Assembly (NCBI RefSeq): GCF_003611035.1
Contig: NZ_CP030033.1
Span: forward strand, 1,984,001-2,048,000
DNA from: Cryobacterium soli
GTDB lineage: Bacteria > Actinomycetota > Actinomycetes > Actinomycetales > Microbacteriaceae
Direction of reading: 5' to 3'
DNA length: 64,000 nt
This document shows, piece after piece, positions 1-64,000 of the stretch (its first letter is position 1; each line of letters starts with the position of its first letter). Below the pieces are notes generated by a model. It did not search any database and was not told where the DNA came from. It saw nothing but the letters and a program-made list of their open reading frames with translations. A program made the position numbers and the translations under genes.

Positions 1-369
1 CAGCGGGGCGAGGTCAGCCAGGTCGGTGATCTGCTGCTGCACGGCATCGTCGATCACGGTGGGACCGGTGAAGATGCTGCCGCCCTGCACGACGCGGTGA
101 CCCACGGCGATGAGGTTGGCGTCGGCCAGCTGCGGGCCGTGCTCGGCGAACGCGGCGACCATGAGCGCGAAGCCCGCGGTGTGATCGGGGATCGGCAGGT
201 TCTGCTCCTGGCGGCCAGCGTCCGAAGCCGTGTTGGTGTGGCGGGCATGTCCGGTGCCCTCGCCGATGCGCTCGACGAGTCCGCCGGCCAGTTCGGTCTC
301 GGTGTCGATGTCGATCAGCTGGTACTTGAACGAGGACGAACCGCTGTTGATGACGAGGATGGCGGTCAT
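1..369 (-). CDS. ackA: Acetate kinase (N-terminal part, cut by window edge)
   Basis: Acetate kinase makes acetate and ATP from acetyl-phosphate and ADP. Only the first 123 codons lie in the window; the gene runs off the left edge. The N-terminus carries the family signature VINSGSSSFKYQL at about residues 6-18, followed by the usual GHRVVQGG segment near residue 96. The ATG overlaps the pta stop codon as ATGA, so the two are translationally coupled. With pta and xfp upstream this forms a phosphoketolase operon in which AckA harvests ATP from the acetyl-phosphate. The identification is secure; the C-terminus cannot be judged. Confidence 0.95.
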   Translation of the reverse strand, partial: MTAILVINSGSSSFKYQLIDIDTETELAGGLVERIGEGTGHARHTNTASDAGRQEQNLPIPDHTAGFALMVAAFAEHGPQLADANLIAVGHRVVQGGSIFTGPTVIDDAVQQQITDLADLAPL

Positions 370-2582
370 ACGGCTGCCACCACCGCTGCGAGCGATGCGG
401 CCTGGATGGCGGTGATCGCCACGGTGTTCACGATGTCCTGCACGAGGGCTCCTCTGGAAAGGTCGTTCATGGGTTTGCGCAGGCCCTGCAGGACGGGGCC
501 GATCGCGACGGCGCCAGCACTGCGCTGGACTGCCTTGTAGGTGTTGTTGCCGGTGTTGAGGTCGGGGAAGATGAAGACGGTGGCCTTACCGGCCACGTCG
601 GAGTCCGGCATCTTCGCCGCGGCCACCGCTGCGTCAGCGGCGGCGTCGTACTGGATCGGACCTTCGACGGCCAGGTCGGGGCGGCGTTCGCGCACGATGG
701 CGGTGGCCTCCCGCACCTTTTCGACATCCGCGCCGTTGCCCGAGATGCCGGTGGAGTACGACAGCATCGCGATGCGAGGCTCGATGCCGAACTCGATGGC
801 CGTCTCCGACGCCGAGATGGCGATGTCGGCGAGCTGGGCGGCGGTGGGGTCGGGGTTGACCGCGCAGTCGCCGTAGACGAGCACCCGGTCGGCCAGGGCC
901 ATCAGGAACACGCTCGAGACCACGGACACGCCGGGGCGGGTCTTGATGATCTCGAAGCTCGGGCGGATGGTGTGCGCGGTGGTGTGCGACGCGCCGGAGA
1001 CCATGCCGTCGGCCAGGCCCAGCTGCACCATCATCGTGCCGAAGTACGAGACGTCGGTGACGACGTCGCGGGCCTGGTCGATGGTGACGCCCTTGTGAGC
1101 GCGGAGGCGCGCGTATTCCTCGGCGAAGCGCATCCGCAGCACGTCGTCGAACGGGCTGATGACGGTGGCCTTGGCGAGGTCCAGGCCGAGGCCGATGGCG
1201 CGCGAACGCACCTCGAACTCCTCGCCGAGGATGATCAGGTCGGCCACGTCGCGGGCCAGCAGGGTGGCGGCGGCGCGGAGCACGCGGTCGTCGTCGCCCT
1301 CGGGCAGGACGATGCGCATGCGGGTCTGGCGGGCGCGCTCGAGCAGGGTGTACTCGAACATGAGCGGCGTGACCACGTCGGCGCGGCTCACCTTGAGCCG
1401 GTCGAGCAGGGCGCTGCCGTCGACGTGCTGCTCGAACAGCGCCAGGGCGGTGTCGTGCTTGCGCTGCGAGTCGGCGGCCAGGCGGCCGCGGGTGTGCGTG
1501 ATGCGCAGCGCCGCCTCGTAGGAGGCCAGGTCGGTGCGGATGATGGGCACCGACGGGGCGAGGCCCTTCATGAGCTGTTCGATGGCCTCGGGCAGCGGGA
1601 ACCCGCCGACGAGCACGACACCGGCCAGCGACGGGAAGGTCGCGGAGGAGTTGGCCATCAGGGCGGCCAGCAGCACCTCGGGGCGGTCGCTGGGGATCAC
1701 GACGACGGCGCCCTCGGTGAGGCGAGGCAGCACGTTGACCATCGACATGGCGGCCACGACCACGCTGAGCGCCTCGCGGGAGAGCAGCTCGGGGTCGCCC
1801 TGCACCAGGGTGCCGTGGGTGGCTTCGAGGATGGTCTTCATGCTCGGGGCCACGAGGAACGCGTCTTCGGGGATCGCCCAGACGGGCACGACGGCCGCAT
1901 GCATCGCATCCGGTGCGTCGGGCAGGTTGTCGACGCCCTCGCGCACCGCGGCGATGAGGCCGTTGAGGTTCTCGGGGTCGGCGCGGTTGACCACGACGCC
2001 GAGCAGGGAGACGTGCTCGGACTGCAGTTCGGTGAGCGCCACATCGGTGAGCTGACGGATGTCGTCACTGGTGCGCGGTTCGCTCTGGCCGAGCTGATCG
2101 CTCTGGCTGAGTCCCTCACCCTGGCCGAAGCCCACCCGGCCGGCGAGCACCAGCAGCACCGGAACACCGAGGTTCGCGGCGATACGGGCGTTGTAGGCCA
2201 GTTCGGTGGGGCTGCCGACGTCGGTGAAGTCGCTGCCGATGACCACGACGGCGTCGCACTGTGCTTCGACGGCCTTGTAGCGGGCCACGATGCGGGCGAG
2301 TGCGGCATCAGGGTCGGCGTGCACGTCGTCGTAGGTGACGCCGACGCACTCGTCATAGGTGAGCGCCGGCTGGGTGGCCGGGTTGGTGCCTGCGGGCTTG
2401 CCGGCCTGCAGGTGGTTCAGCAGCAACTCGAGAACGTAATCGGGCTTGTGCTTGGACCGGGCGATGGGGCGGAAGACGCCCACTCGCTCGATGGAGTGCA
2501 ACAGGGTGTCGAGAACGCCGAGTGCGATAGTAGATTTGCCGGTATTTCCCTCGGCGGAGGTGATGTAAATGCTTCGAGCCAC
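366..2582 (-). CDS. pta: Phosphate acetyltransferase, long form
   Basis: Pta interconverts acetyl-phosphate and acetyl-CoA in the cytoplasm. The 738-residue product matches the long three-domain enzymes such as E. coli Pta (about 714). The N-terminus has a P-loop-like GNTGKST at residues 12-18 (dethiobiotin-synthetase-like domain), the middle is the DRTGG-type domain, and the C-terminal third from about residue 410 is the catalytic PTA_PTB domain, with typical VLPEGDDDRVLRAA and SYSTGISGNG segments. The start is GTG at 2582, two bases after the xfp stop, and the stop overlaps the ackA ATG. Xfp, Pta and AckA are therefore almost certainly one transcript. The long N-terminal domain is regulatory in related enzymes. 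Confidence 0.95.
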   Translation of the reverse strand: MARSIYITSAEGNTGKSTIALGVLDTLLHSIERVGVFRPIARSKHKPDYVLELLLNHLQAGKPAGTNPATQPALTYDECVGVTYDDVHADPDAALARIVARYKAVEAQCDAVVVIGSDFTDVGSPTELAYNARIAANLGVPVLLVLAGRVGFGQGEGLSQSDQLGQSEPRTSDDIRQLTDVALTELQSEHVSLLGVVVNRADPENLNGLIAAVREGVDNLPDAPDAMHAAVVPVWAIPEDAFLVAPSMKTILEATHGTLVQGDPELLSREALSVVVAAMSMVNVLPRLTEGAVVVIPSDRPEVLLAALMANSSATFPSLAGVVLVGGFPLPEAIEQLMKGLAPSVPIIRTDLASYEAALRITHTRGRLAADSQRKHDTALALFEQHVDGSALLDRLKVSRADVVTPLMFEYTLLERARQTRMRIVLPEGDDDRVLRAAATLLARDVADLIILGEEFEVRSRAIGLGLDLAKATVISPFDDVLRMRFAEEYARLRAHKGVTIDQARDVVTDVSYFGTMMVQLGLADGMVSGASHTTAHTIRPSFEIIKTRPGVSVVSSVFLMALADRVLVYGDCAVNPDPTAAQLADIAISASETAIEFGIEPRIAMLSYSTGISGNGADVEKVREATAIVRERRPDLAVEGPIQYDAAADAAVAAAKMPDSDVAGKATVFIFPDLNTGNNTYKAVQRSAGAVAIGPVLQGLRKPMNDLSRGALVQDIVNTVAITAIQAASLAAVVAAV

Positions 2583-2584
2583 GG

Positions 2585-5059
2585 TTATACGTTATCCCCG
2601 CCGGTGGTGTCTAGTGCGCGCACGGCGGCTGCCGCGGCATCGTTCCCAGCCCATACCCAGTCGGTGACCTCGGGGATGTCTTCCCCGTGGTCGCGGGTGT
2701 ACTGCCGGGCACGCAGGCGGGCATCCTGCATCTGCTGGCGAAGCAGTCCGGCACGGGCTCCGAGTCCGGGCACCCGGTCGATGACATCCATCACCAGGTG
2801 GTACCGGTCGAGGTCGTTGAGCATGACCATGTCGAACGGCGTCGTCGTCGTTCCGTTCTCCTTGTACCCGCGGGCGTGCAGGTTGGAGTGGCCGTGGCGC
2901 TTGTAGGTGAGCCGGTGGATCAGCCACGGGTACCCGTGGTACGCGAACACGATCGGCTTGTCGGCGGTGAAGTAGGCGTCGAACTCGCGGTCGCTCAGAC
3001 CGTGCGGGTGGTCGTCCTCGGACTGCAGGCGCATGAGGTCGACCACGTTGACCACGCGCACGCTGAGGTCGGGCATGGCCTCGCGCAGGATCGCGGCGGC
3101 GGCGAGCACCTCGAGGGTGGGCACCTCGCCGGCGGCGGCGAGCACCACATCGGGTTCAGTGCCGGGCTCTTCGGTGCCGGCCCACTCGAAGATGCCCAGA
3201 CCCCGCTCGCAGTGAGCGACGGCCTGGTCCATGGTGAGCCAGTTCGGGGCCGGCTGCTTGCCGGCCACGACCACGTTGACGTAGTCGACGCTGCGCAGGC
3301 AGTGGTCGTAGATCGACAGCAGAGTATTCGCGTCGAACGGCAGGTAGACGCGTACGACATCCGCGCTCTTGTTCACGACGTGGTCGATGAAACCCGGGTC
3401 CTGGTGGCTGAAGCCGTTGTGGTCCTGGCGCCAGACGTGCGAGGACAGCAGGTAGTTCAGGCTCGAGATCGAGCGGCGCCACGGAATCTCCCGGGTGACC
3501 TTGAGCCACTTGGCGTGCTGGTTGAACATCGAGTCGATGATGTGGATGAACGCCTCGTAGCAGTTGAACAGGCCGTGGCGACCGGTGAGCAGGTAGCCCT
3601 CCAGCCAGCCCTGGCACTGGTGCTCGCTGAGCATCTCCATGACCCGGCCGGCACGGGCGAGGTTGGTGTCTTCGGGGATGTACTCGGCGTTCCACTGCTT
3701 GTCGGTGGCGGCGTAGACGGATGGTGCGAGCCGGTTGGACGCGGTCTCGTCGGGTCCGAAGATGCGGAAGTTGTCGGGGTTGTCGCGGATGACGTCGGCC
3801 AGCCAGATGCCGAGCACCTTGGTGGCCTCGTCGACGGTGGCGCCGGGGGACGGCACATCCACGGCGTACTCGCGGAAGTTGGGCAGCTTGAGGTCGCGGC
3901 GCAGCAGCCCGCCGTTGGCGACCGGGTTGGCGCTCATGCGCAGGTCGCCGTGCGGGGCGAGGGCGGAGATGATGCCCACCGGGGCGCCGGCCTCGTCGAA
4001 AAGTTCCTCCGGCCGGTACGACTTGAGCCAGGACTCGAGCACGTCGGTGTGCGACTGGGTGTCGCGGGCGTTCACGAGCGGCACCTGGTGCGAGCGCCAG
4101 GAGTCCTCCACCTGCACGCCGTCGATGACCGGTGGGCAGGTCCAGCCCTTGGGGGTCTTGAGGATGATCATCGGCCAGCGCGGCCGGTCGGTGCTGCCGG
4201 CGAGGGCGGCACGCTTGATCGCGGCGATCTCGTTGAGCACCTCGTCGAGGGTCTGCGCCATGCGCTGGTGCACGGCGAGGGGGTCTTCGCCGTCGAAACC
4301 GCCGGAGACGATGTGCGGGTTGTGGCCGTAGCCGCGCATGAGGTCGAGCAGTTCGTGCTCGGGGATGCGGGCAAGCACGGTGGGGTTGGCGATCTTGTAG
4401 CCGTTGAGGTGCAGGATCGGCAGCACGACGCCGTCTTCGAGCGGGTTGACGAACTTGTTGGAGTGCCAGCTGGTGGCCAGCGGTCCGGTCTCGGCCTCAC
4501 CGTCGCCGATGACGGCCGCGACGAGCAGGTCGGGGTTGTCGAACGCGGCGCCGTAGGCGTGACTCAGCGCATAGCCGAGCTCGCCGCCCTCGTGGATGGA
4601 ACCGGGGGTCTCCGGCGACGCGTGGCTGGGGATGCCGCCCGGGAAGGAGAACTGGCGGAACAGGCCCTTGACGCCGTCGACGGACTGGTCGATGCCGGAG
4701 TAGATCTCGGAGTAGGTGCCGTCGAGGTAGGCGTTGGCGACCATGCCGGGCCCACCGTGGCCGGGGCCGGTGATGTAGAGGGTGCTGATCTCGCGTTCGC
4801 GGATGACCCGGTTCAGGTGCGCGTAGAGGAAGTTGAGGCCCGGGGTGGTGCCCCAGTGGCCGAGCAGGCGCGGCTTGATGTGCTCCCGGGTGAGGGGTTC
4901 GCGCAGCAGCGGATTGTCGAGCAGGTAGATCTGCCCGACGGAAAGGTAGTTGGCAGCGCGCCACCAGGCATCCACACTGGCGAGAGCTTCGGCGCTCAGG
5001 CTGTGCGGAAGGCGGCTGGGCCAGGTGAATGATGAGGTGGCGTTGGACGACTGAACCAT
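2585..5059 (-). CDS. xfp: Xylulose-5-phosphate/fructose-6-phosphate phosphoketolase
   Basis: This thiamine-diphosphate enzyme splits xylulose-5-P (or fructose-6-P) with phosphate into acetyl-phosphate and glyceraldehyde-3-P (or erythrose-4-P). The 824 residues match the family length. Visible signatures include [26 protein letters not shown] and the TPP-binding [10 protein letters not shown] place the start at the ATG at 5059 because TGGAG sits six bases upstream; the same frame is open to a GTG at 5089. Next in the operon are pta and ackA, which consume the acetyl-phosphate. The xylA and xylB genes near 42-48 kb would supply xylulose-5-P. No dedicated regulator is adjacent. Confidence 0.96.
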
Positions 5060-5257
5060 CACGGACTCCAGGTGCTCTATGGGCGCCACTGGCGCTGTTC
5101 AAGTCTAAGAAGTGCCCGGATGCAGAGCAGGGGACGTTAGTCCCGCATGAGGGGCCTGGAGAGGGCTAGGCTGAGCGATTCGCGTGCGGCCCGTGCTGTG
5201 GGCGGGTTGCGGGCCTCGATGGGGCCGGCGGCGGGGCGCGTTCTGGGCAAAGTAAAA

Positions 5258-5343
5258 CTCCTCGCGCACCCACCAGAGCCCAGTTACCCTTGCTACGTTT
5301 CCGTCCTGGGGGAGTTGGCCGAGATAGCGCCACGCGAGGAGCC
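5258..5343 (-). ncRNA. ffs: Small bacterial SRP RNA (4.5S-like)
   Basis: Read on the minus strand, the segment folds into one long hairpin closed by CTCCTCGCG (5341-5333) and CGCGAGGAG (5266-5258), followed by a T-rich stretch. The apical part has the diagnostic SRP domain IV order: CAGG, a short ACG/CGT stem with a GAAA tetraloop, then AGCA. This is the same arrangement as CAGG-stem-AGCA in E. coli 4.5S RNA, where it binds Ffh. A GGA-anticodon tRNA-Ser gene lies divergently next door. The ends are set from the closing stem and may be off by a few bases. Confidence 0.9.
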
Positions 5344-5349
5344 ATTGCC

Positions 5350-5379
5350 AGTTTAGGGCGTCTCGGGCGTGCGCCCAAA
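5350..5379 (-). promoter_or_regulatory. Predicted ffs promoter
   Basis: On the minus strand a TAAACT -10 box (5355-5350) lies six bases before the first G of the SRP RNA. A weak TTTGGG -35 (5379-5374) is 18 bases further up. The -10 spacing to the RNA 5' end is what a sigma-70-type start would give; the -35 match is poor. Confidence 0.5.
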
Positions 5380-5466
5380 CCCGGCCGCTGAGCGACGTGT
5401 CACCGGGACCCCCCAGAAGCAGGTAAGATTTTCCCTGGTCGTTGTCTTGACGAATCGACCGGTTCA

Positions 5467-5554
5467 GGAGAATTCGCCTAGTGGCCTATGGCGCACGCTT
5501 GGAAAGCGTGTTGGGTGAAAGCCCTCGGGGGTTCGAATCCCCCATTCTCCGCCA
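5467..5554 (+). tRNA. tRNA-Ser (anticodon GGA)
   Basis: The acceptor stem GGAGAAT (5467-5473) pairs with ATTCTCC (5544-5550), followed by discriminator G and an encoded CCA. The anticodon arm reads CGCTTGGAAAGCG with anticodon GGA. A long variable arm (about 5514-5528) and the T-arm GTTCGAATC confirm a class II serine tRNA. A TAAGAT at 5424-5429 could be its -10 box, giving a leader of roughly 30 bases. A clear terminator hairpin follows at once. Confidence 0.97.
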
Positions 5555-5556
5555 GT

Positions 5557-5584
5557 GAAACGCCCGCCTTCGAGCGGGCGTTTC
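5557..5584 (+). terminator. Intrinsic terminator of tRNA-Ser
   Basis: GAAACGCCCGC (5557-5567) and GCGGGCGTTTC (5574-5584) form a perfect 11-bp stem with a six-base loop, starting three bases after the tRNA CCA end. The right arm supplies the short T run. Confidence 0.85.
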
Positions 5585-5601
5585 CGCTTTAACCCGCCAC
5601 T

Positions 5602-5661
5602 TGTTGCCGAAGCGGACAAATGGTCCTGGTACGCCGGGCGCAATTGTCCGGACGGGCAACA
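5602..5661. repeat. Degenerate copy of a TGTTGCC palindromic repeat
   Basis: The outer ends TGTTGCC and GGGCAACA are inverted, and the centre is GG-TACG-CC, as in the near-perfect palindrome at 58316-58379. The right arm reads, in reverse complement, almost like the arm of that copy (TGTTGCC, CGGACA, TGCGCCCGG shared); the left arm has diverged. It lies between the tRNA terminator and the efflux-pump promoter, outside any gene. Confidence 0.7.
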
Positions 5662-5713
5662 GCTACTGCGGGCTGGCGGCGGGGAGCGGGGCAGGAGGCG
5701 GCATCCGCCCGGC

Positions 5714-5744
5714 TTGACCTCAAGGGCGGTTGAGGTTCTACGAT
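5714..5744 (+). promoter_or_regulatory. SoxR/MerR-type promoter of the efflux pump
   Basis: A -35 TTGACC (5714-5719) and a -10 TACGAT (5739-5744) are separated by 19 bases, the overlong spacer typical of MerR-family promoters. The spacer carries the dyad CCTCAAGGGCGGTTGAGG (5718-5735), which follows the SoxR box pattern CCTCAAG-N4-NTTGAGG. Transcription would start at or next to the GTG at 5752, giving a leaderless message. No merR/soxR-type gene lies in the window, so the regulator would act from elsewhere. Confidence 0.75.
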
Positions 5745-5751
5745 CACACTC

Positions 5752-7182
5752 GTGCCCCTTCCCCGACCGACCCCGTCCGCGCTGCCGCGAACGCCCTCCA
5801 TCTTCGCCAAGGAGTACGTCTGGGTCACCGTCGGGATCCTCGCGCTGATCTTCCTGGCCGCGTTCGAGGCCCTGGCCGTGACCACCGTGATGCCCACCAT
5901 AAGCGCGGCGCTGAACGGCGGGTCCCTCTACGCCCTGGCGTTCTCCGGTCCACTCGCCGTGGGGGTCGTGGGCATGGTCGCCGCGGGCAACTGGGCGGAC
6001 CGCTCCGGGCCCGTTCCCGTGGTGATCACGGCCGTGGCCCTGTTCGCCGTGGGCCTGGTGATCGCCGGCACCGCCGCATCCATGCCCGCCCTCATCGTGG
6101 GCCGGCTGGTGCACGGCCTCGGCGGGGGCGCCCTGAGCGTGTCGCTGTACGTCGTCGTGGCGCGTGTCTACCCGCAACGGATGCATCCGGCGATCTTCGG
6201 CGCCTTCGCCGGGGCCTGGGTGATTCCTTCGCTGATCGGCCCGTTCATTGCCGGGGTTGTGGTCGAGCTCACGAGTTGGCGCTGGGTGTTCCTGGGCGTG
6301 GTGGTGCTCGTGCTGGCCGCCCTGGTGATGCTGCGACCCGGGCTGGTCTCCGTCGCGGCGGCCGAACGGGAACGGCCGGCCACGGTGCGGACCCCCTGGC
6401 GCCTGTCGCGCATGCTGTGGTCGCTCGGCGCCGCGGCGGCGGTGCTCTGCGCGTCCCTGGCGGCTCAGCTGCCCGGCGCCCTGCTCTGGGTGGGTACCGG
6501 GCTGGCGTTCGTGCTCGCGGGGGTGGCGCTTCGGCCCCTGCTGCCCGTCGGGACTCTGAGCGGCCGGCGCGGGCTGCCCGTGGTCATGAGCATCCGGGGG
6601 CTGGTGTCGGGGGCGTTCCTCTCCACCGAGGTCTACCTGCCGGCGCTGCTGACCGGGGAGTATCGGCTCTCCCCCGTGCTGGCCGGACTCGCGCTGAGCT
6701 GCGCGGGTGTCACCTGGGCCACCGCGTCGTGGCTGCAGGGCCGCTACGCCAGCGTGCTGAGCGACCGGAGCAGCATGCGGCTGGGCAGTGCGCTGTTGCT
6801 GGTGGCGATCGCGGCATCCGCGCTGACCGCGGCGTTCGGCCTGCCGCCGGCGCTGGCCATCGGCGGCTGGGCCGTCGCCGGAGCGGGCATGGGCACGCTC
6901 GTGCCCCGGCAGAGCGGGCGGGTGTTGCGGCTCTCGGCGCCCGACCAGCAGGGTTTCAACTCCTCGGCGCTGCTCATCGCGGACTCGATCGGTGCCGCGC
7001 TGGCGCTCGCGGCCACCGCGGTGGTGTTCGTGGCGGTCACCCCGCTGGGCGGCACGGCCACCTACACGGCCTCGTTCACCCTCTCCGCCCTGCTGGCGAT
7101 CGGCGGACTGCTCCTGGCCGGCCGGGTCGGCCGCGACACCACCGCCCTCGACGCTCCCGCCACCGAGGCCACGGCCGCCTGA
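5752..7182 (+). CDS. Major facilitator superfamily efflux transporter
   Basis: A 476-residue membrane protein with about 14 hydrophobic segments, starting with an FLAAFEALAVTTVMPT helix typical of the drug:H+ antiporter (DHA) group. The loop after helix 2 reads GNWADRSGPV, the MFS motif A region. The start is GTG at 5752, seven bases after a TACGAT -10 box, with no Shine-Dalgarno, so the mRNA is probably leaderless. The SoxR-type box in its promoter suggests induction by redox-active compounds and a role in exporting them, as for SoxR-controlled pumps in other actinobacteria. The substrate cannot be read from the sequence. Confidence 0.88.
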   Translation: MPLPRPTPSALPRTPSIFAKEYVWVTVGILALIFLAAFEALAVTTVMPTISAALNGGSLYALAFSGPLAVGVVGMVAAGNWADRSGPVPVVITAVALFAVGLVIAGTAASMPALIVGRLVHGLGGGALSVSLYVVVARVYPQRMHPAIFGAFAGAWVIPSLIGPFIAGVVVELTSWRWVFLGVVVLVLAALVMLRPGLVSVAAAERERPATVRTPWRLSRMLWSLGAAAAVLCASLAAQLPGALLWVGTGLAFVLAGVALRPLLPVGTLSGRRGLPVVMSIRGLVSGAFLSTEVYLPALLTGEYRLSPVLAGLALSCAGVTWATASWLQGRYASVLSDRSSMRLGSALLLVAIAASALTAAFGLPPALAIGGWAVAGAGMGTLVPRQSGRVLRLSAPDQQGFNSSALLIADSIGAALALAATAVVFVAVTPLGGTATYTASFTLSALLAIGGLLLAGRVGRDTTALDAPATEATAA

Positions 7183-7225
7183 CCCACGTCCAACATGTCC
7201 GCGTGGGCTGCAGTTGCGGCGCGGA

Positions 7226-7252
7226 TGTCGATCGGGGGCTGGCTCAGTCGTC
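7226..7252 (+). promoter_or_regulatory. Predicted ECF42-type promoter
   Basis: TGTCGA (7226-7231), then 17 bases, then CGTC (7249-7252). This matches the two-block signature I recall for ECF42 group promoters (TGTCGA at -35, CGA/TC at -10). It lies 40 bases before the DGPF gene whose partner sigma factor is ECF42-like, so it is probably the autoregulated promoter of the pair. Confidence 0.65.
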
Positions 7253-7293
7253 ACAGGGGTGTCAGTATCAATCACGCTTGGAAGGGACATCTC

Positions 7294-7671
7294 ATGCAGT
7301 ATTCACTCCTCGTCATCAGCCAGGAATCCGGCGACGCCGGCGTCACCGAAGAAGACATGGAATGGGGTCGGGCCGCGTTCGACGCCTACGCCAAGGCCCT
7401 CGACGCCGCCGGGGTGCTCGTCTCGGCCGATATCCTGCAGCCCGTCGCCTCGTCGACGACGGTGTCGCTGAGGGACGGTGCGTTGCAGATCCAGGATGGG
7501 CCGTTCGCCGACACCAAGGAGCGCCTGAACGGCACCTTCGTCATCGACGTGCCCAACCTGGACGCCGCCCTCGACTGGGCCGGCAAATGCCCGGCCGCGC
7601 AGTACGGTGCCGTCGAGGTGCGCCCCTCGGCGATCATCTTCACCGCAGGCGAATGGCACCAGGTCGCCTGA
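7294..7671 (+). CDS. YCII-related DGPF-domain protein
   Basis: A 125-residue cytoplasmic protein of the YCII/DGPF family. The name-giving DGPF lies in IQDGPFADTKE, near residues 68-78, followed by the usual GTFVIDV strand. The start is supported by GGAAGGGA about seven bases upstream. Its last 19 bases overlap the next gene, which encodes an ECF sigma factor; this pairing is the hallmark of the ECF42 group. Such DGPF proteins are thought to act in the sigma factor's response, but their reaction is not known. Confidence 0.9.
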   Translation: MQYSLLVISQESGDAGVTEEDMEWGRAAFDAYAKALDAAGVLVSADILQPVASSTTVSLRDGALQIQDGPFADTKERLNGTFVIDVPNLDAALDWAGKCPAAQYGAVEVRPSAIIFTAGEWHQVA

Positions 7672-8972
7672 CCGCCCGGGCGCGGGCGGAGCTCGCCGCC
7701 CGCGCCTCCTACGGCCGTCTGGTCGCCGTGCTCGCCGCGCCCACCGGCGACCTCGCCGCGGCCGAAGACGCGCTCGCCGACGCGTTCGAACGCGCCCTCA
7801 CCACCTGGCCGCGCAACGGCGTGCCCGACAACCCGGAGGGATGGTTGCTCACCGTGGCCCGCAACCGGCTCAAGGACCTCTGGAAATCGGCCGCGGTGCG
7901 ACTACGGGCACCACTGGACGACAGCGCGCCGGAGCGCCCCGCGGCGACCGGGAACGGTCCGCTCTCCCCGGCCGACCACCTGAGCCCGGGCTCCCCGTCC
8001 CTCGCTGCCCTCGAGGCGCTGGACGTCGAGGCGATCCCCGACAAGCGCATCGAGCTGCTCTGCGTGTGCGCCCACCCGGCCATCGACCCCGGCATTCGCA
8101 CGCCCCTGATGCTGAACACCGTGCTCGGGCTCACCGCGGCGGACATCGCCGCCGCGTACGCCCTGCCGGAGCAGACCATGGCGCAGCGGCTGGTGCGGGC
8201 CAAACGCCGCATCCGCAACACCCGTATCCCGTTCGTGCTGCCGTCGATGACCGACCTGCCCAAGCGCCTGCCCGCGGTGCTCGAGGCCGTGTACGGTGCG
8301 TATGCGATCGACTGGCCCACGGCCGGGGCGGATGCCCGCCGCACGCCCGATTCGCTGGCCGGCGAGGCACTGTACCTGGCCGAGACCCTCGCCGCACTCC
8401 TCCCCGACGAGCCGGAGGTGCTCGGGCTGGCCGCCCTGCTGGCCCTCTCGCTCGCCCGGGCGCCGGCCCGCACCGGGATCGCGGGTGAGGTCGTCGCCCT
8501 CGACGACCAGGATCCGGCCCGCTGGGATGCCGCCCTCATCGCACACGGCGAGCGCTACCTCCGGCGCGCACAGGCCCTGCACCGGATCGGCCGGTTCCAA
8601 CTCGAGGCGGCCATCCAGTCGGCGCACTGCGACCGGGCCCGCTCCGGGGTGACCGACTGGGCGGCGCTGAAGATCCTGCACGCGGCGCTCGTGCGCCTCT
8701 CCCCCACCGTGGGCGCCCGGGTGGCGCTGGCCGCGGTGCTCGGCGAGGCCGACGGTGCGGCCACGGGCCTCGACGCGCTCGACGCGCTGGCCCTGGACCG
8801 CCCGGACGCGGGGACGTTCCAGCCGTTCTGGGCCACCCGCGCGCACCTCCTGGCCGTGGCAGGCCGGGTGCCGGATGCACGGGCCGCCTACGACCGCGCG
8901 CTGGAGCTGACCGGCGACGAACGGCTGGGCGCGGCCTTGCGGCACCGGGCCGGGGCCCTGCCGCCCGTCTGA
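7653..8972 (+). CDS. ECF42-like RNA polymerase sigma factor with long C-terminal extension
   Basis: A 439-residue protein. The sigma-2 region covers about residues 15-75 (AAEDALADAFERALTTW, then NPEGWLLTVARN) and the sigma-4 region about 145-195 (LGLTAADIAAAYALPEQTM, then RAKRRIR). The remaining 240 residues are an alanine/leucine-rich helical extension, as in ECF42 proteins with a TPR-like C-terminus that replaces an anti-sigma factor in control. The ATG at 7653 overlaps the DGPF gene, so the two are coupled. The promoter at 7226-7252 suggests autoregulation. Its input signal cannot be told from the sequence. Confidence 0.88.
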   Translation: MAPGRLTARARAELAARASYGRLVAVLAAPTGDLAAAEDALADAFERALTTWPRNGVPDNPEGWLLTVARNRLKDLWKSAAVRLRAPLDDSAPERPAATGNGPLSPADHLSPGSPSLAALEALDVEAIPDKRIELLCVCAHPAIDPGIRTPLMLNTVLGLTAADIAAAYALPEQTMAQRLVRAKRRIRNTRIPFVLPSMTDLPKRLPAVLEAVYGAYAIDWPTAGADARRTPDSLAGEALYLAETLAALLPDEPEVLGLAALLALSLARAPARTGIAGEVVALDDQDPARWDAALIAHGERYLRRAQALHRIGRFQLEAAIQSAHCDRARSGVTDWAALKILHAALVRLSPTVGARVALAAVLGEADGAATGLDALDALALDRPDAGTFQPFWATRAHLLAVAGRVPDARAAYDRALELTGDERLGAALRHRAGALPPV

Positions 8973-9023
8973 GCTGCGGTCAGCCTGCGGTGCGCGACCG
9001 TGCGCTGGTCGCAACCCTTTCCC

Positions 9024-9040
9024 TTGGTCGAGCTTGTCGA
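9024..9040. repeat. Dispersed repeat TTGGTCGAGCTTGTCGA
   Basis: One unit of a short intergenic repeat that recurs, in either orientation and with small changes, at 9118-9160, 15521-15540, 36523-36543 and 36595-36615. It lies just past the sigma-factor gene. Confidence 0.55.
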
Positions 9041-9117
9041 CGCCGTGCTGAGCCCGGCGAAGTAGACCCCGCGAGACGAACTCGGGAACGCGGCTGACTC
9101 TCGCAGGCACGTCACCG

Positions 9118-9160
9118 GGTTTCGACACGCTCAATCAACGTCGACACGCTCAACCAACGA
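9118..9160. repeat. Two tandem units of the TCGA-GAGC dispersed repeat
   Basis: TTTCGACACGCTCAATCAACG (from 9120) and TCGACACGCTCAACCAACGA (from 9141) sit back to back in the opposite orientation to the unit at 9024. Together they frame the gap between the sigma factor and the SH3-like gene. The two units differ at one internal base (AATCAACG versus AACCAACG). Confidence 0.55.
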
Positions 9161-9183
9161 GGGGGACGCGAACCAGAGCGGCG

Positions 9184-9423
9184 CTACTCGCCGACGTGGC
9201 GGCGCGGGCGCGGCGGGGGCGGCGGCGGAACCTCTTTGGCCGCGACGACCTCGGCGAGCGCGAGCGACACAGTGCCCCGCTTGGTCTCCACGGTGCAGTG
9301 CGTGAGGTCGCAGGAGCGCAGGTAGCCGAGCGCATCCGTGTACCCGCCCTCGATGCGTGTGCGCACGACGACGCGGATGCCGACCTCGGCGCCGGCCAGG
9401 AAGTCGCGGGCCGGGTTCGTCAT
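9184..9423 (-). CDS. Small SH3-like domain protein (Rv0428c N-terminal type)
   Basis: A 79-residue protein whose core (GIRVVVRTRI, TDALGYL, TVETKRGTVSL, VVAAKEV) matches in order the small beta-barrel at the N-terminus of the mycobacterial acetyltransferase Rv0428c. Here it stands alone, ending in a proline run and a basic tail ([11 protein letters not shown]). Its ATG overlaps the ktrA stop as ATGA, so it is the third cistron of the potassium-uptake operon. A link with KtrA is suggested by position only. The comparison is from memory of the family. Confidence 0.7.
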   Translation of the reverse strand: MTNPARDFLAGAEVGIRVVVRTRIEGGYTDALGYLRSCDLTHCTVETKRGTVSLALAEVVAAKEVPPPPPPRPRRHVGE

Positions 9424-10076
9424 CGCAACCGGCTGAACGACTCGACGCGCTCGGTGGACCCGGCGACGAGGATGATGTCGCCCTCCTCGATCACGGTCTC
9501 CATGGTGGTGTAGCTCCAGCCCTGGCCCTGGCGGTGATAGGCGGTGACGGTGACCCCGTGCACCGTGCGCACCTTCGTCTGGCTCAGCGGCAGTCCGAGG
9601 ATCTCCCGCGGCGGAGCCGTTTTCACCAGGGCGAAATCCTCACCGATGTCGATGTAGTCCTGCATCACCCCGCGCACCAGGTGCGCGACGCGCTTGCCCA
9701 TGTCTTTCTCCGGGTAGATCACGTGGTTCACCCCCAGCTGGCGCAGGATCTCGCCGTGCGGCTCGCTCACCGCCTTGGCCCAGATGTTGGGGATGCCGAG
9801 CTTGAGCAGAAGCGACGCGGTGAGGATGTTCGCCTGAATATCACCACCGATGGCGACCACGACACTGCTGAATTCCGGCACGGAGAGCTGCCGCAGCGTC
9901 TCCTCCTTGGTGGAGTCGGCACGCACCACGTGGGTGAGGAGGCGGTTGTGCGCCTGCACGATCTCCTCGTCGCCGTCGATGCCGAGCACCTCGGTACCGC
10001 TCTCCATCAGCTCGAGGGCGAGGGCGCTGCCGAACCGGCCCAGGCCGATCACCACAACGGAGTCTTCCTCGGCCAT
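9420..10076 (-). CDS. ktrA: KtrA/TrkA-type potassium channel regulatory subunit
   Basis: A 218-residue RCK protein that gates a membrane K+ translocase according to bound nucleotide. The Rossmann motif GLGRFG lies near residues 11-16, with the acidic residue at the end of strand 2 (LGIDGDEE). The C-terminal TrkA_C domain ends with EEGDIILVAGS. I use the ATG at 10076, right before the EEDSVVVIG strand; the frame is open further upstream, but that would run into ktrB. It follows ktrB by 49 bases and overlaps the SH3-like gene. Confidence 0.92.
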   Translation of the reverse strand: MAEEDSVVVIGLGRFGSALALELMESGTEVLGIDGDEEIVQAHNRLLTHVVRADSTKEETLRQLSVPEFSSVVVAIGGDIQANILTASLLLKLGIPNIWAKAVSEPHGEILRQLGVNHVIYPEKDMGKRVAHLVRGVMQDYIDIGEDFALVKTAPPREILGLPLSQTKVRTVHGVTVTAYHRQGQGWSYTTMETVIEEGDIILVAGSTERVESFSRLR

Positions 10077-10125
10077 CCGCGACGGTTCGCGCTGGTTGAA
10101 CAATGAGAACGCTGACGACCTGAAT

Positions 10126-11493
10126 CTAGCCAATGATCGGCCTCTCCTTGGGGAATTCGTACGCGGGAGGGCGCTCACGCAGAGCGAGCGCCGAGGCGAA
10201 GGTGATGGGGCCGAGCCGGCCGATGAACATCAGCAGGATCAGGATCGCCTGACCGGCCGGCGGCAATCCCGCTGTGATCCCCGTGGACATGCCGACGGTG
10301 CCGAAGGCCGAGATGGTCTCGAACAGCAATGCGTCCAGGCCGATGTCGGTGATCAGCATCAGGGCCGCGGTCGAGGCCGTGACCACAAAAACGGCCAGGA
10401 GCACCAGGGTGATGGCCTGCCGGTGCACGGCCCGGGAGAGCCGCTTGCCGAACACGTTCACGACCCCGTCGCCGCGGATCTCGGCCACCAGGATGAAGTA
10501 CAGAACGGCGAACGTGGTCACCTTGATACCGCCCGCGGTGCCGGCGGGGCCGCCACCGATGAACATGAGCACGTCCATGCCGAGCAGGCTGGCCGAGTCC
10601 ATGGCACCGACGTCGATGCTGTTGAATCCGGCCGTGCGGGTCTGCACCGACTGGAAGAAGCCGACCAACACCTTCGCCGGCCAGTCCAGCGGACCGAGCG
10701 TGGCGGGGTTCGACCACTCAACGGCCGTGATGTACACGGTGCCGGCGACCAGCAGGGTCACCGTGCCGGCCAGCACGATGCGGGTGTTCATGGTCCACTG
10801 CCGCGGAGACCGGAAGTGCTTGCGCAGCTGCACGATGACGGGGAAACCCAGCCCGCCCAGGATCACGGCGGCAGCGATCGGCAGGCAGATGAACGGGTCG
10901 ACGGCGTAGCCCATCAGATTGTCGGTGAACAGCGCGAACCCGGCGTTGTTGAACGACGACACCGCGTGGAAGACGCCCAGCCAGACCGACCGGCCCACCG
11001 TCTCGCCGTACCCGATGAGGAAGCGCAGGCTGAGCAGGATCGCCACAATGGTCTCGATCACCAAGGAAATGGTGACGACGCCGAGCACCAGGCCTTTCAC
11101 GTCCTCCAGGCCCACACTGCGCACCTCGGAAGCCGCGGTCACGCGGGAGCGCAGGGACAGGCGGCGCACCACGGCCAGCCCGATCACCGACGCGAACGTC
11201 ATCACTCCGAACCCGCCCACCTGGATGAGCAGCAGGATCACCACCTGGCCGAACGGCGTCCAGTAGGTCGCGGTGTCCACGACGGTGAGGCCCGTCACGC
11301 ACACAGCAGAGGTGGCCGTGAAGATCGCTTCGGCGAAGGATGCACCACCTGGGCCGGCTTTGGCGACGGGCAAGGACAACAGCCCGGCCCCGATGAGCAC
11401 GGTCAGCGCGAAGCCCGTTGCCACGGCTTGGGCGGGATGCAACCGAAATCTGGGCCCGGCTGGGCGCCGGCCATTCGTCGTCCGCGGGTTCAC
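10126..11493 (-). CDS. ktrB: KtrB/TrkH-type potassium translocase
   Basis: A 455-residue integral membrane protein of the Trk/Ktr/HKT superfamily. All four pore loops with their selectivity-filter glycines are visible: AVCVTGLTVVD, FNNAGFALF, TRTAGFNSID and TVGMSTGI. The length suits KtrB (about 450), which takes up K+ with KtrA bound on the cytoplasmic face. It is the first gene of the three-gene operon; ktrA follows. No riboswitch-like leader could be recognised in the 144 bases before it. Confidence 0.94.
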   Translation of the reverse strand: MNPRTTNGRRPAGPRFRLHPAQAVATGFALTVLIGAGLLSLPVAKAGPGGASFAEAIFTATSAVCVTGLTVVDTATYWTPFGQVVILLLIQVGGFGVMTFASVIGLAVVRRLSLRSRVTAASEVRSVGLEDVKGLVLGVVTISLVIETIVAILLSLRFLIGYGETVGRSVWLGVFHAVSSFNNAGFALFTDNLMGYAVDPFICLPIAAAVILGGLGFPVIVQLRKHFRSPRQWTMNTRIVLAGTVTLLVAGTVYITAVEWSNPATLGPLDWPAKVLVGFFQSVQTRTAGFNSIDVGAMDSASLLGMDVLMFIGGGPAGTAGGIKVTTFAVLYFILVAEIRGDGVVNVFGKRLSRAVHRQAITLVLLAVFVVTASTAALMLITDIGLDALLFETISAFGTVGMSTGITAGLPPAGQAILILLMFIGRLGPITFASALALRERPPAYEFPKERPIIG

Positions 11494-11637
11494 CCTGACA
11501 CTCTACGGGCCGCGCGGTGCGGCCGGGAGCCCGGCCGTTCGCGGCCTGTCGCGCCGCCGGATGACCCCCGAACGGTGTCTACTGAGGGGCCGGGTCATGG
11601 GGCATACTCAACAAGACACCGGCGAGGGGGAACAAGG

Positions 11638-12237
11638 GTGGGGAAAATCACGGGTCGGCCTGTGCGCGCGCAGGTGCTGCGACCGCACGGCCATCTGCTG
11701 CGCCAGACAACCCTCTCGATCATCGCCTTCTTCGCGCCCGTTTTCGCCGTGCTGTACTGGCTGACGATCCCCGTGGGGGATTGGCCGGCGGTGGCCGCCG
11801 CCCAGCTGGCGGTCATGGTCGTGGCCGCCGTCGGCATCGTCGGTTTCCTCCGCACCTGCATCTGGGTGGACGACACCGGCGTATCCGAACGCGGGTTCTT
11901 CGGCCGGCACACCAGCTTCCCGGCCGAACAGATCTCCAGCGTCGTGCTGCTCGAGCTGTACCAGAGCGGCACGGTCGACAGCCAACCGCAGCTCTTCGTC
12001 ACCGGACAGGACGGTGAGCTGCTGGTGCGGATGCGTGGCCAGTTCTACTCCCGCGGCGCCATGGACACCGTCGCCGACGAGCTGGGCGTGCCGGTGGTGC
12101 ATGTGCCGGACCCGATGACGCTGTCCGAGCTCAACCGGCTGCGCCCCGAGCTGCTCTACTGGTTCGAACGCCGCCTCACCGGGCGCACCCGGCCGACCGT
12201 GACGGACTCAGATTTGGGCGCTGACCTCGGCGGTTAG
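11638..12237 (+). CDS. Membrane protein with bacterial PH-like domain
   Basis: A 199-residue protein with two hydrophobic segments, about residues 19-42 and 49-68. A soluble beta-rich part follows (IWVDDTGVSERGFFGRHTSFPAEQISSVVL) that looks like a bacterial PH domain. The GTG start at 11638 has GCGAGGGGG in front at a suitable distance. It is divergent from ktrB and convergent with the GNAT gene, nine bases away. No function can be assigned; the PH-like reading rests on the strand pattern. Confidence 0.75.
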   Translation: MGKITGRPVRAQVLRPHGHLLRQTTLSIIAFFAPVFAVLYWLTIPVGDWPAVAAAQLAVMVVAAVGIVGFLRTCIWVDDTGVSERGFFGRHTSFPAEQISSVVLLELYQSGTVDSQPQLFVTGQDGELLVRMRGQFYSRGAMDTVADELGVPVVHVPDPMTLSELNRLRPELLYWFERRLTGRTRPTVTDSDLGADLGG

Positions 12238-12246
12238 TCACCCGGG

Positions 12247-13071
12247 TCAGGCTGATGCGGCGCCGTCGCCGTGCCCGGCGCCCGCGTCGGCCGGTTCCCG
12301 GTCGCCCGGATCCGCCGTGAACACGTAGTCGTTGAGGCCGGTCACCTCCGGCCGCAAGCCCCGCCGGAACGCGTCGGCGAACACGGCTCTGGACTCCTCT
12401 CGGCGCCGGGCGGCCGCGGCCGGATCATCCGCTCGCAGCCGTTCGAAGTCTGCGTCGAGGGCCCAGGTGCCCTCGGCCCGCCAGAGTGGCGCCGGGCGAC
12501 CGTCGAGCGCGCGCCGCACCCGATCGGAGCCCAACACCCACCGCGCCTCGAACCTGTCGCTGTGGTCGGCGCCCGAGATCACGTCGTCGAGCCGGCCGTA
12601 GAAGTCCGGCAGGAACCCGGTCACCTCGGCGCCGAGCTTGACCAGGTTGAAGTGCGCGTTGCGGCGAATCAGCGGGTCGAAGGTCCAGCGCATCTCGGTG
12701 ACGCCCTGCTCCAGGCAGACGGCGCGCTGGAAGAGCTTGAGCGCGAAGCCCACACCGCCGCCGCGGTGCCACGGCACCACCGCGGCCATGTGCGAGTGCA
12801 GGTGCACCCCGTTGGTCCAGCCCAGGAACCCCAGAGTCGCCCCGACCGGCTTGCCGTTCTGAGTGGCCAGCAACACCGTGTTGCCCGCGTAGTCGAGCGC
12901 GAGCAGCATGGCCCGGTCGGGACTGCGCCCCACACCCCAGGTGCGTTCGAACAACCCGATGATGCTGGCCAGATCGCGCGGTTCGGCCATCCGCACGCTC
13001 ACGCCGGCCGCCAGGGCGGCCTCGTCGTACCGCCGGTAGGCCTCGGCCACGGCCGCTGGGTCAACGCTCAT
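12247..13071 (-). CDS. GNAT-family acetyltransferase-like protein
   Basis: A 274-residue protein with a GNAT fold in its first two thirds: VRMAEPRDLASIIGLFERTWG at the N-terminus and the acetyl-CoA loop region (VPWHRGGGVGFALKLFQRA) near residues 105-125. It resembles the large actinobacterial GNAT proteins annotated as predicted acetyltransferases. The ATG at 13071 is chosen because the open frame upstream is arginine/proline-rich and lacks family similarity. No clear Shine-Dalgarno is seen. The substrate is unknown. Confidence 0.8.
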   Translation of the reverse strand: MSVDPAAVAEAYRRYDEAALAAGVSVRMAEPRDLASIIGLFERTWGVGRSPDRAMLLALDYAGNTVLLATQNGKPVGATLGFLGWTNGVHLHSHMAAVVPWHRGGGVGFALKLFQRAVCLEQGVTEMRWTFDPLIRRNAHFNLVKLGAEVTGFLPDFYGRLDDVISGADHSDRFEARWVLGSDRVRRALDGRPAPLWRAEGTWALDADFERLRADDPAAAARRREESRAVFADAFRRGLRPEVTGLNDYVFTADPGDREPADAGAGHGDGAASA

Positions 13072-13289
13072 GGGTCGAGTGAACCACACGGCGGGCCCGA
13101 GATCGAGAGTGCGACCCGGCCACACGGATGTCGCGCCTCGCACTCCTGGCCGGCGCACGCGCGTGCCGGTCGACCGCCGTCACCGGTTAGAGAGGAGAAG
13201 GTGACTTTGATAGGACGGGATTGCGCAGGCGGTCCTTTTTTTTCGGCCTATCCCCTAGGAAGCGTGAGTCGCTCAGATGGCGCCGGACG

Positions 13290-14663
13290 CTAGTGGCCCC
13301 GGCCGGAGACGCGGTCGGCGAGGGTCGCGAGCGGCGAGGTGCTGTCGCGCCGGGTGAGTTCGGCGCGGTCGGCGCGGGTGTAGGCCTGGTACAGGGCGGT
13401 CACGGCCAGCCAGCGCAGCGGCTCCGGCTCCCAATTGCGCACCCGGTGGTTCACCCAGGGCAGCTCGGTGAGTGCGCTCGCCCGGCCGAGGATCAGGTCG
13501 GTCAGGGTGCGCCCGGCCAGGTTGGTGGTGGCAACGCCGGTGCCCACGTAGCCACCGGCCCAGGCGAGGCCGGTTCGCCGGTCGAGGCCCACGGTTGCGG
13601 CCCAGTCGCGGGGCACGCCCAGCACGCCGCTCCAGGCGTGCGCGATGGCGGCATCCGTCGTGCCCGGAAAGAACCGGTGCAGGATGCCGCGGAGCGCCTC
13701 GACCGCGCTCGCCGGGGTGTGCCCGTCGGAGTCGGTCTTGGACCCGAACCGGTACGGCACCCCGCGGCCGCCGATGGCGATGCGGTCGTCGGCGGTGCGC
13801 TGCGCGTACATGTAGGCGTGCGCCATGTCGCCCAGGGTGGCCCGGCCCTCCCAGCCGATGCCGGCCCACACGTCGGCGGGCAGCGGTTCGGTGACGATCA
13901 GCGACGAGTTCATCGGCAGCCAAGCCCGGTGCAGGCCGGCCAGGCCCGCGGTGAAGCCCTCGGTGGCGCGCACGATGAACTCGGCCTCCACCGTGCCGCG
14001 GGCGGCGCGGGCGGCGTGCGGGGTGATCTCGGTCACCCGGGTGTTGTCATAGATCTCCACGCCGAGCGCCAGCACCGCCCTGGTGAGCCCGGCCACGAGC
14101 TTGGCCGGTTGGATGCGGGCGCAGTGCGGGTGCCACATGGCCCCGGTCGAGCCGGCCACGTTGATCTGCGCGGTGGCGTCTTCGGCGCTGAGCAGCTCCG
14201 CATCCGTGTGCGGCCAGGCCTGTTCGGCGCGCACGGCGGCCTCGAGCCGGCGCTGCTGCGGCCGGTCGTAAGCGACGGTGAACTCGCCGCCCCTGACGAT
14301 GTCGGCATCGATGCCCTCGAGCGCGGCGACGCGGATGACCTCGTCGACGGTGTCGTTCATGGCCAGCTGGAAGGCGCTGGCGGCGTCGCGGCCGTGGCTG
14401 CGGATGTACTGGTCGCGGCCGCCGGTGACCGAGTTGGTGAGCCAGCCGCCGTTGCGGCCGGAGGCGCCGTAGCCTGCGAACCGCTGCTCGAGGATGACGA
14501 TGCGCAAGCGCGGCGCCGCCTTCTTGAGGTAGTACGCGGCCCACAGCCCGGTGTAGCCGGCGCCCACGATGCAGACATCGGCGCGGGTGGAGCCGGGCAG
14601 CGGGGCACGCGGGGCTGGGCGGCCGACCTGGCTCCACCAGAAGGAGACGTCCCCGTTGATCAT
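13290..14663 (-). CDS. FAD-dependent oxidoreductase (DAO family, amine/glycine oxidase-like)
   Basis: A 457-residue flavoprotein. The dinucleotide-binding motif VGAGYTGLW lies near residues 34-42, with RIVILEQRFAGYGASGRNGG beyond it, the GGW-type loop of the D-amino-acid/gamma-glutamylputrescine oxidase group. The C-terminus has the second FAD contact WAGGYVGTGVATTNLAG. I chose the ATG at 14663 (MINGDVSFWW) because GGAAG lies upstream and relatives begin this way; in-frame ATGs at 14681 and 14711 are possible. Neighbours give no clue to the substrate, which could be a polyamine or amino acid. Confidence 0.87.
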   Translation of the reverse strand: MINGDVSFWWSQVGRPAPRAPLPGSTRADVCIVGAGYTGLWAAYYLKKAAPRLRIVILEQRFAGYGASGRNGGWLTNSVTGGRDQYIRSHGRDAASAFQLAMNDTVDEVIRVAALEGIDADIVRGGEFTVAYDRPQQRRLEAAVRAEQAWPHTDAELLSAEDATAQINVAGSTGAMWHPHCARIQPAKLVAGLTRAVLALGVEIYDNTRVTEITPHAARAARGTVEAEFIVRATEGFTAGLAGLHRAWLPMNSSLIVTEPLPADVWAGIGWEGRATLGDMAHAYMYAQRTADDRIAIGGRGVPYRFGSKTDSDGHTPASAVEALRGILHRFFPGTTDAAIAHAWSGVLGVPRDWAATVGLDRRTGLAWAGGYVGTGVATTNLAGRTLTDLILGRASALTELPWVNHRVRNWEPEPLRWLAVTALYQAYTRADRAELTRRDSTSPLATLADRVSGRGH

Positions 14664-14733
14664 GCCCGCACCGCTTCCCATGTCGATCGCCGTAACGCGA
14701 TCATGGCGCATCCGGGCCCGGGTTGCGAAGCAC

Positions 14734-15171
14734 TCAGCCCAGGTTGGATCCCTGGAACGACAGGCCGGGCGCCTTCGGCAGCCGGGACACGTCGAACCGG
14801 GCGCCCGCGGGGTTGCTCGGCAGCAGCGTGAAGACGAACAGGATGATCGCACCCACGCCCGGGATCAGGCCGAGGAAGACGAACCAGCCGGAGAAGTTCG
14901 CGTCGTGCAGCCGGCGCACGAGCACCGCGAGGCTGGGCAGCAGCACGCCGATGAAGAGGATGGGCCCCAGCAGCATCGGGACGATCTCAAGGTTGTGGGC
15001 GGGGTCGCCGTACATATTGGTTCCGGTGGGGATCAACGCAATCACGCTGATCAGGGCGATAACGACCCACAGCAGCAACCCGAACCACCAGTACTCGCTG
15101 CGCGGGGCGCGTCCGGTGAAGTCGGCGTATTTGCGGAAGACGGACTTGATCGCTTGGGCGGGTGTGAGCAT
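14734..15171 (-). CDS. DUF805 membrane protein
   Basis: A 145-residue protein with the DUF805 signature: FTGRAPRSEYWWF at residues 18-30 and RRLHDANFSGW at about 86-96. Four hydrophobic segments lie at roughly 31-48, 65-84, 96-113 and near the end. The family (YhaH/YhaI-like) consists of small inner-membrane proteins of unknown role. It is transcribed away from the oxidoreductase region with no obvious partner. Confidence 0.9.
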   Translation of the reverse strand: MLTPAQAIKSVFRKYADFTGRAPRSEYWWFGLLLWVVIALISVIALIPTGTNMYGDPAHNLEIVPMLLGPILFIGVLLPSLAVLVRRLHDANFSGWFVFLGLIPGVGAIILFVFTLLPSNPAGARFDVSRLPKAPGLSFQGSNLG

Positions 15172-15317
15172 GGGGGTCTCTTTCGTCGGCTCTGGTGAGT
15201 CGGCGCAGGCCGACGGAGGCCGTGCACCCCCGCGTTCAGGCTAGCGGTCCGGGTGCGGCGCGGTCAGGCGGCGCGGCGCGGGCGGCACGATCCGGTGCGA
15301 CGATTCCGGCGCGGCTC

Positions 15318-15464
15318 CTAGCGCTGGAAGAGGAACAGCAGGGTCGTGGCCCCGACGGTGATGGCGACCAACGACAGGATCAGGATCCAGGTGAGCCCCT
15401 TCATCCCGCGGAGCTTGCCCATGAATCCCACTGGGCGGCCGTCGTAGTCGTCGTAGTCATGCAT
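15318..15464 (-). CDS. Small single-pass membrane protein (48 residues)
   Basis: A short frame starting at ATG 15464 with an acidic, tyrosine-rich head (MHDYDDYDGRP), a basic patch (KLRGMKG) and one strong membrane segment (residues 24-46) ending FQR-stop. The charge pattern (positive just before the helix) suits a cytoplasmic N-terminus. Codon third positions are G/C-rich like the neighbours. There is no homologue I recognise. It lies between DUF805 and the saccharopine-dehydrogenase-like gene. Confidence 0.55.
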   Translation of the reverse strand: MHDYDDYDGRPVGFMGKLRGMKGLTWILILSLVAITVGATTLLFLFQR

Positions 15465-15520
15465 GGGGCGACTCTATCGAAGCGGGTCGGGTAAGGGCTG
15501 TGTGTGCCGGCCGAGCACGC

Positions 15521-15540
15521 CGGTCAAGCCTGTCGAGACC
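15521..15540. repeat. Dispersed repeat, unit CGGTCAAGCCTGTCGAGACC
   Basis: A third location of the GGTCGAGC-GTCGA repeat family, between the 48-residue protein and the saccharopine-dehydrogenase-like gene, again outside coding sequence. Confidence 0.5.
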
Positions 15541-15591
15541 ACGCGAAACGACCCACGGACGCGCGGCAGCAAACGCCCGCGAAGAGGCAGG

Positions 15592-16869
15592 TCACGCGGC
15601 GGGGGTTCGCTCCTGAAGGCCCCAGGGCTGGCCATAGCCGGCGGGCTCGGGGGCGGCCATGAGGTCGAGGTACGGCTTCGCGTCGAAGGCCTCCGGGCCG
15701 AGCACCCCGGTGCCGCTCCAGACGCCGGTCGCGAGCAACTCCAGCGCGATCGCGGGGTTTAGCGCGGTCTGCCAGACCACGCATTGGGCGTCGTACTCAG
15801 CCATCGTCCACTCGTTGTCGCTCACGTGATACAGGTAGACCTCCCGCGGCGCGCCATCCGTGCCGGTGCCGGTCACCCACACGCCCGCGCAGGTCTTGCC
15901 CGTCATGCGCGGCCCGATCGTGGCCGGGTCGGGCAGGCTCGCGGCCACCACATCCCGCGGCGCGACCATCGCCGGGCCGTCCGCGGTGCGCACCCGCACC
16001 GGGTTCACACTGTCCAGGCCGAGCAGGTGCAGAGTCTTCAACACCCCGATGAACTCCTCGCCGAGCCCGTACTTGAACGTGACCCGCTTCGCATCCAGCC
16101 AGCGCGGCATCAGCAGCACCTCCTCGTGCTCCACGTTCACGCACTCCACCGGGCCGATGCCCTCGGGAAAGTCGAACACCTCCGGCTCGCTGAACGGCGC
16201 CGTGGTGAACCAGCCGCGGTCCTTCTCGAAAATCACCGGCGGGTTCAGGCACTCCTCGATGGTGGTCCAGATGCTGAACGACGGCGCGAAGATCTCGTTG
16301 CCGGCCTCATCTCGCACCACCAGATTGGCGCCATCCCGGGTGCCGAGCTCGTCGATCTCGCTGAACAGGTGATCCGAGGCATACCGGGCGAACACATCGC
16401 TGAGGCCGGGCTCGACACCCATGCCCACGAGGGCGAGGCGTCCGCTGGTCTCCCAGTCGGCGGCCTGCTCGAATTGGTCGTCGCCGAGCTTGATGCCGGT
16501 CTCGGTGTGCGGGTCCGTCGGATGCGGCTCGCTCAGGCTCATCGCCATATCCAGATAGTCCGCGCCCGCGGCGAGCGCCCCGGCGAAAATGCTCTGCACG
16601 AACTTGGGCTCCACGGCGTTCATCACGTGGCTGACTCCGTGCTCCCGCGCCACGCGAGCCACGACATCCGGGTCGGATGCGTCGATCTGCGCCGCCGTGA
16701 ACCTCTCGGCGGTCTCTGCGCCGTGGCGGGCCTCGATCGCCGCGACGGTGCGCTGCGCCCGTCCCAGGTCGTAGTCGCTCACCACCACGTGCTCATAGAA
16801 CGAACGGCGGGCAATGATCTTCGCGAACGCGTCTCCGACGCCACCGGCACCTACGAGGAGAATTCTCAT
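15592..16869 (-). CDS. Saccharopine dehydrogenase-like NAD(P)-binding protein
   Basis: A 425-residue protein with the Rossmann start MRILLVGAGGVGDAFAKI and the family's SDYDLGRAQ and NAVEPKF segments. The large catalytic-type insert (ALVGMGVEPGLSDVFARYA) follows at about 150-170. It belongs to the saccharopine dehydrogenase/LYS9-like superfamily; many bacterial members act in polyamine or amino-acid metabolism rather than lysine synthesis. A monocistronic gene or the first of a minus-strand group cannot be decided. No lysine genes are nearby, so I leave the substrate open. Confidence 0.85.
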   Translation of the reverse strand: MRILLVGAGGVGDAFAKIIARRSFYEHVVVSDYDLGRAQRTVAAIEARHGAETAERFTAAQIDASDPDVVARVAREHGVSHVMNAVEPKFVQSIFAGALAAGADYLDMAMSLSEPHPTDPHTETGIKLGDDQFEQAADWETSGRLALVGMGVEPGLSDVFARYASDHLFSEIDELGTRDGANLVVRDEAGNEIFAPSFSIWTTIEECLNPPVIFEKDRGWFTTAPFSEPEVFDFPEGIGPVECVNVEHEEVLLMPRWLDAKRVTFKYGLGEEFIGVLKTLHLLGLDSVNPVRVRTADGPAMVAPRDVVAASLPDPATIGPRMTGKTCAGVWVTGTGTDGAPREVYLYHVSDNEWTMAEYDAQCVVWQTALNPAIALELLATGVWSGTGVLGPEAFDAKPYLDLMAAPEPAGYGQPWGLQERTPAA

Positions 16870-16901
16870 GCCCTGACGCTAGCGCGCCGCCGCCTGGAAT
16901 G

Positions 16902-18137
16902 TCAGTACGCGGTCGACATCCGTTTGCGCGGTCCCTCCGGCCCGTATGGCCAGGATGGCACTCGGGCCACGGGCAGCTCAGAACGTTCGACCCTTCGCAC
17001 CGAATACACCAACGGTGTCGTTTCGAGGACGTCCACCGCGCTGCGGTTGAGGTAGACCTGGGCCGTCTCGTCGTTGCAGCCCTCGACCTCGTAGGTCTCG
17101 CCCCGCCAGGTGGTGGTCGCGGACACCTGCGTGAGGTCGGTGACCTCGTTCGCGTCGAGGTGAGCTCGCCACTCCCAATACGAGTCGTATCCCGACGTGC
17201 ACGGAAACAGGAAGAAATCGTCGGTCACGGACTCACCCTGGCCCTTATCGGCCACGAACCCCGTGCCGGCAGCGGCGACAGGGGCTTCCCCCGGCTTCGG
17301 TCGTGGCACGGCGGGCCGGCTGACCAGCGCGTACCGACCGCGCACGCGGCCGACGAACCCGGCCGTGGTGCCGGATCCCACCGGACGGTCCACGCGTGTC
17401 CACGACCGCAGGCTCAGCTGCTCCGCCGGCACCAGCGCCGACCAGCCGCTGTTCAGATTGTCCTCGACGATCGTGATCTCGGGAACGTCGAAGTCTGGCA
17501 CTCCCCCTGTGGGCACGTAAACCAAAGCCAGACCCTCGCGGATGCCGGCAACGGTCACCGTGAAGTCCCGCCAGACCGCCTGCCACGTCACCTGCCGCAC
17601 CGCCGAGGCCCGACTCCGGTCCACCAGCGCCGTGTACGCGCCGTAGCCGTCAGGCGTCCAAGCGGCTCCAGCTACTAGGTCGGCGGTGGGTTCGCCGGCA
17701 CCGGGCCCGATCAGCTGGAGCTGCGGCACCCCGGCCTCGCTCACGGTGCCGCAGGTGTCGGCCACGGCGAAGTCCCGGCCGTCGACCCTGGTCGTGACGC
17801 CGGGCTGCGGGGTGCTCTCGTCGATCACATCGTAGGTCGTCGTGCGGGTCAGCCAGAACCGGTCCAGCGCCCGGAAGTCCACCATTCCCGTCGCCCCTTC
17901 CAGCCGGGGGTCGTCGTCGCGGCGGTAGACGCCCTTCTTCGGCAGGTCCCCGCCGATGTACACCCGACCGTCATAATTCACGAGGTAGACGTCAACGCGC
18001 ACTCCCCGGAAGGTCGCGTGACCGCGGACCTCAGTGTGGCCGCCCGGGATCGGCCGGGCTCGCAACACCTCCACGCTGGCGGGGTTCGTCAGCGAGCCGT
18101 CGAAGGGGTCCGGCAGTGCGGCGGCGGATGCGGGCAT
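16902..18137 (-). CDS. Protein of unknown function with internal repeats (paralogue 1)
   Basis: A 411-residue protein I do not recognise, with no signal peptide or membrane segment. A pattern recurs three times: residues 33-62 (HATFRG to GRVYIG), 179-209 (WQAVWRDF to LALVYV) and 333-363 (ATTTWRG to AQVYL). Each shows an A-x-x-x-R core and ends in a V-Y or V-Y-like strand. Units one and two are each followed by a similar stretch (FWLTRTTTYDVID at 94-106; LSLRSWTRVD at 241-250). The protein is likely all-beta. It is paralogous over most of its length to the next gene upstream, 37 bases away, so a tandem duplication made the pair. Confidence 0.85.
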   Translation of the reverse strand: MPASAAALPDPFDGSLTNPASVEVLRARPIPGGHTEVRGHATFRGVRVDVYLVNYDGRVYIGGDLPKKGVYRRDDDPRLEGATGMVDFRALDRFWLTRTTTYDVIDESTPQPGVTTRVDGRDFAVADTCGTVSEAGVPQLQLIGPGAGEPTADLVAGAAWTPDGYGAYTALVDRSRASAVRQVTWQAVWRDFTVTVAGIREGLALVYVPTGGVPDFDVPEITIVEDNLNSGWSALVPAEQLSLRSWTRVDRPVGSGTTAGFVGRVRGRYALVSRPAVPRPKPGEAPVAAAGTGFVADKGQGESVTDDFFLFPCTSGYDSYWEWRAHLDANEVTDLTQVSATTTWRGETYEVEGCNDETAQVYLNRSAVDVLETTPLVYSVRRVERSELPVARVPSWPYGPEGPRKRMSTAY

Positions 18138-18174
18138 GTCAGGTTTCCTATCGTCGGTGGCGGTGATGCTGGGG

Positions 18175-19353
18175 CTAGTGGAGCGACAAGACCTTGGAGT
18201 CGACGGGCAGCGCGCTCCGATCGATGGGCTGGACCGTGTAAATGAAGGGAGTCGTGTCCGCGATGTCCACCGTGGAGTGGCTCAGGTACACGAGTCCCGC
18301 ACCGTCATCACGCCACTGGACGGGATGGGTCTGCCCGTTCCAGGTGGTGGTGGCGGTCACCTGTCGGAGGTCGGACACCTCGCTCTCGTCGACGGTCACC
18401 CGCCACGTCCAGTAGTGCTGGGACGACGCGACCAGGACAAACTCGTCGGTCACGGTGTCACCCCGGTTCTTCTCGACGACGACGGCGCTGCCCGGGGCAG
18501 CCACCCGCTCCTCGCCGGCGACGTGCGGCTCCGCCACGCGAACCATCGACGCCGTGCGGCCACGCAGCGTTCCCACGCATGCGTCCACGACTCCGACGCC
18601 CAACGGGCACTCGGTGAGGGTCCAACCGCGCAGACTCAGCTGCGCCAGCGGCACCACGGCAGACCATCCGTTCCTGCGACGGCCTCCTCCCAGCACGACC
18701 TCTGGTGCGTTCGACGGTGGCTCCCCGCCTCCCCCGGCGAAGATCATCGCCTGTCCGTCACAGATCGCGGCGATCTGCACGGTGAAATCCCGCCAGATCG
18801 CGGTCCACTCCACCCGGCGCACCACCGAGACGAGACTCCGGTCGACGATCTTCGTGAATAAGCCGTAGCCATCCGGTGCCCAGCCCTCGCCCTCAGGCTC
18901 GGCCGTACTTAACCAGATCAGCTGCAGCTGAGGCACCCCCGACGCACTGACGGTGCCTTCGGTGTCGACCAGGCCCACCGTCAGCCCGTCGATGGATGCC
19001 GTCAGCCCGGGCTGCGGCGTGGTCTCGTCGATCAGGTCGAAGGTGGTCGTGCGGGTCAGCCAGAACCGGCTCAGCCACCCGAAGTCCACCCGGCCGAACG
19101 CGACTCCCACCTGGGGGTCTTCCTCGCGCCCGAACACCCCGTACAGCGGAAGGTCACCGGCGACCGATACCCGGCCATCCCTGCCGACACCGCGCACCCG
19201 CAGCCGCACGCCCTGGAAGGTGGCGTGCCCGGAGACCTCCATGCGGCCGCCGGGTACGTTCCGTTCGCGTACGACATAGATGCCCGAGGGATTGGTGAGC
19301 GAGTCGTCGAACTCGTCGGACTCGTCGGACGGATTGGTGCAAGGTTCGGTCAT
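18175..19353 (-). CDS. Protein of unknown function with internal repeats (paralogue 2)
   Basis: A 392-residue paralogue of the gene at 16902-18137. The N-terminal half is very close (DDSLTNPSG, GHATFQGVR, FWLTRTTTFDLIDETTPQPG), and the same three repeat units appear (VEWTAIWRDF in the second, VTATTTWNGQT in the third). I chose the ATG at 19353, whose context (MTEPCTNPSDESDEFDDSL) aligns with the partner's N-terminus; the frame is open upstream. The acidic N-terminus and lack of a signal sequence point to the cytoplasm. No function is assigned. Confidence 0.85.
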   Translation of the reverse strand: MTEPCTNPSDESDEFDDSLTNPSGIYVVRERNVPGGRMEVSGHATFQGVRLRVRGVGRDGRVSVAGDLPLYGVFGREEDPQVGVAFGRVDFGWLSRFWLTRTTTFDLIDETTPQPGLTASIDGLTVGLVDTEGTVSASGVPQLQLIWLSTAEPEGEGWAPDGYGLFTKIVDRSLVSVVRRVEWTAIWRDFTVQIAAICDGQAMIFAGGGGEPPSNAPEVVLGGGRRRNGWSAVVPLAQLSLRGWTLTECPLGVGVVDACVGTLRGRTASMVRVAEPHVAGEERVAAPGSAVVVEKNRGDTVTDEFVLVASSQHYWTWRVTVDESEVSDLRQVTATTTWNGQTHPVQWRDDGAGLVYLSHSTVDIADTTPFIYTVQPIDRSALPVDSKVLSLH

Positions 19354-19390
19354 CCGTTGAACCGGGCGGATGCTCGTCGGTCGCGGCGGG

Positions 19391-20152
19391 TCATCGCGGC
19401 GCCGGGCGCGCTGACGCGTTTGACCCTGCTGCCCGGCGTCTGGCGAGAGTGTTCTCACCGTCGAGCTTGGCCGCCAGCGGCGCCCACAAAACCACGGCCA
19501 CGCCCACACCGAGCAGCAGGCCGCCGATGGTGTCGGTGAGCCAGTGCGCGCCGAGATAGGTGCGGCTGACCATCATCGCCACCGTGTACACCGCCCCGGC
19601 GATCCATACCCACAGCCGGGGGAAGATGATGCCCAGCAGCACGGCCATGGTCGCCGCGTTCGCCACATGGCCGGATGGGAACGAGCCGAAGTCGGAGGTG
19701 ACCAGCATGTCTTCGGGACGGGCCCGACCGAACAGGGTCTTCAGCAGCTGCACCAGGCCGGCACTGGCGACGGTGGCGAGCACGAAGTACAGCGCCGCCC
19801 ACGGGCGCCTCAGCACGAACAGGGTCACGACGATCGCGATCGGGATCACGAACACCCCGGCGATGCCCGCGCCGAGGAAATTCATCACGAGGGCGGGCAC
19901 CTCCCAAACCGGCGACCGGTGCTCGAGGATCTCTTCCATCCACTCCAGATCGGCCTCGATCGGGCGCCCGCTGCCTCGGGTGAGGATCAGGGCGCCGAGC
20001 AGGAAGGCGAAGAGAACGGCAATCGCCCCGCTGATCAGCGGCCAGCGCCGGGCGATGCGGCGGGAGGGGGCATCCGCCGCGGCTTCGGCCGTGGCCGGGG
20101 TGGGCGAATCGGGTCTGGTGGGCTCAGTCTCGTCTGATCGGGAGGGGTCCAT
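19391..20152 (-). CDS. PAP2-family membrane phosphatase
   Basis: A 253-residue integral membrane protein with all three PAP2 motifs: KTLFGRARP (about residues 134-142), PSGH in FPSGHVANA (about 155) and SRTYLGAHWLTD (about 194-205) with the catalytic histidine. Six hydrophobic segments fit the family. It would remove phosphate from a lipid phosphate or undecaprenyl pyrophosphate at the outer face of the membrane. It lies 37 bases downstream of no partner but upstream of the paralogue pair, so co-transcription with them is possible. Confidence 0.92.
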   Translation of the reverse strand: MDPSRSDETEPTRPDSPTPATAEAAADAPSRRIARRWPLISGAIAVLFAFLLGALILTRGSGRPIEADLEWMEEILEHRSPVWEVPALVMNFLGAGIAGVFVIPIAIVVTLFVLRRPWAALYFVLATVASAGLVQLLKTLFGRARPEDMLVTSDFGSFPSGHVANAATMAVLLGIIFPRLWVWIAGAVYTVAMMVSRTYLGAHWLTDTIGGLLLGVGVAVVLWAPLAAKLDGENTLARRRAAGSNASARPAPR

Positions 20153-20216
20153 CAGCCCATGCTAGATCGGCGCGCATGGGAACCGGCTCGGACCCGCGGA
20201 GCCCGGCAGCACCGGC

Positions 20217-21632
20217 TCAGGCGGTGAGCAGCGTGTCGCGGCCCTTGCCGGCCCGTTTGGAGGCGAGCATGGCCTCATCGGCGAGGGCGATCAGGTCGTC
20301 CGGGCTCATCGGCACGGCACGTCCCGGGGTGTACACGCTGATGCCGATGCTGGCCGACACGCGTTGGCCCCGCGCGAGGCCGTCGAGAGGTTCCCGCACG
20401 GCCTGGCGGATGCGCTGGGCTACCTCGAGCGCGCTCGTCTGGTCGATGCGGTCTGACGCGATCACGAACTCGTCGCCGCCGAACCGGCTCGGGGTGTCGT
20501 CCTCCCGCAGCACCCGCCGCAGCCGTACGGCGACCTGCTGCAGCACCTGGTCGCCGGCCTCGTGGCCGAAGTCGTCGTTGATCGCCTTGAAACCGTCAAG
20601 ATCGAGGAAGAGCACCGCGACCGCCCGCCCGTGACGCTCCGCGTCGCCGATCAGCCGGCGCAACCGGTTCTGCAGCGCGCGCCGGTTGGGTAGGCCGGTG
20701 AGGGAATCGTGCAGGGACTGGTGTTCGATCTGGTGTTGCAGGTGGATGCGTTCGAGCACCGGTGCCGCCTGGGTGGCCAGCGCTCCGAGCAGGTCGAGCA
20801 GGTTCTCATCGAGCACCCGCTGCCGCTGGAACCAGCAGGCGATGGCTCCGCTGACGGTGCCGTTGTCGATGATGGGCACGACGCAGAGCGCCTCGACGCC
20901 CTCCGCATCGAGCGGGGCCGCCAACGCGGGAAAGCTCACCGCGATGTCGGCGGCGCTCCGGCACAGCACCGGCAGCCCGGAGGCCAGCGCCGCGCCCACA
21001 GGCAGCAGATCGGCCAGCTCGACGGTTTCCGCGAGCGGCCGGGCCCCGGACACCAGTTCACGGGTGCCGCCTGGACCGGTGACGATCACCGAGACGTGCG
21101 CGGCATCCGTGGCCATCTCGGCCGAGACCCGCAATGCCGACCCGAACGCGGCGAGAGTGGATGCGGGCGCCAGGCCGGCCGCGGCGGCCTGCAGGATACG
21201 CACCCGGGCCACGGCGGTCTCGGCCGTGCGCCGGGCGTCCAACAGGTCGCGCTCGTACTTGAGCCGGATCCCCGCGTCGAAGACGGCGGCGTAGACCAGC
21301 GGCTCGGCTCCGGAGCCGTCCAGAACCGAGCTGACCAGCACGTCGCGGGTGCCGCCGGCGCTGGTGGAGAGGGTGAGCATCATCTCGTTGAGCCGGCTCT
21401 GGGCCTGCAGCAGCGGCATGTAGCGGGTCTCGAAGATGAGCTTGCTGCCGCGGGAGAGCAGCGCCAGGAAGTACCGGCCCACCACGTCCTCACGGGGATA
21501 GCCGGTCCACTCGCAGAACGTGTCGTTGGCCGAGCGGATGACCCCGTCCGCCGTCATGGCGAACAGGCCGGCCGGCGCGTGGTGGAACAGGGCGCGGGCG
21601 ATGTGGTCCGTCGTGCCGCCCGCATCCGTCAC
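20217..21632 (-). CDS. PAS-GAF-GGDEF diguanylate cyclase
   Basis: A 471-residue soluble sensor. A PAS domain covers about residues 12-125, a GAF-like domain 150-295 and a GGDEF domain 303-471. The active site is intact (GGDEF at 385-389), and the inhibitory site RxxD is at 376-379, correctly spaced, so it should make c-di-GMP with product inhibition. The PAS domain has the FETRYMPLLQAQ segment that I associate with the RsbP-type PAS. The GTG start at 21632 overlaps the stop of the upstream RsbQ-like hydrolase as GTGA, so the two are translationally coupled. No EAL or HD-GYP domain is present. Confidence 0.93.
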   Translation of the reverse strand: MTDAGGTTDHIARALFHHAPAGLFAMTADGVIRSANDTFCEWTGYPREDVVGRYFLALLSRGSKLIFETRYMPLLQAQSRLNEMMLTLSTSAGGTRDVLVSSVLDGSGAEPLVYAAVFDAGIRLKYERDLLDARRTAETAVARVRILQAAAAGLAPASTLAAFGSALRVSAEMATDAAHVSVIVTGPGGTRELVSGARPLAETVELADLLPVGAALASGLPVLCRSAADIAVSFPALAAPLDAEGVEALCVVPIIDNGTVSGAIACWFQRQRVLDENLLDLLGALATQAAPVLERIHLQHQIEHQSLHDSLTGLPNRRALQNRLRRLIGDAERHGRAVAVLFLDLDGFKAINDDFGHEAGDQVLQQVAVRLRRVLREDDTPSRFGGDEFVIASDRIDQTSALEVAQRIRQAVREPLDGLARGQRVSASIGISVYTPGRAVPMSPDDLIALADEAMLASKRAGKGRDTLLTA

Positions 21633-22468
21633 AGAAAGCGCCGGATCTGGCGTTCGATCTCGCCGGGATCGGACAGGTGCGCGTAGTGACCGGCGGCGTT
21701 GAGCACCACGAGTTCGCTGCCGATGATGTGCTCGTGCAGGTACGCGCCCACCTCCAGAGGGGCGATCAGATCGTCGGAGGACTGCAGGATCAGGGTGGGC
21801 GTGGTGATGTTCTTGAGCAGACGGCGCCAGTCCGAGAGGAAGGTGACCCGGGCGAAGTGTTGCGCGACCATGGTGTTGGTGCGGGTCATGCTCTCGGCCA
21901 GCTCGGCGGCCAGCTCGGGGCGGTCGGCGTTCTGCATCAGCGCCGGCGCCATCTCGGCGGCCCAGCTCACGTGGTTGACCTCGAGGGCGTCGAGGAGGGC
22001 GTCCACGTCGGCGCGTTCGAAGCCGCCCAGGTAGCCCTCGTCGTTGAGGTAACGCGGGGACGGCCCGAGCATGATGAGCCGGGCGAAGCGGTCCGGCTCC
22101 TCCACGGCGGCGAGGGCGCCGATCATGGCGCTCACCGAGTGGCCCACGAACACCACATCGTGCAGGTCGAGAGCGCGCAGGATCTCGAGCAGGTCGGCCG
22201 CGTAGCCGCGCAGCGAATCGTATTTGCGCCGGTCGTAGGCCGAGACGTCGGAGTCGCCCGAGCCGACGTGGTCGAAGCGCACCACCCGGCGTTCGTCGGC
22301 GAATTGCGGCGCCACCAGGCGCCACATGTTCTGGCTGGTGCCGTAGCCGGGGCCGAAGACGACGGGCTGCCCGGCCGGGTCGCCCAGCACCGTGACGCCG
22401 TTGCGGGTGAGCACGTCGGCCGTTGAACTCTCGGGGAGGTTCGCTCCGGCTGGCTGAGTGAAGGTCAC
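21629..22468 (-). CDS. RsbQ-like alpha/beta hydrolase
   Basis: A 279-residue hydrolase with the catalytic serine in VGHSVSAM (Ser111), the aspartate in QSSDDLIAP and the histidine in AAGHYAHLS. It follows Bacillus RsbQ closely (FGPGYGTSQNMWRLVAP, FDHVGSGDSDVSAYD, MLGPSPRYLND). RsbQ acts with the PAS domain of RsbP in energy-stress sensing, probably by providing a small ligand. Here the coupled partner is a PAS-GAF-GGDEF protein instead of a phosphatase. The GTG at 22468 has GGAAG nine to twelve bases upstream; an ATG at 22495 is the alternative. Confidence 0.9.
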   Translation of the reverse strand: MTFTQPAGANLPESSTADVLTRNGVTVLGDPAGQPVVFGPGYGTSQNMWRLVAPQFADERRVVRFDHVGSGDSDVSAYDRRKYDSLRGYAADLLEILRALDLHDVVFVGHSVSAMIGALAAVEEPDRFARLIMLGPSPRYLNDEGYLGGFERADVDALLDALEVNHVSWAAEMAPALMQNADRPELAAELAESMTRTNTMVAQHFARVTFLSDWRRLLKNITTPTLILQSSDDLIAPLEVGAYLHEHIIGSELVVLNAAGHYAHLSDPGEIERQIRRFL

Positions 22469-22556
22469 GTTCGAAATTCTTCCATACCGAGGCATCGCTC
22501 CGGTGACGAGAATCGCCCGGTGAGGCGGCACCCGGGCCGCGCAGGCGCGTTCACCG

Positions 22557-22648
22557 GGTCAGTGCGTCGCGTCAGTGTGTCGCGGGTCAGTGCGTCGCGG
22601 GTCAGTGGGTCAGCGCGTCAGTGCGTCGCGGGTCAGTGGGTCAGCGCG
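22557..22648. repeat. Short tandem repeats duplicating the end of the Bcr/CflA gene
   Basis: The stretch is built of GGGTCAGTGCGTCGC-like units. A block of about 28 bases (TGCGTCGCGGGTCAGTGG and on) occurs at 22590 and again at 22622. The last copy contains the stop codon and final codons of the transporter gene, so the array looks like repeated duplication of that gene's 3' end. Each copy again carries a CACTGA, hence a stop, on the minus strand. Confidence 0.7.
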
Positions 22649-23910
22649 GCCACCGTGCGCGGGCGCACGATCAGCCACAGGCTCAGCACGGAGATGATCG
22701 CGCAGACACCCATCACCGAGGCCATCGGAACGGCGGTTCCCACGCCGAGCAGGCCGACGACCGGGGAGATCAGGCCGGCGATACCGAAGTTGGCCGCGCC
22801 CAGGACGGATGCGGCGGTGCCGGCCTCGCTGCCGTGCGAGTTGAGGGCGATGACCTGCACGGTGGGGAAGGTGAATCCACAGCCGGCGATGAAGAACCAG
22901 AGCGGGATGAGCGTGCCCCAGAGGCCGGCGCCCAGCAGGTCGAGGGTGAAGATGGCCGCCGACGTGAGCACCAGCACGGCCGTGGCGCCGATCAGGATGT
23001 TCTGCGGACCCACGTTGTAGCGGTGCATCAGCCGGGAGCTGGTCTGCACCCCCACGACGATGCCGAGGGAGTTGATCGCGAAGAGCACGCCGTACTGCTG
23101 GGCGCTGAAGTCGTAGACCTGCTGGAACAGGAACGGCGACGAGGAGAGGTAGGAGAACAGCCCGGTGAAGGTCATCGCGCCGATGATGGCGACACCGACG
23201 AAGGTGCGGTCGCCCAGAACCGCGCGGTAACGCTGGCCGAGGCTGGAGTGGCCCGGAACCGTCCGGCGCTCCTTGGGCAGGGTTTCCACGATCCAGATCG
23301 CCACGGCGATCATCACGACGATGCCGTACCCGGCGAGCACCCAGAAAATACCGCGCCAGGGCATCACGAGCAGCAACTGCGAGCCGATCACGGGCGCGAG
23401 CACCGGTGCGAGGCCGCTGACCAGGGCGAGCCGGGAGAGCATCTTCACGAGAGGCTTACCGCCGAAGAGGTCGCGCACCATGGCCATGGCCACGACGGCA
23501 CCGGCCGCGGCGCCGAAGCCCTGCAGAACCCGGAAGATTCCGAGCGAGACGATGTCGCTGGAGAGCGCCGCGCCCACGCAGGCGAGCACGTGGAAGCCGG
23601 TGGCCAGCAGCAACGGCAGACGGCGGCCGATCTTGTCGCTCCATGGTCCGACGATGAGCTGGCCGAAGCCGAACCCGATCATGGTTCCGGTGAGGGTGAG
23701 CTGGATGGCCGCGGCCGAGACCCCGAGTTCGCTTTCGAGGATGGGGAACGCCGGCAGGTACAGGTCGATCGTGAACGGACCGAGCGCGGTCAGCGCGCCC
23801 AGGATGATGATGTAGACGATGCGCTGTCCCCGGGAGAGCGCGTCACCCGGGTGCCGGGCGGTCGAGTGCAACTGTGCATCGGTGATGACGGGGATGACGG
23901 CGGTAGTCAC
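22633..23910 (-). CDS. Bcr/CflA-family multidrug MFS transporter
   Basis: A 425-residue membrane protein with twelve hydrophobic segments. The signature GPFTIDLYLPAFP opens helix 1 and the motif A region GPWSDKIGRRLPLL follows helix 2, as in Bcr/CflA proton-driven exporters (bicyclomycin, chloramphenicol type). GTG at 23910 is preferred because GAGGA lies at a good distance; the frame upstream is not conserved-looking. Its stop codon lies inside the tandem repeat array. The transported drug cannot be inferred. Confidence 0.9.
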   Translation of the reverse strand: MTTAVIPVITDAQLHSTARHPGDALSRGQRIVYIIILGALTALGPFTIDLYLPAFPILESELGVSAAAIQLTLTGTMIGFGFGQLIVGPWSDKIGRRLPLLLATGFHVLACVGAALSSDIVSLGIFRVLQGFGAAAGAVVAMAMVRDLFGGKPLVKMLSRLALVSGLAPVLAPVIGSQLLLVMPWRGIFWVLAGYGIVVMIAVAIWIVETLPKERRTVPGHSSLGQRYRAVLGDRTFVGVAIIGAMTFTGLFSYLSSSPFLFQQVYDFSAQQYGVLFAINSLGIVVGVQTSSRLMHRYNVGPQNILIGATAVLVLTSAAIFTLDLLGAGLWGTLIPLWFFIAGCGFTFPTVQVIALNSHGSEAGTAASVLGAANFGIAGLISPVVGLLGVGTAVPMASVMGVCAIISVLSLWLIVRPRTVAALTH

Positions 23911-24094
23911 GTGTGAGAGTCCTCGGTCGGGATCGTACGGTGGGGAGGGCGGGCGCGCGGGCCCAATGGCGGAAAGCGTGCCCGACCCGGTTCTATTCCC
24001 CCCGCCGGGGCATCCGGGCAAAGATTGCGCGGATGCGCGAGTTCCTGCAATTTACCGCCGGTCCCGGGCGGCTCCCGGTGCCGTCGGCGACCCG

Positions 24095-24583
24095 TCAGAG
24101 CAGCAGTTCCATGAACACGTCCGCTCGGGCGTAGGGCATCGGGCCGATCCGTTCGGCCGGCACGTGGGTGAACCCCACCGACTCGTAGAGATGAACGGCG
24201 TTGGCGAGCCTGGTGCTGCTGCCGAGGAAGAGGGAGCGGGCGCCGAGCCCTCTGGCGGCGTCGATCGCGGCCAGGATGAGCTGCCGGCCGGCTCCGCGGC
24301 CCCGCAGGGCCGGCCTGACCGCCATCTTGGACAGCTCGAACACGCCGTTCCCTGTGGGCACCAGGGCGACGCACCCCACCCGGTCGTCGCCGAGCCGGGC
24401 GATCAGCACGGTGCCGCCGGGGCCGACGATGCGGGCGCCGGGGTCGTTCAGCAGGGCACTGTCGGCGTCCTCGAGGGTGAACAGCCGGCTTATCCACTCC
24501 TCGTTGAGCTCCCGGAAGGCTTGCGCGTCCTCGGCCGAACTCATCGGCTCGATGACGAGTGACAGCGGGTGGGTGAGGGTCAT
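24095..24583 (-). CDS. GNAT-family N-acetyltransferase
   Basis: A 162-residue GNAT. Motif A is AVRPALRGRGAGRQLI near residues 91-106 and motif B is LYESVGF near 138-144, typical of small-molecule acetyltransferases. The ATG at 24583 has AAGGAG upstream. It is divergent from the LysR gene, and the shared 102-base promoter region has repeated CCAGACGTC sites, so the LysR protein probably controls it. The substrate is unknown. Confidence 0.9.
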   Translation of the reverse strand: MTLTHPLSLVIEPMSSAEDAQAFRELNEEWISRLFTLEDADSALLNDPGARIVGPGGTVLIARLGDDRVGCVALVPTGNGVFELSKMAVRPALRGRGAGRQLILAAIDAARGLGARSLFLGSSTRLANAVHLYESVGFTHVPAERIGPMPYARADVFMELLL

Positions 24584-24623
24584 GATCTGCTCCTTCTTCC
24601 CCTCCATTTTCCGGCCCACGCAT

Positions 24624-24665
24624 CCAGACGTCCAATATCGAATGCCGTCTCTTCCAGACGTCTGG
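24624..24665. promoter_or_regulatory. Candidate LysR operator pair
   Basis: CCAGACGTCC at 24624-24633 and the perfect palindrome CCAGACGTCTGG at 24654-24665 lie 30 bases apart, close to three helical turns, between the divergent GNAT and LysR genes. A TAGGGT -10-like box at 24674-24679 follows, six bases before the LysR ATG. The layout fits a LysR regulator bound at a recognition and an activation site. Confidence 0.55.
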
Positions 24666-24685
24666 CGTCTTGATAGGGTCGGGGC

Positions 24686-25612
24686 ATGACGGCGAATCTG
24701 GAGCTGAGACATCTGCGCTACTTCGTGGCGGTGGCCGAGGAACTCCACTTCGGCAGGGCGGCGGAGCGCCTGCACATGGCGCAACCTCCGCTCTCCCAAC
24801 AGGTGCGGCGGCTGGAGGAGCTCATCGGCACAGCGCTGTTCGACCGCACCTCGCGCCGGGTCGCCCTCACCGAGGCCGGAACGGCCTTCCTCGAGCGCAG
24901 CCGAAGGATCCTCGACCAGGTGAGCGCGGACGTCGACGAGGCCGCCCGCATCGGTCGGGGCCAGCAGGGGCGGCTCGACATCGGCTTCATCACCTCGGCC
25001 ATCCCCCTGGGCATCACCGAACGCATCCACGCCTTCCGCTCGCTCTATCCGGCCGTGCAGGTGCAACTTCACGAGGGCTACACCTCGCTGATCCTGGACC
25101 GGCTGCTGGCCAGGGAGATCGACATGGGCGTCGTGCGGGATTCCGAGCCCGACCCGGCGCTGACCACGACCGCCCTGGCGACCGAGCCGTTCGTCGCCGT
25201 CGTGCCTGTCGAGCATCCCGCGGCCGGACAGACGGTGCTCGACGCCGGACTGCTGCGCGACGACCCGTTCGTGTTCTATCCCCGGGCCGCCGGCGAACGG
25301 GCCTACCTGCGCAACCTCGAACCGTGCCGGCAGGCCGGCTACGAGCCCCGGGTGGTGCAGGAGGCCTCGTCCTGGGTCACCATCCTGCACCTGATCGGGG
25401 CCGGACTGGGTGTGAGCATCGCCCCGGCCAGCGCCACCCTCACCGTGCCGGCCGGGGTGCGCATCATCCCGCTGGCCGGCACGCATCCGCGCAGCGAGGT
25501 GCAACTGGTGCGGCGCGCCGATGACACCCGCGCGGTACTGACGAATTTCCTGCGGGTGCCCGGGTCGCTCACCCCCACCCTCACCCCGGGAGCGCTGCCG
25601 GCGTCAGGCTGA
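24686..25612 (+). CDS. LysR-family transcriptional regulator
   Basis: A 308-residue regulator. The N-terminal winged helix-turn-helix is clear (LRHLRYFVAVAEELHFGRAAERLHMAQPPLSQQVRRLEE, about residues 7-45), and a substrate-binding domain of the LysR type begins near residue 92 (GRLDIGFITSA). It belongs to the BenM/CatR-like group by its N-terminus. The ATG lies directly after a TAGGGT box, suggesting a leaderless message. It probably controls the divergent GNAT gene and itself. The 3' end overlaps the convergent ROK gene by nine bases. Confidence 0.92.
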   Translation: MTANLELRHLRYFVAVAEELHFGRAAERLHMAQPPLSQQVRRLEELIGTALFDRTSRRVALTEAGTAFLERSRRILDQVSADVDEAARIGRGQQGRLDIGFITSAIPLGITERIHAFRSLYPAVQVQLHEGYTSLILDRLLAREIDMGVVRDSEPDPALTTTALATEPFVAVVPVEHPAAGQTVLDAGLLRDDPFVFYPRAAGERAYLRNLEPCRQAGYEPRVVQEASSWVTILHLIGAGLGVSIAPASATLTVPAGVRIIPLAGTHPRSEVQLVRRADDTRAVLTNFLRVPGSLTPTLTPGALPASG

Positions 25613-26791
25613 CGGGCCGCCCACCCCGGTGGGCAGTGCGGCCGGGTCGTCGAGCAGGCCCTCGAAGGCCAGTTCGGCGGCGCCGATCATGAGCAGGTTG
25701 GAGCCCAGTTCGGCGGCACTGAGCCGCACGCTGCCGAACGCGGCGCCGAGCGACAGCGCGGCAACGGCCGAGCGCAACCGGTCGGCATCCACGGCCAGTA
25801 GCGCGGCGAGGAACCCGCCGAGCACCACCACCTGGGGGTTCAGGATGTTGATGGCGCCGGCCAGCGCCACCGCGAGGTGGTCGATCTGGCGGTCCACCTC
25901 CGCGCGCACGGCCGGTGACGTCGAGGCCAGCAGCGCCTGCTCGAGCTCGTCGGCATCCGCCCCGGCCAGGCCGAGCACGTCGAGCAGTTCGCGCCGCGTC
26001 ACCTCGGCCTCGAGGGTACCGCGGATGCCCGCGGAGTCGACCCGGTCACTGTCGCTGACCCGCGTGTGGCCGAACTCGCCCGCGTAGCCGGCGATGCCCC
26101 CGGCGGGCACTCCGCCCACGATCATGCCACCGCCGATGCCGCTTGCCCCACCGTTGAGGTAGATGAGGTCGGTGATGCCCTTGCCGGCGCCGAAGAAACG
26201 TTCCGCCATGGCGCCGAGGCTGGCGTCGTTGGCGGCCAGCACGGGGTAACCGGTGGCCGCCTCGAGCATCTCGGCCAGCGGCTCGTCGACCCAGCCGAGG
26301 TGCGGCGCGTGCCGCACCAGGCCGTCGTGCGCCCGCACGAGCCCGGGCACGGCCACACCGATGCCCACGACGGTGAACTTGGCATCCAATTCGCCGCGCA
26401 TACCGTCGATCACGGCGGCGGCGATGTTGACGGCCTCGGTGACACTCGGGGACTGGTCGGTGGGGTAGCGCACCCGGCGGTGCACCTGGCCGTCCAGGCC
26501 CACGATGCCGATTGTCACCGCGTCGATCTCGGGGTTCACGGCGAGCGCGACGACCCGCTCGCTCACGCTCACGATCGGGCTGGGCCGGCCGACCTGATTG
26601 GTGGCGCTTGGTTCGCTCTCGACGACAAGTCCGCGCTCGGCCAGTTCGGACACGAGGGCGGCGATGGTGGAGCGGTTCAGCCCGGTCACCTTGGTGAGCT
26701 GCGACCGGGAGGCGGCGCCGCTGCGGTGCACGAGTCGCAGCACCACCGACAGGTTGTGTCGGCGCACATCGTCATGGCTGCTGCCCTGCAC
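25604..26791 (-). CDS. ROK-family transcriptional regulator lacking the zinc-site cysteines
   Basis: A 395-residue regulator with an N-terminal winged helix (SRSQLTKVTGLNRSTIAALVSELAERGLV, residues 29-57) and a ROK sugar-binding domain (GIGVAVPGLV, NDASLGAMAERFFGAG, GGASGIGGGMIVGG). The stretch that normally reads CxCGxxGCxE after GEFGHT instead reads VDSAGIRGTLEAEVT, without cysteines, so it cannot hold the structural zinc of the family. The GTG start has GGAGG upstream. It is divergent from the epimerase gene and is likely its repressor. Compare the second ROK protein at 36624, where the site is intact. Confidence 0.9.
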   Translation of the reverse strand: MQGSSHDDVRRHNLSVVLRLVHRSGAASRSQLTKVTGLNRSTIAALVSELAERGLVVESEPSATNQVGRPSPIVSVSERVVALAVNPEIDAVTIGIVGLDGQVHRRVRYPTDQSPSVTEAVNIAAAVIDGMRGELDAKFTVVGIGVAVPGLVRAHDGLVRHAPHLGWVDEPLAEMLEAATGYPVLAANDASLGAMAERFFGAGKGITDLIYLNGGASGIGGGMIVGGVPAGGIAGYAGEFGHTRVSDSDRVDSAGIRGTLEAEVTRRELLDVLGLAGADADELEQALLASTSPAVRAEVDRQIDHLAVALAGAINILNPQVVVLGGFLAALLAVDADRLRSAVAALSLGAAFGSVRLSAAELGSNLLMIGAAELAFEGLLDDPAALPTGVGGPSA

Positions 26792-26804
26792 GGTTCCTCC
26801 GTCT

Positions 26805-26843
26805 GACTGGTGCCCAGTCGATGTCCCGCGGGCGACCGACTGG
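26805..26843. promoter_or_regulatory. Candidate ROK operator (GACTGG/CCAGTC repeats)
   Basis: GACTGG (26805-26810) and CCAGTC (26814-26819) form an inverted repeat around TGC, and a third element CGACTGG follows at 26837-26843. The set begins 14 bases upstream of the ROK start codon, in the region shared with the divergent epimerase gene. The rest of the 263-base gap shows no gene. Confidence 0.45.
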
Positions 26844-27054
26844 CTGCGGCAGGGGTTCCCCCGCGCGCCGGGCGTCCTTCGCCGTGGACCTCAGAATACC
26901 CGGCAGAACTCTCGGGGCGGCGTGATACGTTGCACCACGCCACAAATCGCCCGGAGTCCTTCCCGGCACGGGCACACATAAGCAGGAACCCGTGAGCGCA
27001 AGCAGGCTCGACGACGGGCGCTCGCGGCACACACGATCGACGACAAGGATGTCC

Positions 27055-27915
27055 ATGGAATCCCCCAGCATGAGAATCGCCCTCACCGGCGGCAGCGGCA
27101 AACTCGGCAAGACCGTCCTCGCCCGGCTCCGGGCCGAGGGCCACCAGGTGATCAACTTCGACCTGGCCGGCAGTCGCGGTCCGGGCTTCGTGCGCATCGA
27201 CCTCACCGACTACGGTCAGGTCGCCGACGCGTTCACGGGCGTCAACGACCAGATCGACGGCTTCGACGCCGTGGTGCACCTCGGTGCGATCCCCGCCCCG
27301 GGCCTGGCGCCCGACGTCGCCACCTTCCACAACAACATGCTCTCCAGCTACAACGTGTTCCAGGCGGCCCGTCGTGCGGGCATCCGTCGCATCGTCTACG
27401 CGTCGAGCGAGACCGTGCTGGGCCTGCCATTCGACACCGACCCGCCCTATATCCCGGTCGACGAGGAGTACCCGGCCCGCCCGGAGAGCACCTACTCGCT
27501 GGTCAAGCACCTCGAGGAGCAGATGGCCATCGAGCTGGTGCGCTGGGACCCGGCGCTCTCGATCACGGCGCTGCGCTTCTCCAACGTGATGGACCCGGAG
27601 GACTACGACGGGTTCGAGGCGTTCCAGGCGGATGCGACGCTGCGCAAGTGGAACCTCTGGGGTTACATCGACGGCCGCGACGGCGCCCAGGCCGTGCTCA
27701 AGGCACTGCAGACCGCGCCGCCCGGCTTCGAGCGTTTCATCATCGCCGCCGCCGACACCGTGATGCGCCGGCCGAGCGCCGAGCTGGCTGCCGAGGTGTT
27801 CCCGGAGGTGCAGCTCACCCGCGAGGTCACGGGAACCGAGACCCTCCTCGGCATCGACAAGGCCCGCCGTCTCCTGGGCTTCTCCCCCGCCCACTCCTGG
27901 CAAGACCCCCGCTGA
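27055..27915 (+). CDS. NAD(P)-dependent sugar epimerase/dehydratase-like protein
   Basis: A 286-residue extended short-chain dehydrogenase/reductase. The nucleotide motif TGGSGKLG is at about residues 11-18, and the catalytic pair is in STYSLVK (Tyr and Lys of YxxxK). It resembles NAD-dependent epimerases and uronate dehydrogenases found in sugar-catabolic clusters. I use the ATG at 27055, with AAGGA five bases upstream; in-frame ATGs at 27049 and 27070 are alternatives. The divergent ROK gene probably regulates it. A strong shared terminator ends it. Confidence 0.85.
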   Translation: MESPSMRIALTGGSGKLGKTVLARLRAEGHQVINFDLAGSRGPGFVRIDLTDYGQVADAFTGVNDQIDGFDAVVHLGAIPAPGLAPDVATFHNNMLSSYNVFQAARRAGIRRIVYASSETVLGLPFDTDPPYIPVDEEYPARPESTYSLVKHLEEQMAIELVRWDPALSITALRFSNVMDPEDYDGFEAFQADATLRKWNLWGYIDGRDGAQAVLKALQTAPPGFERFIIAAADTVMRRPSAELAAEVFPEVQLTREVTGTETLLGIDKARRLLGFSPAHSWQDPR

Positions 27916-27934
27916 CCCTTTCGAGAACGACGAC

Positions 27935-27969
27935 GAAAGCCCCAGAATCCGGACGATTCTGGGGCTTTC
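27935..27969. terminator. Bidirectional intrinsic terminator
   Basis: GAAAGCCCCAGAATC (27935-27949) and its exact complement (27955-27969) form a 15-bp stem with a five-base loop, with A and T runs at the two feet. It lies between the convergent epimerase and beta-glucosidase genes and can serve both. Confidence 0.9.
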
Positions 27970-27987
27970 TCACGGTTCAGGGAAGGG

Positions 27988-29445
27988 TCAGGCAGGGAGG
28001 GTGTGGGTGGCGACCAGGGCGGCGTACCAGTGCGCGCTGTCCTTGGGGGTGCGCACCAGGGTGTCGTAGTCCACGTGGATGATGCCGAACCGCTTGGAGT
28101 AGCCGTAGCCCCACTCGAAGTTGTCCATCAGCGACCACACCTGGTAGCCGCGCAGGTCCACGCCGCGGGCCATGGCCCGGTGTGCGGCGGTGAAGTGCCT
28201 GCGCAGGTAGTCGGTGCGTTCCACGTCGTGAACGCGGGGGCCGTCCTCGGTCTGAACGACCTCGTCCGCGAACGCGGCGCCGTTCTCCGTGACCATGAGC
28301 GGCTGGTTCGGGAACTCCTCGTGCAGCGCCACGAGCAGCTCCTCGAGGCCGGCCGGTTCGATGTTCCAACCCATCTCGGTGTACGGGCCGGGCTGGGCGA
28401 GGAACTCGACCCGGTCGGCACCGGGCCACGGAGATGCGCCGACGTCCTTGTGGCCGTCGGAGTTCTCGCGGGGCGAGACGCCGTCCCACATCCGCACCAG
28501 GGTGGTGGAGTAGTAGTTGACCCCGAGCACGTCCAGCGGCTGGTGGATGATCTCCGTGTCGCCGGGCAGGATGAACGCCCAGTCGGTGATGCCCTTGGTA
28601 TCTTCGAAGACATCCGCCGGGTACGCGCCGGTCAGCAGCGGACCGAGGAACACCCGGTTGGCCAGCGCGTCGATCTGCCGCACGGCCTCCGGCCCGGTCT
28701 CGCCCTCGCCGCGGATGACGTGCAGGTTGAGCGTGATCGAGAAGTCGGGGTCGTTGGTCACCAGGGGCTTCAACGCCTGGATCGCCAGGCCGTGGGCCAG
28801 GTTGAGGTGGTGCACCGCGGTGAGCGCCTCGGCGCCGTCGGTGCGGCCGGGCGCGTGCGCGCCGGAGCCGTAGCCCAGGTAGGCCGAACACCACGGCTCG
28901 TTCAGGGTCGTCCAGGTGTCGACCCGGTCACCGAACTCGCGCCCGAGGATCGCCGCGTAGTCGGCGAAAGCGTAGGCCGTGGCCCGGTTGGTCCAACCGC
29001 CCTCGTCCTCCAGCGTCTGCGGCAGGTCCCAGTGGTACATGGTCACGATCGGGCGGATGCCGCGGGCGATCAGCCCATCGATCAGGCGCCCGTAGAAATC
29101 GAGTCCGGCCTGGTTGGCCGGGCCACGCCCGGTGGGCTGGATGCGCGACCAGGCGATCGAGAACCTGTAGGCCGCCAGGCCCAGCGACGTCATCAGGTCG
29201 AGGTCGGCCTCGAGCCGGTGGTAGTGGTCGGCGGCGACGTCGCCCGTGTCACCGTTCCAGACCTTGCCCGGGGTGTGGCTGAAGGTGTCCCAGATGGAGG
29301 GCCCGCGGCCGTCTTCGTCGAAGGCCCCCTCGATCTGGTAGCTGGCGGTGGCGGAACCGAAGAGGAACGACTCGGGGAACACGAGGCCGGAGTCGCGGTA
29401 GTCGGGGTTTCCCGCGGACGCGGTGGGGGCGGTGGTGCTGGTCAT
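27988..29445 (-). CDS. GH1 beta-glucosidase
   Basis: A 485-residue family 1 glycoside hydrolase. It has the N-terminal [15 protein letters not shown] signature, the acid/base glutamate in TLNEPW (about residue 176) and the nucleophile in VTENGAA (about 389). There is no signal peptide, so it works inside the cell on imported oligosaccharides. The ATG overlaps the alpha-xylosidase stop as ATGA. It is the last gene of the operon SBP-permease-permease-GH31-GH1. Removing beta-glucose after alpha-xylosidase action suits xyloglucan oligosaccharide breakdown. Confidence 0.95.
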
Positions 29446-31781
29446 CGGAGCAGTGCCTTTCGGTCGGTAGCGACCACGGTAGTGCCACCGGCCAGGCGGG
29501 CGCGGAACGGCACCGCCGAATCGCCGGTAACGACAGTCTGGCCGAGTTCGGCGCTGACGGTCACGGAGACGTGGCTGCCGTCCAGCGGGTTGTCGATGAC
29601 GACGACCCGGTCCGCTCCGTCGCCGCCCGGATACACGGTGATGAGGGGCTCGTCGGTGTAGTCGTAGTCGGGCCGGTCGTCGCGGGACCCGGTGACAAGC
29701 ACCGCGCCCTCGCGCACCCACAACGGGATGCTGTCGAACGCGTGGGTCTCCCGGCGCCAGACCGGGCCGGTGACCACTTCGTCGGTCAGGTAGTTGGTCC
29801 AGGTGCCGGCGGGCAGGTAGTACTGCACGTCGCCCGTGGCGCTGAAGACCGGCGCCACGAGGAGGTCGTCGCCCAGCAGGTACTGCTTGTCGAGGTAGTC
29901 CACGGCGGGGTCGCCGGGGAATTCGAGTTGCATGGGCCGCATGAACGGGGTGCCGGTGGCGTGAGCCTCCAGGCCCACCCGGTAGAGGTAGGGCATCAGC
30001 GCGAGCTTGAGCTTGGTGAAGAACCGGGTCACATCCACGGCGCTCTGGCCGGGTTCCTCGGTGCCGTCGTCGAAGAGCCACGGCACCCGGTAGCTGGTGG
30101 AACCGTGCAGCCTGGAGTGGCTGGACAGCAGGCCGAACGCGAGCCAACGTTTGAACACGGCGGCATCCGGCATGCCCTCGAAACCGCCGATGTCGTGGCT
30201 CCAGTAGCCGAAGCCGCTGAACGCGAGCGAGAGCCCGCCGCGCAGGGTCTCGGCCATCGACTCGAACGACGAGGAGTTGTCTCCGCCCCAGTGCACGGGC
30301 TGCATCTGACCGCCAACGGTGGCCGACCGCGCGAAAAGCACGGCGTCACCCTCGCCGCGGTGCTCCTGGAGTACCTCGAAGACGGCCTTGTTGTAGAGCT
30401 GGGTGTACCAGTTGTGCATCACGTCCGGCGAGGAGCCGTCGTGCCAGACCACATCCGTGGGGATGCGTTCGCCGAAGTCGGTCTTGATGGCGTCGACCCC
30501 CTGGGCGAAGAGGCCGCGCAGCTTGTCCTGGAACCAGCGGGTGGCCGCCGGGTTGGTGAAGTCGACCAGGGCCATTCCGGCCTGCCAGAGGTCCCACTGC
30601 CAGACGTCGCCATTTGCCTTCTTGACCAGGTAGCCGGCCTCCTTGGCCTCGGCGAAGATGCCGGCGCGCTGGCCGATGTACGGGTTTATCCAGGCGCTCA
30701 CGTGCAGGTTCTTCTCGTGCAGCCGGGCGAGCATACCCTCGGGGTCGGGGAACACCCGCGGGTCCCATTCGAAGTCGGTCCAGTTGAATTCGCGCATCCA
30801 GAAGCAGTCGAAGTGGAAGACCGAGAGCGGCAGGTCGCGCTCGGCCATGCCGTCGATGAAGCTGTTGACGGTGGCTTCGTCGTACTGGGTGGTGAACGAG
30901 GTCGACAGCCACAAGCCGTACGACCAGGCCGGCACCTTGGCGGGGCGGCCGGTGAGCCGGGTGTAGCGCTCGAGCACGTCCTTGGGGGTCGGCCCGTAGA
31001 TCACCAGGTACTCGATGGCCGGGCCGGCCACGGAGAACTGCACCCGCTCCACGGCCTCTGTGCCCACCTCGAAGGAGACGTGCTCCGGGTGGTTGACGAG
31101 CACACCGTAGCCGCGGTTGGTGAGGTAGAACGGCACGTTCTTGTAGGACTGCTCGCTGGAGGTGCCGCCGTCGGCGTTCCAGATGTCGACGGTCTGGCCG
31201 TTCTTGGTCAGCGGACCGAAGCGCTCGCCGAGACCGTAGACGAGTTCGCCCACGCCGAGGGAGAGCTGCGCGTGCGTGTAGGCGGATGCCGGCGCCAGGC
31301 CCGTGGTGGTCACTCCGGATACCCCGGCCGGTTCCGCCGCCACCGGCGCACCCTGAGCCAGGTCCATGTGCCCGATCGACTTGTGGCCGCTCTCGGTGAG
31401 GACGCGACCATCGGCCTCGAAGCTGAGCGCGAACGGGGCGCCCGGCTTGATACGTGCGGTCAGCGGGCCGGCCGTGAGGGTGCCGCCGGTCTGGTCGATC
31501 ACGATGACTCCGGCATCCGCCTCGGCGCCGACCAGATCGAACCCCGGGCCGGTCGCGGTTCCGGTGTGCTGTTCGACCCGAACCTTGACGATGCCCTCCA
31601 ACGGAGAGGACAGCGTCACGGTGAGCAAGGCCCGGTTGAGCACGTCGCCGCGGCGCTCGATCACCTTCGTCGGCGCCGAGATGCGCAGGGCGGTGCCGTC
31701 TTGTTCGATGTCGTATGCCTCCTGTGCGTAGAGCGCGGTGACGCCGGGGCGGGTGTGCCAGAAACCATCGGTGAATTTCAT
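29442..31781 (-). CDS. yicI: GH31 alpha-xylosidase (YicI type)
   Basis: A 779-residue family 31 hydrolase very like E. coli YicI (772). The nucleophile aspartate is in [15 protein letters not shown] and the acid/base in VHWGGDNSS; the SHDIGGF segment is present. The GERIPTDV wording separates alpha-xylosidases from alpha-glucosidases. It is cytoplasmic, with no signal peptide. It would cut alpha-xylose from the non-reducing end of xyloglucan oligosaccharides or isoprimeverose. It begins two bases after the permease stop and is coupled to the GH1 gene downstream. Confidence 0.95.
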
Positions 31782-31783
31782 AA

Positions 31784-32710
31784 CTACTTGACTGCTCCTG
31801 CGGTGATGCCCCTGGTGAGGGTGCGTTGGAAGATGAGGAAGAAGATCAGGGTGGGCAACAGGCCCAGCAGGGCCGAGGCGCTCGTGGTGGTGACGTCCAT
31901 GAGCCGGTCGCCCTGCAGCACCGCTATGGAGACGGGCACGGTCTGGCTGGCGTTGCTGACCAGGAAGGTCAGCGGGATGAGGAACTCGTTCCAGGTCCAG
32001 ATGAAGAAGAAGATCACCAGAACGCTCAGGGTGGGCTTGGTGATGGGGTAGACCACCCGGTAGAGGATCGTCCAGCGGCTCGCGCCGTCCAGCGACGCGG
32101 CCTCGAGGATCTCCTTGGGGAAGGTGCCCAGCACGCTGGCCAGTAGGTAGGTGCCGAAGGCGCTCTGGATCACCACGAAGATGATGATGACGGCCCACTG
32201 GTTGTCGTACAGGCCCACCGACTTGAACATGAAGTAGAGCGGGTAGAGCAGCACTTCCTGCGGCAGCATATTGGCGAGCAGGATCAGCAGCACGATCCAG
32301 GTGCGGCCGCGGACCCGCCCGATGCCCAGCGCGAACGCGTTGAGCAACGAGATCACCACGGCGAGGATGGCCACGATGCTGGAGATGAAGAAGCTGTTCC
32401 AGAGCTTCTCCGGAAAGTTCACCCGCTCCCAGAAGTTGACCATGCCGTCGAAGTAGAGATTGGTGGGCAGGGTGAGGGGGCCCGCGGCGTTGTAGTCGGC
32501 CGGCGACTTGAACGAGTTGATCAGGATCAGGAAGAACGGCACCGCGATGAGCAGGCCGATGAGGATGGCGACGAGCAGGATCATCCAGTCGCCGAAGGTC
32601 TTGCGGGTGGTGCTGCTGCGGTTCTTCCGCTTGGCCGGGGGCCGCGGGGCCCGCGCGCCGGGGGCGCTGACGGGACCGGTGGGCTCCTCGAGGATGGTGG
32701 TCTGCGACAT
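31784..32710 (-). CDS. CUT1 carbohydrate ABC transporter permease (MalG type)
   Basis: A 308-residue membrane protein with six hydrophobic segments. The ABC permease EAA-like loop is EAASLDGASRWTILYRVVYPITKP, near residues 205-230, and the C-terminus ends QRTLTRGITAGAVK, typical of MalG-type subunits. Its ATG shares one base with the stop of the other permease (TAATG), so the pair is coupled. No ATPase gene is in the operon, so a shared MsiK/UgpC-type ATPase from elsewhere is needed. Confidence 0.94.
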   Translation of the reverse strand: MSQTTILEEPTGPVSAPGARAPRPPAKRKNRSSTTRKTFGDWMILLVAILIGLLIAVPFFLILINSFKSPADYNAAGPLTLPTNLYFDGMVNFWERVNFPEKLWNSFFISSIVAILAVVISLLNAFALGIGRVRGRTWIVLLILLANMLPQEVLLYPLYFMFKSVGLYDNQWAVIIIFVVIQSAFGTYLLASVLGTFPKEILEAASLDGASRWTILYRVVYPITKPTLSVLVIFFFIWTWNEFLIPLTFLVSNASQTVPVSIAVLQGDRLMDVTTTSASALLGLLPTLIFFLIFQRTLTRGITAGAVK

Positions 32711-33699
32711 TAGCGTTCCTCTTCTTTACGCTCGAGTCGGGTCTGGGCGAGGAGGAAGACGACCGAGACGGCGGCGATGACGATGGTGAGGGCGGTCGCG
32801 ATGGTCGCGCCGTATCCCACCTGCTGGGACTGGAAGAACTCGCTGTACGCGTAGTACGCGGGCACGATGGTGGATGTTCCGGGCCCGCCGCCGGTGAGGG
32901 TGTAGATCGGGCCGAAGACCTTGAGCGCCGCGATCGTGCAGGTGAGGGTGACCACGAAAATCTCGGGGCGGATGATGCTGACCGTGATGGCGCGGAACCG
33001 TTGGATCCAGTTGGCACCGTCGAGTTCGGCCGCCTCGTAGAGCTCGGGGTCGACGCGCTGCAGCGCGGCCATGAAGATGACGATCGGGTAGCCCAGCTGC
33101 ACCCAGATCATGATGACCATGATGCTGGGCAGGGCGGTGTCGGGGCTGCCGAGCCAGTTGTGGGTGAGGCCGCCCAGGCCCACACCCTCGAGCACCTGGT
33201 TGAGCGCGCCGTTCTGCGGGCGCAGGATCCAGCCGATCACGATCGCGGCGACGACGCCGGGCAGGATCTGCGGAAGGTAGTAGGTGGCGCGCAGGAAGCT
33301 GGCGATCTTGCCGCCGAACTTCTTGCCGATCAGGTCGAAGAGCATGGCGGCCAGCACCAGGCCGAGCAGGGTGGGCACGACGACCATGGCGACGATCATG
33401 GCGATCGAGTTGCCGAACGAGGTCCAGAAGGTGGTGTCGCCGGCGAGCTTGGCCCAGTTCTTCAGGCCTACCCACTCCGGCGGCTTGATTCCGCGGTAGT
33501 CGGTGAAGGTGAGGTACACGTTCCACACCAGCGGGATCACGATGATCAGCGTGAGCAGCGCCAGTCCCGGAATGAGGTATATCCAGAATTTCTGGGGATT
33601 GCTTCCCGGGATGAGGCTCTGCCGGACAGGGCGGTTGCCTGTCGACGGAGCCTCGCCGGGCGCATCGTCGGGTGCATGGAGCACGGATGCTGTCGTCAT
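32710..33699 (-). CDS. CUT1 carbohydrate ABC transporter permease (MalF type)
   Basis: A 329-residue membrane protein, first permease of the alpha-xyloside importer. An N-terminal cytoplasmic stretch of about 35 residues is followed by six hydrophobic segments. The EAA loop reads EAAELDGANWIQRFRAITVSIIRP. It pairs with the MalG-type subunit, with which it overlaps by one base. A strong hairpin separates it from the binding-protein gene upstream. The likely cargo is xyloglucan-derived oligosaccharide, judged by the hydrolases downstream. Confidence 0.94.
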   Translation of the reverse strand: MTTASVLHAPDDAPGEAPSTGNRPVRQSLIPGSNPQKFWIYLIPGLALLTLIIVIPLVWNVYLTFTDYRGIKPPEWVGLKNWAKLAGDTTFWTSFGNSIAMIVAMVVVPTLLGLVLAAMLFDLIGKKFGGKIASFLRATYYLPQILPGVVAAIVIGWILRPQNGALNQVLEGVGLGGLTHNWLGSPDTALPSIMVIMIWVQLGYPIVIFMAALQRVDPELYEAAELDGANWIQRFRAITVSIIRPEIFVVTLTCTIAALKVFGPIYTLTGGGPGTSTIVPAYYAYSEFFQSQQVGYGATIATALTIVIAAVSVVFLLAQTRLERKEEER

Positions 33700-33735
33700 G
33701 CGCTTTCCTTCTCTTCTGTCTCTTCTGTCAGTGGT

Positions 33736-33761
33736 GGCCGGGGGCCGTGAGGCCCCCGGCC
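33736..33761 (-). terminator. Intercistronic hairpin after the binding-protein gene
   Basis: GGCCGGGGGCC (33736-33746) and GGCCCCCGGCC (33751-33761) form a perfect 11-bp G/C stem with a four-base loop, between the SBP stop and the permease start. There is no T tract, so it is more likely an mRNA-stabilising or attenuating stem than a full terminator. Confidence 0.7.
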
Positions 33762-33820
33762 GGGTACTGCGAGGTGGTACCTGGGGGCGGGTACCGGTCG
33801 AGCCGGGCTCGGGTGGGGTG

Positions 33821-35119
33821 TTAGCCGACGATGTCGTCGACGCCGGACTGGTACTGGCCGCCGAGCTGTTCGTTGACGTCAGCGGGCGACTTGGTGCCGT
33901 TGATGAGCTCCTGCAGGCCCGCGTTCAGCTGGTCGTAGAAGGTGGCGGTGGGCCAGTCGGGGTAGAACGCGATGCCGTCCTTCTCGGTCAGCGCGTTGAA
34001 GTTGCCGATCAGTTCCTGGCTCTTCGGGTCGGTGATGTCGGCGGTGTTCGCCGCGACGGGGATGCCGCCGTTGTTGCCGATCAGGGCCTGGATCTCGGGG
34101 CGCATCGTGATGTCGATGAACTGGGTGGCGAGGTCCTTGTTCTTGGCCTTCTCGGGGATGACCCACATGTTGCCGGCGGAGCCGGGCGACATGTCAGCCT
34201 CGGGGAAGAGGAACGTGCCCCAGTCGAAGCCGGTGGCCTCGGTGGTGAAGCGGTTGTGCCACCACGAACCCGAGAAGAAGATCGGGTAGGTGCCGTTGAT
34301 GAACGCGGTGCCGGCATCCTCTGCCTTGAAGCCGCTGGCGTCGGTGGAGATGTAGCCGGCGTCGGTCCAGTCCTTGATGGTCTCGGTCGCGTAGCTCAGC
34401 TCTGGGCCGCTCCAGTCGACGTCGCCGGTGTAGAGCTGGTAGTCGTCGACGAAGCTGCGGTCGGCCTTGGTCAGCGCGAGCTGGTACCAGAGCTGGCCGA
34501 GCGGGTACTCCGCGGCCGACTCGGCCAGCGGGGTGATGCCCTGGTCGGTGAAGGCCTTCATGACGCTCTCGAGCTCGGCCACCGTGGTGGGCACCTCGAG
34601 GCCGGCGGCCGCGAACATGTCCTTGTTGTAGTACATCTCCACGAACTCGCCGTAGTTGGGCACCCCATAGAACGCGCCGGAGCCCATGATGCCGTCTTCG
34701 TCGTACCGGGCGGTGGTCTGCAGCGACGGGGCGAGAGCGTCGTCCCAGCCGTATTCGGCATAGGCGTCGTCGAGGTCGGTCAGCAGGCCCTGGCTCGCGA
34801 GCAGGCCGGCGGTGGCGTTGCCCTTGTTGTACTCGAGGATGTCGGGGGCCTGGTCGGAGTTGAGCACCTGGCTGGCCGTGGAGCGGATCTGTTCGAAGCT
34901 CTTCTCCTCGAACTCGACCGTGGCGCCGGTCTCTTCCTCGAAGACCTTGATGGCTTCGTCCCAGGCGATGCCCATGGCGCTGGTGTCGCTCTCGAAGTGC
35001 CAGAGCTTGAGGGTATTGCCGTCGCCTTCGCTGGATCCGCCGGCCGAGCAGCCGGAGAGGAGGAGGGCGCTGACGCCCAGCACGGCAATGCCGGCGAGGC
35101 TTCTCTTGGTTTTCTTCAC
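33821..35119 (-). CDS. Sugar-binding lipoprotein of CUT1 ABC transporter
   Basis: A 432-residue extracellular solute-binding protein (family 1). The signal peptide ends in the lipobox LLLSGC (cysteine at about residue 24), so it is anchored to the outer face of the membrane. The mature part begins with a Gly/Ser linker and KLWHFESD. It is the first gene of the alpha-xyloside operon. A LacI palindrome and three 15-base tandem repeats lie in its leader. Its level is probably kept above that of the permeases by the hairpin downstream. Confidence 0.95.
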   Translation of the reverse strand: MKKTKRSLAGIAVLGVSALLLSGCSAGGSSEGDGNTLKLWHFESDTSAMGIAWDEAIKVFEEETGATVEFEEKSFEQIRSTASQVLNSDQAPDILEYNKGNATAGLLASQGLLTDLDDAYAEYGWDDALAPSLQTTARYDEDGIMGSGAFYGVPNYGEFVEMYYNKDMFAAAGLEVPTTVAELESVMKAFTDQGITPLAESAAEYPLGQLWYQLALTKADRSFVDDYQLYTGDVDWSGPELSYATETIKDWTDAGYISTDASGFKAEDAGTAFINGTYPIFFSGSWWHNRFTTEATGFDWGTFLFPEADMSPGSAGNMWVIPEKAKNKDLATQFIDITMRPEIQALIGNNGGIPVAANTADITDPKSQELIGNFNALTEKDGIAFYPDWPTATFYDQLNAGLQELINGTKSPADVNEQLGGQYQSGVDDIVG

Positions 35120-35175
35120 TGTTCTACTTCCTTGTAGTGATGCGCTGGTGATGATGCACGGGTGATGGGGCTGTG

Positions 35176-35220
35176 GTGCGGTGGAGCGCGGTGCGGTGGA
35201 GCGCGGTGCGGTGGAGCGTC
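35176..35220. repeat. Three tandem copies of a 15-base unit
   Basis: GTGCGGTGGAGCGCG repeats exactly at 35176 and 35191, and with a changed end (CGTC) at 35206. The array lies in the leader of the binding-protein gene, between the LacI palindrome and the start codon. Confidence 0.85.
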
Positions 35221-35229
35221 GGGATGCTG

Positions 35230-35243
35230 TCGAAACGTTTCGA
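35230..35243. promoter_or_regulatory. LacI-family operator TCGAAACGTTTCGA
   Basis: A perfect 14-base palindrome, extending as CTRTCGAAACGTTTCGAYAG over 20 bases. It lies between the lacI-type gene at 35278 and the binding-protein gene it should control. The AACGTT centre is standard for LacI proteins. Confidence 0.85.
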
Positions 35244-35277
35244 TAGTCAGCCCGCGAGAATCCTTCCTTTCCGGGTC

Positions 35278-36291
35278 TTAGTGGCGGCGGTGGGCGGTCG
35301 TCGAGCCGAGCTCGACGTACGTCGGTTCGATGAACTCGACGTGCGGCTCGGCGTTCCCGCTCAGCTGGGCCATCGTGAGCTCGATCGCTCGAGTGCAGGA
35401 CTGGTCAGCGGGCAGGGGGATCACGTCGAGAGGCGGGTTGAGATGGTCGGTGGAGAAGCTGGAGCAGGCCGAGACGACCGACAGGTCGTTCGGCACACTG
35501 ATGCCGCGCTGGGCGAGCAGGTCGAGCACCATGGACTGCACGGGTTCGTTGCAGTGCAGCACCAGGCCGGTCATGCCGGGAAGTGACGCGGTGAGGCCGT
35601 CGAGCGCGGCGCGCACCCCGGCCGATTCCTCCGCCGCGGGCGTGAAGGCCGTGGTGACGCCCAGTCGGGCGGCCTCGGCCAGGAAGGCGTCACGGAAGCG
35701 CGGCGGGAAGTTCGAGCCGCGTTCGTAGATCAGCGGAGCCTGGCCGATCAGGCCGATCTCCCGGTGGCCGAGGTCGACCAACCGGCGCACGGCCAGCACG
35801 GCGGCCTGCTCGAAGTCGAGGTCGACGCAGGTGAGGCCGTCGGTGTCGGTGGGGATGCCGATCACCGTGGCCGGAAGGCCGAGTTCGCGCACCAGGTCGG
35901 TGCGGGGGTCGGCGGTGGAGACGTCCAGCAGCACGATGCCGTCCACCAGGGAGCTGCGCACGACGCGGCGCAGGCCGCTGGTGGCCTCGTCCTGGGTGAG
36001 GAGCAGCACGTCGTAGTCGTACTTGCGGGCGGCCGTGACCACCGAGAGCACGAACGTCATGTGCGCCGGGGCGTGGGTGCCGGCGTGCAGCGGGGCGCTC
36101 AACGCGAGGATGTTGGTGCGGGCGCCCTTGAGCATCCGCGCGCCGGCGTTGGCACGGTAGTCGAGCTCGAGAACGGCCTCGTCGATGCGCTGCTTGGTGG
36201 AGGCCGCGATCGAGCGCTTGCCGCTCAGGGCGTAGGAGACCGTGCTGATGGACACCCCGGCGACGCGTGCAACGTCGTGAATGTTGGCCAT
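35278..36291 (-). CDS. LacI-family transcriptional regulator of the alpha-xyloside operon
   Basis: A 337-residue LacI regulator. The N-terminal helix-turn-helix is NIHDVARVAGVSISTVSYALSGKRSIAASTKQRI (residues 3-36), with a hinge helix at about 45-57 (RANAGARMLKG). A periplasmic-binding-like sugar domain follows. The ATG at 36291 is set by the conserved N-terminus. It is upstream of the binding-protein gene in the same direction. Palindromes with a TAAACGTTTCGA/TCGAAACGTTTCGA core lie before both genes, so it should repress itself and the operon until an oligosaccharide binds. Confidence 0.94.
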   Translation of the reverse strand: MANIHDVARVAGVSISTVSYALSGKRSIAASTKQRIDEAVLELDYRANAGARMLKGARTNILALSAPLHAGTHAPAHMTFVLSVVTAARKYDYDVLLLTQDEATSGLRRVVRSSLVDGIVLLDVSTADPRTDLVRELGLPATVIGIPTDTDGLTCVDLDFEQAAVLAVRRLVDLGHREIGLIGQAPLIYERGSNFPPRFRDAFLAEAARLGVTTAFTPAAEESAGVRAALDGLTASLPGMTGLVLHCNEPVQSMVLDLLAQRGISVPNDLSVVSACSSFSTDHLNPPLDVIPLPADQSCTRAIELTMAQLSGNAEPHVEFIEPTYVELGSTTAHRRH

Positions 36292-36360
36292 CGGGACTCC
36301 ATCGTCGTATCGGTTCAAGCGCGGTGGGATGCGGTGGTGCACCCATTCAGCGGCCGTTCG

Positions 36361-36374
36361 GCTAAACGTTTCGA
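36361..36374. promoter_or_regulatory. LacI-family operator upstream of the lacI-type gene
   Basis: GCTAAACGTTTCGA matches the palindrome at 35230 except for the first three bases. It lies 70 bases before the regulator's start codon, suited to autoregulation. The rest of the 332-base gap to the next gene holds two dispersed-repeat units and no gene. Confidence 0.75.
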
Positions 36375-36522
36375 CTGCTGCGCTAGGAGCCTACGACACG
36401 CATCCACGGTTCCGCAAGCAATTTGTGGTGATTGTCTACAAATGCCCGATCAGAGGCGCTCCGGCGCTCCGGTGGATCTCGCCGACGCGACGGGAGCCGA
36501 TCCACACGCCACGACCCATCCG

Positions 36523-36543
36523 CCGGTCGAGCCCGTCGAGGCC
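36523..36543. repeat. Dispersed repeat, unit CCGGTCGAGCCCGTCGAGGCC
   Basis: Same family as 9024-9040 and 15521-15540, here in the gap between the LacI gene and the end of the ROK gene, about 50 bases from a second unit in inverted orientation. Confidence 0.5.
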
Positions 36544-36594
36544 CCCGCGAGGCGACCTGCGGATGTCAGCAAGTCGCCCGGACAGGTCACCAAG

Positions 36595-36615
36595 TCTCGA
36601 CGAGCTCGACCAGCG
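36595..36615. repeat. Dispersed repeat, inverted unit TCTCGACGAGCTCGACCAGCG
   Basis: Inverted relative to the unit at 36523; it ends eight bases before the ROK stop codon. The two units could form a stem-loop at the 3' end of the ROK gene. Confidence 0.5.
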
Positions 36616-36623
36616 TGACGGGG

Positions 36624-37841
36624 TCAGCGGCGGCTGGAACGGCCGCGGACGAAGCCGGCGGGGTCGTCGAGCAGGCCGGCGAAAGCCAGTTCGGCCGCGC
36701 CCACCATCATCAGTCGCGAGCCCAGGCTGGCACGCTCGATGGCGACGGTATGGCCGATGCTGCTCATCGAGCGCACGATCATGGCCGCCGTGAGCTGCTC
36801 GCGGCCCACCGAGAGCAGGGAGCCGAGGAACCCGCCGAGCACGACCATCTCGGGGTCGAACATGTTCACGAAGTTGGAGATTGCCTCAGACAACAGCTCG
36901 ATCTGCCGTCGCACCTCGGCCAGCACGGCCGGGTCGCGAGAGACGCCGAGAGCGATGTCGAGGTCGTCCTGGTCGGCGCGGGGCAGCTTGAGCACGGCAA
37001 GCAACCGGCCCATGCTCACCTCGGTCTCCAGGCAGCCGATGCGGCCGCAATGGCACCGCACCCCCTGGCTGTTCACCAGGGTGTGGCCGAGCTCCCCCGC
37101 GTAGCCGCTCGTACCGCGCAGCGGCGAGCCGCCGATGATGAGGCCGCCGCCGATGCCGCTGGCGCTGCCGTTGAGGTAGACGAGGTCGTTGATGCCGCGG
37201 GCCGCGCCGAACATGCTTTCGGCGATTGCTCCGAGGCTCGCGTCGTTGCCGGCGAAGACCGGGTAATCCAGCACCCGGGCCAGGTCGCGGGCCAGGTTGG
37301 CATCGCGCCACCCCAGGTGCGGGGCGACGAGCACCCGGCCGTCGGCCGAGTTGACCAGAGCAGGCACGGCCACGCCCACCCCAGCGATGCTGTAGCTCTG
37401 GTCGATCTCGCCGCGCATGCCGTCCACGATGGCCTTGACCGCGTTGATGGCCTCGGCCAGGGTGGGCACCCGGGTGGTGTCGAACCTGATGCGCCGGATC
37501 ACCTCGCCGCCGAGCCCCACCAGCCCCACCGTGATGGCGTCGATGTCGGGGTTGACCGCGATCGCGGCCAGCCCCGGGTTCGGCACCACCTGCGGACTCG
37601 GCCGGCCCACCCGGCCCACCACGCTCTCCGGCTCGACCTCGAACGCCATGCCCAGCTCCACGAGCTCGGCCACGAGGGCCGCGATCGTGGAGCGGTTCAG
37701 GCCCGTGCGGCGGGTCAGCTCGGCGCGGGAGCATCCGCCGGCGTGGTGCAGCATCGTCATGACCATCGACAGGTTGTACCGCCGGAGCTGGTCGTTGCTG
37801 GTGCCACCCCGAGAGCCGAGGGTGGGTGGCGCGTAGGTCAC
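36624..37841 (-). CDS. ROK-family transcriptional regulator (XylR-like)
   Basis: A 405-residue regulator with an N-terminal winged helix (CSRAELTRRTGLNRSTIAALVAELVELGM) and a ROK domain. The zinc motif is complete: CHCGRIGCLE after GELGHT. NDASLGA and the GGxxGIGGGLIIGG phosphate loop are present. It sits directly behind the mmsB gene and across from xylA, so it is the best candidate for control of xylose uptake and use. I use the GTG at 37841; a longer frame from ATG 37952 would overlap mmsB. It is a close paralogue of the ROK protein at 25604. Confidence 0.92.
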   Translation of the reverse strand: MTYAPPTLGSRGGTSNDQLRRYNLSMVMTMLHHAGGCSRAELTRRTGLNRSTIAALVAELVELGMAFEVEPESVVGRVGRPSPQVVPNPGLAAIAVNPDIDAITVGLVGLGGEVIRRIRFDTTRVPTLAEAINAVKAIVDGMRGEIDQSYSIAGVGVAVPALVNSADGRVLVAPHLGWRDANLARDLARVLDYPVFAGNDASLGAIAESMFGAARGINDLVYLNGSASGIGGGLIIGGSPLRGTSGYAGELGHTLVNSQGVRCHCGRIGCLETEVSMGRLLAVLKLPRADQDDLDIALGVSRDPAVLAEVRRQIELLSEAISNFVNMFDPEMVVLGGFLGSLLSVGREQLTAAMIVRSMSSIGHTVAIERASLGSRLMMVGAAELAFAGLLDDPAGFVRGRSSRR

Positions 37842-37914
37842 GGGTGGGTCACTGTCCTCTCGGGTGGGGGCCTGCCGGGTGGCTGCGTCGACAGGCACTC
37901 CCGACGGAGAAGTT

Positions 37915-39135
37915 CTATCGTCCCCCAGCGCGCCGCTTGTTGAAGATATCAAACGCCACGGCCAGCAGCAGCACCAGCCCCTTGATCGTCATCTGCCAGG
38001 CGGCATCCACCGAGAGGATGGACAGGCCCATGTTGAGCACGCCCATCACCAGGCCACCGACCACGGCGCCGACCACGGTGCCCACGCCGCCCTGCACAGC
38101 CGCGCCGCCGATGAAGACGGCCGCGATCGCGTCGAGCTCGTAGTTCTGTCCGGCCGAGGCGACGGCGCCGCCGGCCCGGGCGGTCGAGACCACACCGGCC
38201 AGGCCGGCGAGCACGCCCATGTTGACGAAGATGTAGAAGTTGACCCACTTGGTCTTCACGCCGCTCATCACGGCGGCGAAGAGGTTGCCGCCCATGGCGT
38301 AGACGTGCCGGCCGAACACCGTGCGGTTGAGCACGAAGTTGTAGATCAGGATGAGCGCGGCCAGAACGATCAGGATGATCGGGGTGCCGCTGTAGTCGCT
38401 GAGCAGCCAGGCGAACCACACGATGGCGATGGCCGCGATGCCGTTCTTGGTCCACATCGAGGCGGCAGGTTCGCGCGGCAGGTCGAGCCGGGCCAGGGTG
38501 GCCCGGGTGCGCAGCTGGAAGACGATCAGGGCCACGGCGGTGAGTATGCCCAGCGCCAGGGTGAGCACGTCGCGCCCGCCCAGTTCGCCCAGGTACGACG
38601 GCAGCCAGCCGGCGCCGATCGCGGTGAACTCCGGCGGCAGGCCGCTGATGGTGCCGCCCGTGAGCAGCACGAGGGTGAGGCCGCGGAAGATGAGCATGCC
38701 GGCCAGCGTGACGATGAACGCCGGGATGCCCACGAACGCCACCCAGTAGCCCTGCCAGGCGCCGACCAGGGCACCGACCAGCAGCGACACGATGACCGCG
38801 GCCCACCAGGGCAGGCCCCAGTTGTTCATGCTGATCGCGGCGACGGCGCCGACCATGGCCACGACGGAACCGACCGAGAGGTCGATGTGACCGGCGATGA
38901 TCACGATGACCATGCCGATCGCGAGGATCAGCACGTAGGCGTTCTGCTGGATGAGGTTGTTCACGTTGCCGGGCAGCAGCAGGCGACCGTCGGTGAGGAT
39001 CTGGAACAGGATGACGATCACGGCCAGGGCCGCGACGATGCCGTACTGGCGAAGGTTGATCGAGAGCTTGGGCATCCGTCGCTTCACGGGTGGTTCTGTG
39101 GGCGCCTTGCTGCTCGCTGGCGTGGTGGTGGTCAT
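37915..39135 (-). CDS. mmsB: Monosaccharide ABC transporter permease (GguB/MmsB type)
   Basis: A 406-residue membrane protein of the CUT2 family with about ten to twelve hydrophobic segments. It has the conserved GHIDLSVGSVVAMVGAVAA stretch and the IGAGWLP region of XylH/GguB permeases. It is the last gene of chvE-mmsA-mmsB, five bases after mmsA. It would form the channel for xylose and related monosaccharides such as glucose, galactose or arabinose in the ChvE-type importer. Confidence 0.94.
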   Translation of the reverse strand: MTTTTPASSKAPTEPPVKRRMPKLSINLRQYGIVAALAVIVILFQILTDGRLLLPGNVNNLIQQNAYVLILAIGMVIVIIAGHIDLSVGSVVAMVGAVAAISMNNWGLPWWAAVIVSLLVGALVGAWQGYWVAFVGIPAFIVTLAGMLIFRGLTLVLLTGGTISGLPPEFTAIGAGWLPSYLGELGGRDVLTLALGILTAVALIVFQLRTRATLARLDLPREPAASMWTKNGIAAIAIVWFAWLLSDYSGTPIILIVLAALILIYNFVLNRTVFGRHVYAMGGNLFAAVMSGVKTKWVNFYIFVNMGVLAGLAGVVSTARAGGAVASAGQNYELDAIAAVFIGGAAVQGGVGTVVGAVVGGLVMGVLNMGLSILSVDAAWQMTIKGLVLLLAVAFDIFNKRRAGGR

Positions 39136-39140
39136 CGCGC

Positions 39141-40673
<1,533 letters not shown>

Positions 40674-40700
40674 TACCGTCTCCTGGTTTGCTGATGGACC

Positions 40701-40767
40701 GGGCACCCGGTTTCCCGGGTGCCCGTCGAATGGGCCGGTCCGCTCCAGCGAGCGAGCGGGCCGGCCC
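40701..40767 (-). terminator. Two hairpins between chvE and mmsA
   Basis: GGGCACCCGG (40701-40710) pairs with CCGGGTGCCC (40715-40724), and GGGCCGGTCCGCTC (40732-40745) pairs with GAGCGGGCCGGCCC (40754-40767) with one G-T type mismatch. Both lie directly 3' of the binding-protein gene and lack a T tract. Confidence 0.65.
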
Positions 40768-40778
40768 GGTTCGGCTCG

Positions 40779-41906
40779 TTAGAGTCCGACGTCCGATGCC
40801 TTGATGAAGCCGGAGTCGATGAGCTTGGACTGCACGTCGTCCTTGACGACGACCTCGGGGTCGAGCAGGTAGGACGGAACCACGTGGTCGCCGTTGTCGT
40901 AGGTCTTGGTGTCGTTGACGGTGACGTCATCGCCGGCCACGATCTCCTGGATCATGTCGAAGACCTGCTTGCCGAGCGTGCGGGTGTCCTTCCACACGGT
41001 CATGGACTGCTCGCCGTCGAGGATCGCCTTGACGTTGGCCTTGTCGGCGTCCTGTCCGGTGATGATCGGGTAGTCGGCGCCCGGTGCGTATCCGGCGGAC
41101 TTCAGCGAGGCCTCGATGCCGATGGCCAGGCTGTCGTTCGGGGAGAGCACCACGTCGACCTTGTCGCCGCCGGTGTAGAAGGACGACAGACGGTTGTCCA
41201 TCTCGGACTGTGCCTTGTCGCTGGCCCAGCCCTGGATGCCGATAGAGGCCCAGTCGTCGTCTGAGGCGGGCGACTGGCCGCTCGGAACCACGAGCACGCC
41301 CTTCTCGACGTAGGGCAGCAGAACGTCCCAGGCGCCGGAGAAGAAGAACTTGGCGTTGTTGTCGTCGGGGCTGCCGGCGAACGGTTCGAGGTTGATCGGT
41401 CCGGTCGCGTTGGCCAGGTCGAGTTCCTTCTCGATGAACTCGCCCTGCAGCTGGCCCACCTTGTAGTTGTCGAAGGTCGCGTAGTAGTCGACATCCGGGG
41501 TGCCGTTGATCAGGCGGTCGTAGGCGATGACGGTGGCGTCCTGCTTCTTGGCCTCGGCGAGCACCGGTGCGAGCACCTTGCCGTCGACGGCGGCCACGAC
41601 GAGGATCTTCGATCCGCCGGCGACCTGGTTCTGGATCTGGCTGATCTGCTGGTCGGTCTTGTTGTCTGCGTACTGCAGGTCGACCGTGCAGCCGGCGTCT
41701 TCGAGCAGCTTCTTGAGCTGGTCGCCGTCGTTGATCCAGCGTTCGAGCGAACGGGTGGGCATGGAGATACCGACGTTGCAGTCGGCACCGGAGGCTGCGG
41801 CCCCGTCGGAGCTGGTCGACGTGGATCCATTGCTGGCGCAGGATGCGAGCGTCAGCGCGAAGACGCCGGCCGCCGCGAGGGCGAAAATTTTCTTGGTCTT
41901 GGACAT
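40779..41906 (-). CDS. chvE: Monosaccharide-binding lipoprotein (ChvE-like)
   Basis: A 375-residue periplasmic-binding-type protein. The lipobox LTLASC places the lipid-bearing cysteine near residue 23. The mature domain has the ChvE/XylF wording VGISMPTRSLERW, NDSLAIG and ITGQDADKANV. It binds xylose or related aldoses and feeds MmsA/MmsB. The ATG at 41906 has a good GAGAGGAAAG upstream. A long divergent intergenic region with palindromes separates it from xylA. Confidence 0.95.
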   Translation of the reverse strand: MSKTKKIFALAAAGVFALTLASCASNGSTSTSSDGAAASGADCNVGISMPTRSLERWINDGDQLKKLLEDAGCTVDLQYADNKTDQQISQIQNQVAGGSKILVVAAVDGKVLAPVLAEAKKQDATVIAYDRLINGTPDVDYYATFDNYKVGQLQGEFIEKELDLANATGPINLEPFAGSPDDNNAKFFFSGAWDVLLPYVEKGVLVVPSGQSPASDDDWASIGIQGWASDKAQSEMDNRLSSFYTGGDKVDVVLSPNDSLAIGIEASLKSAGYAPGADYPIITGQDADKANVKAILDGEQSMTVWKDTRTLGKQVFDMIQEIVAGDDVTVNDTKTYDNGDHVVPSYLLDPEVVVKDDVQSKLIDSGFIKASDVGL

Positions 41907-42200
41907 TGTTGGAGCTTTCCTCTCTGAGAGCTGCCAGTCACCACAGGCACCGGGTTGCCGGCACCTGCCAGAGGAGGAAATCTTGTCCCGCACTGTCCCG
42001 GCGTTGGGAAGCGCGTGTCAGGGTTACCTCCTTGTAACGGGACATCGCTGTGATTGACCCACCGCTAAAAGCGGCCTTTGTTGACGGACAGAACTTATCT
42101 CAGGCTGTCGCGGTTTCACAAGGGGCAAATCTGAAATGCCCACCTTTGGGGGGTGTGGAACACTGGTTGCGAGGCCTGCAGGTGTATTTGTGGAGTGAAT

Positions 42201-42218
42201 CGTCGAAACCGTTCGACG
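42201..42218. promoter_or_regulatory. Palindromic operator CGTCGAA-N4-TTCGACG
   Basis: A perfect 7+7 inverted repeat around ACCG, in the 474-base gap between the divergent chvE and xylA genes. Its inner 14 bases (TCGAAACCGTTCGA) resemble the LacI palindrome at 35230 (TCGAAACGTTTCGA), so the same LacI protein may bind here. The remaining gap holds no gene that I can see. Confidence 0.65.
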
Positions 42219-42325
42219 GCTCGACGGTCATTCCTGAGGCACTCTCGGCGTCTCAGTGAATAAGTTGTGGCCGGGCATTTTCCAACGATGCAGAGGAGCG
42301 TCTGTACGAATCCCCTCGTCGTGTG

Positions 42326-42347
42326 TAATATGTTGGTAATTGCAACA
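42326..42347 (+). promoter_or_regulatory. xylA -10 box and overlapping TGTTG/CAACA operator
   Basis: TAATAT (42326-42331) is a fair -10 box. TGTTG (42331-42335) and CAACA (42343-42347) form an inverted repeat with a seven-base spacer over the expected start point. A TTTGTTG half-site lies at 42077-42083 on the chvE side. The placement suits repression by the ROK protein at 36624; the assignment is inference. Confidence 0.5.
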
Positions 42348-42380
42348 AATCGCCAATGAAGCTGAATCGGAGCACCGAAC

Positions 42381-43571
42381 ATGTCCCTCACCCCCACCCC
42401 CGCCGACAAGTTCTCGTTCGGCCTGTGGACCATCGGCTACAACGGGGCTGACCCGTTCGGCGGGCCGACCCGCCCGCAGCTCGACACCGTCGAGGCGGTC
42501 ACTCGCCTGGCAGAGCTCGGCGCCTACGGACTGACCTTCCACGACGACGACCTCTTCGCCTTCGGCTCCACGGATGCCGCCCGCCAGAAAGAGATCGACC
42601 GCCTCAAGCAGGTCCTCGCCGACACCGGCGTGATCGTTCCGATGATCACCACCAACCTCTTCAGCGCCCCCGTCTTCAAGGACGGCGGCTTCACCTCGAA
42701 CGACCGCTCCGTGCGCCGGTTCGCGCTCCGCAAGGTGCTGCGCAACCTCGACCTCGCCGCCGAGCTCGGTGCCAAGACCTTCGTCATGTGGGGCGGCCGC
42801 GAGGGCGCAGAGTACGACGCGGCCAAGGACATCCGTTCGGCCCTCGACCGTTACCGCGAGGCCGTGAACCTGCTCGGCGACTACGTCACCGACAAGGGCT
42901 ACGACATCCGCTTCGCCATCGAACCCAAGCCCAACGAACCGCGCGGCGACATCCTGCTGCCCACGGTCGGCCACGCCATGGCGTTCATCACCACCCTCGA
43001 GCGCCCCGAACTCGTCGGCGTGAACCCCGAGGTCGGCCACGAGCAGATGGCCGGACTGAACTTCACCGCCGGCATCGCCCAGGCGCTCTACCAGGGCAAG
43101 CTGTTCCACATCGACCTCAACGGCCAGCGCGGCATCAAGTACGACCAGGACCTGGTCTTCGGCCACGGCGACCTGCAGAACGCGTTCTCGCTGGTGGACC
43201 TGCTCGAGAACGGCGGCCCGAACGGCGGCCCGTCCTACGACGGCCCGCGCCACTTCGACTACAAGCCGAGCCGCACCGAGGACATCACGGGCGTCTGGGA
43301 CTCCGCCGCCGCGAACATGCGCACCTACCTGCTGCTCAAGGAGCGCGCCGCGGCCTTCCGCGCCGACCCCGAGGTGCAGGAGCAGCTCGCTGCCTCGCGC
43401 GTTCCGGAATTGTCGGTGCCGACCCTGTCCGAGGGCGAAAGCTACGACGACTTCCTCGCCGACACCTCGGCCTACGAGGACTTCGCCCCCGAGGAGTACT
43501 TCGGCGGCAAGGGCTTCGGCTTCGTGCGCCTGCAGCAGCTGGCCCTCGAGCACCTGCTCGGCGCCCGCTAA
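42381..43571 (+). CDS. xylA: Xylose isomerase
   Basis: XylA converts D-xylose to D-xylulose. The 396-residue protein has the actinobacterial length and all key segments: LTFHDDDL with the catalytic His and Asp, [11 protein letters not shown], the metal-binding [11 protein letters not shown], and [16 protein letters not shown]. The start ATG has CGGAG upstream. It is divergent from the ChvE importer genes. Its product goes to XylB (46466) and then to the phosphoketolase at the left end of the window. Confidence 0.97.
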
Positions 43572-43754
43572 CCCGCATCCGCTAGTCCATTCGCACCATC
43601 GCCCCGGCCAGGGAAACCTGGCCGGGGTTCTGCGTGTGCGGCGCCGGTGGGCGGGCTCGCCGGCCGCCGCATCCGACGGAGGCCGCATGCCCGACGCGCG
43701 GGCACGGCGCCGGTACAGCGCCTCTTCGCGGGCGTTCGGACGCCCCGCCCCGAC

Positions 43755-43820
43755 GCGCGGGCACCGCGCCGGAACGCGGGTGGCACGCCACGGGCGCAGC
43801 GGCGCCTGACCCGCGCGAGG
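43755..43820. repeat. 66-base direct repeat, copy 1
   Basis: This segment recurs at 43918-43983 with about four differences. Both lie in the 422-base gap between xylA and the MarR gene, which is otherwise filled with shorter GCGCGGGCAC/GGCGCC echoes (also near 43693). No open frame here looks like a real protein. Confidence 0.85.
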
Positions 43821-43917
43821 GGTCTCACCGGTCACGACGCGGGCAACAGCGCGGGCAAGGCGCCGTTCCGCGGGCGCGGCGCCGTTCCGCGGGCGACCCG
43901 GCCACCGCAGCCCCGAA

Positions 43918-43983
43918 GCGCGGGCACCGCGCCGGAACGTGGCTGGCACGCCACGGGCGCAACGGCGCCTGACCCGCGCGAGG
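43918..43983. repeat. 66-base direct repeat, copy 2
   Basis: Second copy of the repeat at 43755-43820; it ends 10 bases before the stop codon of the MarR gene. Copy-to-copy distance is 163 bases. Confidence 0.85.
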
Positions 43984-43993
43984 GCGGAGGCAG

Positions 43994-44491
43994 CTACGCG
44001 GCCGGCTGCGCGCCGTCGTCGATCGCGGACGTCACCGCTGTGAGCAACACGACGACCCGCTTCGCCTCGCGCAGCGACATCCCAGACACCAGCAGGCTGA
44101 GCACGGACTGGCTGTCGTCCAGGGTGTGACTCACGGCGCTCGTGGCCTCGGGGCTGAGGTGCAGCAGCTTGCCCCGGCCGTCCCGCGGGTTGGCCGTGCG
44201 GGTGAGATAGCCCAGCTTCACCAGGTGCGACAGGATGACCGACGTGGCACCGCTCGTCACACCCAGGCTGTGCGCCACGTCCAGGGCCCGCACGTCCCGA
44301 CCGAGACTTGCCAGGCGGGAGATGAACTGCAGGGCGCCGAGTTCGTTGGCGCCGATGTTGAGCCGCTCGCGCAGCCGGGACTGGTGCAGCGCCTCGGCGT
44401 TCTGCAGCAGGTAGAACGCGTCGATGACGCCGTTGGGCACGGGTGCCGGCGGGATATCGCCTGATTCGAGGGCGGAAGCAGGGCCGCTCAT
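43994..44491 (-). CDS. MarR-family transcriptional regulator
   Basis: A 165-residue regulator. The winged helix is visible as ALDVAHSLGVTSGATSVILSHLVKLGYLTRTANPRDGRGKLLHLS, about residues 69-113, with helices for dimer formation on both sides. This wording is normal for MarR. It stands alone between xylA and the ice-binding protein gene. Its target is not apparent, and no clear palindrome is seen in the 175 bases behind its start. Confidence 0.9.
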   Translation of the reverse strand: MSGPASALESGDIPPAPVPNGVIDAFYLLQNAEALHQSRLRERLNIGANELGALQFISRLASLGRDVRALDVAHSLGVTSGATSVILSHLVKLGYLTRTANPRDGRGKLLHLSPEATSAVSHTLDDSQSVLSLLVSGMSLREAKRVVVLLTAVTSAIDDGAQPAA

Positions 44492-44666
44492 GAGGACCTT
44501 TCGAGTGGGTCCGCGAGCATCCGAATTGAACGATGAACATCCGCAGGGTACTCATAGAAGCACACCGGGGGTGCCTGCGTCGCGTGTTCGACGCAACTCG
44601 TCTCACGGCCCGCTCGGATGGGAGCGGATGCGGGTGCCGCCGGAAGCCGACGGCACCCGGTGTGTG

Positions 44667-45962
44667 CTACTGGTTGTGCGTGCGTGCGTGGCGGCGACGC
44701 AGGCCGACGAACGTCACCAAGGCGATGCCGGCCAGAACGACCAGTGCGCCGACCACGAGAACCGGGGCGGCATTGGCGCCGGTCTCGGCCAGCATGCCCT
44801 CGCCGGCACCGCGGCCGCCACCGCCGCCGGGGGCGGCGCTGTTGGTGGGCGTGGGAACCAGCGGCGCGGGCTGGGTGCTCGTGGGCGTAGGCGTGGCCGT
44901 CGGGGTGGCGGTCGGCGTCGGAGTCGGCGTGACCACGGCGGCCGGCGTGGTCGTCACGGTGTAGTCGGCCGTCGCATCCGGTGCCGTGCCGTTACCGGCC
45001 GAGACGGTGAAGCCCGTCGAACCCGGGGTCGTGGGGGTCCCGGAGATGACACCTGTGTTCTCATCCAGCGTGAGGCCGGCCGGCAGCGTGCCGGCGGTCA
45101 CGGTGAAGGTGGGCGTCGGGGTGCCAGTGGCGGTGACGGTGTGCGAGTAGGGCGTGCCTTCCGTCGCGTCCGCCGGTGCGCCCGAGGTGATGGTGGGTGC
45201 CGTCGTACCGACCGGCGTGCCCGGGGCGGCGCAGCCCGTGGGAGCGGTGATGGTGTTGGTGTCGAGGGTGACCGCGGCGGAGCGGGCGAGCAACCGGCCG
45301 ACGATGGTGGCGCTCGTGGTCGCAGTGATCGACTGCTGGGCCAGGATGGTGCCCTGGAAGGCGGCACCGGTGCCGATCGACGCGGAGCTGCCGACCTGCC
45401 AGAACACGTTGCAGGCGTTCGCGCCGCCGGTGATGATGATCTGGGTCGCCGACCCGATGGTGAGGGTCGAGGCAGCCTGGAAGACCCAGACGGAGTCCGC
45501 GGCGCCGGCCAGGGTGAGGGAGCCGTTGTTCGAGAGCGCCAGTGCGCCGCCGGTGTACACGCCGGGGGTGAGGGAGAGGCCGGTCAACTCGCTGATTCCC
45601 GTAGTGGTGGGCGTGAGCGCCGCGGCGACGTTGTAGGCCGTGGTGGTGTCGCGTTGGGCCTGAAGCGCCGCGGCATCGGTGGCGTGCACGGTGCCGTTGA
45701 CGATGCCGTTGGGGGCGGCGCCGAACCCGGTGATGGCAGTGCCGGGCGAGATGCCCAGGTCACCGTTGACGACCGTCGGGCCGGTGTTGGTGACCGCGCT
45801 GGCGGCGAGCACGCCGTAGCTCGCCGCGGTGCCGAGGTTGATCGGGCCATCGGTGGTGACGGCCGCGGACGCGGAGGAAGCAGCGCCGAAGACGAGGGCT
45901 GCGGTGAGGCCGAGGCCGCACACCGTTCGCACCAGGGAGCGGCGAGGGGAGGTTGTGGCCAT
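44667..45962 (-). CDS. Ice-binding protein (DUF3494) with cell-wall sorting signal
   Basis: A 431-residue surface protein. A Sec signal peptide ends at about residue 34 (SSASA). The DUF3494 ice-binding beta-solenoid follows at about 36-250 ([34 protein letters not shown]). Then come a putative Ig/cadherin-like domain (about 255-340), a Pro/Thr repeat linker, LAETG at 391-395, a membrane helix and a basic tail. LAxTG is the sorting motif of class E sortases in actinobacteria, so the protein is probably fixed to the cell wall. It suggests a cold habitat; anchored forms could hold cells to ice or protect them from it. Confidence 0.93.
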
Positions 45963-46235
45963 TGTGGTGCCTGACTGCGAGGGAGAGCCACTCGCTGGGC
46001 GGTCGATGACCCCCCGTGTTCCCCGTTACGCAAAGCTACCCCAGAACGGGCCGGAAATGGAGAAAGTAGCTCATAAATTAAGCGACAATCGGCCACGGGG
46101 CCCGCGCACCATGCGGGAGCGGTACCGCCAGAGTGCTGAGCGCGGCGGCGTCGGGGCCACCGATGCGACAGGTGCGGGGCGGCCGGATCGGGGCGGCACC
46201 GCCGGAATTCCGCGGCGAAACGACCGCTGGAATGT

Positions 46236-46264
46236 TTGAACATCCGCCCCTGACCGAATATGTT
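46236..46264 (+). promoter_or_regulatory. Predicted xylB promoter
   Basis: TTGAAC (46236-46241), 17 bases, TATGTT (46259-46264). It would start transcription near 46271 and leave a leader of nearly 200 bases that contains the large inverted repeat at 46328-46437. Confidence 0.5.
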
Positions 46265-46327
46265 TAGACCCAGAACATTTTATTGTGAACCATCCCGGGC
46301 ACCCGCGGCGAAGACGCCGCCCCGCCC

Positions 46328-46437
46328 GTGGGTGGTGGCATAACTCCTGCAATTTCCTCCTCAGGCGCCGCCCGCCCCCGCAGAACCGGGGCGGGCATCC
46401 GGCCCGGGCGAAAATTGCAGGAGTTGTGCTCACCCAC
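46328..46437. repeat. 110-base inverted repeat in the xylB leader
   Basis: GTGGGTG (46328) with AACTCCTGCAATTT (46342-46355) faces AAATTGCAGGAGTT (46412-46425) with CACCCAC (46431). The inner 14-base arms are perfect, the outer 7-base ends too, and the centre is G/C-rich. The whole 503-base gap holds no gene. Part of the arm (TCCTGCAATTT) recurs at about 24044. Confidence 0.8.
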
Positions 46438-46465
46438 CGCTGCTTTTTCTAGTTTGGAGTTCGTC

Positions 46466-47878
46466 ATGCTGGTTGCCGGAGTCGACTCGTCGACACAGAG
46501 TTGCAAGGTGGTCGTTCGGGATGCCGAGACGGGGGCGCTCGTGCGCACCGGTAAGGCCAGCCACCCGGCCGGCACCGAGGTCGACCCGGCCGCCTGGTGG
46601 GATGCGTTGCTCCTCGCGATCCGCGAGGCGGGCGGCCTGGACGACGTGGCCGCCGTCTCGGTGGCCGCGCAGCAGCACGGCATGGTCGTGCTCGATGAGG
46701 ACGGCCGGGTCATCCGCCCCGCCCTGCTCTGGAACGACACCCGCAGCGCCCAAGCAGCGATCGACCTGATCGAGGAGGTCGGCGCCGCCGAGTACGCCCG
46801 CCGCACCGGCGTGGTACCGGTGGCCTCGTTCACGGTCACCAAGCTGCGCTGGCTGCGCGACGCCGAGCCGGCCAACGCCGCCCGGGTCGCAGCCGTGGCC
46901 CTGCCCCACGATTGGCTCAGCTGGCGCCTGCGCGGCTACGGCCCCGCAGGCGAGAGCGAGTTGGGCCCGCAGCTCGACCAACTCAGCACCGACCGGTCGG
47001 ATGCCAGTGGCACCGGCTACTACTCGGCCGCACTGGGCGAGTACGACCGCGAGCTGCTCGCCCGCGGGCTCGGCCACGTCGCCGTGCTCCCCCGGGTGCT
47101 CGGCCCTGGCGACACCGCCGGCACCACGGTGGCGCTGCCCGGGGTTCCCGCCGGGCTCGTCGTGGGCGTCGGCGCCGGCGACAACGCCGGTGCGGCCCTC
47201 GGCCTCGGTGCCGCGGCCGGCGACGTCATCGTCTCCATCGGCACCAGCGGCACGGTCTTCGCCGTGACCGAGCAGCCCAGCGAGGATGCCTCGGGCACCG
47301 TGGCCGGGTTCGCCGACGCCAGCGGGCTGCACCTGCCGCTGATCGCCACCCTCAACGCCGCGCGCATCCTGGACTCGATCGCTGGACTGCTCGGTGTGGA
47401 CCACACCGAGCTCGGCAAGCTGGCACTCGAGGCACAGCCGGGCGCCGACGGCCTCGTGCTGCAGCCGTACTTCGAAGGCGAACGCACCCCCAACCTGCCG
47501 GATGCCACCGCCTCGCTGTTCGGGATGACCCTGGGTTCGACCACCCGGCCCAACCTCGCCCGCGCCGCGATCGAGGGGCTGCTCTGCGGCCTGGCCGACG
47601 GACTGGACGCGGTCCGCGCCCAGGGCGTCACCGTGGAGCGGATCCTGCTGATCGGCGGCGCCGCACAGAACGTGGCCGTGCAGCTCATCGCCGCGCAGGT
47701 GTTCGAGGTGCCCGTGGCCGTGCCCACGCCGGGCGAATACGTGGCCGACGGCGGAGCGACGCAGGCCGCCTGGTCGCTCACGGGCACCCGCCCGGCCTGG
47801 TCGGTGGCCATCGCCTCGCAGCCCACGCCGGACTTCCACCCGGTGATCCGCTCCCAGTACGCCGCGCACCGCGCCTGA
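46466..47878 (+). CDS. xylB: Xylulokinase
   Basis: XylB phosphorylates D-xylulose to xylulose-5-phosphate. A 470-residue FGGY-family kinase: [15 protein letters not shown] is the N-terminal phosphate loop, [12 protein letters not shown] is the xylulokinase-specific segment, and [11 protein letters not shown] with the C-terminal [10 protein letters not shown] complete the ATPase fold. The ATG at 46466 has TTTGGAG upstream. It is separated from xylA by the MarR and ice-binding genes but belongs to the same pathway. A hairpin follows the stop. Confidence 0.95.
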
Positions 47879-47890
47879 CCCGCACACCGA

Positions 47891-47939
47891 AGCGGCCATC
47901 CGCTCACCCCGAGGTTGTCGAGGCGAGCGGGTGGCCGCT
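47891..47939. terminator. Hairpin between convergent xylB and abfA
   Basis: AGCGGCCATCCGCTC (47891-47905) pairs with GAGCGGGTGGCCGCT (47925-47939) with a single mismatch. It lies 13 bases past the xylB stop, between convergent genes. There is no good T tract, so termination is likely but not certain. Confidence 0.6.
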
Positions 47940-48061
47940 GTCGCGTGCTCTCGGCACGAGAAAGTGCTCGCAGCGTGGGACACGTCGTGCCATGTCGCAC
48001 GCCGCGAGCACCAACGCACGCTGGGAGCACCACCCGGTGCCGTCAGCGGGCCGCGGACCCC

Positions 48062-49567
48062 CTAGGCCAGCGCGACGGCCGACCAGGAGACCGGCGGCAG
48101 TGTGACCGTGAGGATGCCGTCGGCCAGCTCCGCCCCGGCCAGTGGCGACAGGCCCACCCGGTTCTGGTCGGCGAGGGTGTTCTTCGCGTAAGGATCGTCG
48201 TCGTGCAGGGTCACGGCCTCGACGATGCGGCCGGCGCCGACGTCGGACAGGTCGACCACCACGTCGATCGACTCGGTCTGACTGCGGTTCACCAGAAACA
48301 CGGCCGACGTGCCGGTCTCGGAATCCGCCGTCACCACGGCGTCGACCAGCGCGACCGAGCCGTGCAGGGCCGTGTCGTACCGGCCGGTGTCGATCCGCGG
48401 CCGCAGCACCTCGCCGCGGGCGAGCCGCGACGTGACCGAGAACGGGAAGAACGTGGTCTGGCGCCAGGAGTCGCCGCCGGGTTCGGTCATGATCGGTGCG
48501 ATCACGTTCACCAGCTGCGCGAGCGACGCCGAGGTGACCCGGTCGTGGTTCTGCAGCAGGGTGATGAGCAGGTTGCCCAGCACCACGGCATCCGCCACCG
48601 AGTAGACGTCTTCGAGCTGGCGCGGGGCGACGCGCCACTCGTCGTTGACTTCCTCGGAGGCCTGGTGCTCGTCGAGGTACCAGATGTTCCACTCGTCGAA
48701 GGAGAGCTGGATGGTCTTCTGGCTGCGCAGCTTGTGCTTGACGTGGTCTGCGGTGGCCACGACGGTGTCGATGAAGTAGGTCATCTCCACCGATGAGGCC
48801 AGGTAGGAGCCCAGGTCGCCGCCGCGCTCCTGGTAGTAGGCGTGGCAGGAGATGTAGTCGACGTTGTCGTAGCTCGCCTCGAGCACCACCCGTTCCCACT
48901 CGCCGAAGGTGGGCATCGCCGAGCCTGAGGAGCCGCAGACCACGAGTTCGAGGTTCTTGTCGGCGGTCTTCATGGCCGACGCGGTGCGGGCGGCGATCTT
49001 GCCGTAGTCCTCGGCCGACATGTGGCCGATCTGCCAGGGGCCGTCCATCTCGTTGCCCAGGCACCACATCCGGATGTCGTACGGCTCCGCGCGGCCGTTG
49101 GCCACCCGCTGGTCGGCCAGGGCCGTGCCGGGCTCGCCGTTGGCGTACTCGAGCAGGTCCAGGGCATTCTCGATGCCTCGGGTGCCGAGATTCACGGCCA
49201 TCATGAGCTCGGAACCGGTGAGCTCGCACCAACGGCCGAACTCCTCCAGGCCCACCTGGTTGGTCTCCAGCGAGTGCCAGGCCAGGTCGCGGCGCACCGG
49301 CCGTGTCTCGCGCGGGCCCACGCCGTCTTCCCACTTGTACCCCGAGACGAAGTTACCGCCGGGGTAGCGGATGGTCGTGGAGCCCAGCTCCTTGACCAGC
49401 TCGACCACGTCGAGGCGAAAACCGTCGGCGTTGGCGGTGGGGTGGCCGGGTTCAAAGATGCCGTCGTAGACACAACGGCCCAGGTGCTCCACGAAGGAGC
49501 CGAAGATACGCCGGTTCAGCGGGGCGACCACGTTCGTGCGGTCAATGTCGATGCGTGCGGTGCTCAT
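48062..49567 (-). CDS. abfA: GH51 alpha-L-arabinofuranosidase
   Basis: A 501-residue family 51 hydrolase. The acid/base glutamate is in WCLGNEMDG (about residue 174) and the nucleophile in SFDEWNIW (about 292); the RYPGGNFVSGY signature is near residue 68. With no signal peptide it acts in the cytoplasm, removing arabinofuranose from arabino-oligosaccharides. It is the last gene of the operon SBP-permease-permease-abfA, 86 bases after the second permease. That identifies the importer's cargo as arabinoxylan or arabinan fragments. Confidence 0.96.
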   Translation of the reverse strand: MSTARIDIDRTNVVAPLNRRIFGSFVEHLGRCVYDGIFEPGHPTANADGFRLDVVELVKELGSTTIRYPGGNFVSGYKWEDGVGPRETRPVRRDLAWHSLETNQVGLEEFGRWCELTGSELMMAVNLGTRGIENALDLLEYANGEPGTALADQRVANGRAEPYDIRMWCLGNEMDGPWQIGHMSAEDYGKIAARTASAMKTADKNLELVVCGSSGSAMPTFGEWERVVLEASYDNVDYISCHAYYQERGGDLGSYLASSVEMTYFIDTVVATADHVKHKLRSQKTIQLSFDEWNIWYLDEHQASEEVNDEWRVAPRQLEDVYSVADAVVLGNLLITLLQNHDRVTSASLAQLVNVIAPIMTEPGGDSWRQTTFFPFSVTSRLARGEVLRPRIDTGRYDTALHGSVALVDAVVTADSETGTSAVFLVNRSQTESIDVVVDLSDVGAGRIVEAVTLHDDDPYAKNTLADQNRVGLSPLAGAELADGILTVTLPPVSWSAVALA

Positions 49568-49653
49568 TGAGAGTCTTTCTTTTCTTTATGTAACAAGTGG
49601 AGAGGAGATGCGCTCCGCCGGGGCGCGCCGTGGTGGCCCTGGCGGCAACTCGG

Positions 49654-50595
49654 TTACTTCAGGGCTCCGAGCGAGAGGCCGCCCTGCCAGTACTTCTGCA
49701 GGGACAGGAAGGCGATGATCAGCGGCAGCACCGATACGAAGGCGCCCGTGACAATGAGGTTCCAGACCTGCTCGCCTCCGGCGCCGGCGTTGGAGAGTGC
49801 CTGCCAGTTGTTCAGTCCCACCGTGACGGGGAGCAGGTTCGGGTCGCTGAGGACGGCCAGCGGCAGGAAGAAGTTGTTCCAGGTGCCCACGACCGACAGA
49901 AGCAGTACCGTCACGATCGCGGGGCGCAGCAGCGGCAGCGACACCTGGAAGAAGGTGCGCAACTCGCCCGCGCCGTCGACGCGGGCCGCGTCGAGGAGCT
50001 CGTCGGGAACGGCGTCCTGCGTGTAGACCCGCATCAGGTAGACGCCGAACGGGCTGAGCAGTGATGGCAGGATGACCGCCCAGATGGTGTTGACCAGTCC
50101 CATGTTGCTCAGGAGCACGAAGGTGGGAATCACCAGGGCCGTCATCGGCACCATCACGGCGCCCAGGAGCACCGAGAAGAAGGCGTTGCGGCCGCGGAAC
50201 CGGTACTTGGCAAAGCCGTAGCCGGCCAGCACGGCCAGGATGGTGGCCCCGACTCCGCCGGAGAGGGCGTAGAAGAACGAGTTGCCCAGCCACCGCCAGT
50301 AGATACCGCCCTGATGTTCGAAGAGCCCGGCGATGTTGTTGAACAGGTTGAACTCGCCGTCGAACCAGAGCGGTCCGCCGCTGCCGCTGAACAGGCCGGC
50401 GGTGTCCTTGGTCGCTGCGACGGTGAGCCACCACAGAGGGGTGATGAAGTAGATGACCAGGATGATCAGCAGCACATGGGAGCCGATCTTGCGGCCGCCA
50501 TCCCGGCCGGTATTGCCGCGGCGGGTGGGGCGGCTGGGGCTGGAGCCGTCGGGAGCGTCGACCGGGGCCGTGGCGCCGGGAGTGAGAATGGCCAT
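49654..50595 (-). CDS. CUT1 carbohydrate ABC transporter permease (MalG type)
   Basis: A 313-residue permease with six hydrophobic segments and the EAA loop ELLDAARVDGAGELRTFFQVSLPLLRP. The C-terminus QKYWQGGLSLGALK is typical of MalG-type subunits. The ATG shares a base with the stop of the MalF-type gene (TAATG), exactly as in the alpha-xyloside operon. No ATPase is encoded alongside. Confidence 0.94.
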   Translation of the reverse strand: MAILTPGATAPVDAPDGSSPSRPTRRGNTGRDGGRKIGSHVLLIILVIYFITPLWWLTVAATKDTAGLFSGSGGPLWFDGEFNLFNNIAGLFEHQGGIYWRWLGNSFFYALSGGVGATILAVLAGYGFAKYRFRGRNAFFSVLLGAVMVPMTALVIPTFVLLSNMGLVNTIWAVILPSLLSPFGVYLMRVYTQDAVPDELLDAARVDGAGELRTFFQVSLPLLRPAIVTVLLLSVVGTWNNFFLPLAVLSDPNLLPVTVGLNNWQALSNAGAGGEQVWNLIVTGAFVSVLPLIIAFLSLQKYWQGGLSLGALK

Positions 50596-51551
50596 TACTT
50601 GAGTCCGCTCTGCTTGCGGGTGAGGAAGAGGAACAGGTACGAACCGGCGAAGACCACGATGCCGAGCGCAAATGAGATGGCCGAGGCGTAGTTGAACTGG
50701 CTGTAGGAGAACGCCAGCGAGTAGGCGTACATATTGGGCGTGTACGAGACGGGGATGGCGCCCTGCGCCACCGCTCGCAGCACCTGCGGCTCGGTGAAGA
50801 ACTGCAGGGTGCCGATGAGGGCGAAGATCAGCACCATCACCATGGAGGACGAGATCATGGGGACCTTGACCCGCAGCGCGATCTGGCGGCCGTTGGCGCC
50901 GTCGAGGCGGGCAGCCTCGTAGATGGCGGGGTCGATGCCGCGGAGGGCGGCGTAGATGATGATCATGTAGTAGCCCGCCCATTGCCAGGTGACGATATTG
51001 ACCAGGCTGGCGAAGATGGTTCCCTGCGACAGGAAGTCGGGGGCGGTGAGGCCGATCAGGCCGAAGATGTCGGTGGCCGGGCCGAATCGGGGGCTGTAGA
51101 GGAAGCCCCACATCAGCGCACCGATGACGACCGGGATCGCGTAGGGCACGAAGATCATCAACCGGGAGAACTTGGACAGCGCGGTGGAGAGGTTGTCGAG
51201 AACGAGCGCCGCGACCAGGGCCACGATCATCTGCGCGGGGATCATGATCAGCGCGAACGAGGCGACCCGGCCGAGTCCCTCGAGGAAGATCGGGTCGGTG
51301 AACGCCTTGGCGTAGTTGGCGAACCAGGTGAACGAGGTACCGGTGGCCAGGGTGCTGGTCTGCAGGCTCATCCAGAAGGCGTAGGCAAGGGGCGCCACCA
51401 GGAAGGTGACGAAGACGACGGCGAACGGGGCCACGAAAAGCCAGCCCCAGCGCTGGCGCTTGCGGTCCATCCGGTCGATCTGCCTGCGCGGCCGACGGGT
51501 GGGCCGCGGCGTGGCCGGCACCGGTGGCGGTGCCAGTTCAGTGAGTGCCAT
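50595..51551 (-). CDS. CUT1 carbohydrate ABC transporter permease (MalF type)
   Basis: A 318-residue permease with a proline/arginine-rich cytoplasmic N-terminus of about 35 residues and six hydrophobic segments. The EAA loop is YEAARLDGANGRQIALRVKVPMISSS. It forms the arabino-oligosaccharide channel with the next gene. The ATG at 51551 begins MALTELAPP. A strong hairpin lies between it and the binding-protein gene. Confidence 0.94.
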   Translation of the reverse strand: MALTELAPPPVPATPRPTRRPRRQIDRMDRKRQRWGWLFVAPFAVVFVTFLVAPLAYAFWMSLQTSTLATGTSFTWFANYAKAFTDPIFLEGLGRVASFALIMIPAQMIVALVAALVLDNLSTALSKFSRLMIFVPYAIPVVIGALMWGFLYSPRFGPATDIFGLIGLTAPDFLSQGTIFASLVNIVTWQWAGYYMIIIYAALRGIDPAIYEAARLDGANGRQIALRVKVPMISSSMVMVLIFALIGTLQFFTEPQVLRAVAQGAIPVSYTPNMYAYSLAFSYSQFNYASAISFALGIVVFAGSYLFLFLTRKQSGLK

Positions 51552-51610
51552 ATCTGTGTCCTTCGTACGGTTGTGCTCTTCGGTCGCGCCGGGCGCGATC
51601 ATCGAAAGGG

Positions 51611-51643
51611 CACCGCCGGCCGGCCGGAGACCGGCCGACGGTG
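51611..51643 (-). terminator. Intercistronic hairpin after the binding-protein gene
   Basis: CACCGCCGGCCGG (51611-51623) pairs with CCGGCCGACGGTG (51631-51643) with one internal mismatch. It begins 33 bases after the SBP stop on the minus strand, the same place as the hairpins at 33736 and 40732. Confidence 0.65.
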
Positions 51644-51676
51644 TCAACGGATGCCGCGCGCGGCGATCCGGTGCTG

Positions 51677-53023
51677 CTACTTGGCGACGGTGAAGCCCTG
51701 TTCGGTGGCGTAGGTGACGAGACGCTCCTGCAGGTCGTCCAGTGCCTGGCTTCCGTCCTGTTCGCCCTGCACCATGGAGTACAGCTCCTCGGTCAGCTGG
51801 TCGTAGGCGTAGTTCTGGAACGGGCTGAAGGTGGCACCGGTGTAGCCGGCGGCCGCGTTCAGGAACACGTCCTTGTTGATCTGCTGGCCACCGAAGAACG
51901 GGTACTCGAGGTTGGCGAAGTAGTCCGAGTCGAGCATGGGCTTGTAGGACGGGAACAGGGCGCCCTTTTCCACCCCGATCTTCCAGGACTCGTCGGTGCC
52001 GAACAGGCCCATGGCCACCTCGGCGGAGAGGTCCTTGTCACCGGCCTGGCTGGTCACGGCGAAGGTCGAGCCGCCCCAGTTGACCTGGACGGGGTTGGCG
52101 GCGTCCCACTGCGGCAGTGGGGCGACGGCCCAGACGGCGTTCTCGTCGGCATCCGAGAGGCCCTGCAGGTAGCCGGGGCCCCAGGCGGCAGCCAGGTAGA
52201 CGGCGTAGGTGCCGTCGACGAGGCTGGTGTTGTAGTCGGCGGTGAAGGCGTCGTCGGTCGTGACGAGGCCGTCCTGCACGAGGCCGTTCCAGTAGTCCAG
52301 CACGTCCTTTGCACCCTGGTCGTTCACATCGATGCCGATGTCGGTGGGCTTGGTGGAGTCGTAGACGAACGGCACCGACCCGGCCTGCGCGAACAGAGCC
52401 TGGTTGAATGCGCGGCCGTTGGTGGGGAAGTTCACCAGCACGCCGTCGGAGCCGGACGCTTTGAGCGTGGCGGCGGCGGTGGCGAACTCGGCCCACGTGG
52501 TGGGAACGGCGATGCCGGCGGCCTCGAAGAGGTCCTGGCGGTAGAGCATGCCCATCGGCCCGCCGTCGACGGGAATGGCGTACACGGCGTCGCCGCTGGA
52601 CGCGTCCTTCCACGAGCCCTCGGTGTACTTGTCCTTGACGTCGTTGGCACCGAACTCGGTGAGGTCGACGAGGGCGTTGCGGATACTGAAGCTGGAGAGC
52701 ACCTCGGATTCGAGCTGGATGACGTCCGGAGCGCCCGACTTCGACTCGATCGAGGTGGAGAATTTGGTGTACTCGTCGTTGCCCTGGCCGGCGTTGGTCC
52801 AGCAGACCTGAACGTCGTCATGGCTGTTGTTGAACACGTCGACGACCTCTTCGAACGCCGGGTACCAGGCCCACACGCTGACCTGCGGGGCGTCGGCGTT
52901 GACGATCTTGTTGGTGCAGGTGGCCTTGCTGCTGCCGCTCGATTCCGAGCCGGCCGAGCATCCGGTGAGCGCGGCCGCGGCGACGGCGATGACGCCGACC
53001 GATGCCAGGAATTTGGTCTTCAT
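51677..53023 (-). CDS. Sugar-binding lipoprotein of CUT1 ABC transporter
   Basis: A 448-residue extracellular solute-binding protein. The lipobox AALTGC puts the lipidated cysteine near residue 22. The mature protein begins with a Ser/Gly linker and continues VSVWAWYPAFEEVVDVFN, the usual family 1 opening. It is the first gene of the arabinofuranosidase operon. A promoter and two LacI-type operators lie 245-305 bases upstream. Confidence 0.95.
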   Translation of the reverse strand: MKTKFLASVGVIAVAAAALTGCSAGSESSGSSKATCTNKIVNADAPQVSVWAWYPAFEEVVDVFNNSHDDVQVCWTNAGQGNDEYTKFSTSIESKSGAPDVIQLESEVLSSFSIRNALVDLTEFGANDVKDKYTEGSWKDASSGDAVYAIPVDGGPMGMLYRQDLFEAAGIAVPTTWAEFATAAATLKASGSDGVLVNFPTNGRAFNQALFAQAGSVPFVYDSTKPTDIGIDVNDQGAKDVLDYWNGLVQDGLVTTDDAFTADYNTSLVDGTYAVYLAAAWGPGYLQGLSDADENAVWAVAPLPQWDAANPVQVNWGGSTFAVTSQAGDKDLSAEVAMGLFGTDESWKIGVEKGALFPSYKPMLDSDYFANLEYPFFGGQQINKDVFLNAAAGYTGATFSPFQNYAYDQLTEELYSMVQGEQDGSQALDDLQERLVTYATEQGFTVAK

Positions 53024-53267
53024 TGAGTTGCTTCCTCTCGCTGGTGTGGGAACACCGTTGTCGTCAGTGCACGACCCGTCGCCGGCGGCGACCAAGTCGG
53101 AGCGGGTGCTGTGGGTGGTGCGGTGCGAGAAGGTTCGCGACGAGGGCGATGCGCAGTGAGTGAACAGGGCCTTCACGAATCCTCCTTGATTCGAATCGTC
53201 ATCGAGTCGGCTGCAGGCGGTCGATTCGCTCGGGGCGAAGGGACGCGACGGTGACCGATTCCAACAA

Positions 53268-53328
53268 TTACAACGTTATAGGTAAACGTTGTAAATGCAT
53301 CATGCCGAGCAGCGTCCTCCGCTGTCAA
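53268..53328 (-). promoter_or_regulatory. Promoter and double LacI operator of the arabinoside operon
   Basis: On the minus strand TTGACA (53328-53323) and CATGAT (53304-53299) form a promoter with an 18-base spacer. Directly after the -10, TAAACGTTGTAA (53283-53294) and TTACAACGTTATA (53268-53280) each have an AACGTT centre, 13 bases apart. A repressor there would block the start point. The rest of the 404-base gap shows no gene. Confidence 0.7.
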
Positions 53329-53427
53329 GCGATCCGCACGAAGTGCGGCATAACAATTTCCCGCCGCCGCGGGCGCGCCTCAGCCCGACTGGCGGACGGC
53401 ACGGCGCAGGCTGTGGGCGACCGACCA

Positions 53428-54462
53428 CTACCCGGCGAAGGCCGGCGACGACGCCGGATCGGTCGATTCGCGCTGGACCAGCCGGAACTCCGTCTCGATT
53501 TCGCGCGGCCCCTGCTCGGCGTCTCCACCGGAGATGCGCTCGAGCAGGATCCGGACGGCCGTGTCGGCGATCTCGTCCCGACCGGGATTGATCGTGGACA
53601 GCGCGGGCAGGCAGTAACTGGATTCGTCGAGGTCGTCGAAGCCGACCACCGCGACATCCAGCGGGATGCGCCGCCCCGATTCCTGGAGTACCCGCATCGC
53701 CCCCAACGCCAGGGTGTCATTGAGCGCGAACACGGCGTCGAACTGCACACCGGTGTCGAGCAGGGCTCGCATGGCGGTGGCACCATTGGATCGGTGCCAC
53801 AACGTGGTGTGGCCGATCAACGCCGGGTCCACCGTGATCCCGGCCGCGTCGAGGGCTTCGCGGTAGCCGCGGAGGCGGAGGCCCGCCGACCCGATCACCT
53901 CGTCTTCGTGCGCCCCGATCACGGCGATGCGCCGTCGTCCGGAGGCGAGCAGGTGTTCGGTCGCCGCCCTGGCCGCCTCGATGTTGCGCATCGTGACGTG
54001 GTCGGTGGGCCCGTTGAAGATCCGTTCACCCAGCAGCACGAGGGGATAGTCCACGTTGAGGTAACCCGCGTCATCATTGCCCATGCCCAGCGGGCTGAAG
54101 ATCAGGCCGTCGGTGAACTGCCGGTGTGGGCTGGTCAACAGTTGGATCTCCCGCTGTCGGTCACCGCCGGTCTGCTCGATGAGCACGGAGGTGCCGCGCC
54201 GCTCGGCGGCCTGGATGATGGCATCCGCCAGTTCGGCGAAGTAGCTCAGGCTGAGTTCGGGTAGGGCCAGGCCGATAACGCCGGTGCGGCCGGACCGCAG
54301 GCTGCGCGCCGAGATGTTGGGTTTGTAGCCGAGCTCGTCGATGGCCGCGAGCACGCGCTGCCGGGTCGACGGGCGAATATGTTCGAAGTCGTGGACGACG
54401 TTGGAGACGGTCTTGATCGACACCCCGGCCAGCGCCGCCACATCGCGGAGTGTTGCGGCCAT
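53428..54462 (-). CDS. LacI-family transcriptional regulator of the arabinoside operon
   Basis: A 344-residue LacI regulator. The DNA-binding head is ATLRDVAALAGVSIKTVSNVVHDFEHIRPSTRQRV, with the hinge helix SARSLRSG. The sugar domain begins VIGLALPELSLSYFAEL. The ATG at 54462 has GGGGAGA upstream. It precedes the binding-protein gene in the same direction. Operators of the TTACAACGTTGTAA type lie before both, so it should repress itself and the transport/abfA operon. The inducer is probably arabinose or a short arabinoside. Confidence 0.94.
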   Translation of the reverse strand: MAATLRDVAALAGVSIKTVSNVVHDFEHIRPSTRQRVLAAIDELGYKPNISARSLRSGRTGVIGLALPELSLSYFAELADAIIQAAERRGTSVLIEQTGGDRQREIQLLTSPHRQFTDGLIFSPLGMGNDDAGYLNVDYPLVLLGERIFNGPTDHVTMRNIEAARAATEHLLASGRRRIAVIGAHEDEVIGSAGLRLRGYREALDAAGITVDPALIGHTTLWHRSNGATAMRALLDTGVQFDAVFALNDTLALGAMRVLQESGRRIPLDVAVVGFDDLDESSYCLPALSTINPGRDEIADTAVRILLERISGGDAEQGPREIETEFRLVQRESTDPASSPAFAG

Positions 54463-54569
54463 TTCTCTCCCCTGGTCGGTCGTGCGATCGTGCGGTCGTT
54501 CGGCGTCAGGAACGTAGGCCGCACCGCAGCGCGCGTTCGTCGTTCCTACCTGTGAACTTACCGCGTCGA

Positions 54570-54583
54570 TTACAACGTTGCAG
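54570..54583. promoter_or_regulatory. LacI operator upstream of the regulator gene
   Basis: TTACAACGTTGCAG, with a perfect CAACGTTG core, lies 108 bases before the start of the lacI-type gene. It matches the half-sites at 53268-53294. Confidence 0.75.
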
Positions 54584-54635
54584 CCCACACACTGGCGGCG
54601 CACCGGGATGGTGCCGAAAGATGCGGCGGAGAAGC

Positions 54636-55739
54636 TCAGAACACGCCCGCCAACCTCGCTCCGGCGGCCTCGAGCCATGCCAGCGGATCGGCCAGGGCAG
54701 CCGCCCTTCCGCCGGCGAGGTCGGTGAGCGCCAGGGCTTGGGCGAACGGCACGGGGGCGGCGGCCAGGGCCCCGGCGTCGATCGCGCCGGCCACGAGCAG
54801 CGCCGGGGCACCGGCGGCCGCCGCGAGCCCGGCCAGGTACGAGGGCACCTTGCCGGCGGCGGACTGACTGTCGTACCGTCCCTCGCCGGTGATCACGACG
54901 GATGCGCCGCCCACCGCCGCTGGAACACCGAGCGCCTGGCCCACCGCGGCCGCGCCCGCCTCGAGGTTGGCGCCCCAGGCCAGCAGGCCGAACGCGGTTC
55001 CGCCGGCTGCGCCCGCTCCCGGAGTCCGCGGGTCGGCGGGCAGCAACGCGGCCAACCGGGCCAGGCCGGCGTCGAGCAGGCCGCTCTCTGCCGCATCCGC
55101 CCCTTTCTGCGGACCGAACACCGCCGCCGCGCCCGCCGGCCCGAGTAGCGGATTGGTGACGTCGCTGAGGATCACCGCGCCGCCCGGCGGCAGGGCGGGC
55201 AGGCCGCCCAGGTCGACGGCGGCCAGGTCGACCAGGCCGCGGCCGCCGGGCCGGATCGGCCGCCCCGCGGCGTCGAGGAAGACCGCACCCAGCGCCGCGA
55301 GCGCCCCGGTTCCCCCGTCGGTGGACGAGCTGCCGCCGAGCGCCAGATTAAGGCGAGAGACGCCGTGCGCCAGGGCGTCCGCGAGAGCCGTGCCGAAGCC
55401 CGCTGAGTGAGCGTCGAGGGGGCGCAGCGGATCGAGCAGGGTGATTCCGCTGGTGCAGGCCAGCTCGACCACACCGGTGCCGTCCCGCAGCAGCAACCAG
55501 GAGGCTTCAACCGGCCGATCGTCGGGGCCGGGAACGGTCACGGGCATCCGTCGGGCGCCGGGCATGGCCAGTTCGAAGGCCGCGAGGGTGCCCTCCCCGC
55601 CGTCGGCCATGGGCAGCAGCACCAGTTCGTCGTCCGGGCGCACCGAGGACCAGCCCGCGGCGAGCGCCAGCGCCACGTCAGCGGCGCCGACGGTGCCCTT
55701 GAAGGAGTCCGGCGCTATCACCACCCGCGTGCGTGTCAT
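54636..55739 (-). CDS. glxK: Glycerate 2-kinase
   Basis: A 367-residue member of the GlxK family, which phosphorylates D-glycerate to 2-phosphoglycerate. The N-terminus VVIAPDSFKGT, the MADGGEGT loop at about residues 44-51, GGSSSTDGGTGALAALG and the C-terminal TGEGRYDSQSAAGKVP are diagnostic. The ATG at 55739 has GAGAGG upstream. It is transcribed alone, toward the lacI-type gene, with no glyoxylate genes near it. Confidence 0.95.
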   Translation of the reverse strand: MTRTRVVIAPDSFKGTVGAADVALALAAGWSSVRPDDELVLLPMADGGEGTLAAFELAMPGARRMPVTVPGPDDRPVEASWLLLRDGTGVVELACTSGITLLDPLRPLDAHSAGFGTALADALAHGVSRLNLALGGSSSTDGGTGALAALGAVFLDAAGRPIRPGGRGLVDLAAVDLGGLPALPPGGAVILSDVTNPLLGPAGAAAVFGPQKGADAAESGLLDAGLARLAALLPADPRTPGAGAAGGTAFGLLAWGANLEAGAAAVGQALGVPAAVGGASVVITGEGRYDSQSAAGKVPSYLAGLAAAAGAPALLVAGAIDAGALAAAPVPFAQALALTDLAGGRAAALADPLAWLEAAGARLAGVF

Positions 55740-55856
55740 CGTCGAAGCCTCTCCCCGGCCAGCCTGACCGCCGCCCGGCCCGGCTGTCAAGCACGGCCGT
55801 CCCGGCCGGTCCGGAGCACCCCGGAACGCCCAGGGACGCGTGACTAGGCTGGAAGA

Positions 55857-57182
55857 GTGAATGCCTACACGTCCGTGCCCATCGACCCCGATTCCGCCGC
55901 CGCCCTGCAGGAGCAGGGTCTCCGCCTGGCCGTGCTCGACGCCGCCGACGAGGCTGGCCTCAAGCGCTGGCTGCTGGCGGATGCCCGCGGCTTCCACGAG
56001 ATCACCCCCTCGGAGGGCACCCTCGAGGTGCAGGTGGAGGACATCGCCACCGACCGGGTCACCGGCGTCTGGGATTCCTCCCAGGCCGACCCCGACACCC
56101 CGGTGTCCACGGTGCGGTCCTGGCAGATGGACCTCACGGTGCCCGGCGGCGGCGCCCTGGGCGCGTACGCGATCAGTTCGGTGACGGTCTCGCCCACCCA
56201 CCGCCGCCAGGGCATCGCCCGGGCCATGCTCACGGCGGAACTGCGCACCGCCGTGCGCCTCGGGCTGCCGATGGCGATGCTCACGGTGTCGGAGGCCACC
56301 ATCTACGGCCGCTACGGATTCGGTCCGTCTGCGCGGCAGTCGTCCTACAGCGTCGACACCGCCAGGGCCCGCTGGACCGGCCCCACGCCGGCCGGCCGGG
56401 TGCAGTTCGTCAGCCCGGAGTCGCTCCTGTCCGACGGCCCCGCGGTGTTCGAACGCACCCGGGACCGCTCTCCTGGGGAGGTCGACCGCCGCGAGATCTG
56501 GTGGAAGCGCGTCCTGGGCCTGCTGCCCACCGAGCCCGAGGCGCGCAAGCGTGGCATCCGCGCGGTGCGCTACGACGACGCCGACGGCGCCATGGCCGGC
56601 TTCGCGCTCTACGAGATCGCCCTCCAGAACGTGAGCCACCCCGGCAAGCTCACCCTCGTCGACCTCGTCGCCGCGACCGACGACGCCTACGCGGCGCTCT
56701 GGCGCTTCCTGATCGAGATGGACATGGTCGACGAGATCGCCGCGCCGCTGCGCAGCGTCTCCGAGCCCGTGGCCTGGCAGGTGGCCGACCACCGCGCCGT
56801 GCGGAAGACCGGCGAGCGCGACCACCTCTGGCTGCGGATCCTCGACGTGCCGGCCGCCCTGGCCGCACGCCGGTACGCGACCCCCGGCCACTACCTGCTC
56901 GACGTCACCGACGACCTCGGCTTCGCAACGGGCCGTTTTCTGCTCGCGGTGGCGGCCGACGGGTCAGGGCAGGCGCATCCGCTCACCTACGCCGCGGCGC
57001 CGGAGGGAGCCGTGCAGGTGTCGCTCTCCGCGGCCGACCTCGCCTCGCTGTACTTGGGCGGCACCAGCGCAGTCGATCTCGCCCGCGCCGGGCGCATCAC
57101 CGAGCACACCCCGGATGCCGCCGTCCGGCTCGACACGGCTCTGCACTCCGCTTACGCGCCGCACCTGAGCACCTGGTTCTAG
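55857..57182 (+). CDS. eis: Eis-like GNAT acetyltransferase
   Basis: A 441-residue protein of the Eis (enhanced intracellular survival) family, which acetylates amines such as aminoglycosides. The first GNAT domain carries SVTVSPTHRRQGIARAML (about 105-122) and EATIYGRYGFGPS; a second GNAT-like and a C-terminal SCP2-like domain follow. It ends in -WF, and the family uses the C-terminal phenylalanine carboxylate in catalysis. A TAGGCT box six bases before GTG 55857 suggests a leaderless mRNA. Confidence 0.92.
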   Translation: MNAYTSVPIDPDSAAALQEQGLRLAVLDAADEAGLKRWLLADARGFHEITPSEGTLEVQVEDIATDRVTGVWDSSQADPDTPVSTVRSWQMDLTVPGGGALGAYAISSVTVSPTHRRQGIARAMLTAELRTAVRLGLPMAMLTVSEATIYGRYGFGPSARQSSYSVDTARARWTGPTPAGRVQFVSPESLLSDGPAVFERTRDRSPGEVDRREIWWKRVLGLLPTEPEARKRGIRAVRYDDADGAMAGFALYEIALQNVSHPGKLTLVDLVAATDDAYAALWRFLIEMDMVDEIAAPLRSVSEPVAWQVADHRAVRKTGERDHLWLRILDVPAALAARRYATPGHYLLDVTDDLGFATGRFLLAVAADGSGQAHPLTYAAAPEGAVQVSLSAADLASLYLGGTSAVDLARAGRITEHTPDAAVRLDTALHSAYAPHLSTWF

Positions 57183-57385
57183 GCCGGCCGTTCGGGGGCG
57201 GCCCGGGCGGTGCCCAGGCGGTCCGGCGAGCGCCGGAGTGCCCCTAGGCTCGTCCTGGGCGTCCGGTACGGCAGCCCTGCCGTCCGAGCCCTTCCCAGCA
57301 GCCTCACAGCACCCGGCAATCGACTTCATAGGCGCGGCCGCTAGCGTCGGGCTCGAATTACTCCCGACGAAACGGCACACAGTCC

Positions 57386-58288
57386 ATGAATGCTAGAACC
57401 CCCGGTCAGCCGCTCCCTCCGAAAAAGGATCGACGCGAGGTGGCGCGCGAGAGCGCCCGCCTGATGCGCGAGGAGCAGAAGAAGCGTGAGGCCCGCCGGC
57501 GCTGGTACTGGCGCGGCGGTATCGGGGTGGGGCTGATCGCTGTGGCCGCCATCGTGGCGATGGTCGTGGTGGGCAGCGTCAAGCCGCCGTCGCCCGGCCC
57601 GCTGAACATGGCCAGCGACGGCGTATTGGTGCAGGGCGACGGCACCAGCATCACGGCCGTGCCGACCGCGGCCACGGCGGCGGGTGCCGACCCCACACCC
57701 ACCGACGTGAGCGCGCTCACCAGCACGGTGAACATCACGGTCTACCTGGACTACCTGTGCCCCTACTGCGGCCAGTTCGAGACCACCAACGGCGCCCAGC
57801 TGAGCAGCTGGCTCACGGCGGGCAACATCACGCTCGAGACGCACCCGATCTCGATTCTCGACCAGTCCTCGAACGGCACCAAGTACTCCACCCGCTCGGC
57901 CAATGCCGCGGCCTGCGTGGCGAACTACCAGCCGGACAGCTTCCTCGACGTGAACGCCGCGTTGTTCGCGAACCAGCCCACCGAGGGCACCGACGGACTC
58001 ACCGACGCCGAACTGGTGAGCCTGGTCGAGACGGCCGGCGTCACCGACGCCTCCGTGGCCAGCTGCATCACCGACCAGGAGTTCGGCTCCTGGGTCGGCG
58101 ACGCCACCGACCGCGCCCTGGCCGGCCCGCTGCCCAACACCGACGTGAAGAACGTGGCCGGCACCCCGACCGTGCTCGTTCAGGGTGTGCAGTACACCGG
58201 TGCGCTCGACGACGCCGCGGCCTTCGAGTCCTTCGTCATGGAGCAGGCCACCGCGACTGGCGACGGCGGAACCGACACCGGCGAGTAG
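57386..58288 (+). CDS. Membrane-anchored DsbA-like thiol oxidoreductase
   Basis: A 300-residue protein with a basic, helical cytoplasmic head (residues 12-40), one membrane helix (44-64) and an exported thioredoxin-like domain. The active site is CPYC at 125-128 in VYLDYLCPYCGQFE, and the cis-proline loop is GTPTVLV. This is the layout of actinobacterial DsbA/DsbG-like proteins that form or repair disulphides outside the membrane. It is a single gene; a VKOR or DsbB partner is not in the window. Confidence 0.93.
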   Translation: MNARTPGQPLPPKKDRREVARESARLMREEQKKREARRRWYWRGGIGVGLIAVAAIVAMVVVGSVKPPSPGPLNMASDGVLVQGDGTSITAVPTAATAAGADPTPTDVSALTSTVNITVYLDYLCPYCGQFETTNGAQLSSWLTAGNITLETHPISILDQSSNGTKYSTRSANAAACVANYQPDSFLDVNAALFANQPTEGTDGLTDAELVSLVETAGVTDASVASCITDQEFGSWVGDATDRALAGPLPNTDVKNVAGTPTVLVQGVQYTGALDDAAAFESFVMEQATATGDGGTDTGE

Positions 58289-58315
58289 CCCGTCGGTAGC
58301 GCATCCGGCTCGGCT

Positions 58316-58379
58316 ACTGTTGCCGGTGCGGGCATGTGCGCCCGGTACGCCGGGCGCACATGTCCGCACCGGCAACAGT
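58316..58379. repeat. Near-perfect 64-base palindrome (TGTTGCC repeat family)
   Basis: Two 30-base arms around TACG differ at a single position (CGGGCATG against CGGACATG). The ends are ACTGTTGCC and GGCAACAGT. It lies between the DsbA-like and CHY genes, 28 bases after a stop codon, without a T run. The degenerate copy at 5602-5661 shows it is a dispersed repeat and not just a terminator. Confidence 0.9.
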
Positions 58380-58412
58380 TACGTGGACACCTGGGCCCCC
58401 GAAGGAGAACCG

Positions 58413-58781
58413 ATGCGGCACGATGAGCGGGCCGGGGACCTGGGCGCCGGGCGTCCGCGCGTGTACGGCGCCGTGGTCGACGACGCCACCCGGTGCGTGC
58501 ACTACAACGGGCCCACCGACATCGTCGCGATCGAGTTCCGCTGCTGCGGGCGCTTCTACCCGTGCTTCCAGTGCCATGCCGACGCCGAGACGCATCCGCT
58601 CGAGCGGTGGGCGCCCGAGGAGTGGACCGAGCGGGCGATCCTCTGCGGAGCCTGCGGCCACACACTGGCGATCGACCGGTACCGGTCGGTCTCTGGCTGC
58701 CCGGACTGCGGGGCGGACTTCAACGACGGATGCCGCCTGCACGCCCACCTGTACTTCGAGGTTCCGCCACCCACCGTCTGA
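58413..58781 (+). CDS. CHY-type zinc-finger protein
   Basis: A 122-residue cytoplasmic protein. The CHY finger is visible: RCVHY, RCCGRFYPCFQCH, then CGACG and CPDCGADFNDGC, giving the Cys/His set for several zinc ions. The family occurs in bacteria as small stand-alone proteins of unknown role, sometimes in helper functions for protein import or folding. The ATG has GAAGGAGAAC upstream. It follows the DsbA-like gene and the palindrome, perhaps on its own promoter. Confidence 0.88.
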   Translation: MRHDERAGDLGAGRPRVYGAVVDDATRCVHYNGPTDIVAIEFRCCGRFYPCFQCHADAETHPLERWAPEEWTERAILCGACGHTLAIDRYRSVSGCPDCGADFNDGCRLHAHLYFEVPPPTV

Positions 58782-58814
58782 TGACAAGGGCCGCGGCCGG
58801 GTTGCGCCGGTCGG

Positions 58815-59594
58815 CTACATCGGTCCCGCGTGCTGAACCAGCCAGGAGTAGGGGTCGATCGCGGTGACGCCGTCGAGGTGCAACTCCAGGTGCATGTGCG
58901 GACCGGTGCTCTGGCCGGTGCTGCCCACGTTGCCCAGTCGCTGGCCGGCCGAGACGGACTGCCCCTCGCTCACGGCGGCGGAGCCGGCCTGCATGTGCCC
59001 GTAGGTGCTGGTGACCTTCTGGCCGTCCACGACGTGGTCGACCATGACATGCACACCGAGGCCGCCGTCGTCGTAGGCGGTGACCGAACTCACGACACCG
59101 TCGGCGATGGAGCCGATCGGGGTACCCTCGCCTGGGTTCATGTCGAGGCCGTCGTGGAAGGTCGAGCATCCGCTACAGGGCGCGGTGCGTGGGCCGTAAC
59201 CGTCGGAGATACGAGTGACCCCGGGGAACGGCCAGACCACACCGACGGCGACGGGAGCGGGCGCCGCCACAGGGGCGGGAGCGGCCGCGGCCGCGGGGGC
59301 GATCACCACGGGCGGCGGCGGCACCTCGGCCGAGTACGTGTCGACCTCGACGGCGATGGGCGCATTCGCGGTCACCGTGACACTCTGCTCGGCCGCGAGT
59401 CGCGCGCCGGCAGCGGCCGAGCCCACCGAGCGCGCCGGAACACCGTCGGCGTCGACGTACGCGGCCTGAGCGGGCAGGGCGCCCATGGTCGTGAGCAAGG
59501 CGACGACGGTCATGGCCGTCACGGCGGTCACCCCGCGGCCGGCGGAGGCCGATCGGCGGACGGGTGGGGCGATGAATCCGGTGCGCCTACGCAT
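58815..59594 (-). CDS. Secreted M23-family metallopeptidase
   Basis: A 259-residue exported protein. The signal sequence (about residues 17-46) ends ALPAQA. An alanine/proline linker follows, then the M23 (LytM/lysostaphin) domain. The zinc ligands are present: HDGLDM (H and D) and the HMH of GPHMHLELH. It should cut peptidoglycan cross-bridges or, if docked, control a wall hydrolase. GGGGAGG before the ATG at 59594 decides the start, although the frame is open upstream. The convergent CHY gene ends 33 bases away. Confidence 0.92.
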   Translation of the reverse strand: MRRRTGFIAPPVRRSASAGRGVTAVTAMTVVALLTTMGALPAQAAYVDADGVPARSVGSAAAGARLAAEQSVTVTANAPIAVEVDTYSAEVPPPPVVIAPAAAAAPAPVAAPAPVAVGVVWPFPGVTRISDGYGPRTAPCSGCSTFHDGLDMNPGEGTPIGSIADGVVSSVTAYDDGGLGVHVMVDHVVDGQKVTSTYGHMQAGSAAVSEGQSVSAGQRLGNVGSTGQSTGPHMHLELHLDGVTAIDPYSWLVQHAGPM

Positions 59595-59994
59595 GAGCCT
59601 CCCCGATGGGGCGGCGGGCGCGGGTGCGCGCGGGAGAAATAGGCATGGCGGAGCTTTCTGTCGGAGCGGGATCGGGACGCGGATCCACACAACCTCGTAC
59701 ACGGGTTCTCGCTCACCGGCGGCACTCCGCACGTGGGCACAGCGCCCGGCCGGATAGAGCAGGGTTCGAAACGGGACCGGTCGCGGCCCCGCCGAAAGGA
59801 ATCCAGCACCACGTCGGCATCGTCGGCTCCGGGTACCAGAAAGTGACGTTACGTCACGTTTCTGGGTAAACCGTGTGCATCCATGCATATGCACGCATCC
59901 GGGCGCGGCGGCGGCCGCCGCCGGTCACCCCCGTGGTGCGGGGCCGCAGCAGTCGCCGGGCGGCAGGGTGGCCGGCCGCGGAATCGGGGCAGCG
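59595..59994. other. 400-base gap: long leader of the M23 gene with a dyad
   Basis: No gene is seen. GTGACGTTACGTCAC (59843-59857) is a perfect 15-base palindrome inside the wider CCAGAAA-TTTCTGG dyad (59836-59865). It could be an operator for the M23 gene, 240 bases downstream on the minus strand. The stretch between them is G/C-rich and could fold, but I could not match it to a riboswitch by eye. Confidence 0.45.
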
Positions 59995-60183
59995 CTAAGC
60001 GCGGCGGGCGCGAAGGGCCATTCCACCGAGCGGCAGGATCACCAGGCCGGCCGCGCAGAGCAGAGCGATCCACTCACCCGTGGCCAGACTCACCCACACA
60101 CCAAGGCCGAGGATGACCACTGACCACACCCAGCCGACGAGCGTCGTCCAGCGGGGCGGGCGGGCAGATCCGTCGGCAACCAT
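59995..60183 (-). CDS. Small membrane protein with two helices
   Basis: A 62-residue protein with two hydrophobic segments (about residues 13-33 and 37-56) and an arginine tail (LRARRA), giving a hairpin topology with both ends in the cytoplasm. The ATG at 60183 begins MVADGSARPP. It resembles many unnamed small actinobacterial membrane proteins. It lies 35 bases downstream of the arsR stop, on the same strand, so the two may be co-transcribed. Confidence 0.6.
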   Translation of the reverse strand: MVADGSARPPRWTTLVGWVWSVVILGLGVWVSLATGEWIALLCAAGLVILPLGGMALRARRA

Positions 60184-60218
60184 GGCTCCACCCTAGGGGA
60201 ACCTGCTCCTGGGAGGCC

Positions 60219-60587
60219 TCAGACCGTGACGACGGAGTGTGCCAGGGCATCCAGCGCCCCGGGGACCAGGCGGTAGTACGCCCAGGTGCCGCGCTTATCG
60301 CGCGACAGGATTCCGGCATCCACCAGCACCTTGAGGTGATGCGACACCGTGGGTTGACTCAGGCCGAGCGGCTCGGTGAGGTCGCACACACACGCCTCGG
60401 CGTCATCGTGCGCCGCCACCATGGAGATCAGTCGCAGCCGCGCCGGATCCGCAATGGCCTTGAGGGTCTTGGCCAGCTTCTCCGCGCCCTCGGCAGCGAG
60501 CGCCTCGCGCACCGGCGGCGCACAGCACTCCGCGCCGGCGTCGACGGCCGTGCTTGCGGGGCCCTGCAACAGTGTGACGTTCGCCAT
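60219..60587 (-). CDS. arsR: ArsR-family metalloregulator
   Basis: A 122-residue repressor. The winged helix is LGLSQPTVSHHLKVLVDAGILSRDKRGTWAYYRL (about residues 75-108). Before it lies the metal-site ACVCDLTEPL (CxC at about 67-69), and a further cysteine pair (ECCAPP) is near residue 20; together they suit arsenite binding. It is divergent from the acr3 gene, with a palindrome between, so it should repress both until As(III) binds. Confidence 0.93.
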   Translation of the reverse strand: MANVTLLQGPASTAVDAGAECCAPPVREALAAEGAEKLAKTLKAIADPARLRLISMVAAHDDAEACVCDLTEPLGLSQPTVSHHLKVLVDAGILSRDKRGTWAYYRLVPGALDALAHSVVTV

Positions 60588-60611
60588 GCTTCCAGTCTGC
60601 CACGTGAATTG

Positions 60612-60625
60612 ACATCGATCGATGT
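60612..60625. promoter_or_regulatory. Candidate ArsR operator ACATCGATCGATGT
   Basis: A perfect 14-base palindrome in the 97-base gap between the divergent arsR and acr3 genes. It overlaps a TTGACA (60609-60614) on the acr3 strand, so a bound repressor would block that promoter. Confidence 0.65.
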
Positions 60626-60684
60626 GATCGACACACTCAATATCGACGTTCATCTATTTTATCGGCGCATTCTGATGGGGTTCC

Positions 60685-61845
60685 ATGACCACCGACGACC
60701 AGCCTGCCTCCGCCCCGGCGCGGCTCGGCAGCACCGACCGGCTGTTGCCGGTCTGGATCCTCCTCGCGATGGGCCTTGGGCTGCTGCTCGCCGTCTTCGC
60801 TCCCGGTGTGGGCGACCTGCTGCACGCGTTCTCCATCGGTTCGGTGAGCGTTCCTATCGCCGTCGGCCTGCTGGTGATGATGTACCCGGTGCTGGCCAAG
60901 GTGCGGTACTCGGATGCGCGCGCCGTCGCCGGCGACCGCCGTCTGCTCGTCTCCTCCCTCGTGCTCAACTGGCTGGTCGGACCGGCGCTGATGTTCGCGC
61001 TGGCCTGGGTGTTCCTGCCGGACCTGCCCGAGTACCGCACCGGCCTGATCATCGTTGGCCTGGCCCGATGCATCGCCATGGTGCTGATCTGGAACGACCT
61101 CGCCTGCGGTGACCGGGAGGCGGCCGCGTTCCTGGTGGCGGTCAACTCGGTCTTCCAGGTGCTCGCGTTCGCCGCCCTCGGCTGGTTCTACCTGCAGGTG
61201 CTGCCCGCGTGGCTCGGCCTGGCCACCACGAGCGCCGAGTTCTCGGTCGGGGCGATCACCGCCAGCGTTCTGGTGTTCCTCGGCATCCCGCTCGTGGCCG
61301 GCTACCTCTCCCGCCGCATCGGCGAAGCCACCCGCGGCCGCGCCTGGTACGAGGGCCGTTTCCTGCCCCGGGTCGGGCCGTTCGCCCTCTACGGCCTACT
61401 GTTCACGATCGTGCTGCTCTTCGCCCTGCAGGGCCGCCAGGTCGTCGACCGGCCCCTCGACGTGGTGCGCATCGCGTTGCCGCTGCTGGTCTACTTCGCC
61501 CTGATGTTCGGGGTGGGGATGCTCACCGGCCGCCTGGTCGGCCTGCCCTACGCCCGCACGGCCACCCTGGCCTTCACAGCGGCGGGCAACAACTTCGAGC
61601 TGGCCATCGCCGTGGCGATCGGCACTTTCGGCGCCACCAGCGGCCAGGCCCTGGCCGGCATCGTCGGCCCGCTCATCGAGGTGCCGGCGCTCATCGCCCT
61701 GGTCTACGTGGCGCTGTGGCTGCGACCGCGCCTGTTCGGCCCGCCCGGTGGACCCGCGGCATCCGCCCCCGCGAGCCGGATGTCGAGCGGCTCGCCGCCC
61801 CGCAGCGGTAGCGTGCACCGGCTGCCGTCCCAGCCCGTCCCGTAA
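60685..61845 (+). CDS. acr3: ACR3-family arsenite efflux transporter
   Basis: A 386-residue membrane protein with ten hydrophobic segments. The ACR3 signatures are LARCIAMVLIWNDLACGD, with the conserved cysteine that binds arsenite, and FTAAGNNFELAIAVAIGTFG. It pumps As(III) out, driven by the membrane potential. The ATG has a GGGG about seven bases upstream. It is divergent from arsR. No arsenate reductase is seen beside it, so arsenate must be reduced by an enzyme elsewhere. Confidence 0.96.
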   Translation: MTTDDQPASAPARLGSTDRLLPVWILLAMGLGLLLAVFAPGVGDLLHAFSIGSVSVPIAVGLLVMMYPVLAKVRYSDARAVAGDRRLLVSSLVLNWLVGPALMFALAWVFLPDLPEYRTGLIIVGLARCIAMVLIWNDLACGDREAAAFLVAVNSVFQVLAFAALGWFYLQVLPAWLGLATTSAEFSVGAITASVLVFLGIPLVAGYLSRRIGEATRGRAWYEGRFLPRVGPFALYGLLFTIVLLFALQGRQVVDRPLDVVRIALPLLVYFALMFGVGMLTGRLVGLPYARTATLAFTAAGNNFELAIAVAIGTFGATSGQALAGIVGPLIEVPALIALVYVALWLRPRLFGPPGGPAASAPASRMSSGSPPRSGSVHRLPSQPVP

Positions 61846-61923
61846 ACTTGCCGGACGGGAGCGGTCAGCCGATCCCGCCCGCAGCTTGTCGTGCGGACAG
61901 AACCGAGCCTGGAGGGTCACGCG

Positions 61924-63531
61924 GTGAGGGTACTCGACCTGCTCGATCGCACGGAGCTCGGCCTGTCCGTGGCCTGGGCCGAACCCGCGATGCTCGAACG
62001 CGAGGTCAAGGGCTCGTACATCATCGACCTGCCCCGCCCGGGACGGTTCCTCTCCGAGGGCGACCTGGTCCTGACGGGCGCCCAGTGGGCCACCGGCCCG
62101 GCCAGCGCCGAGATCTTCATCTCCGAGCTGGCCGAGAAGAACGTCGCCGTGCTCGTCGTCGGCCGCATCCTCATCGGCGAGATCCCCGACTACGTGGTCA
62201 CCGAGTGCCGCAACCGGCACATCGTGCTGCTGACCACCTCGGCCGACGTCTCGTTCAAATCGATCAGCCATTACATCGAATCCGCCGTCAGCGCCGACGC
62301 TGGGTCCGACTCGCGCGGCCTGGGCTTCACCCGCGACCTGCTCGACAGCCTCGCCTCCGGGCAGGGCGCCCAGGGCGCGCTGCGCATGTTCTACACCGAA
62401 TTCGCGGTGGACTGCTGGCTCCTGGAGGCTGACGGCACCGTCACAGCCATGGTGGGCCAGGCGCCCCGTACCGAGCGCATCGGCGAAGTCTGGAACGCGG
62501 CACTGGCCGCTCCGGCGGATGTCCTCGTGCTGCCCGACGAGAGCGGGCGACCGTCCTCTGTCTATCCGATCGTCGGCGACACAGCCGCCGGTTTCCTCGT
62601 CTGCCTCGGCGACCACCGCACGTTCTCGCCCGAGATCGACCGGGTCATGCGCACCCTCGTGCTCGTGATCCGGGTCGAACTGGAGCTGGCCAACGACCGT
62701 CGACGCGCCGCCGAACGGCAGGTCGAAGAGCTGGTCGGTGCCCTGGCGAATGGCAGCTTTGCACCCGACGAGGCCGCCGCACGGTTGCGCCTGCTCGGCG
62801 CCGACCCGAACCTGCCCGTCACCGTGATCGCCGCCACCGTCGACGACGCCGGCTACCCGGCCCGGGCCGTGCTCGAGGCGGTCACGGGCATGCTCGCCGG
62901 GGCCGGGTATCTCCTCGTCGGCACCGAGCGGGGCGACGCGTTCGCCGAGTCGGCCACCGCAGCCACCGCCCCCACGACGGATGCCGGCACCGAGGTGGTC
63001 CTCCTCGTCAACGGGCCTGACCCTTCGGCTGACTCCCTCGCGCACCTGCTGGCCCGCCCGGCCGACCGCCAGCATGCTCTGCTCGGCTCCAGGCGCCTGC
63101 GCATCGGCATCAGCGACCCCACCACGAGCGTCGGCCAGCTCACCATGGCCGCGCACACGGCCCGGTCCCGGATGCGCTCGATCGCCGGCCCCGGGCCCAT
63201 CCGGTGGTCGGCGGGCGCCAGCCCGCCTTCCCACGACGCCCTGCTCGCGCTGCTGCCCGACCGGGCGCGCCAGAGCTTCGCCCAGGCGCTGCTGGCCCCG
63301 CTCATGGAGTACGACGCCCGGCACGGTTCGGAGCTCGTGCACAGTCTGCGCGCGTTCCTGGACGCGGGGTGCGCCTGGCAACAGGCCGCCGGAGATCTGC
63401 ACGTGCACGTCAACACGCTGCGCTACCGCATCGGCCGCATCGAGACGCTCACCCAGCGTGACCTCACCGGGATGCGCGACCGGGTGGACTTCTATCTGGC
63501 CCTGGAGAGCATGAGCCCGCCCGACGCCTGA
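61924..63531 (+). CDS. PucR-family transcriptional regulator
   Basis: A 535-residue regulator. The N-terminal PucR domain covers about residues 3-125 (VAWAEPAMLEREVKGSYIIDLPRPG), the middle is a GGDEF-like/ligand domain without a GGDEF motif, and the C-terminal HTH_30 (LHVHVNTLRYRIGRIETLTQRDL) binds DNA. Such proteins control purine, amine or amino-acid breakdown. The GTG at 61924 has GGAGGG upstream. The convergent PPC-domain gene ends 16 bases away; no catabolic genes adjoin, so its target is unknown. Confidence 0.92.
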   Translation: MRVLDLLDRTELGLSVAWAEPAMLEREVKGSYIIDLPRPGRFLSEGDLVLTGAQWATGPASAEIFISELAEKNVAVLVVGRILIGEIPDYVVTECRNRHIVLLTTSADVSFKSISHYIESAVSADAGSDSRGLGFTRDLLDSLASGQGAQGALRMFYTEFAVDCWLLEADGTVTAMVGQAPRTERIGEVWNAALAAPADVLVLPDESGRPSSVYPIVGDTAAGFLVCLGDHRTFSPEIDRVMRTLVLVIRVELELANDRRRAAERQVEELVGALANGSFAPDEAAARLRLLGADPNLPVTVIAATVDDAGYPARAVLEAVTGMLAGAGYLLVGTERGDAFAESATAATAPTTDAGTEVVLLVNGPDPSADSLAHLLARPADRQHALLGSRRLRIGISDPTTSVGQLTMAAHTARSRMRSIAGPGPIRWSAGASPPSHDALLALLPDRARQSFAQALLAPLMEYDARHGSELVHSLRAFLDAGCAWQQAAGDLHVHVNTLRYRIGRIETLTQRDLTGMRDRVDFYLALESMSPPDA

Positions 63532-63547
63532 CCCCGTCTCTGCCGGC

Positions 63548-64000
63548 TCAGACGGCGGCGAAGACCAGGTTGGCGATATCGTGCGCCGCCGGGTCGGGCC
63601 GGCGCAGGAACCGCGGTGCGAGCACCTCTTCCACCACGATCTCCGTCACATAGTGCACGGTGCCGCCCAGCAGATGCCCGGCGTACCCCTCGGCCGATCT
63701 GGCCTTCATACCGATGGCGACATGCACGTGGATCTGCACAATCTGGCTGTCCGCATCCCACGCGATCGTGCCGGAGCCGGTTCCCTCGACATTCGTCACC
63801 CGCACGGAATCCTTGAGCGGGGCATCCTCGTCTTCGATGGGCTGGCAGGTGCCGATCAGCGAGACCTCGGTGAACGCGCCGAGGAACACCGGGAGGTAAC
63901 CCTGTTGGATACCGTGGGCCGCGCAGGCCTCGGCGAGAGCGCCGAGAATGTCATCGCCGGGCTGCAGCACGACCGCGAAACGGCGGCCGCCGACCAGCTC
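63548..64000 (-). CDS. PPC (DUF296) domain protein, cut by window edge
   Basis: The last 150 residues are seen; the start lies beyond the right edge. FAVVLQPGDDILGALAEACAAHGI opens a typical PPC/DUF296 domain, and the IHVHVAIG with HLLGGTVHYVTEIVV strands follow. In plants this domain is joined to AT-hooks; in bacteria it usually stands alone with no proven role. No AT-hook is visible in the part available. Confidence 0.88.
   Translation of the reverse strand, partial: ELVGGRRFAVVLQPGDDILGALAEACAAHGIQQGYLPVFLGAFTEVSLIGTCQPIEDEDAPLKDSVRVTNVEGTGSGTIAWDADSQIVQIHVHVAIGMKARSAEGYAGHLLGGTVHYVTEIVVEEVLAPRFLRRPDPAAHDIANLVFAAV

Follow-up and report, generated by a model that had tools for sequence, protein, structure and literature searches.

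The RsbQ-like hydrolase and the diguanylate cyclase encoded side by side in the window, a 64,000-nucleotide stretch of Cryobacterium soli DNA, probably constitute a two-gene RsbQ-PAS sensing module, in which contact of the hydrolase with the PAS domain and linker would control the cyclase dimer, with c-di-GMP as the output. Such a module could not be regarded as new in kind. It was defined by Nadezhdin, Brody and Price (2011; PMC3183031) from 45 adjacent pairs of RsbQ and an RsbP-type PAS protein, the output being a phosphatase, a histidine kinase or a diguanylate cyclase, and the coupling to GGDEF was restated in 2025 (PMC12143880). The original prediction for this locus, an RsbQ-type input wired to c-di-GMP, gained support from the conserved pair, the co-divergence with PAS and the lack of a detected SpoIIE protein, but is not new, the idea having been in print since 2011. 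What is new, at the level of sequence comparison, is the tight conservation of the pair across the Microbacteriaceae, the co-divergence of hydrolase and PAS, and a set of family traits.

By sequence, the closest solved structure to the hydrolase was RsbQ of Bacillus subtilis (1wom, E 2.1e-74), residues 18-274 aligning with RsbQ 6-262. It was followed by Olei00960 (3qvm) and then by the plant KAI2/D14 proteins (about E 1e-55 to 1e-42). The nucleophile of the catalytic triad is Ser111, and Asp233 and His261 were assigned by alignment. With the triad intact, the hydrolase follows RsbQ along its length, as had been predicted. In the non-duplicate set of hydrolases the triad was retained almost throughout (Ser in 147/148, Asp in 148/148 and His in 148/148). 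The second-best hydrolase in the window's genome had just 27% identity.

The hydrolase gene sits immediately upstream of the PAS gene (Table 1), and the predicted overlap of the hydrolase stop codon with the GTG of the cyclase was found as a GTGA common to both genes. A start codon was available at the exact 4-nt overlap in 66/79 homologous pairs, which is beyond chance; the script picked the start nearest the 4-nt position, and the count is therefore one of available rather than mapped starts. An overlapping stop and start would hold the two proteins at a fixed ratio. A scan for sigma-70 promoters and terminators found none. Among 14 loci of the genus, an MFS gene was present upstream in six and a PAP2 gene downstream in five, all of them close relatives. 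These neighbours were considered as parts of the module and rejected, since they flank the pair in close relatives alone; the pair is thus kept while its surroundings change.

Table 1. Positions in the window of the two genes, their overlap and the parts of the cyclase.
Feature	Position	Strand	Details and basis
RsbQ-like alpha/beta hydrolase	21629..22468	minus	GTG start 22468, stop 21629, 279 aa
PAS-GAF-GGDEF diguanylate cyclase	20217..21632	minus	GTG start 21632, stop 20217, 471 aa
4-nt GTGA overlap (hydrolase stop and cyclase GTG start)	21629..21632	minus	
RsbP-type PAS domain, residues 12-120; F-alpha helix 61-78	21273..21599	minus	Pfam PAS 13-100; model of residues 1-150, mean pLDDT 93.3
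Linker helix, residues 121-154	21171..21272	minus	Predicted structure; co-diverges with hydrolase, partial r 0.47
GAF domain, residues 160-275, between PAS and GGDEF	20808..21155	minus	Pfam and predicted structure
Helix into cyclase domain, residues 276-306	20715..20807	minus	Predicted structure
GGDEF domain, residues 307-464, I-site R376xxD379, GGDEF 385-389	20241..20714	minus	

Pfam matches on the cyclase were PAS (13-100), GAF_2 (166-294) and GGDEF (307-464), and the AlphaFold2 model (mean pLDDT 93.7) gave the order PAS, helix 121-154, GAF, helix 276-306 and GGDEF. PAS is the most N-terminal domain and GGDEF the output. In the predicted structure a 34-residue helix (121-154) joins the PAS to the GAF domain; in 36/45 published pairs, a stretch of 21 residues or more that could form a coiled-coil separates the PAS from the output domain (PMC3183031). 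The residues R376-E-D-D379 are followed, after five residues, by G385-G-D-E-F389, and both the RxxD I-site and the active site are intact, in agreement with the original prediction. The best 50 relatives of cyclase residues 1-140 were used for names and domain lists alone. GAF_2 was matched in 68/78 family members scanned, namely 68/69 non-EAL and 0/9 EAL proteins. GGDEF and RxxD were intact in 67/69 non-EAL members, the window's cyclase included, the exceptions being L127 (REDEF) and L133 (NTNEF).

Conservation of the pair, the check proposed with the original prediction, was assessed in the genus and in the family. The hydrolase was found at E 1e-40 or better in 17/57 Cryobacterium genomes, the window's genome being among the 57. 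Full-length cyclase homologues were present in the same 17/57 genomes and, among the matches listed, which extend down to weak ones, always directly adjoined the hydrolase. In 398 Microbacteriaceae genomes, with six candidates scored per genome, 69 such hydrolases were identified in 64 genomes and 25/85 genera. Loci were fetched for 66 of these; the other three were the window's own, that of G047, which the genus search had already covered, and a hydrolase truncated at the end of its contig. An RsbP-PAS gene was next in 65/66, of which 56 were of the GAF-GGDEF type and nine PAS-GGDEF-EAL; one of the 56 is truncated by its contig ahead of the output domain and another is frame-broken. The remaining locus (1/66) held a lone hydrolase with no adjoining PAS gene. 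Overall, a PAS gene lay downstream of 67/68 assessable family hydrolases in the 398 genomes.

The reverse search used a profile of the PAS and linker of relatives, with nine candidates scored per genome. In the 398 genomes, 70 loci scored 101 bits or more, the next listed match having 49.5 bits, and an RsbQ-like hydrolase was directly upstream of 67/70. As to the three unpaired loci, G092 and G364 had no RsbQ-like match nearby, and G319 followed a different hydrolase. With six or nine candidates per genome, lone hydrolases or lone PAS genes may have escaped these counts. Two RsbP-PAS genes without RsbQ and one hydrolase without a PAS gene indicate that the pairing is not obligatory. Its conservation in genus and family nevertheless led us to reject chance or a peculiarity of the strain as its explanation.

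Across bacteria, with one genome per species, an RsbP-PAS protein followed the hydrolase in 77 of the best 80 loci. Pfam assigned 40 of the 77 partners to SpoIIE, 18 to GGDEF and 17 to HisKA, and the remaining two (L195, L198) run off their contigs. Seventeen of the 18 GGDEF loci presumably belong to the Microbacteriaceae, by assignment of genus to family, and one to an uncultured actinobacterium. A GAF domain was present in 40/77 partners, phosphatases included, so GAF insertion is common.

In a tree of 148 hydrolases, the GAF-GGDEF and EAL labels needed one change each, PPM seven and HK six; all output labels together required nine changes, compared with a shuffled mean of 60. For 12 rows the output label was assigned manually on the basis of motif and Pfam tallies, and the labels of L217 and L232 were likewise assigned by hand. 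The GAF-GGDEF hydrolases formed one side of a branch with a support of 98 (155 rows) or 77 (148 rows, duplicates removed). A single origin of these hydrolases is likely but, with a support of 77 after de-duplication, not firm. The 156 pairs collected held eight exact duplicates, one removed early and seven before the 148-row set. The 155-row tree, the DIT triplets, the hydrolase columns compared with PAS position 70, the mean pairwise identities and the 86-row co-divergence set still include the seven. L095, whose frame is broken, and L144, which has no partner, were dropped from both alignment A1 and the pair set; L090, truncated at a contig end, was dropped from A1 and kept in the pair set.

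Residues of RsbP were mapped to the window's PAS by a constant offset of +11, with numbering taken from PMC3183031. The signature reported there for RsbP-PAS comprises L48, F55, Y59, E72, P62, P86 and C10. Three of these were kept (L48 as L59, P62 as P73 and E72 as E83) and four had changed (F55 to Ile66, Y59 to Arg70, P86 to Asp97 and C10 to Ala21). The segment FETRYMPLLQAQ (67-78), which had been predicted to resemble RsbP, does lie within the F-alpha helix (61-78); its likeness to RsbP was checked through the published residue numbers alone. At the Y59 position, Arg was found in 74/80 GAF-GGDEF members and 8/9 EAL members, and His in 39/40 phosphatases and 13/17 kinases. When either F55 or Y59 in the F-alpha helix of RsbP was replaced by Ala, signalling was abolished and the contact with RsbQ disturbed (PMC3183031). 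As the window's PAS departs at both positions, its surface differs from that of Bacillus exactly where loss disturbs the contact. The altered surface could be a compensated change or else a weak spot in the parallel with Bacillus, and this is the chief caveat to the proposed module. Hydrolase columns that varied with PAS position 70 were inseparable from shared descent.

The window's PAS carries D-A-G at 119-121 in place of the DIT motif. Among the GAF-GGDEF rows DIT was not one of the eight most frequent triplets, and in the kinase rows it was present in 2/17. When a solved RsbP-PAS structure was sought in the PDB by sequence, the best match was a generic sensor PAS (E 3.3e-4). By predicted fold, PpsR, FixL (heme), LOV (flavin), NifL and others ranked close together, and the class of ligand was not discriminated. 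The GAF insertion and the Arg at the Y59 position are family traits of the Microbacteriaceae.

Co-divergence was analysed in sets that exclude proteins outside 400-560 aa, the main set being 79 non-duplicate GAF-GGDEF pairs. There, the correlation of hydrolase distances with PAS distances (0.77) exceeded that of PAS with the GAF (0.61) or GGDEF (0.42) domain of its own chain. Partial correlations with the hydrolase were 0.66 (0.54 to 0.74) for PAS and 0.47 (0.27 to 0.63) for the linker, compared with 0.12 (0.00 to 0.24) for GAF and 0.01 (-0.08 to 0.12) for GGDEF. In the earlier redundant set, the contrast of PAS with GAF and GGDEF was unchanged when each region was represented by 100 sites and, in a separate test, after removal of 11/86 rows. 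Mean pairwise identities in the 86-row set were 0.31 for GAF, the lowest of any region, 0.44 for PAS and 0.62 for the hydrolase. The co-divergence could also reflect exchange of the hydrolase and PAS as a cassette. Under either cause the two form one unit, which falls short of proof of contact.

The output differs from that of the RsbQP sigma-B pathway, a PPM (SpoIIE-family) phosphatase, the corresponding domain here being GGDEF. The search for SpoIIE-family phosphatases detected none in the window's genome, while its control found the family in 5/14 known genomes including B. subtilis. The same genome gave 10 GGDEF and seven EAL matches. A GGDEF output with no SpoIIE detected fits signalling through c-di-GMP instead of partner switching of the RsbP type. 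A search of the open-access literature for Cryobacterium together with c-di-GMP found nothing.

On the favoured reading, the hydrolase would bind the PAS domain and the start of the linker helix of the cyclase dimer, a contact postulated by analogy with Bacillus RsbQ-RsbP. A small molecule entering the Ser-Asp-His pocket would alter this contact, the need for the triad being taken over from Bacillus. The change would travel through helix 121-154, the GAF domain and helix 276-306, the GGDEF domains of the dimer would pair, and c-di-GMP would be made; that the effect is activation and not inhibition is again suggested by Bacillus. The c-di-GMP would shut the cyclase off at the I-site, and the GAF domain may act as a second input or a relay. 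We know of no identification of the cue of the RsbQ-PAS module later than 2011. In that year the physiological cue was termed mysterious, and energy-stress sensing was described, even for Bacillus, as an assumption without experimental support (PMC3183031).

Two models of the module have been put forward, in which either a product of the hydrolase is delivered to the PAS domain or the hydrolase is itself the sensor (PMC3183031). Under the former (Model 1 of that paper, and the version held by the original prediction), the hydrolase acts as an enzyme, its product enters the PAS pocket, PAS is the sensor, and the hydrolase is needed for chemistry and delivery alone. We consider this a serious but distinctly less probable alternative. 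Triad substitutions in Bacillus RsbQ gave a null phenotype in earlier work (cited in PMC3183031), which speaks for it, as do the retention of the triad in nearly all 148 hydrolases and a predicted PAS fold that matches the ligand-binding FixL, NifL and LOV domains, although fold alone shows no ligand. The triad is non-decisive, however, since KAI2 and D14 keep it and yet act as receptors. A single locus, L246 (G319), also points away from it. There, the RsbP-PAS-GAF-GGDEF gene is preceded by a different hydrolase of 257 aa with the elbow GWREG and no nucleophile Ser, which gave no PDB match at E 0.001 and could not be aligned meaningfully with the one in the window. A Ser-less hydrolase in the place of RsbQ hints, from this one locus, that the chemistry can be dispensable, though the PAS of L246 is without Arg70 and Glu83. 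In G279, a near relative, the cyclase at the same place is eroded, and the flanks of 18 other fetched homologues of the L246 hydrolase held no cyclase match.

A role as main sensor for the GAF domain, with the hydrolase-PAS pair setting only dimerisation or localisation, seems improbable. The wide occurrence of GAF (68/69 non-EAL family members and 40/77 partners bacteria-wide) would suit a sensing role; it is, however, the least conserved region, hardly co-diverges with the hydrolase, and is missing from the PAS-GGDEF-EAL lineage (no match in 9/9), where the hydrolase is retained. Mere co-inheritance, by which the hydrolase would be a metabolic esterase sharing an operon with the cyclase, is the least credible of the readings and very improbable. 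The pair persists while neighbouring genes change, the hydrolase tracks PAS but neither of the other two domains, GAF and GGDEF, of that protein, and RsbQ and RsbP of B. subtilis interact physically, F55A in RsbP-PAS abolishing the contact (PMC3183031).

The sensing module proposed for the window thus shares with the published RsbQ-PAS module (PMC3183031) an RsbQ homologue directly upstream, an N-terminal PAS, a GGDEF output and the absence of DIT, and departs from it in the GAF between PAS and GGDEF and in Arg at the aromatic Y59 position. The word GAF is absent from the main text of that paper, and no report of a GAF domain in an RsbQ-PAS module was seen in the open-access texts consulted, namely PMC3183031, PMC12143880 and a SigB review (PMC7522486). 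Compared with RsbQ-RsbP of B. subtilis, the hydrolase is closely related and the partner likewise has an N-terminal PAS and a helical linker, but the output is GGDEF and not a PPM phosphatase. In the predicted 2RsbP/2RsbQ complex, RsbQ is placed between the PAS domains and linkers (PMC12143880). MtG of Moorella thermoacetica resembles the window's cyclase in that a partner from a stress pathway controls GGDEF by way of an N-terminal domain, a GAF domain and a helical linker; in MtG, however, RsbT is the partner, and an RsbU-like domain stands at the N-terminus instead of a PAS (PMC12143880).

SiaC-SiaD (7e6g, rank 17) is alike in outline, a partner protein activating a GGDEF enzyme, and no membership is claimed; the match covered 195 aligned columns, in length approximately the last helix and GGDEF. 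The partner protein in SiaC-SiaD is not a hydrolase. The plant receptors KAI2 and D14, whose hydrolases are closely related by sequence to that of the window, are eukaryotic examples of hydrolases as signalling partners, their own partners being F-box and repressor proteins.

The EAL lineage retains the hydrolase, has an EAL domain in 9/9 members and an altered GGDEF motif in 6/9, and the same input may therefore lower c-di-GMP there. Both kinds, PAS-GAF-GGDEF and PAS-GGDEF-EAL, are carried by G293 and G300; a comparable case was described in Psychromonas (PMC3183031).

The pair itself is unsurprising in the light of PMC3183031. It offers c-di-GMP as a readout, a compact cassette of two genes and, besides lone and swapped forms, 148 non-duplicate natural variants, and these make it directly testable whether the hydrolase produces a ligand or is a receptor. 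More tentatively, and as a whole rather unlikely, RsbQ-PAS in the Microbacteriaceae may have become a dedicated c-di-GMP switch with a reworked contact surface (aromatic to Arg at Y59, with a co-diverging hydrolase). The hydrolase would then be a receptor like KAI2/D14 and not a maker of ligand, L246 would be a case of dispensable chemistry, and the same input would drive synthesis (PAS-GAF-GGDEF) and probably breakdown (PAS-GGDEF-EAL) of c-di-GMP in two lineages.

In one relative (genome G319), the gene encoding a PAS domain of the RsbP type (RsbP-PAS) followed by GAF and GGDEF domains was preceded by an alpha/beta hydrolase that is not RsbQ-like, with the same 4-nt overlap as in the window pair. 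The nucleophile Ser was absent from this hydrolase, the sequence there being GWREG, and both Arg70 and Glu83 were missing from the PAS domain. Judged by sequence, the locus (L246) is an apparent natural swap of the hydrolase partner before an RsbP-PAS gene. Among loci L244, L245 and L247, RsbP-PAS genes with no RsbQ-like match upstream were found in genomes G092 and G364, and an RsbQ-like hydrolase stood alone at G096:C7.

The window also contained a tandem repeat and two adjoining paralogues; neither paralogue matched Pfam at E 0.01. The second paralogue was entered from its likely start at 19359.

Locations of the apparently swapped locus and of features in the window
Feature	Location	Strand	Remark
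Non-RsbQ hydrolase and RsbP-PAS-GAF-GGDEF gene	L246:1225-3371	+	Genome G319
Tandem repeat, imperfect, with units of 15 and 31 nt	Window 22551-22663		Between stop of MFS gene and hydrolase start
Paralogue 1	Window 16902-18137	-	190/381 aligned positions identical to paralogue 2
Paralogue 2	Window 18175-19509	-	

A second lineage in Microbacteriaceae combined RsbQ with PAS-GGDEF-EAL proteins lacking GAF (L140-L143, L145-L149), six of the nine having an altered GGDEF motif; genomes G293 and G300 carried both lineages. Within the PAS-GAF-GGDEF lineage, one hydrolase (L131) carried Cys where the nucleophile Ser is expected (GHCVS), the sole such case among 148 non-duplicate hydrolases, and was still partnered by a PAS-GAF-GGDEF gene. 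Two RsbQ-paired PAS-GAF-GGDEF proteins had degenerate GGDEF motifs, REDEF (L127) and NTNEF (L133), and are perhaps receptors instead of enzymes.
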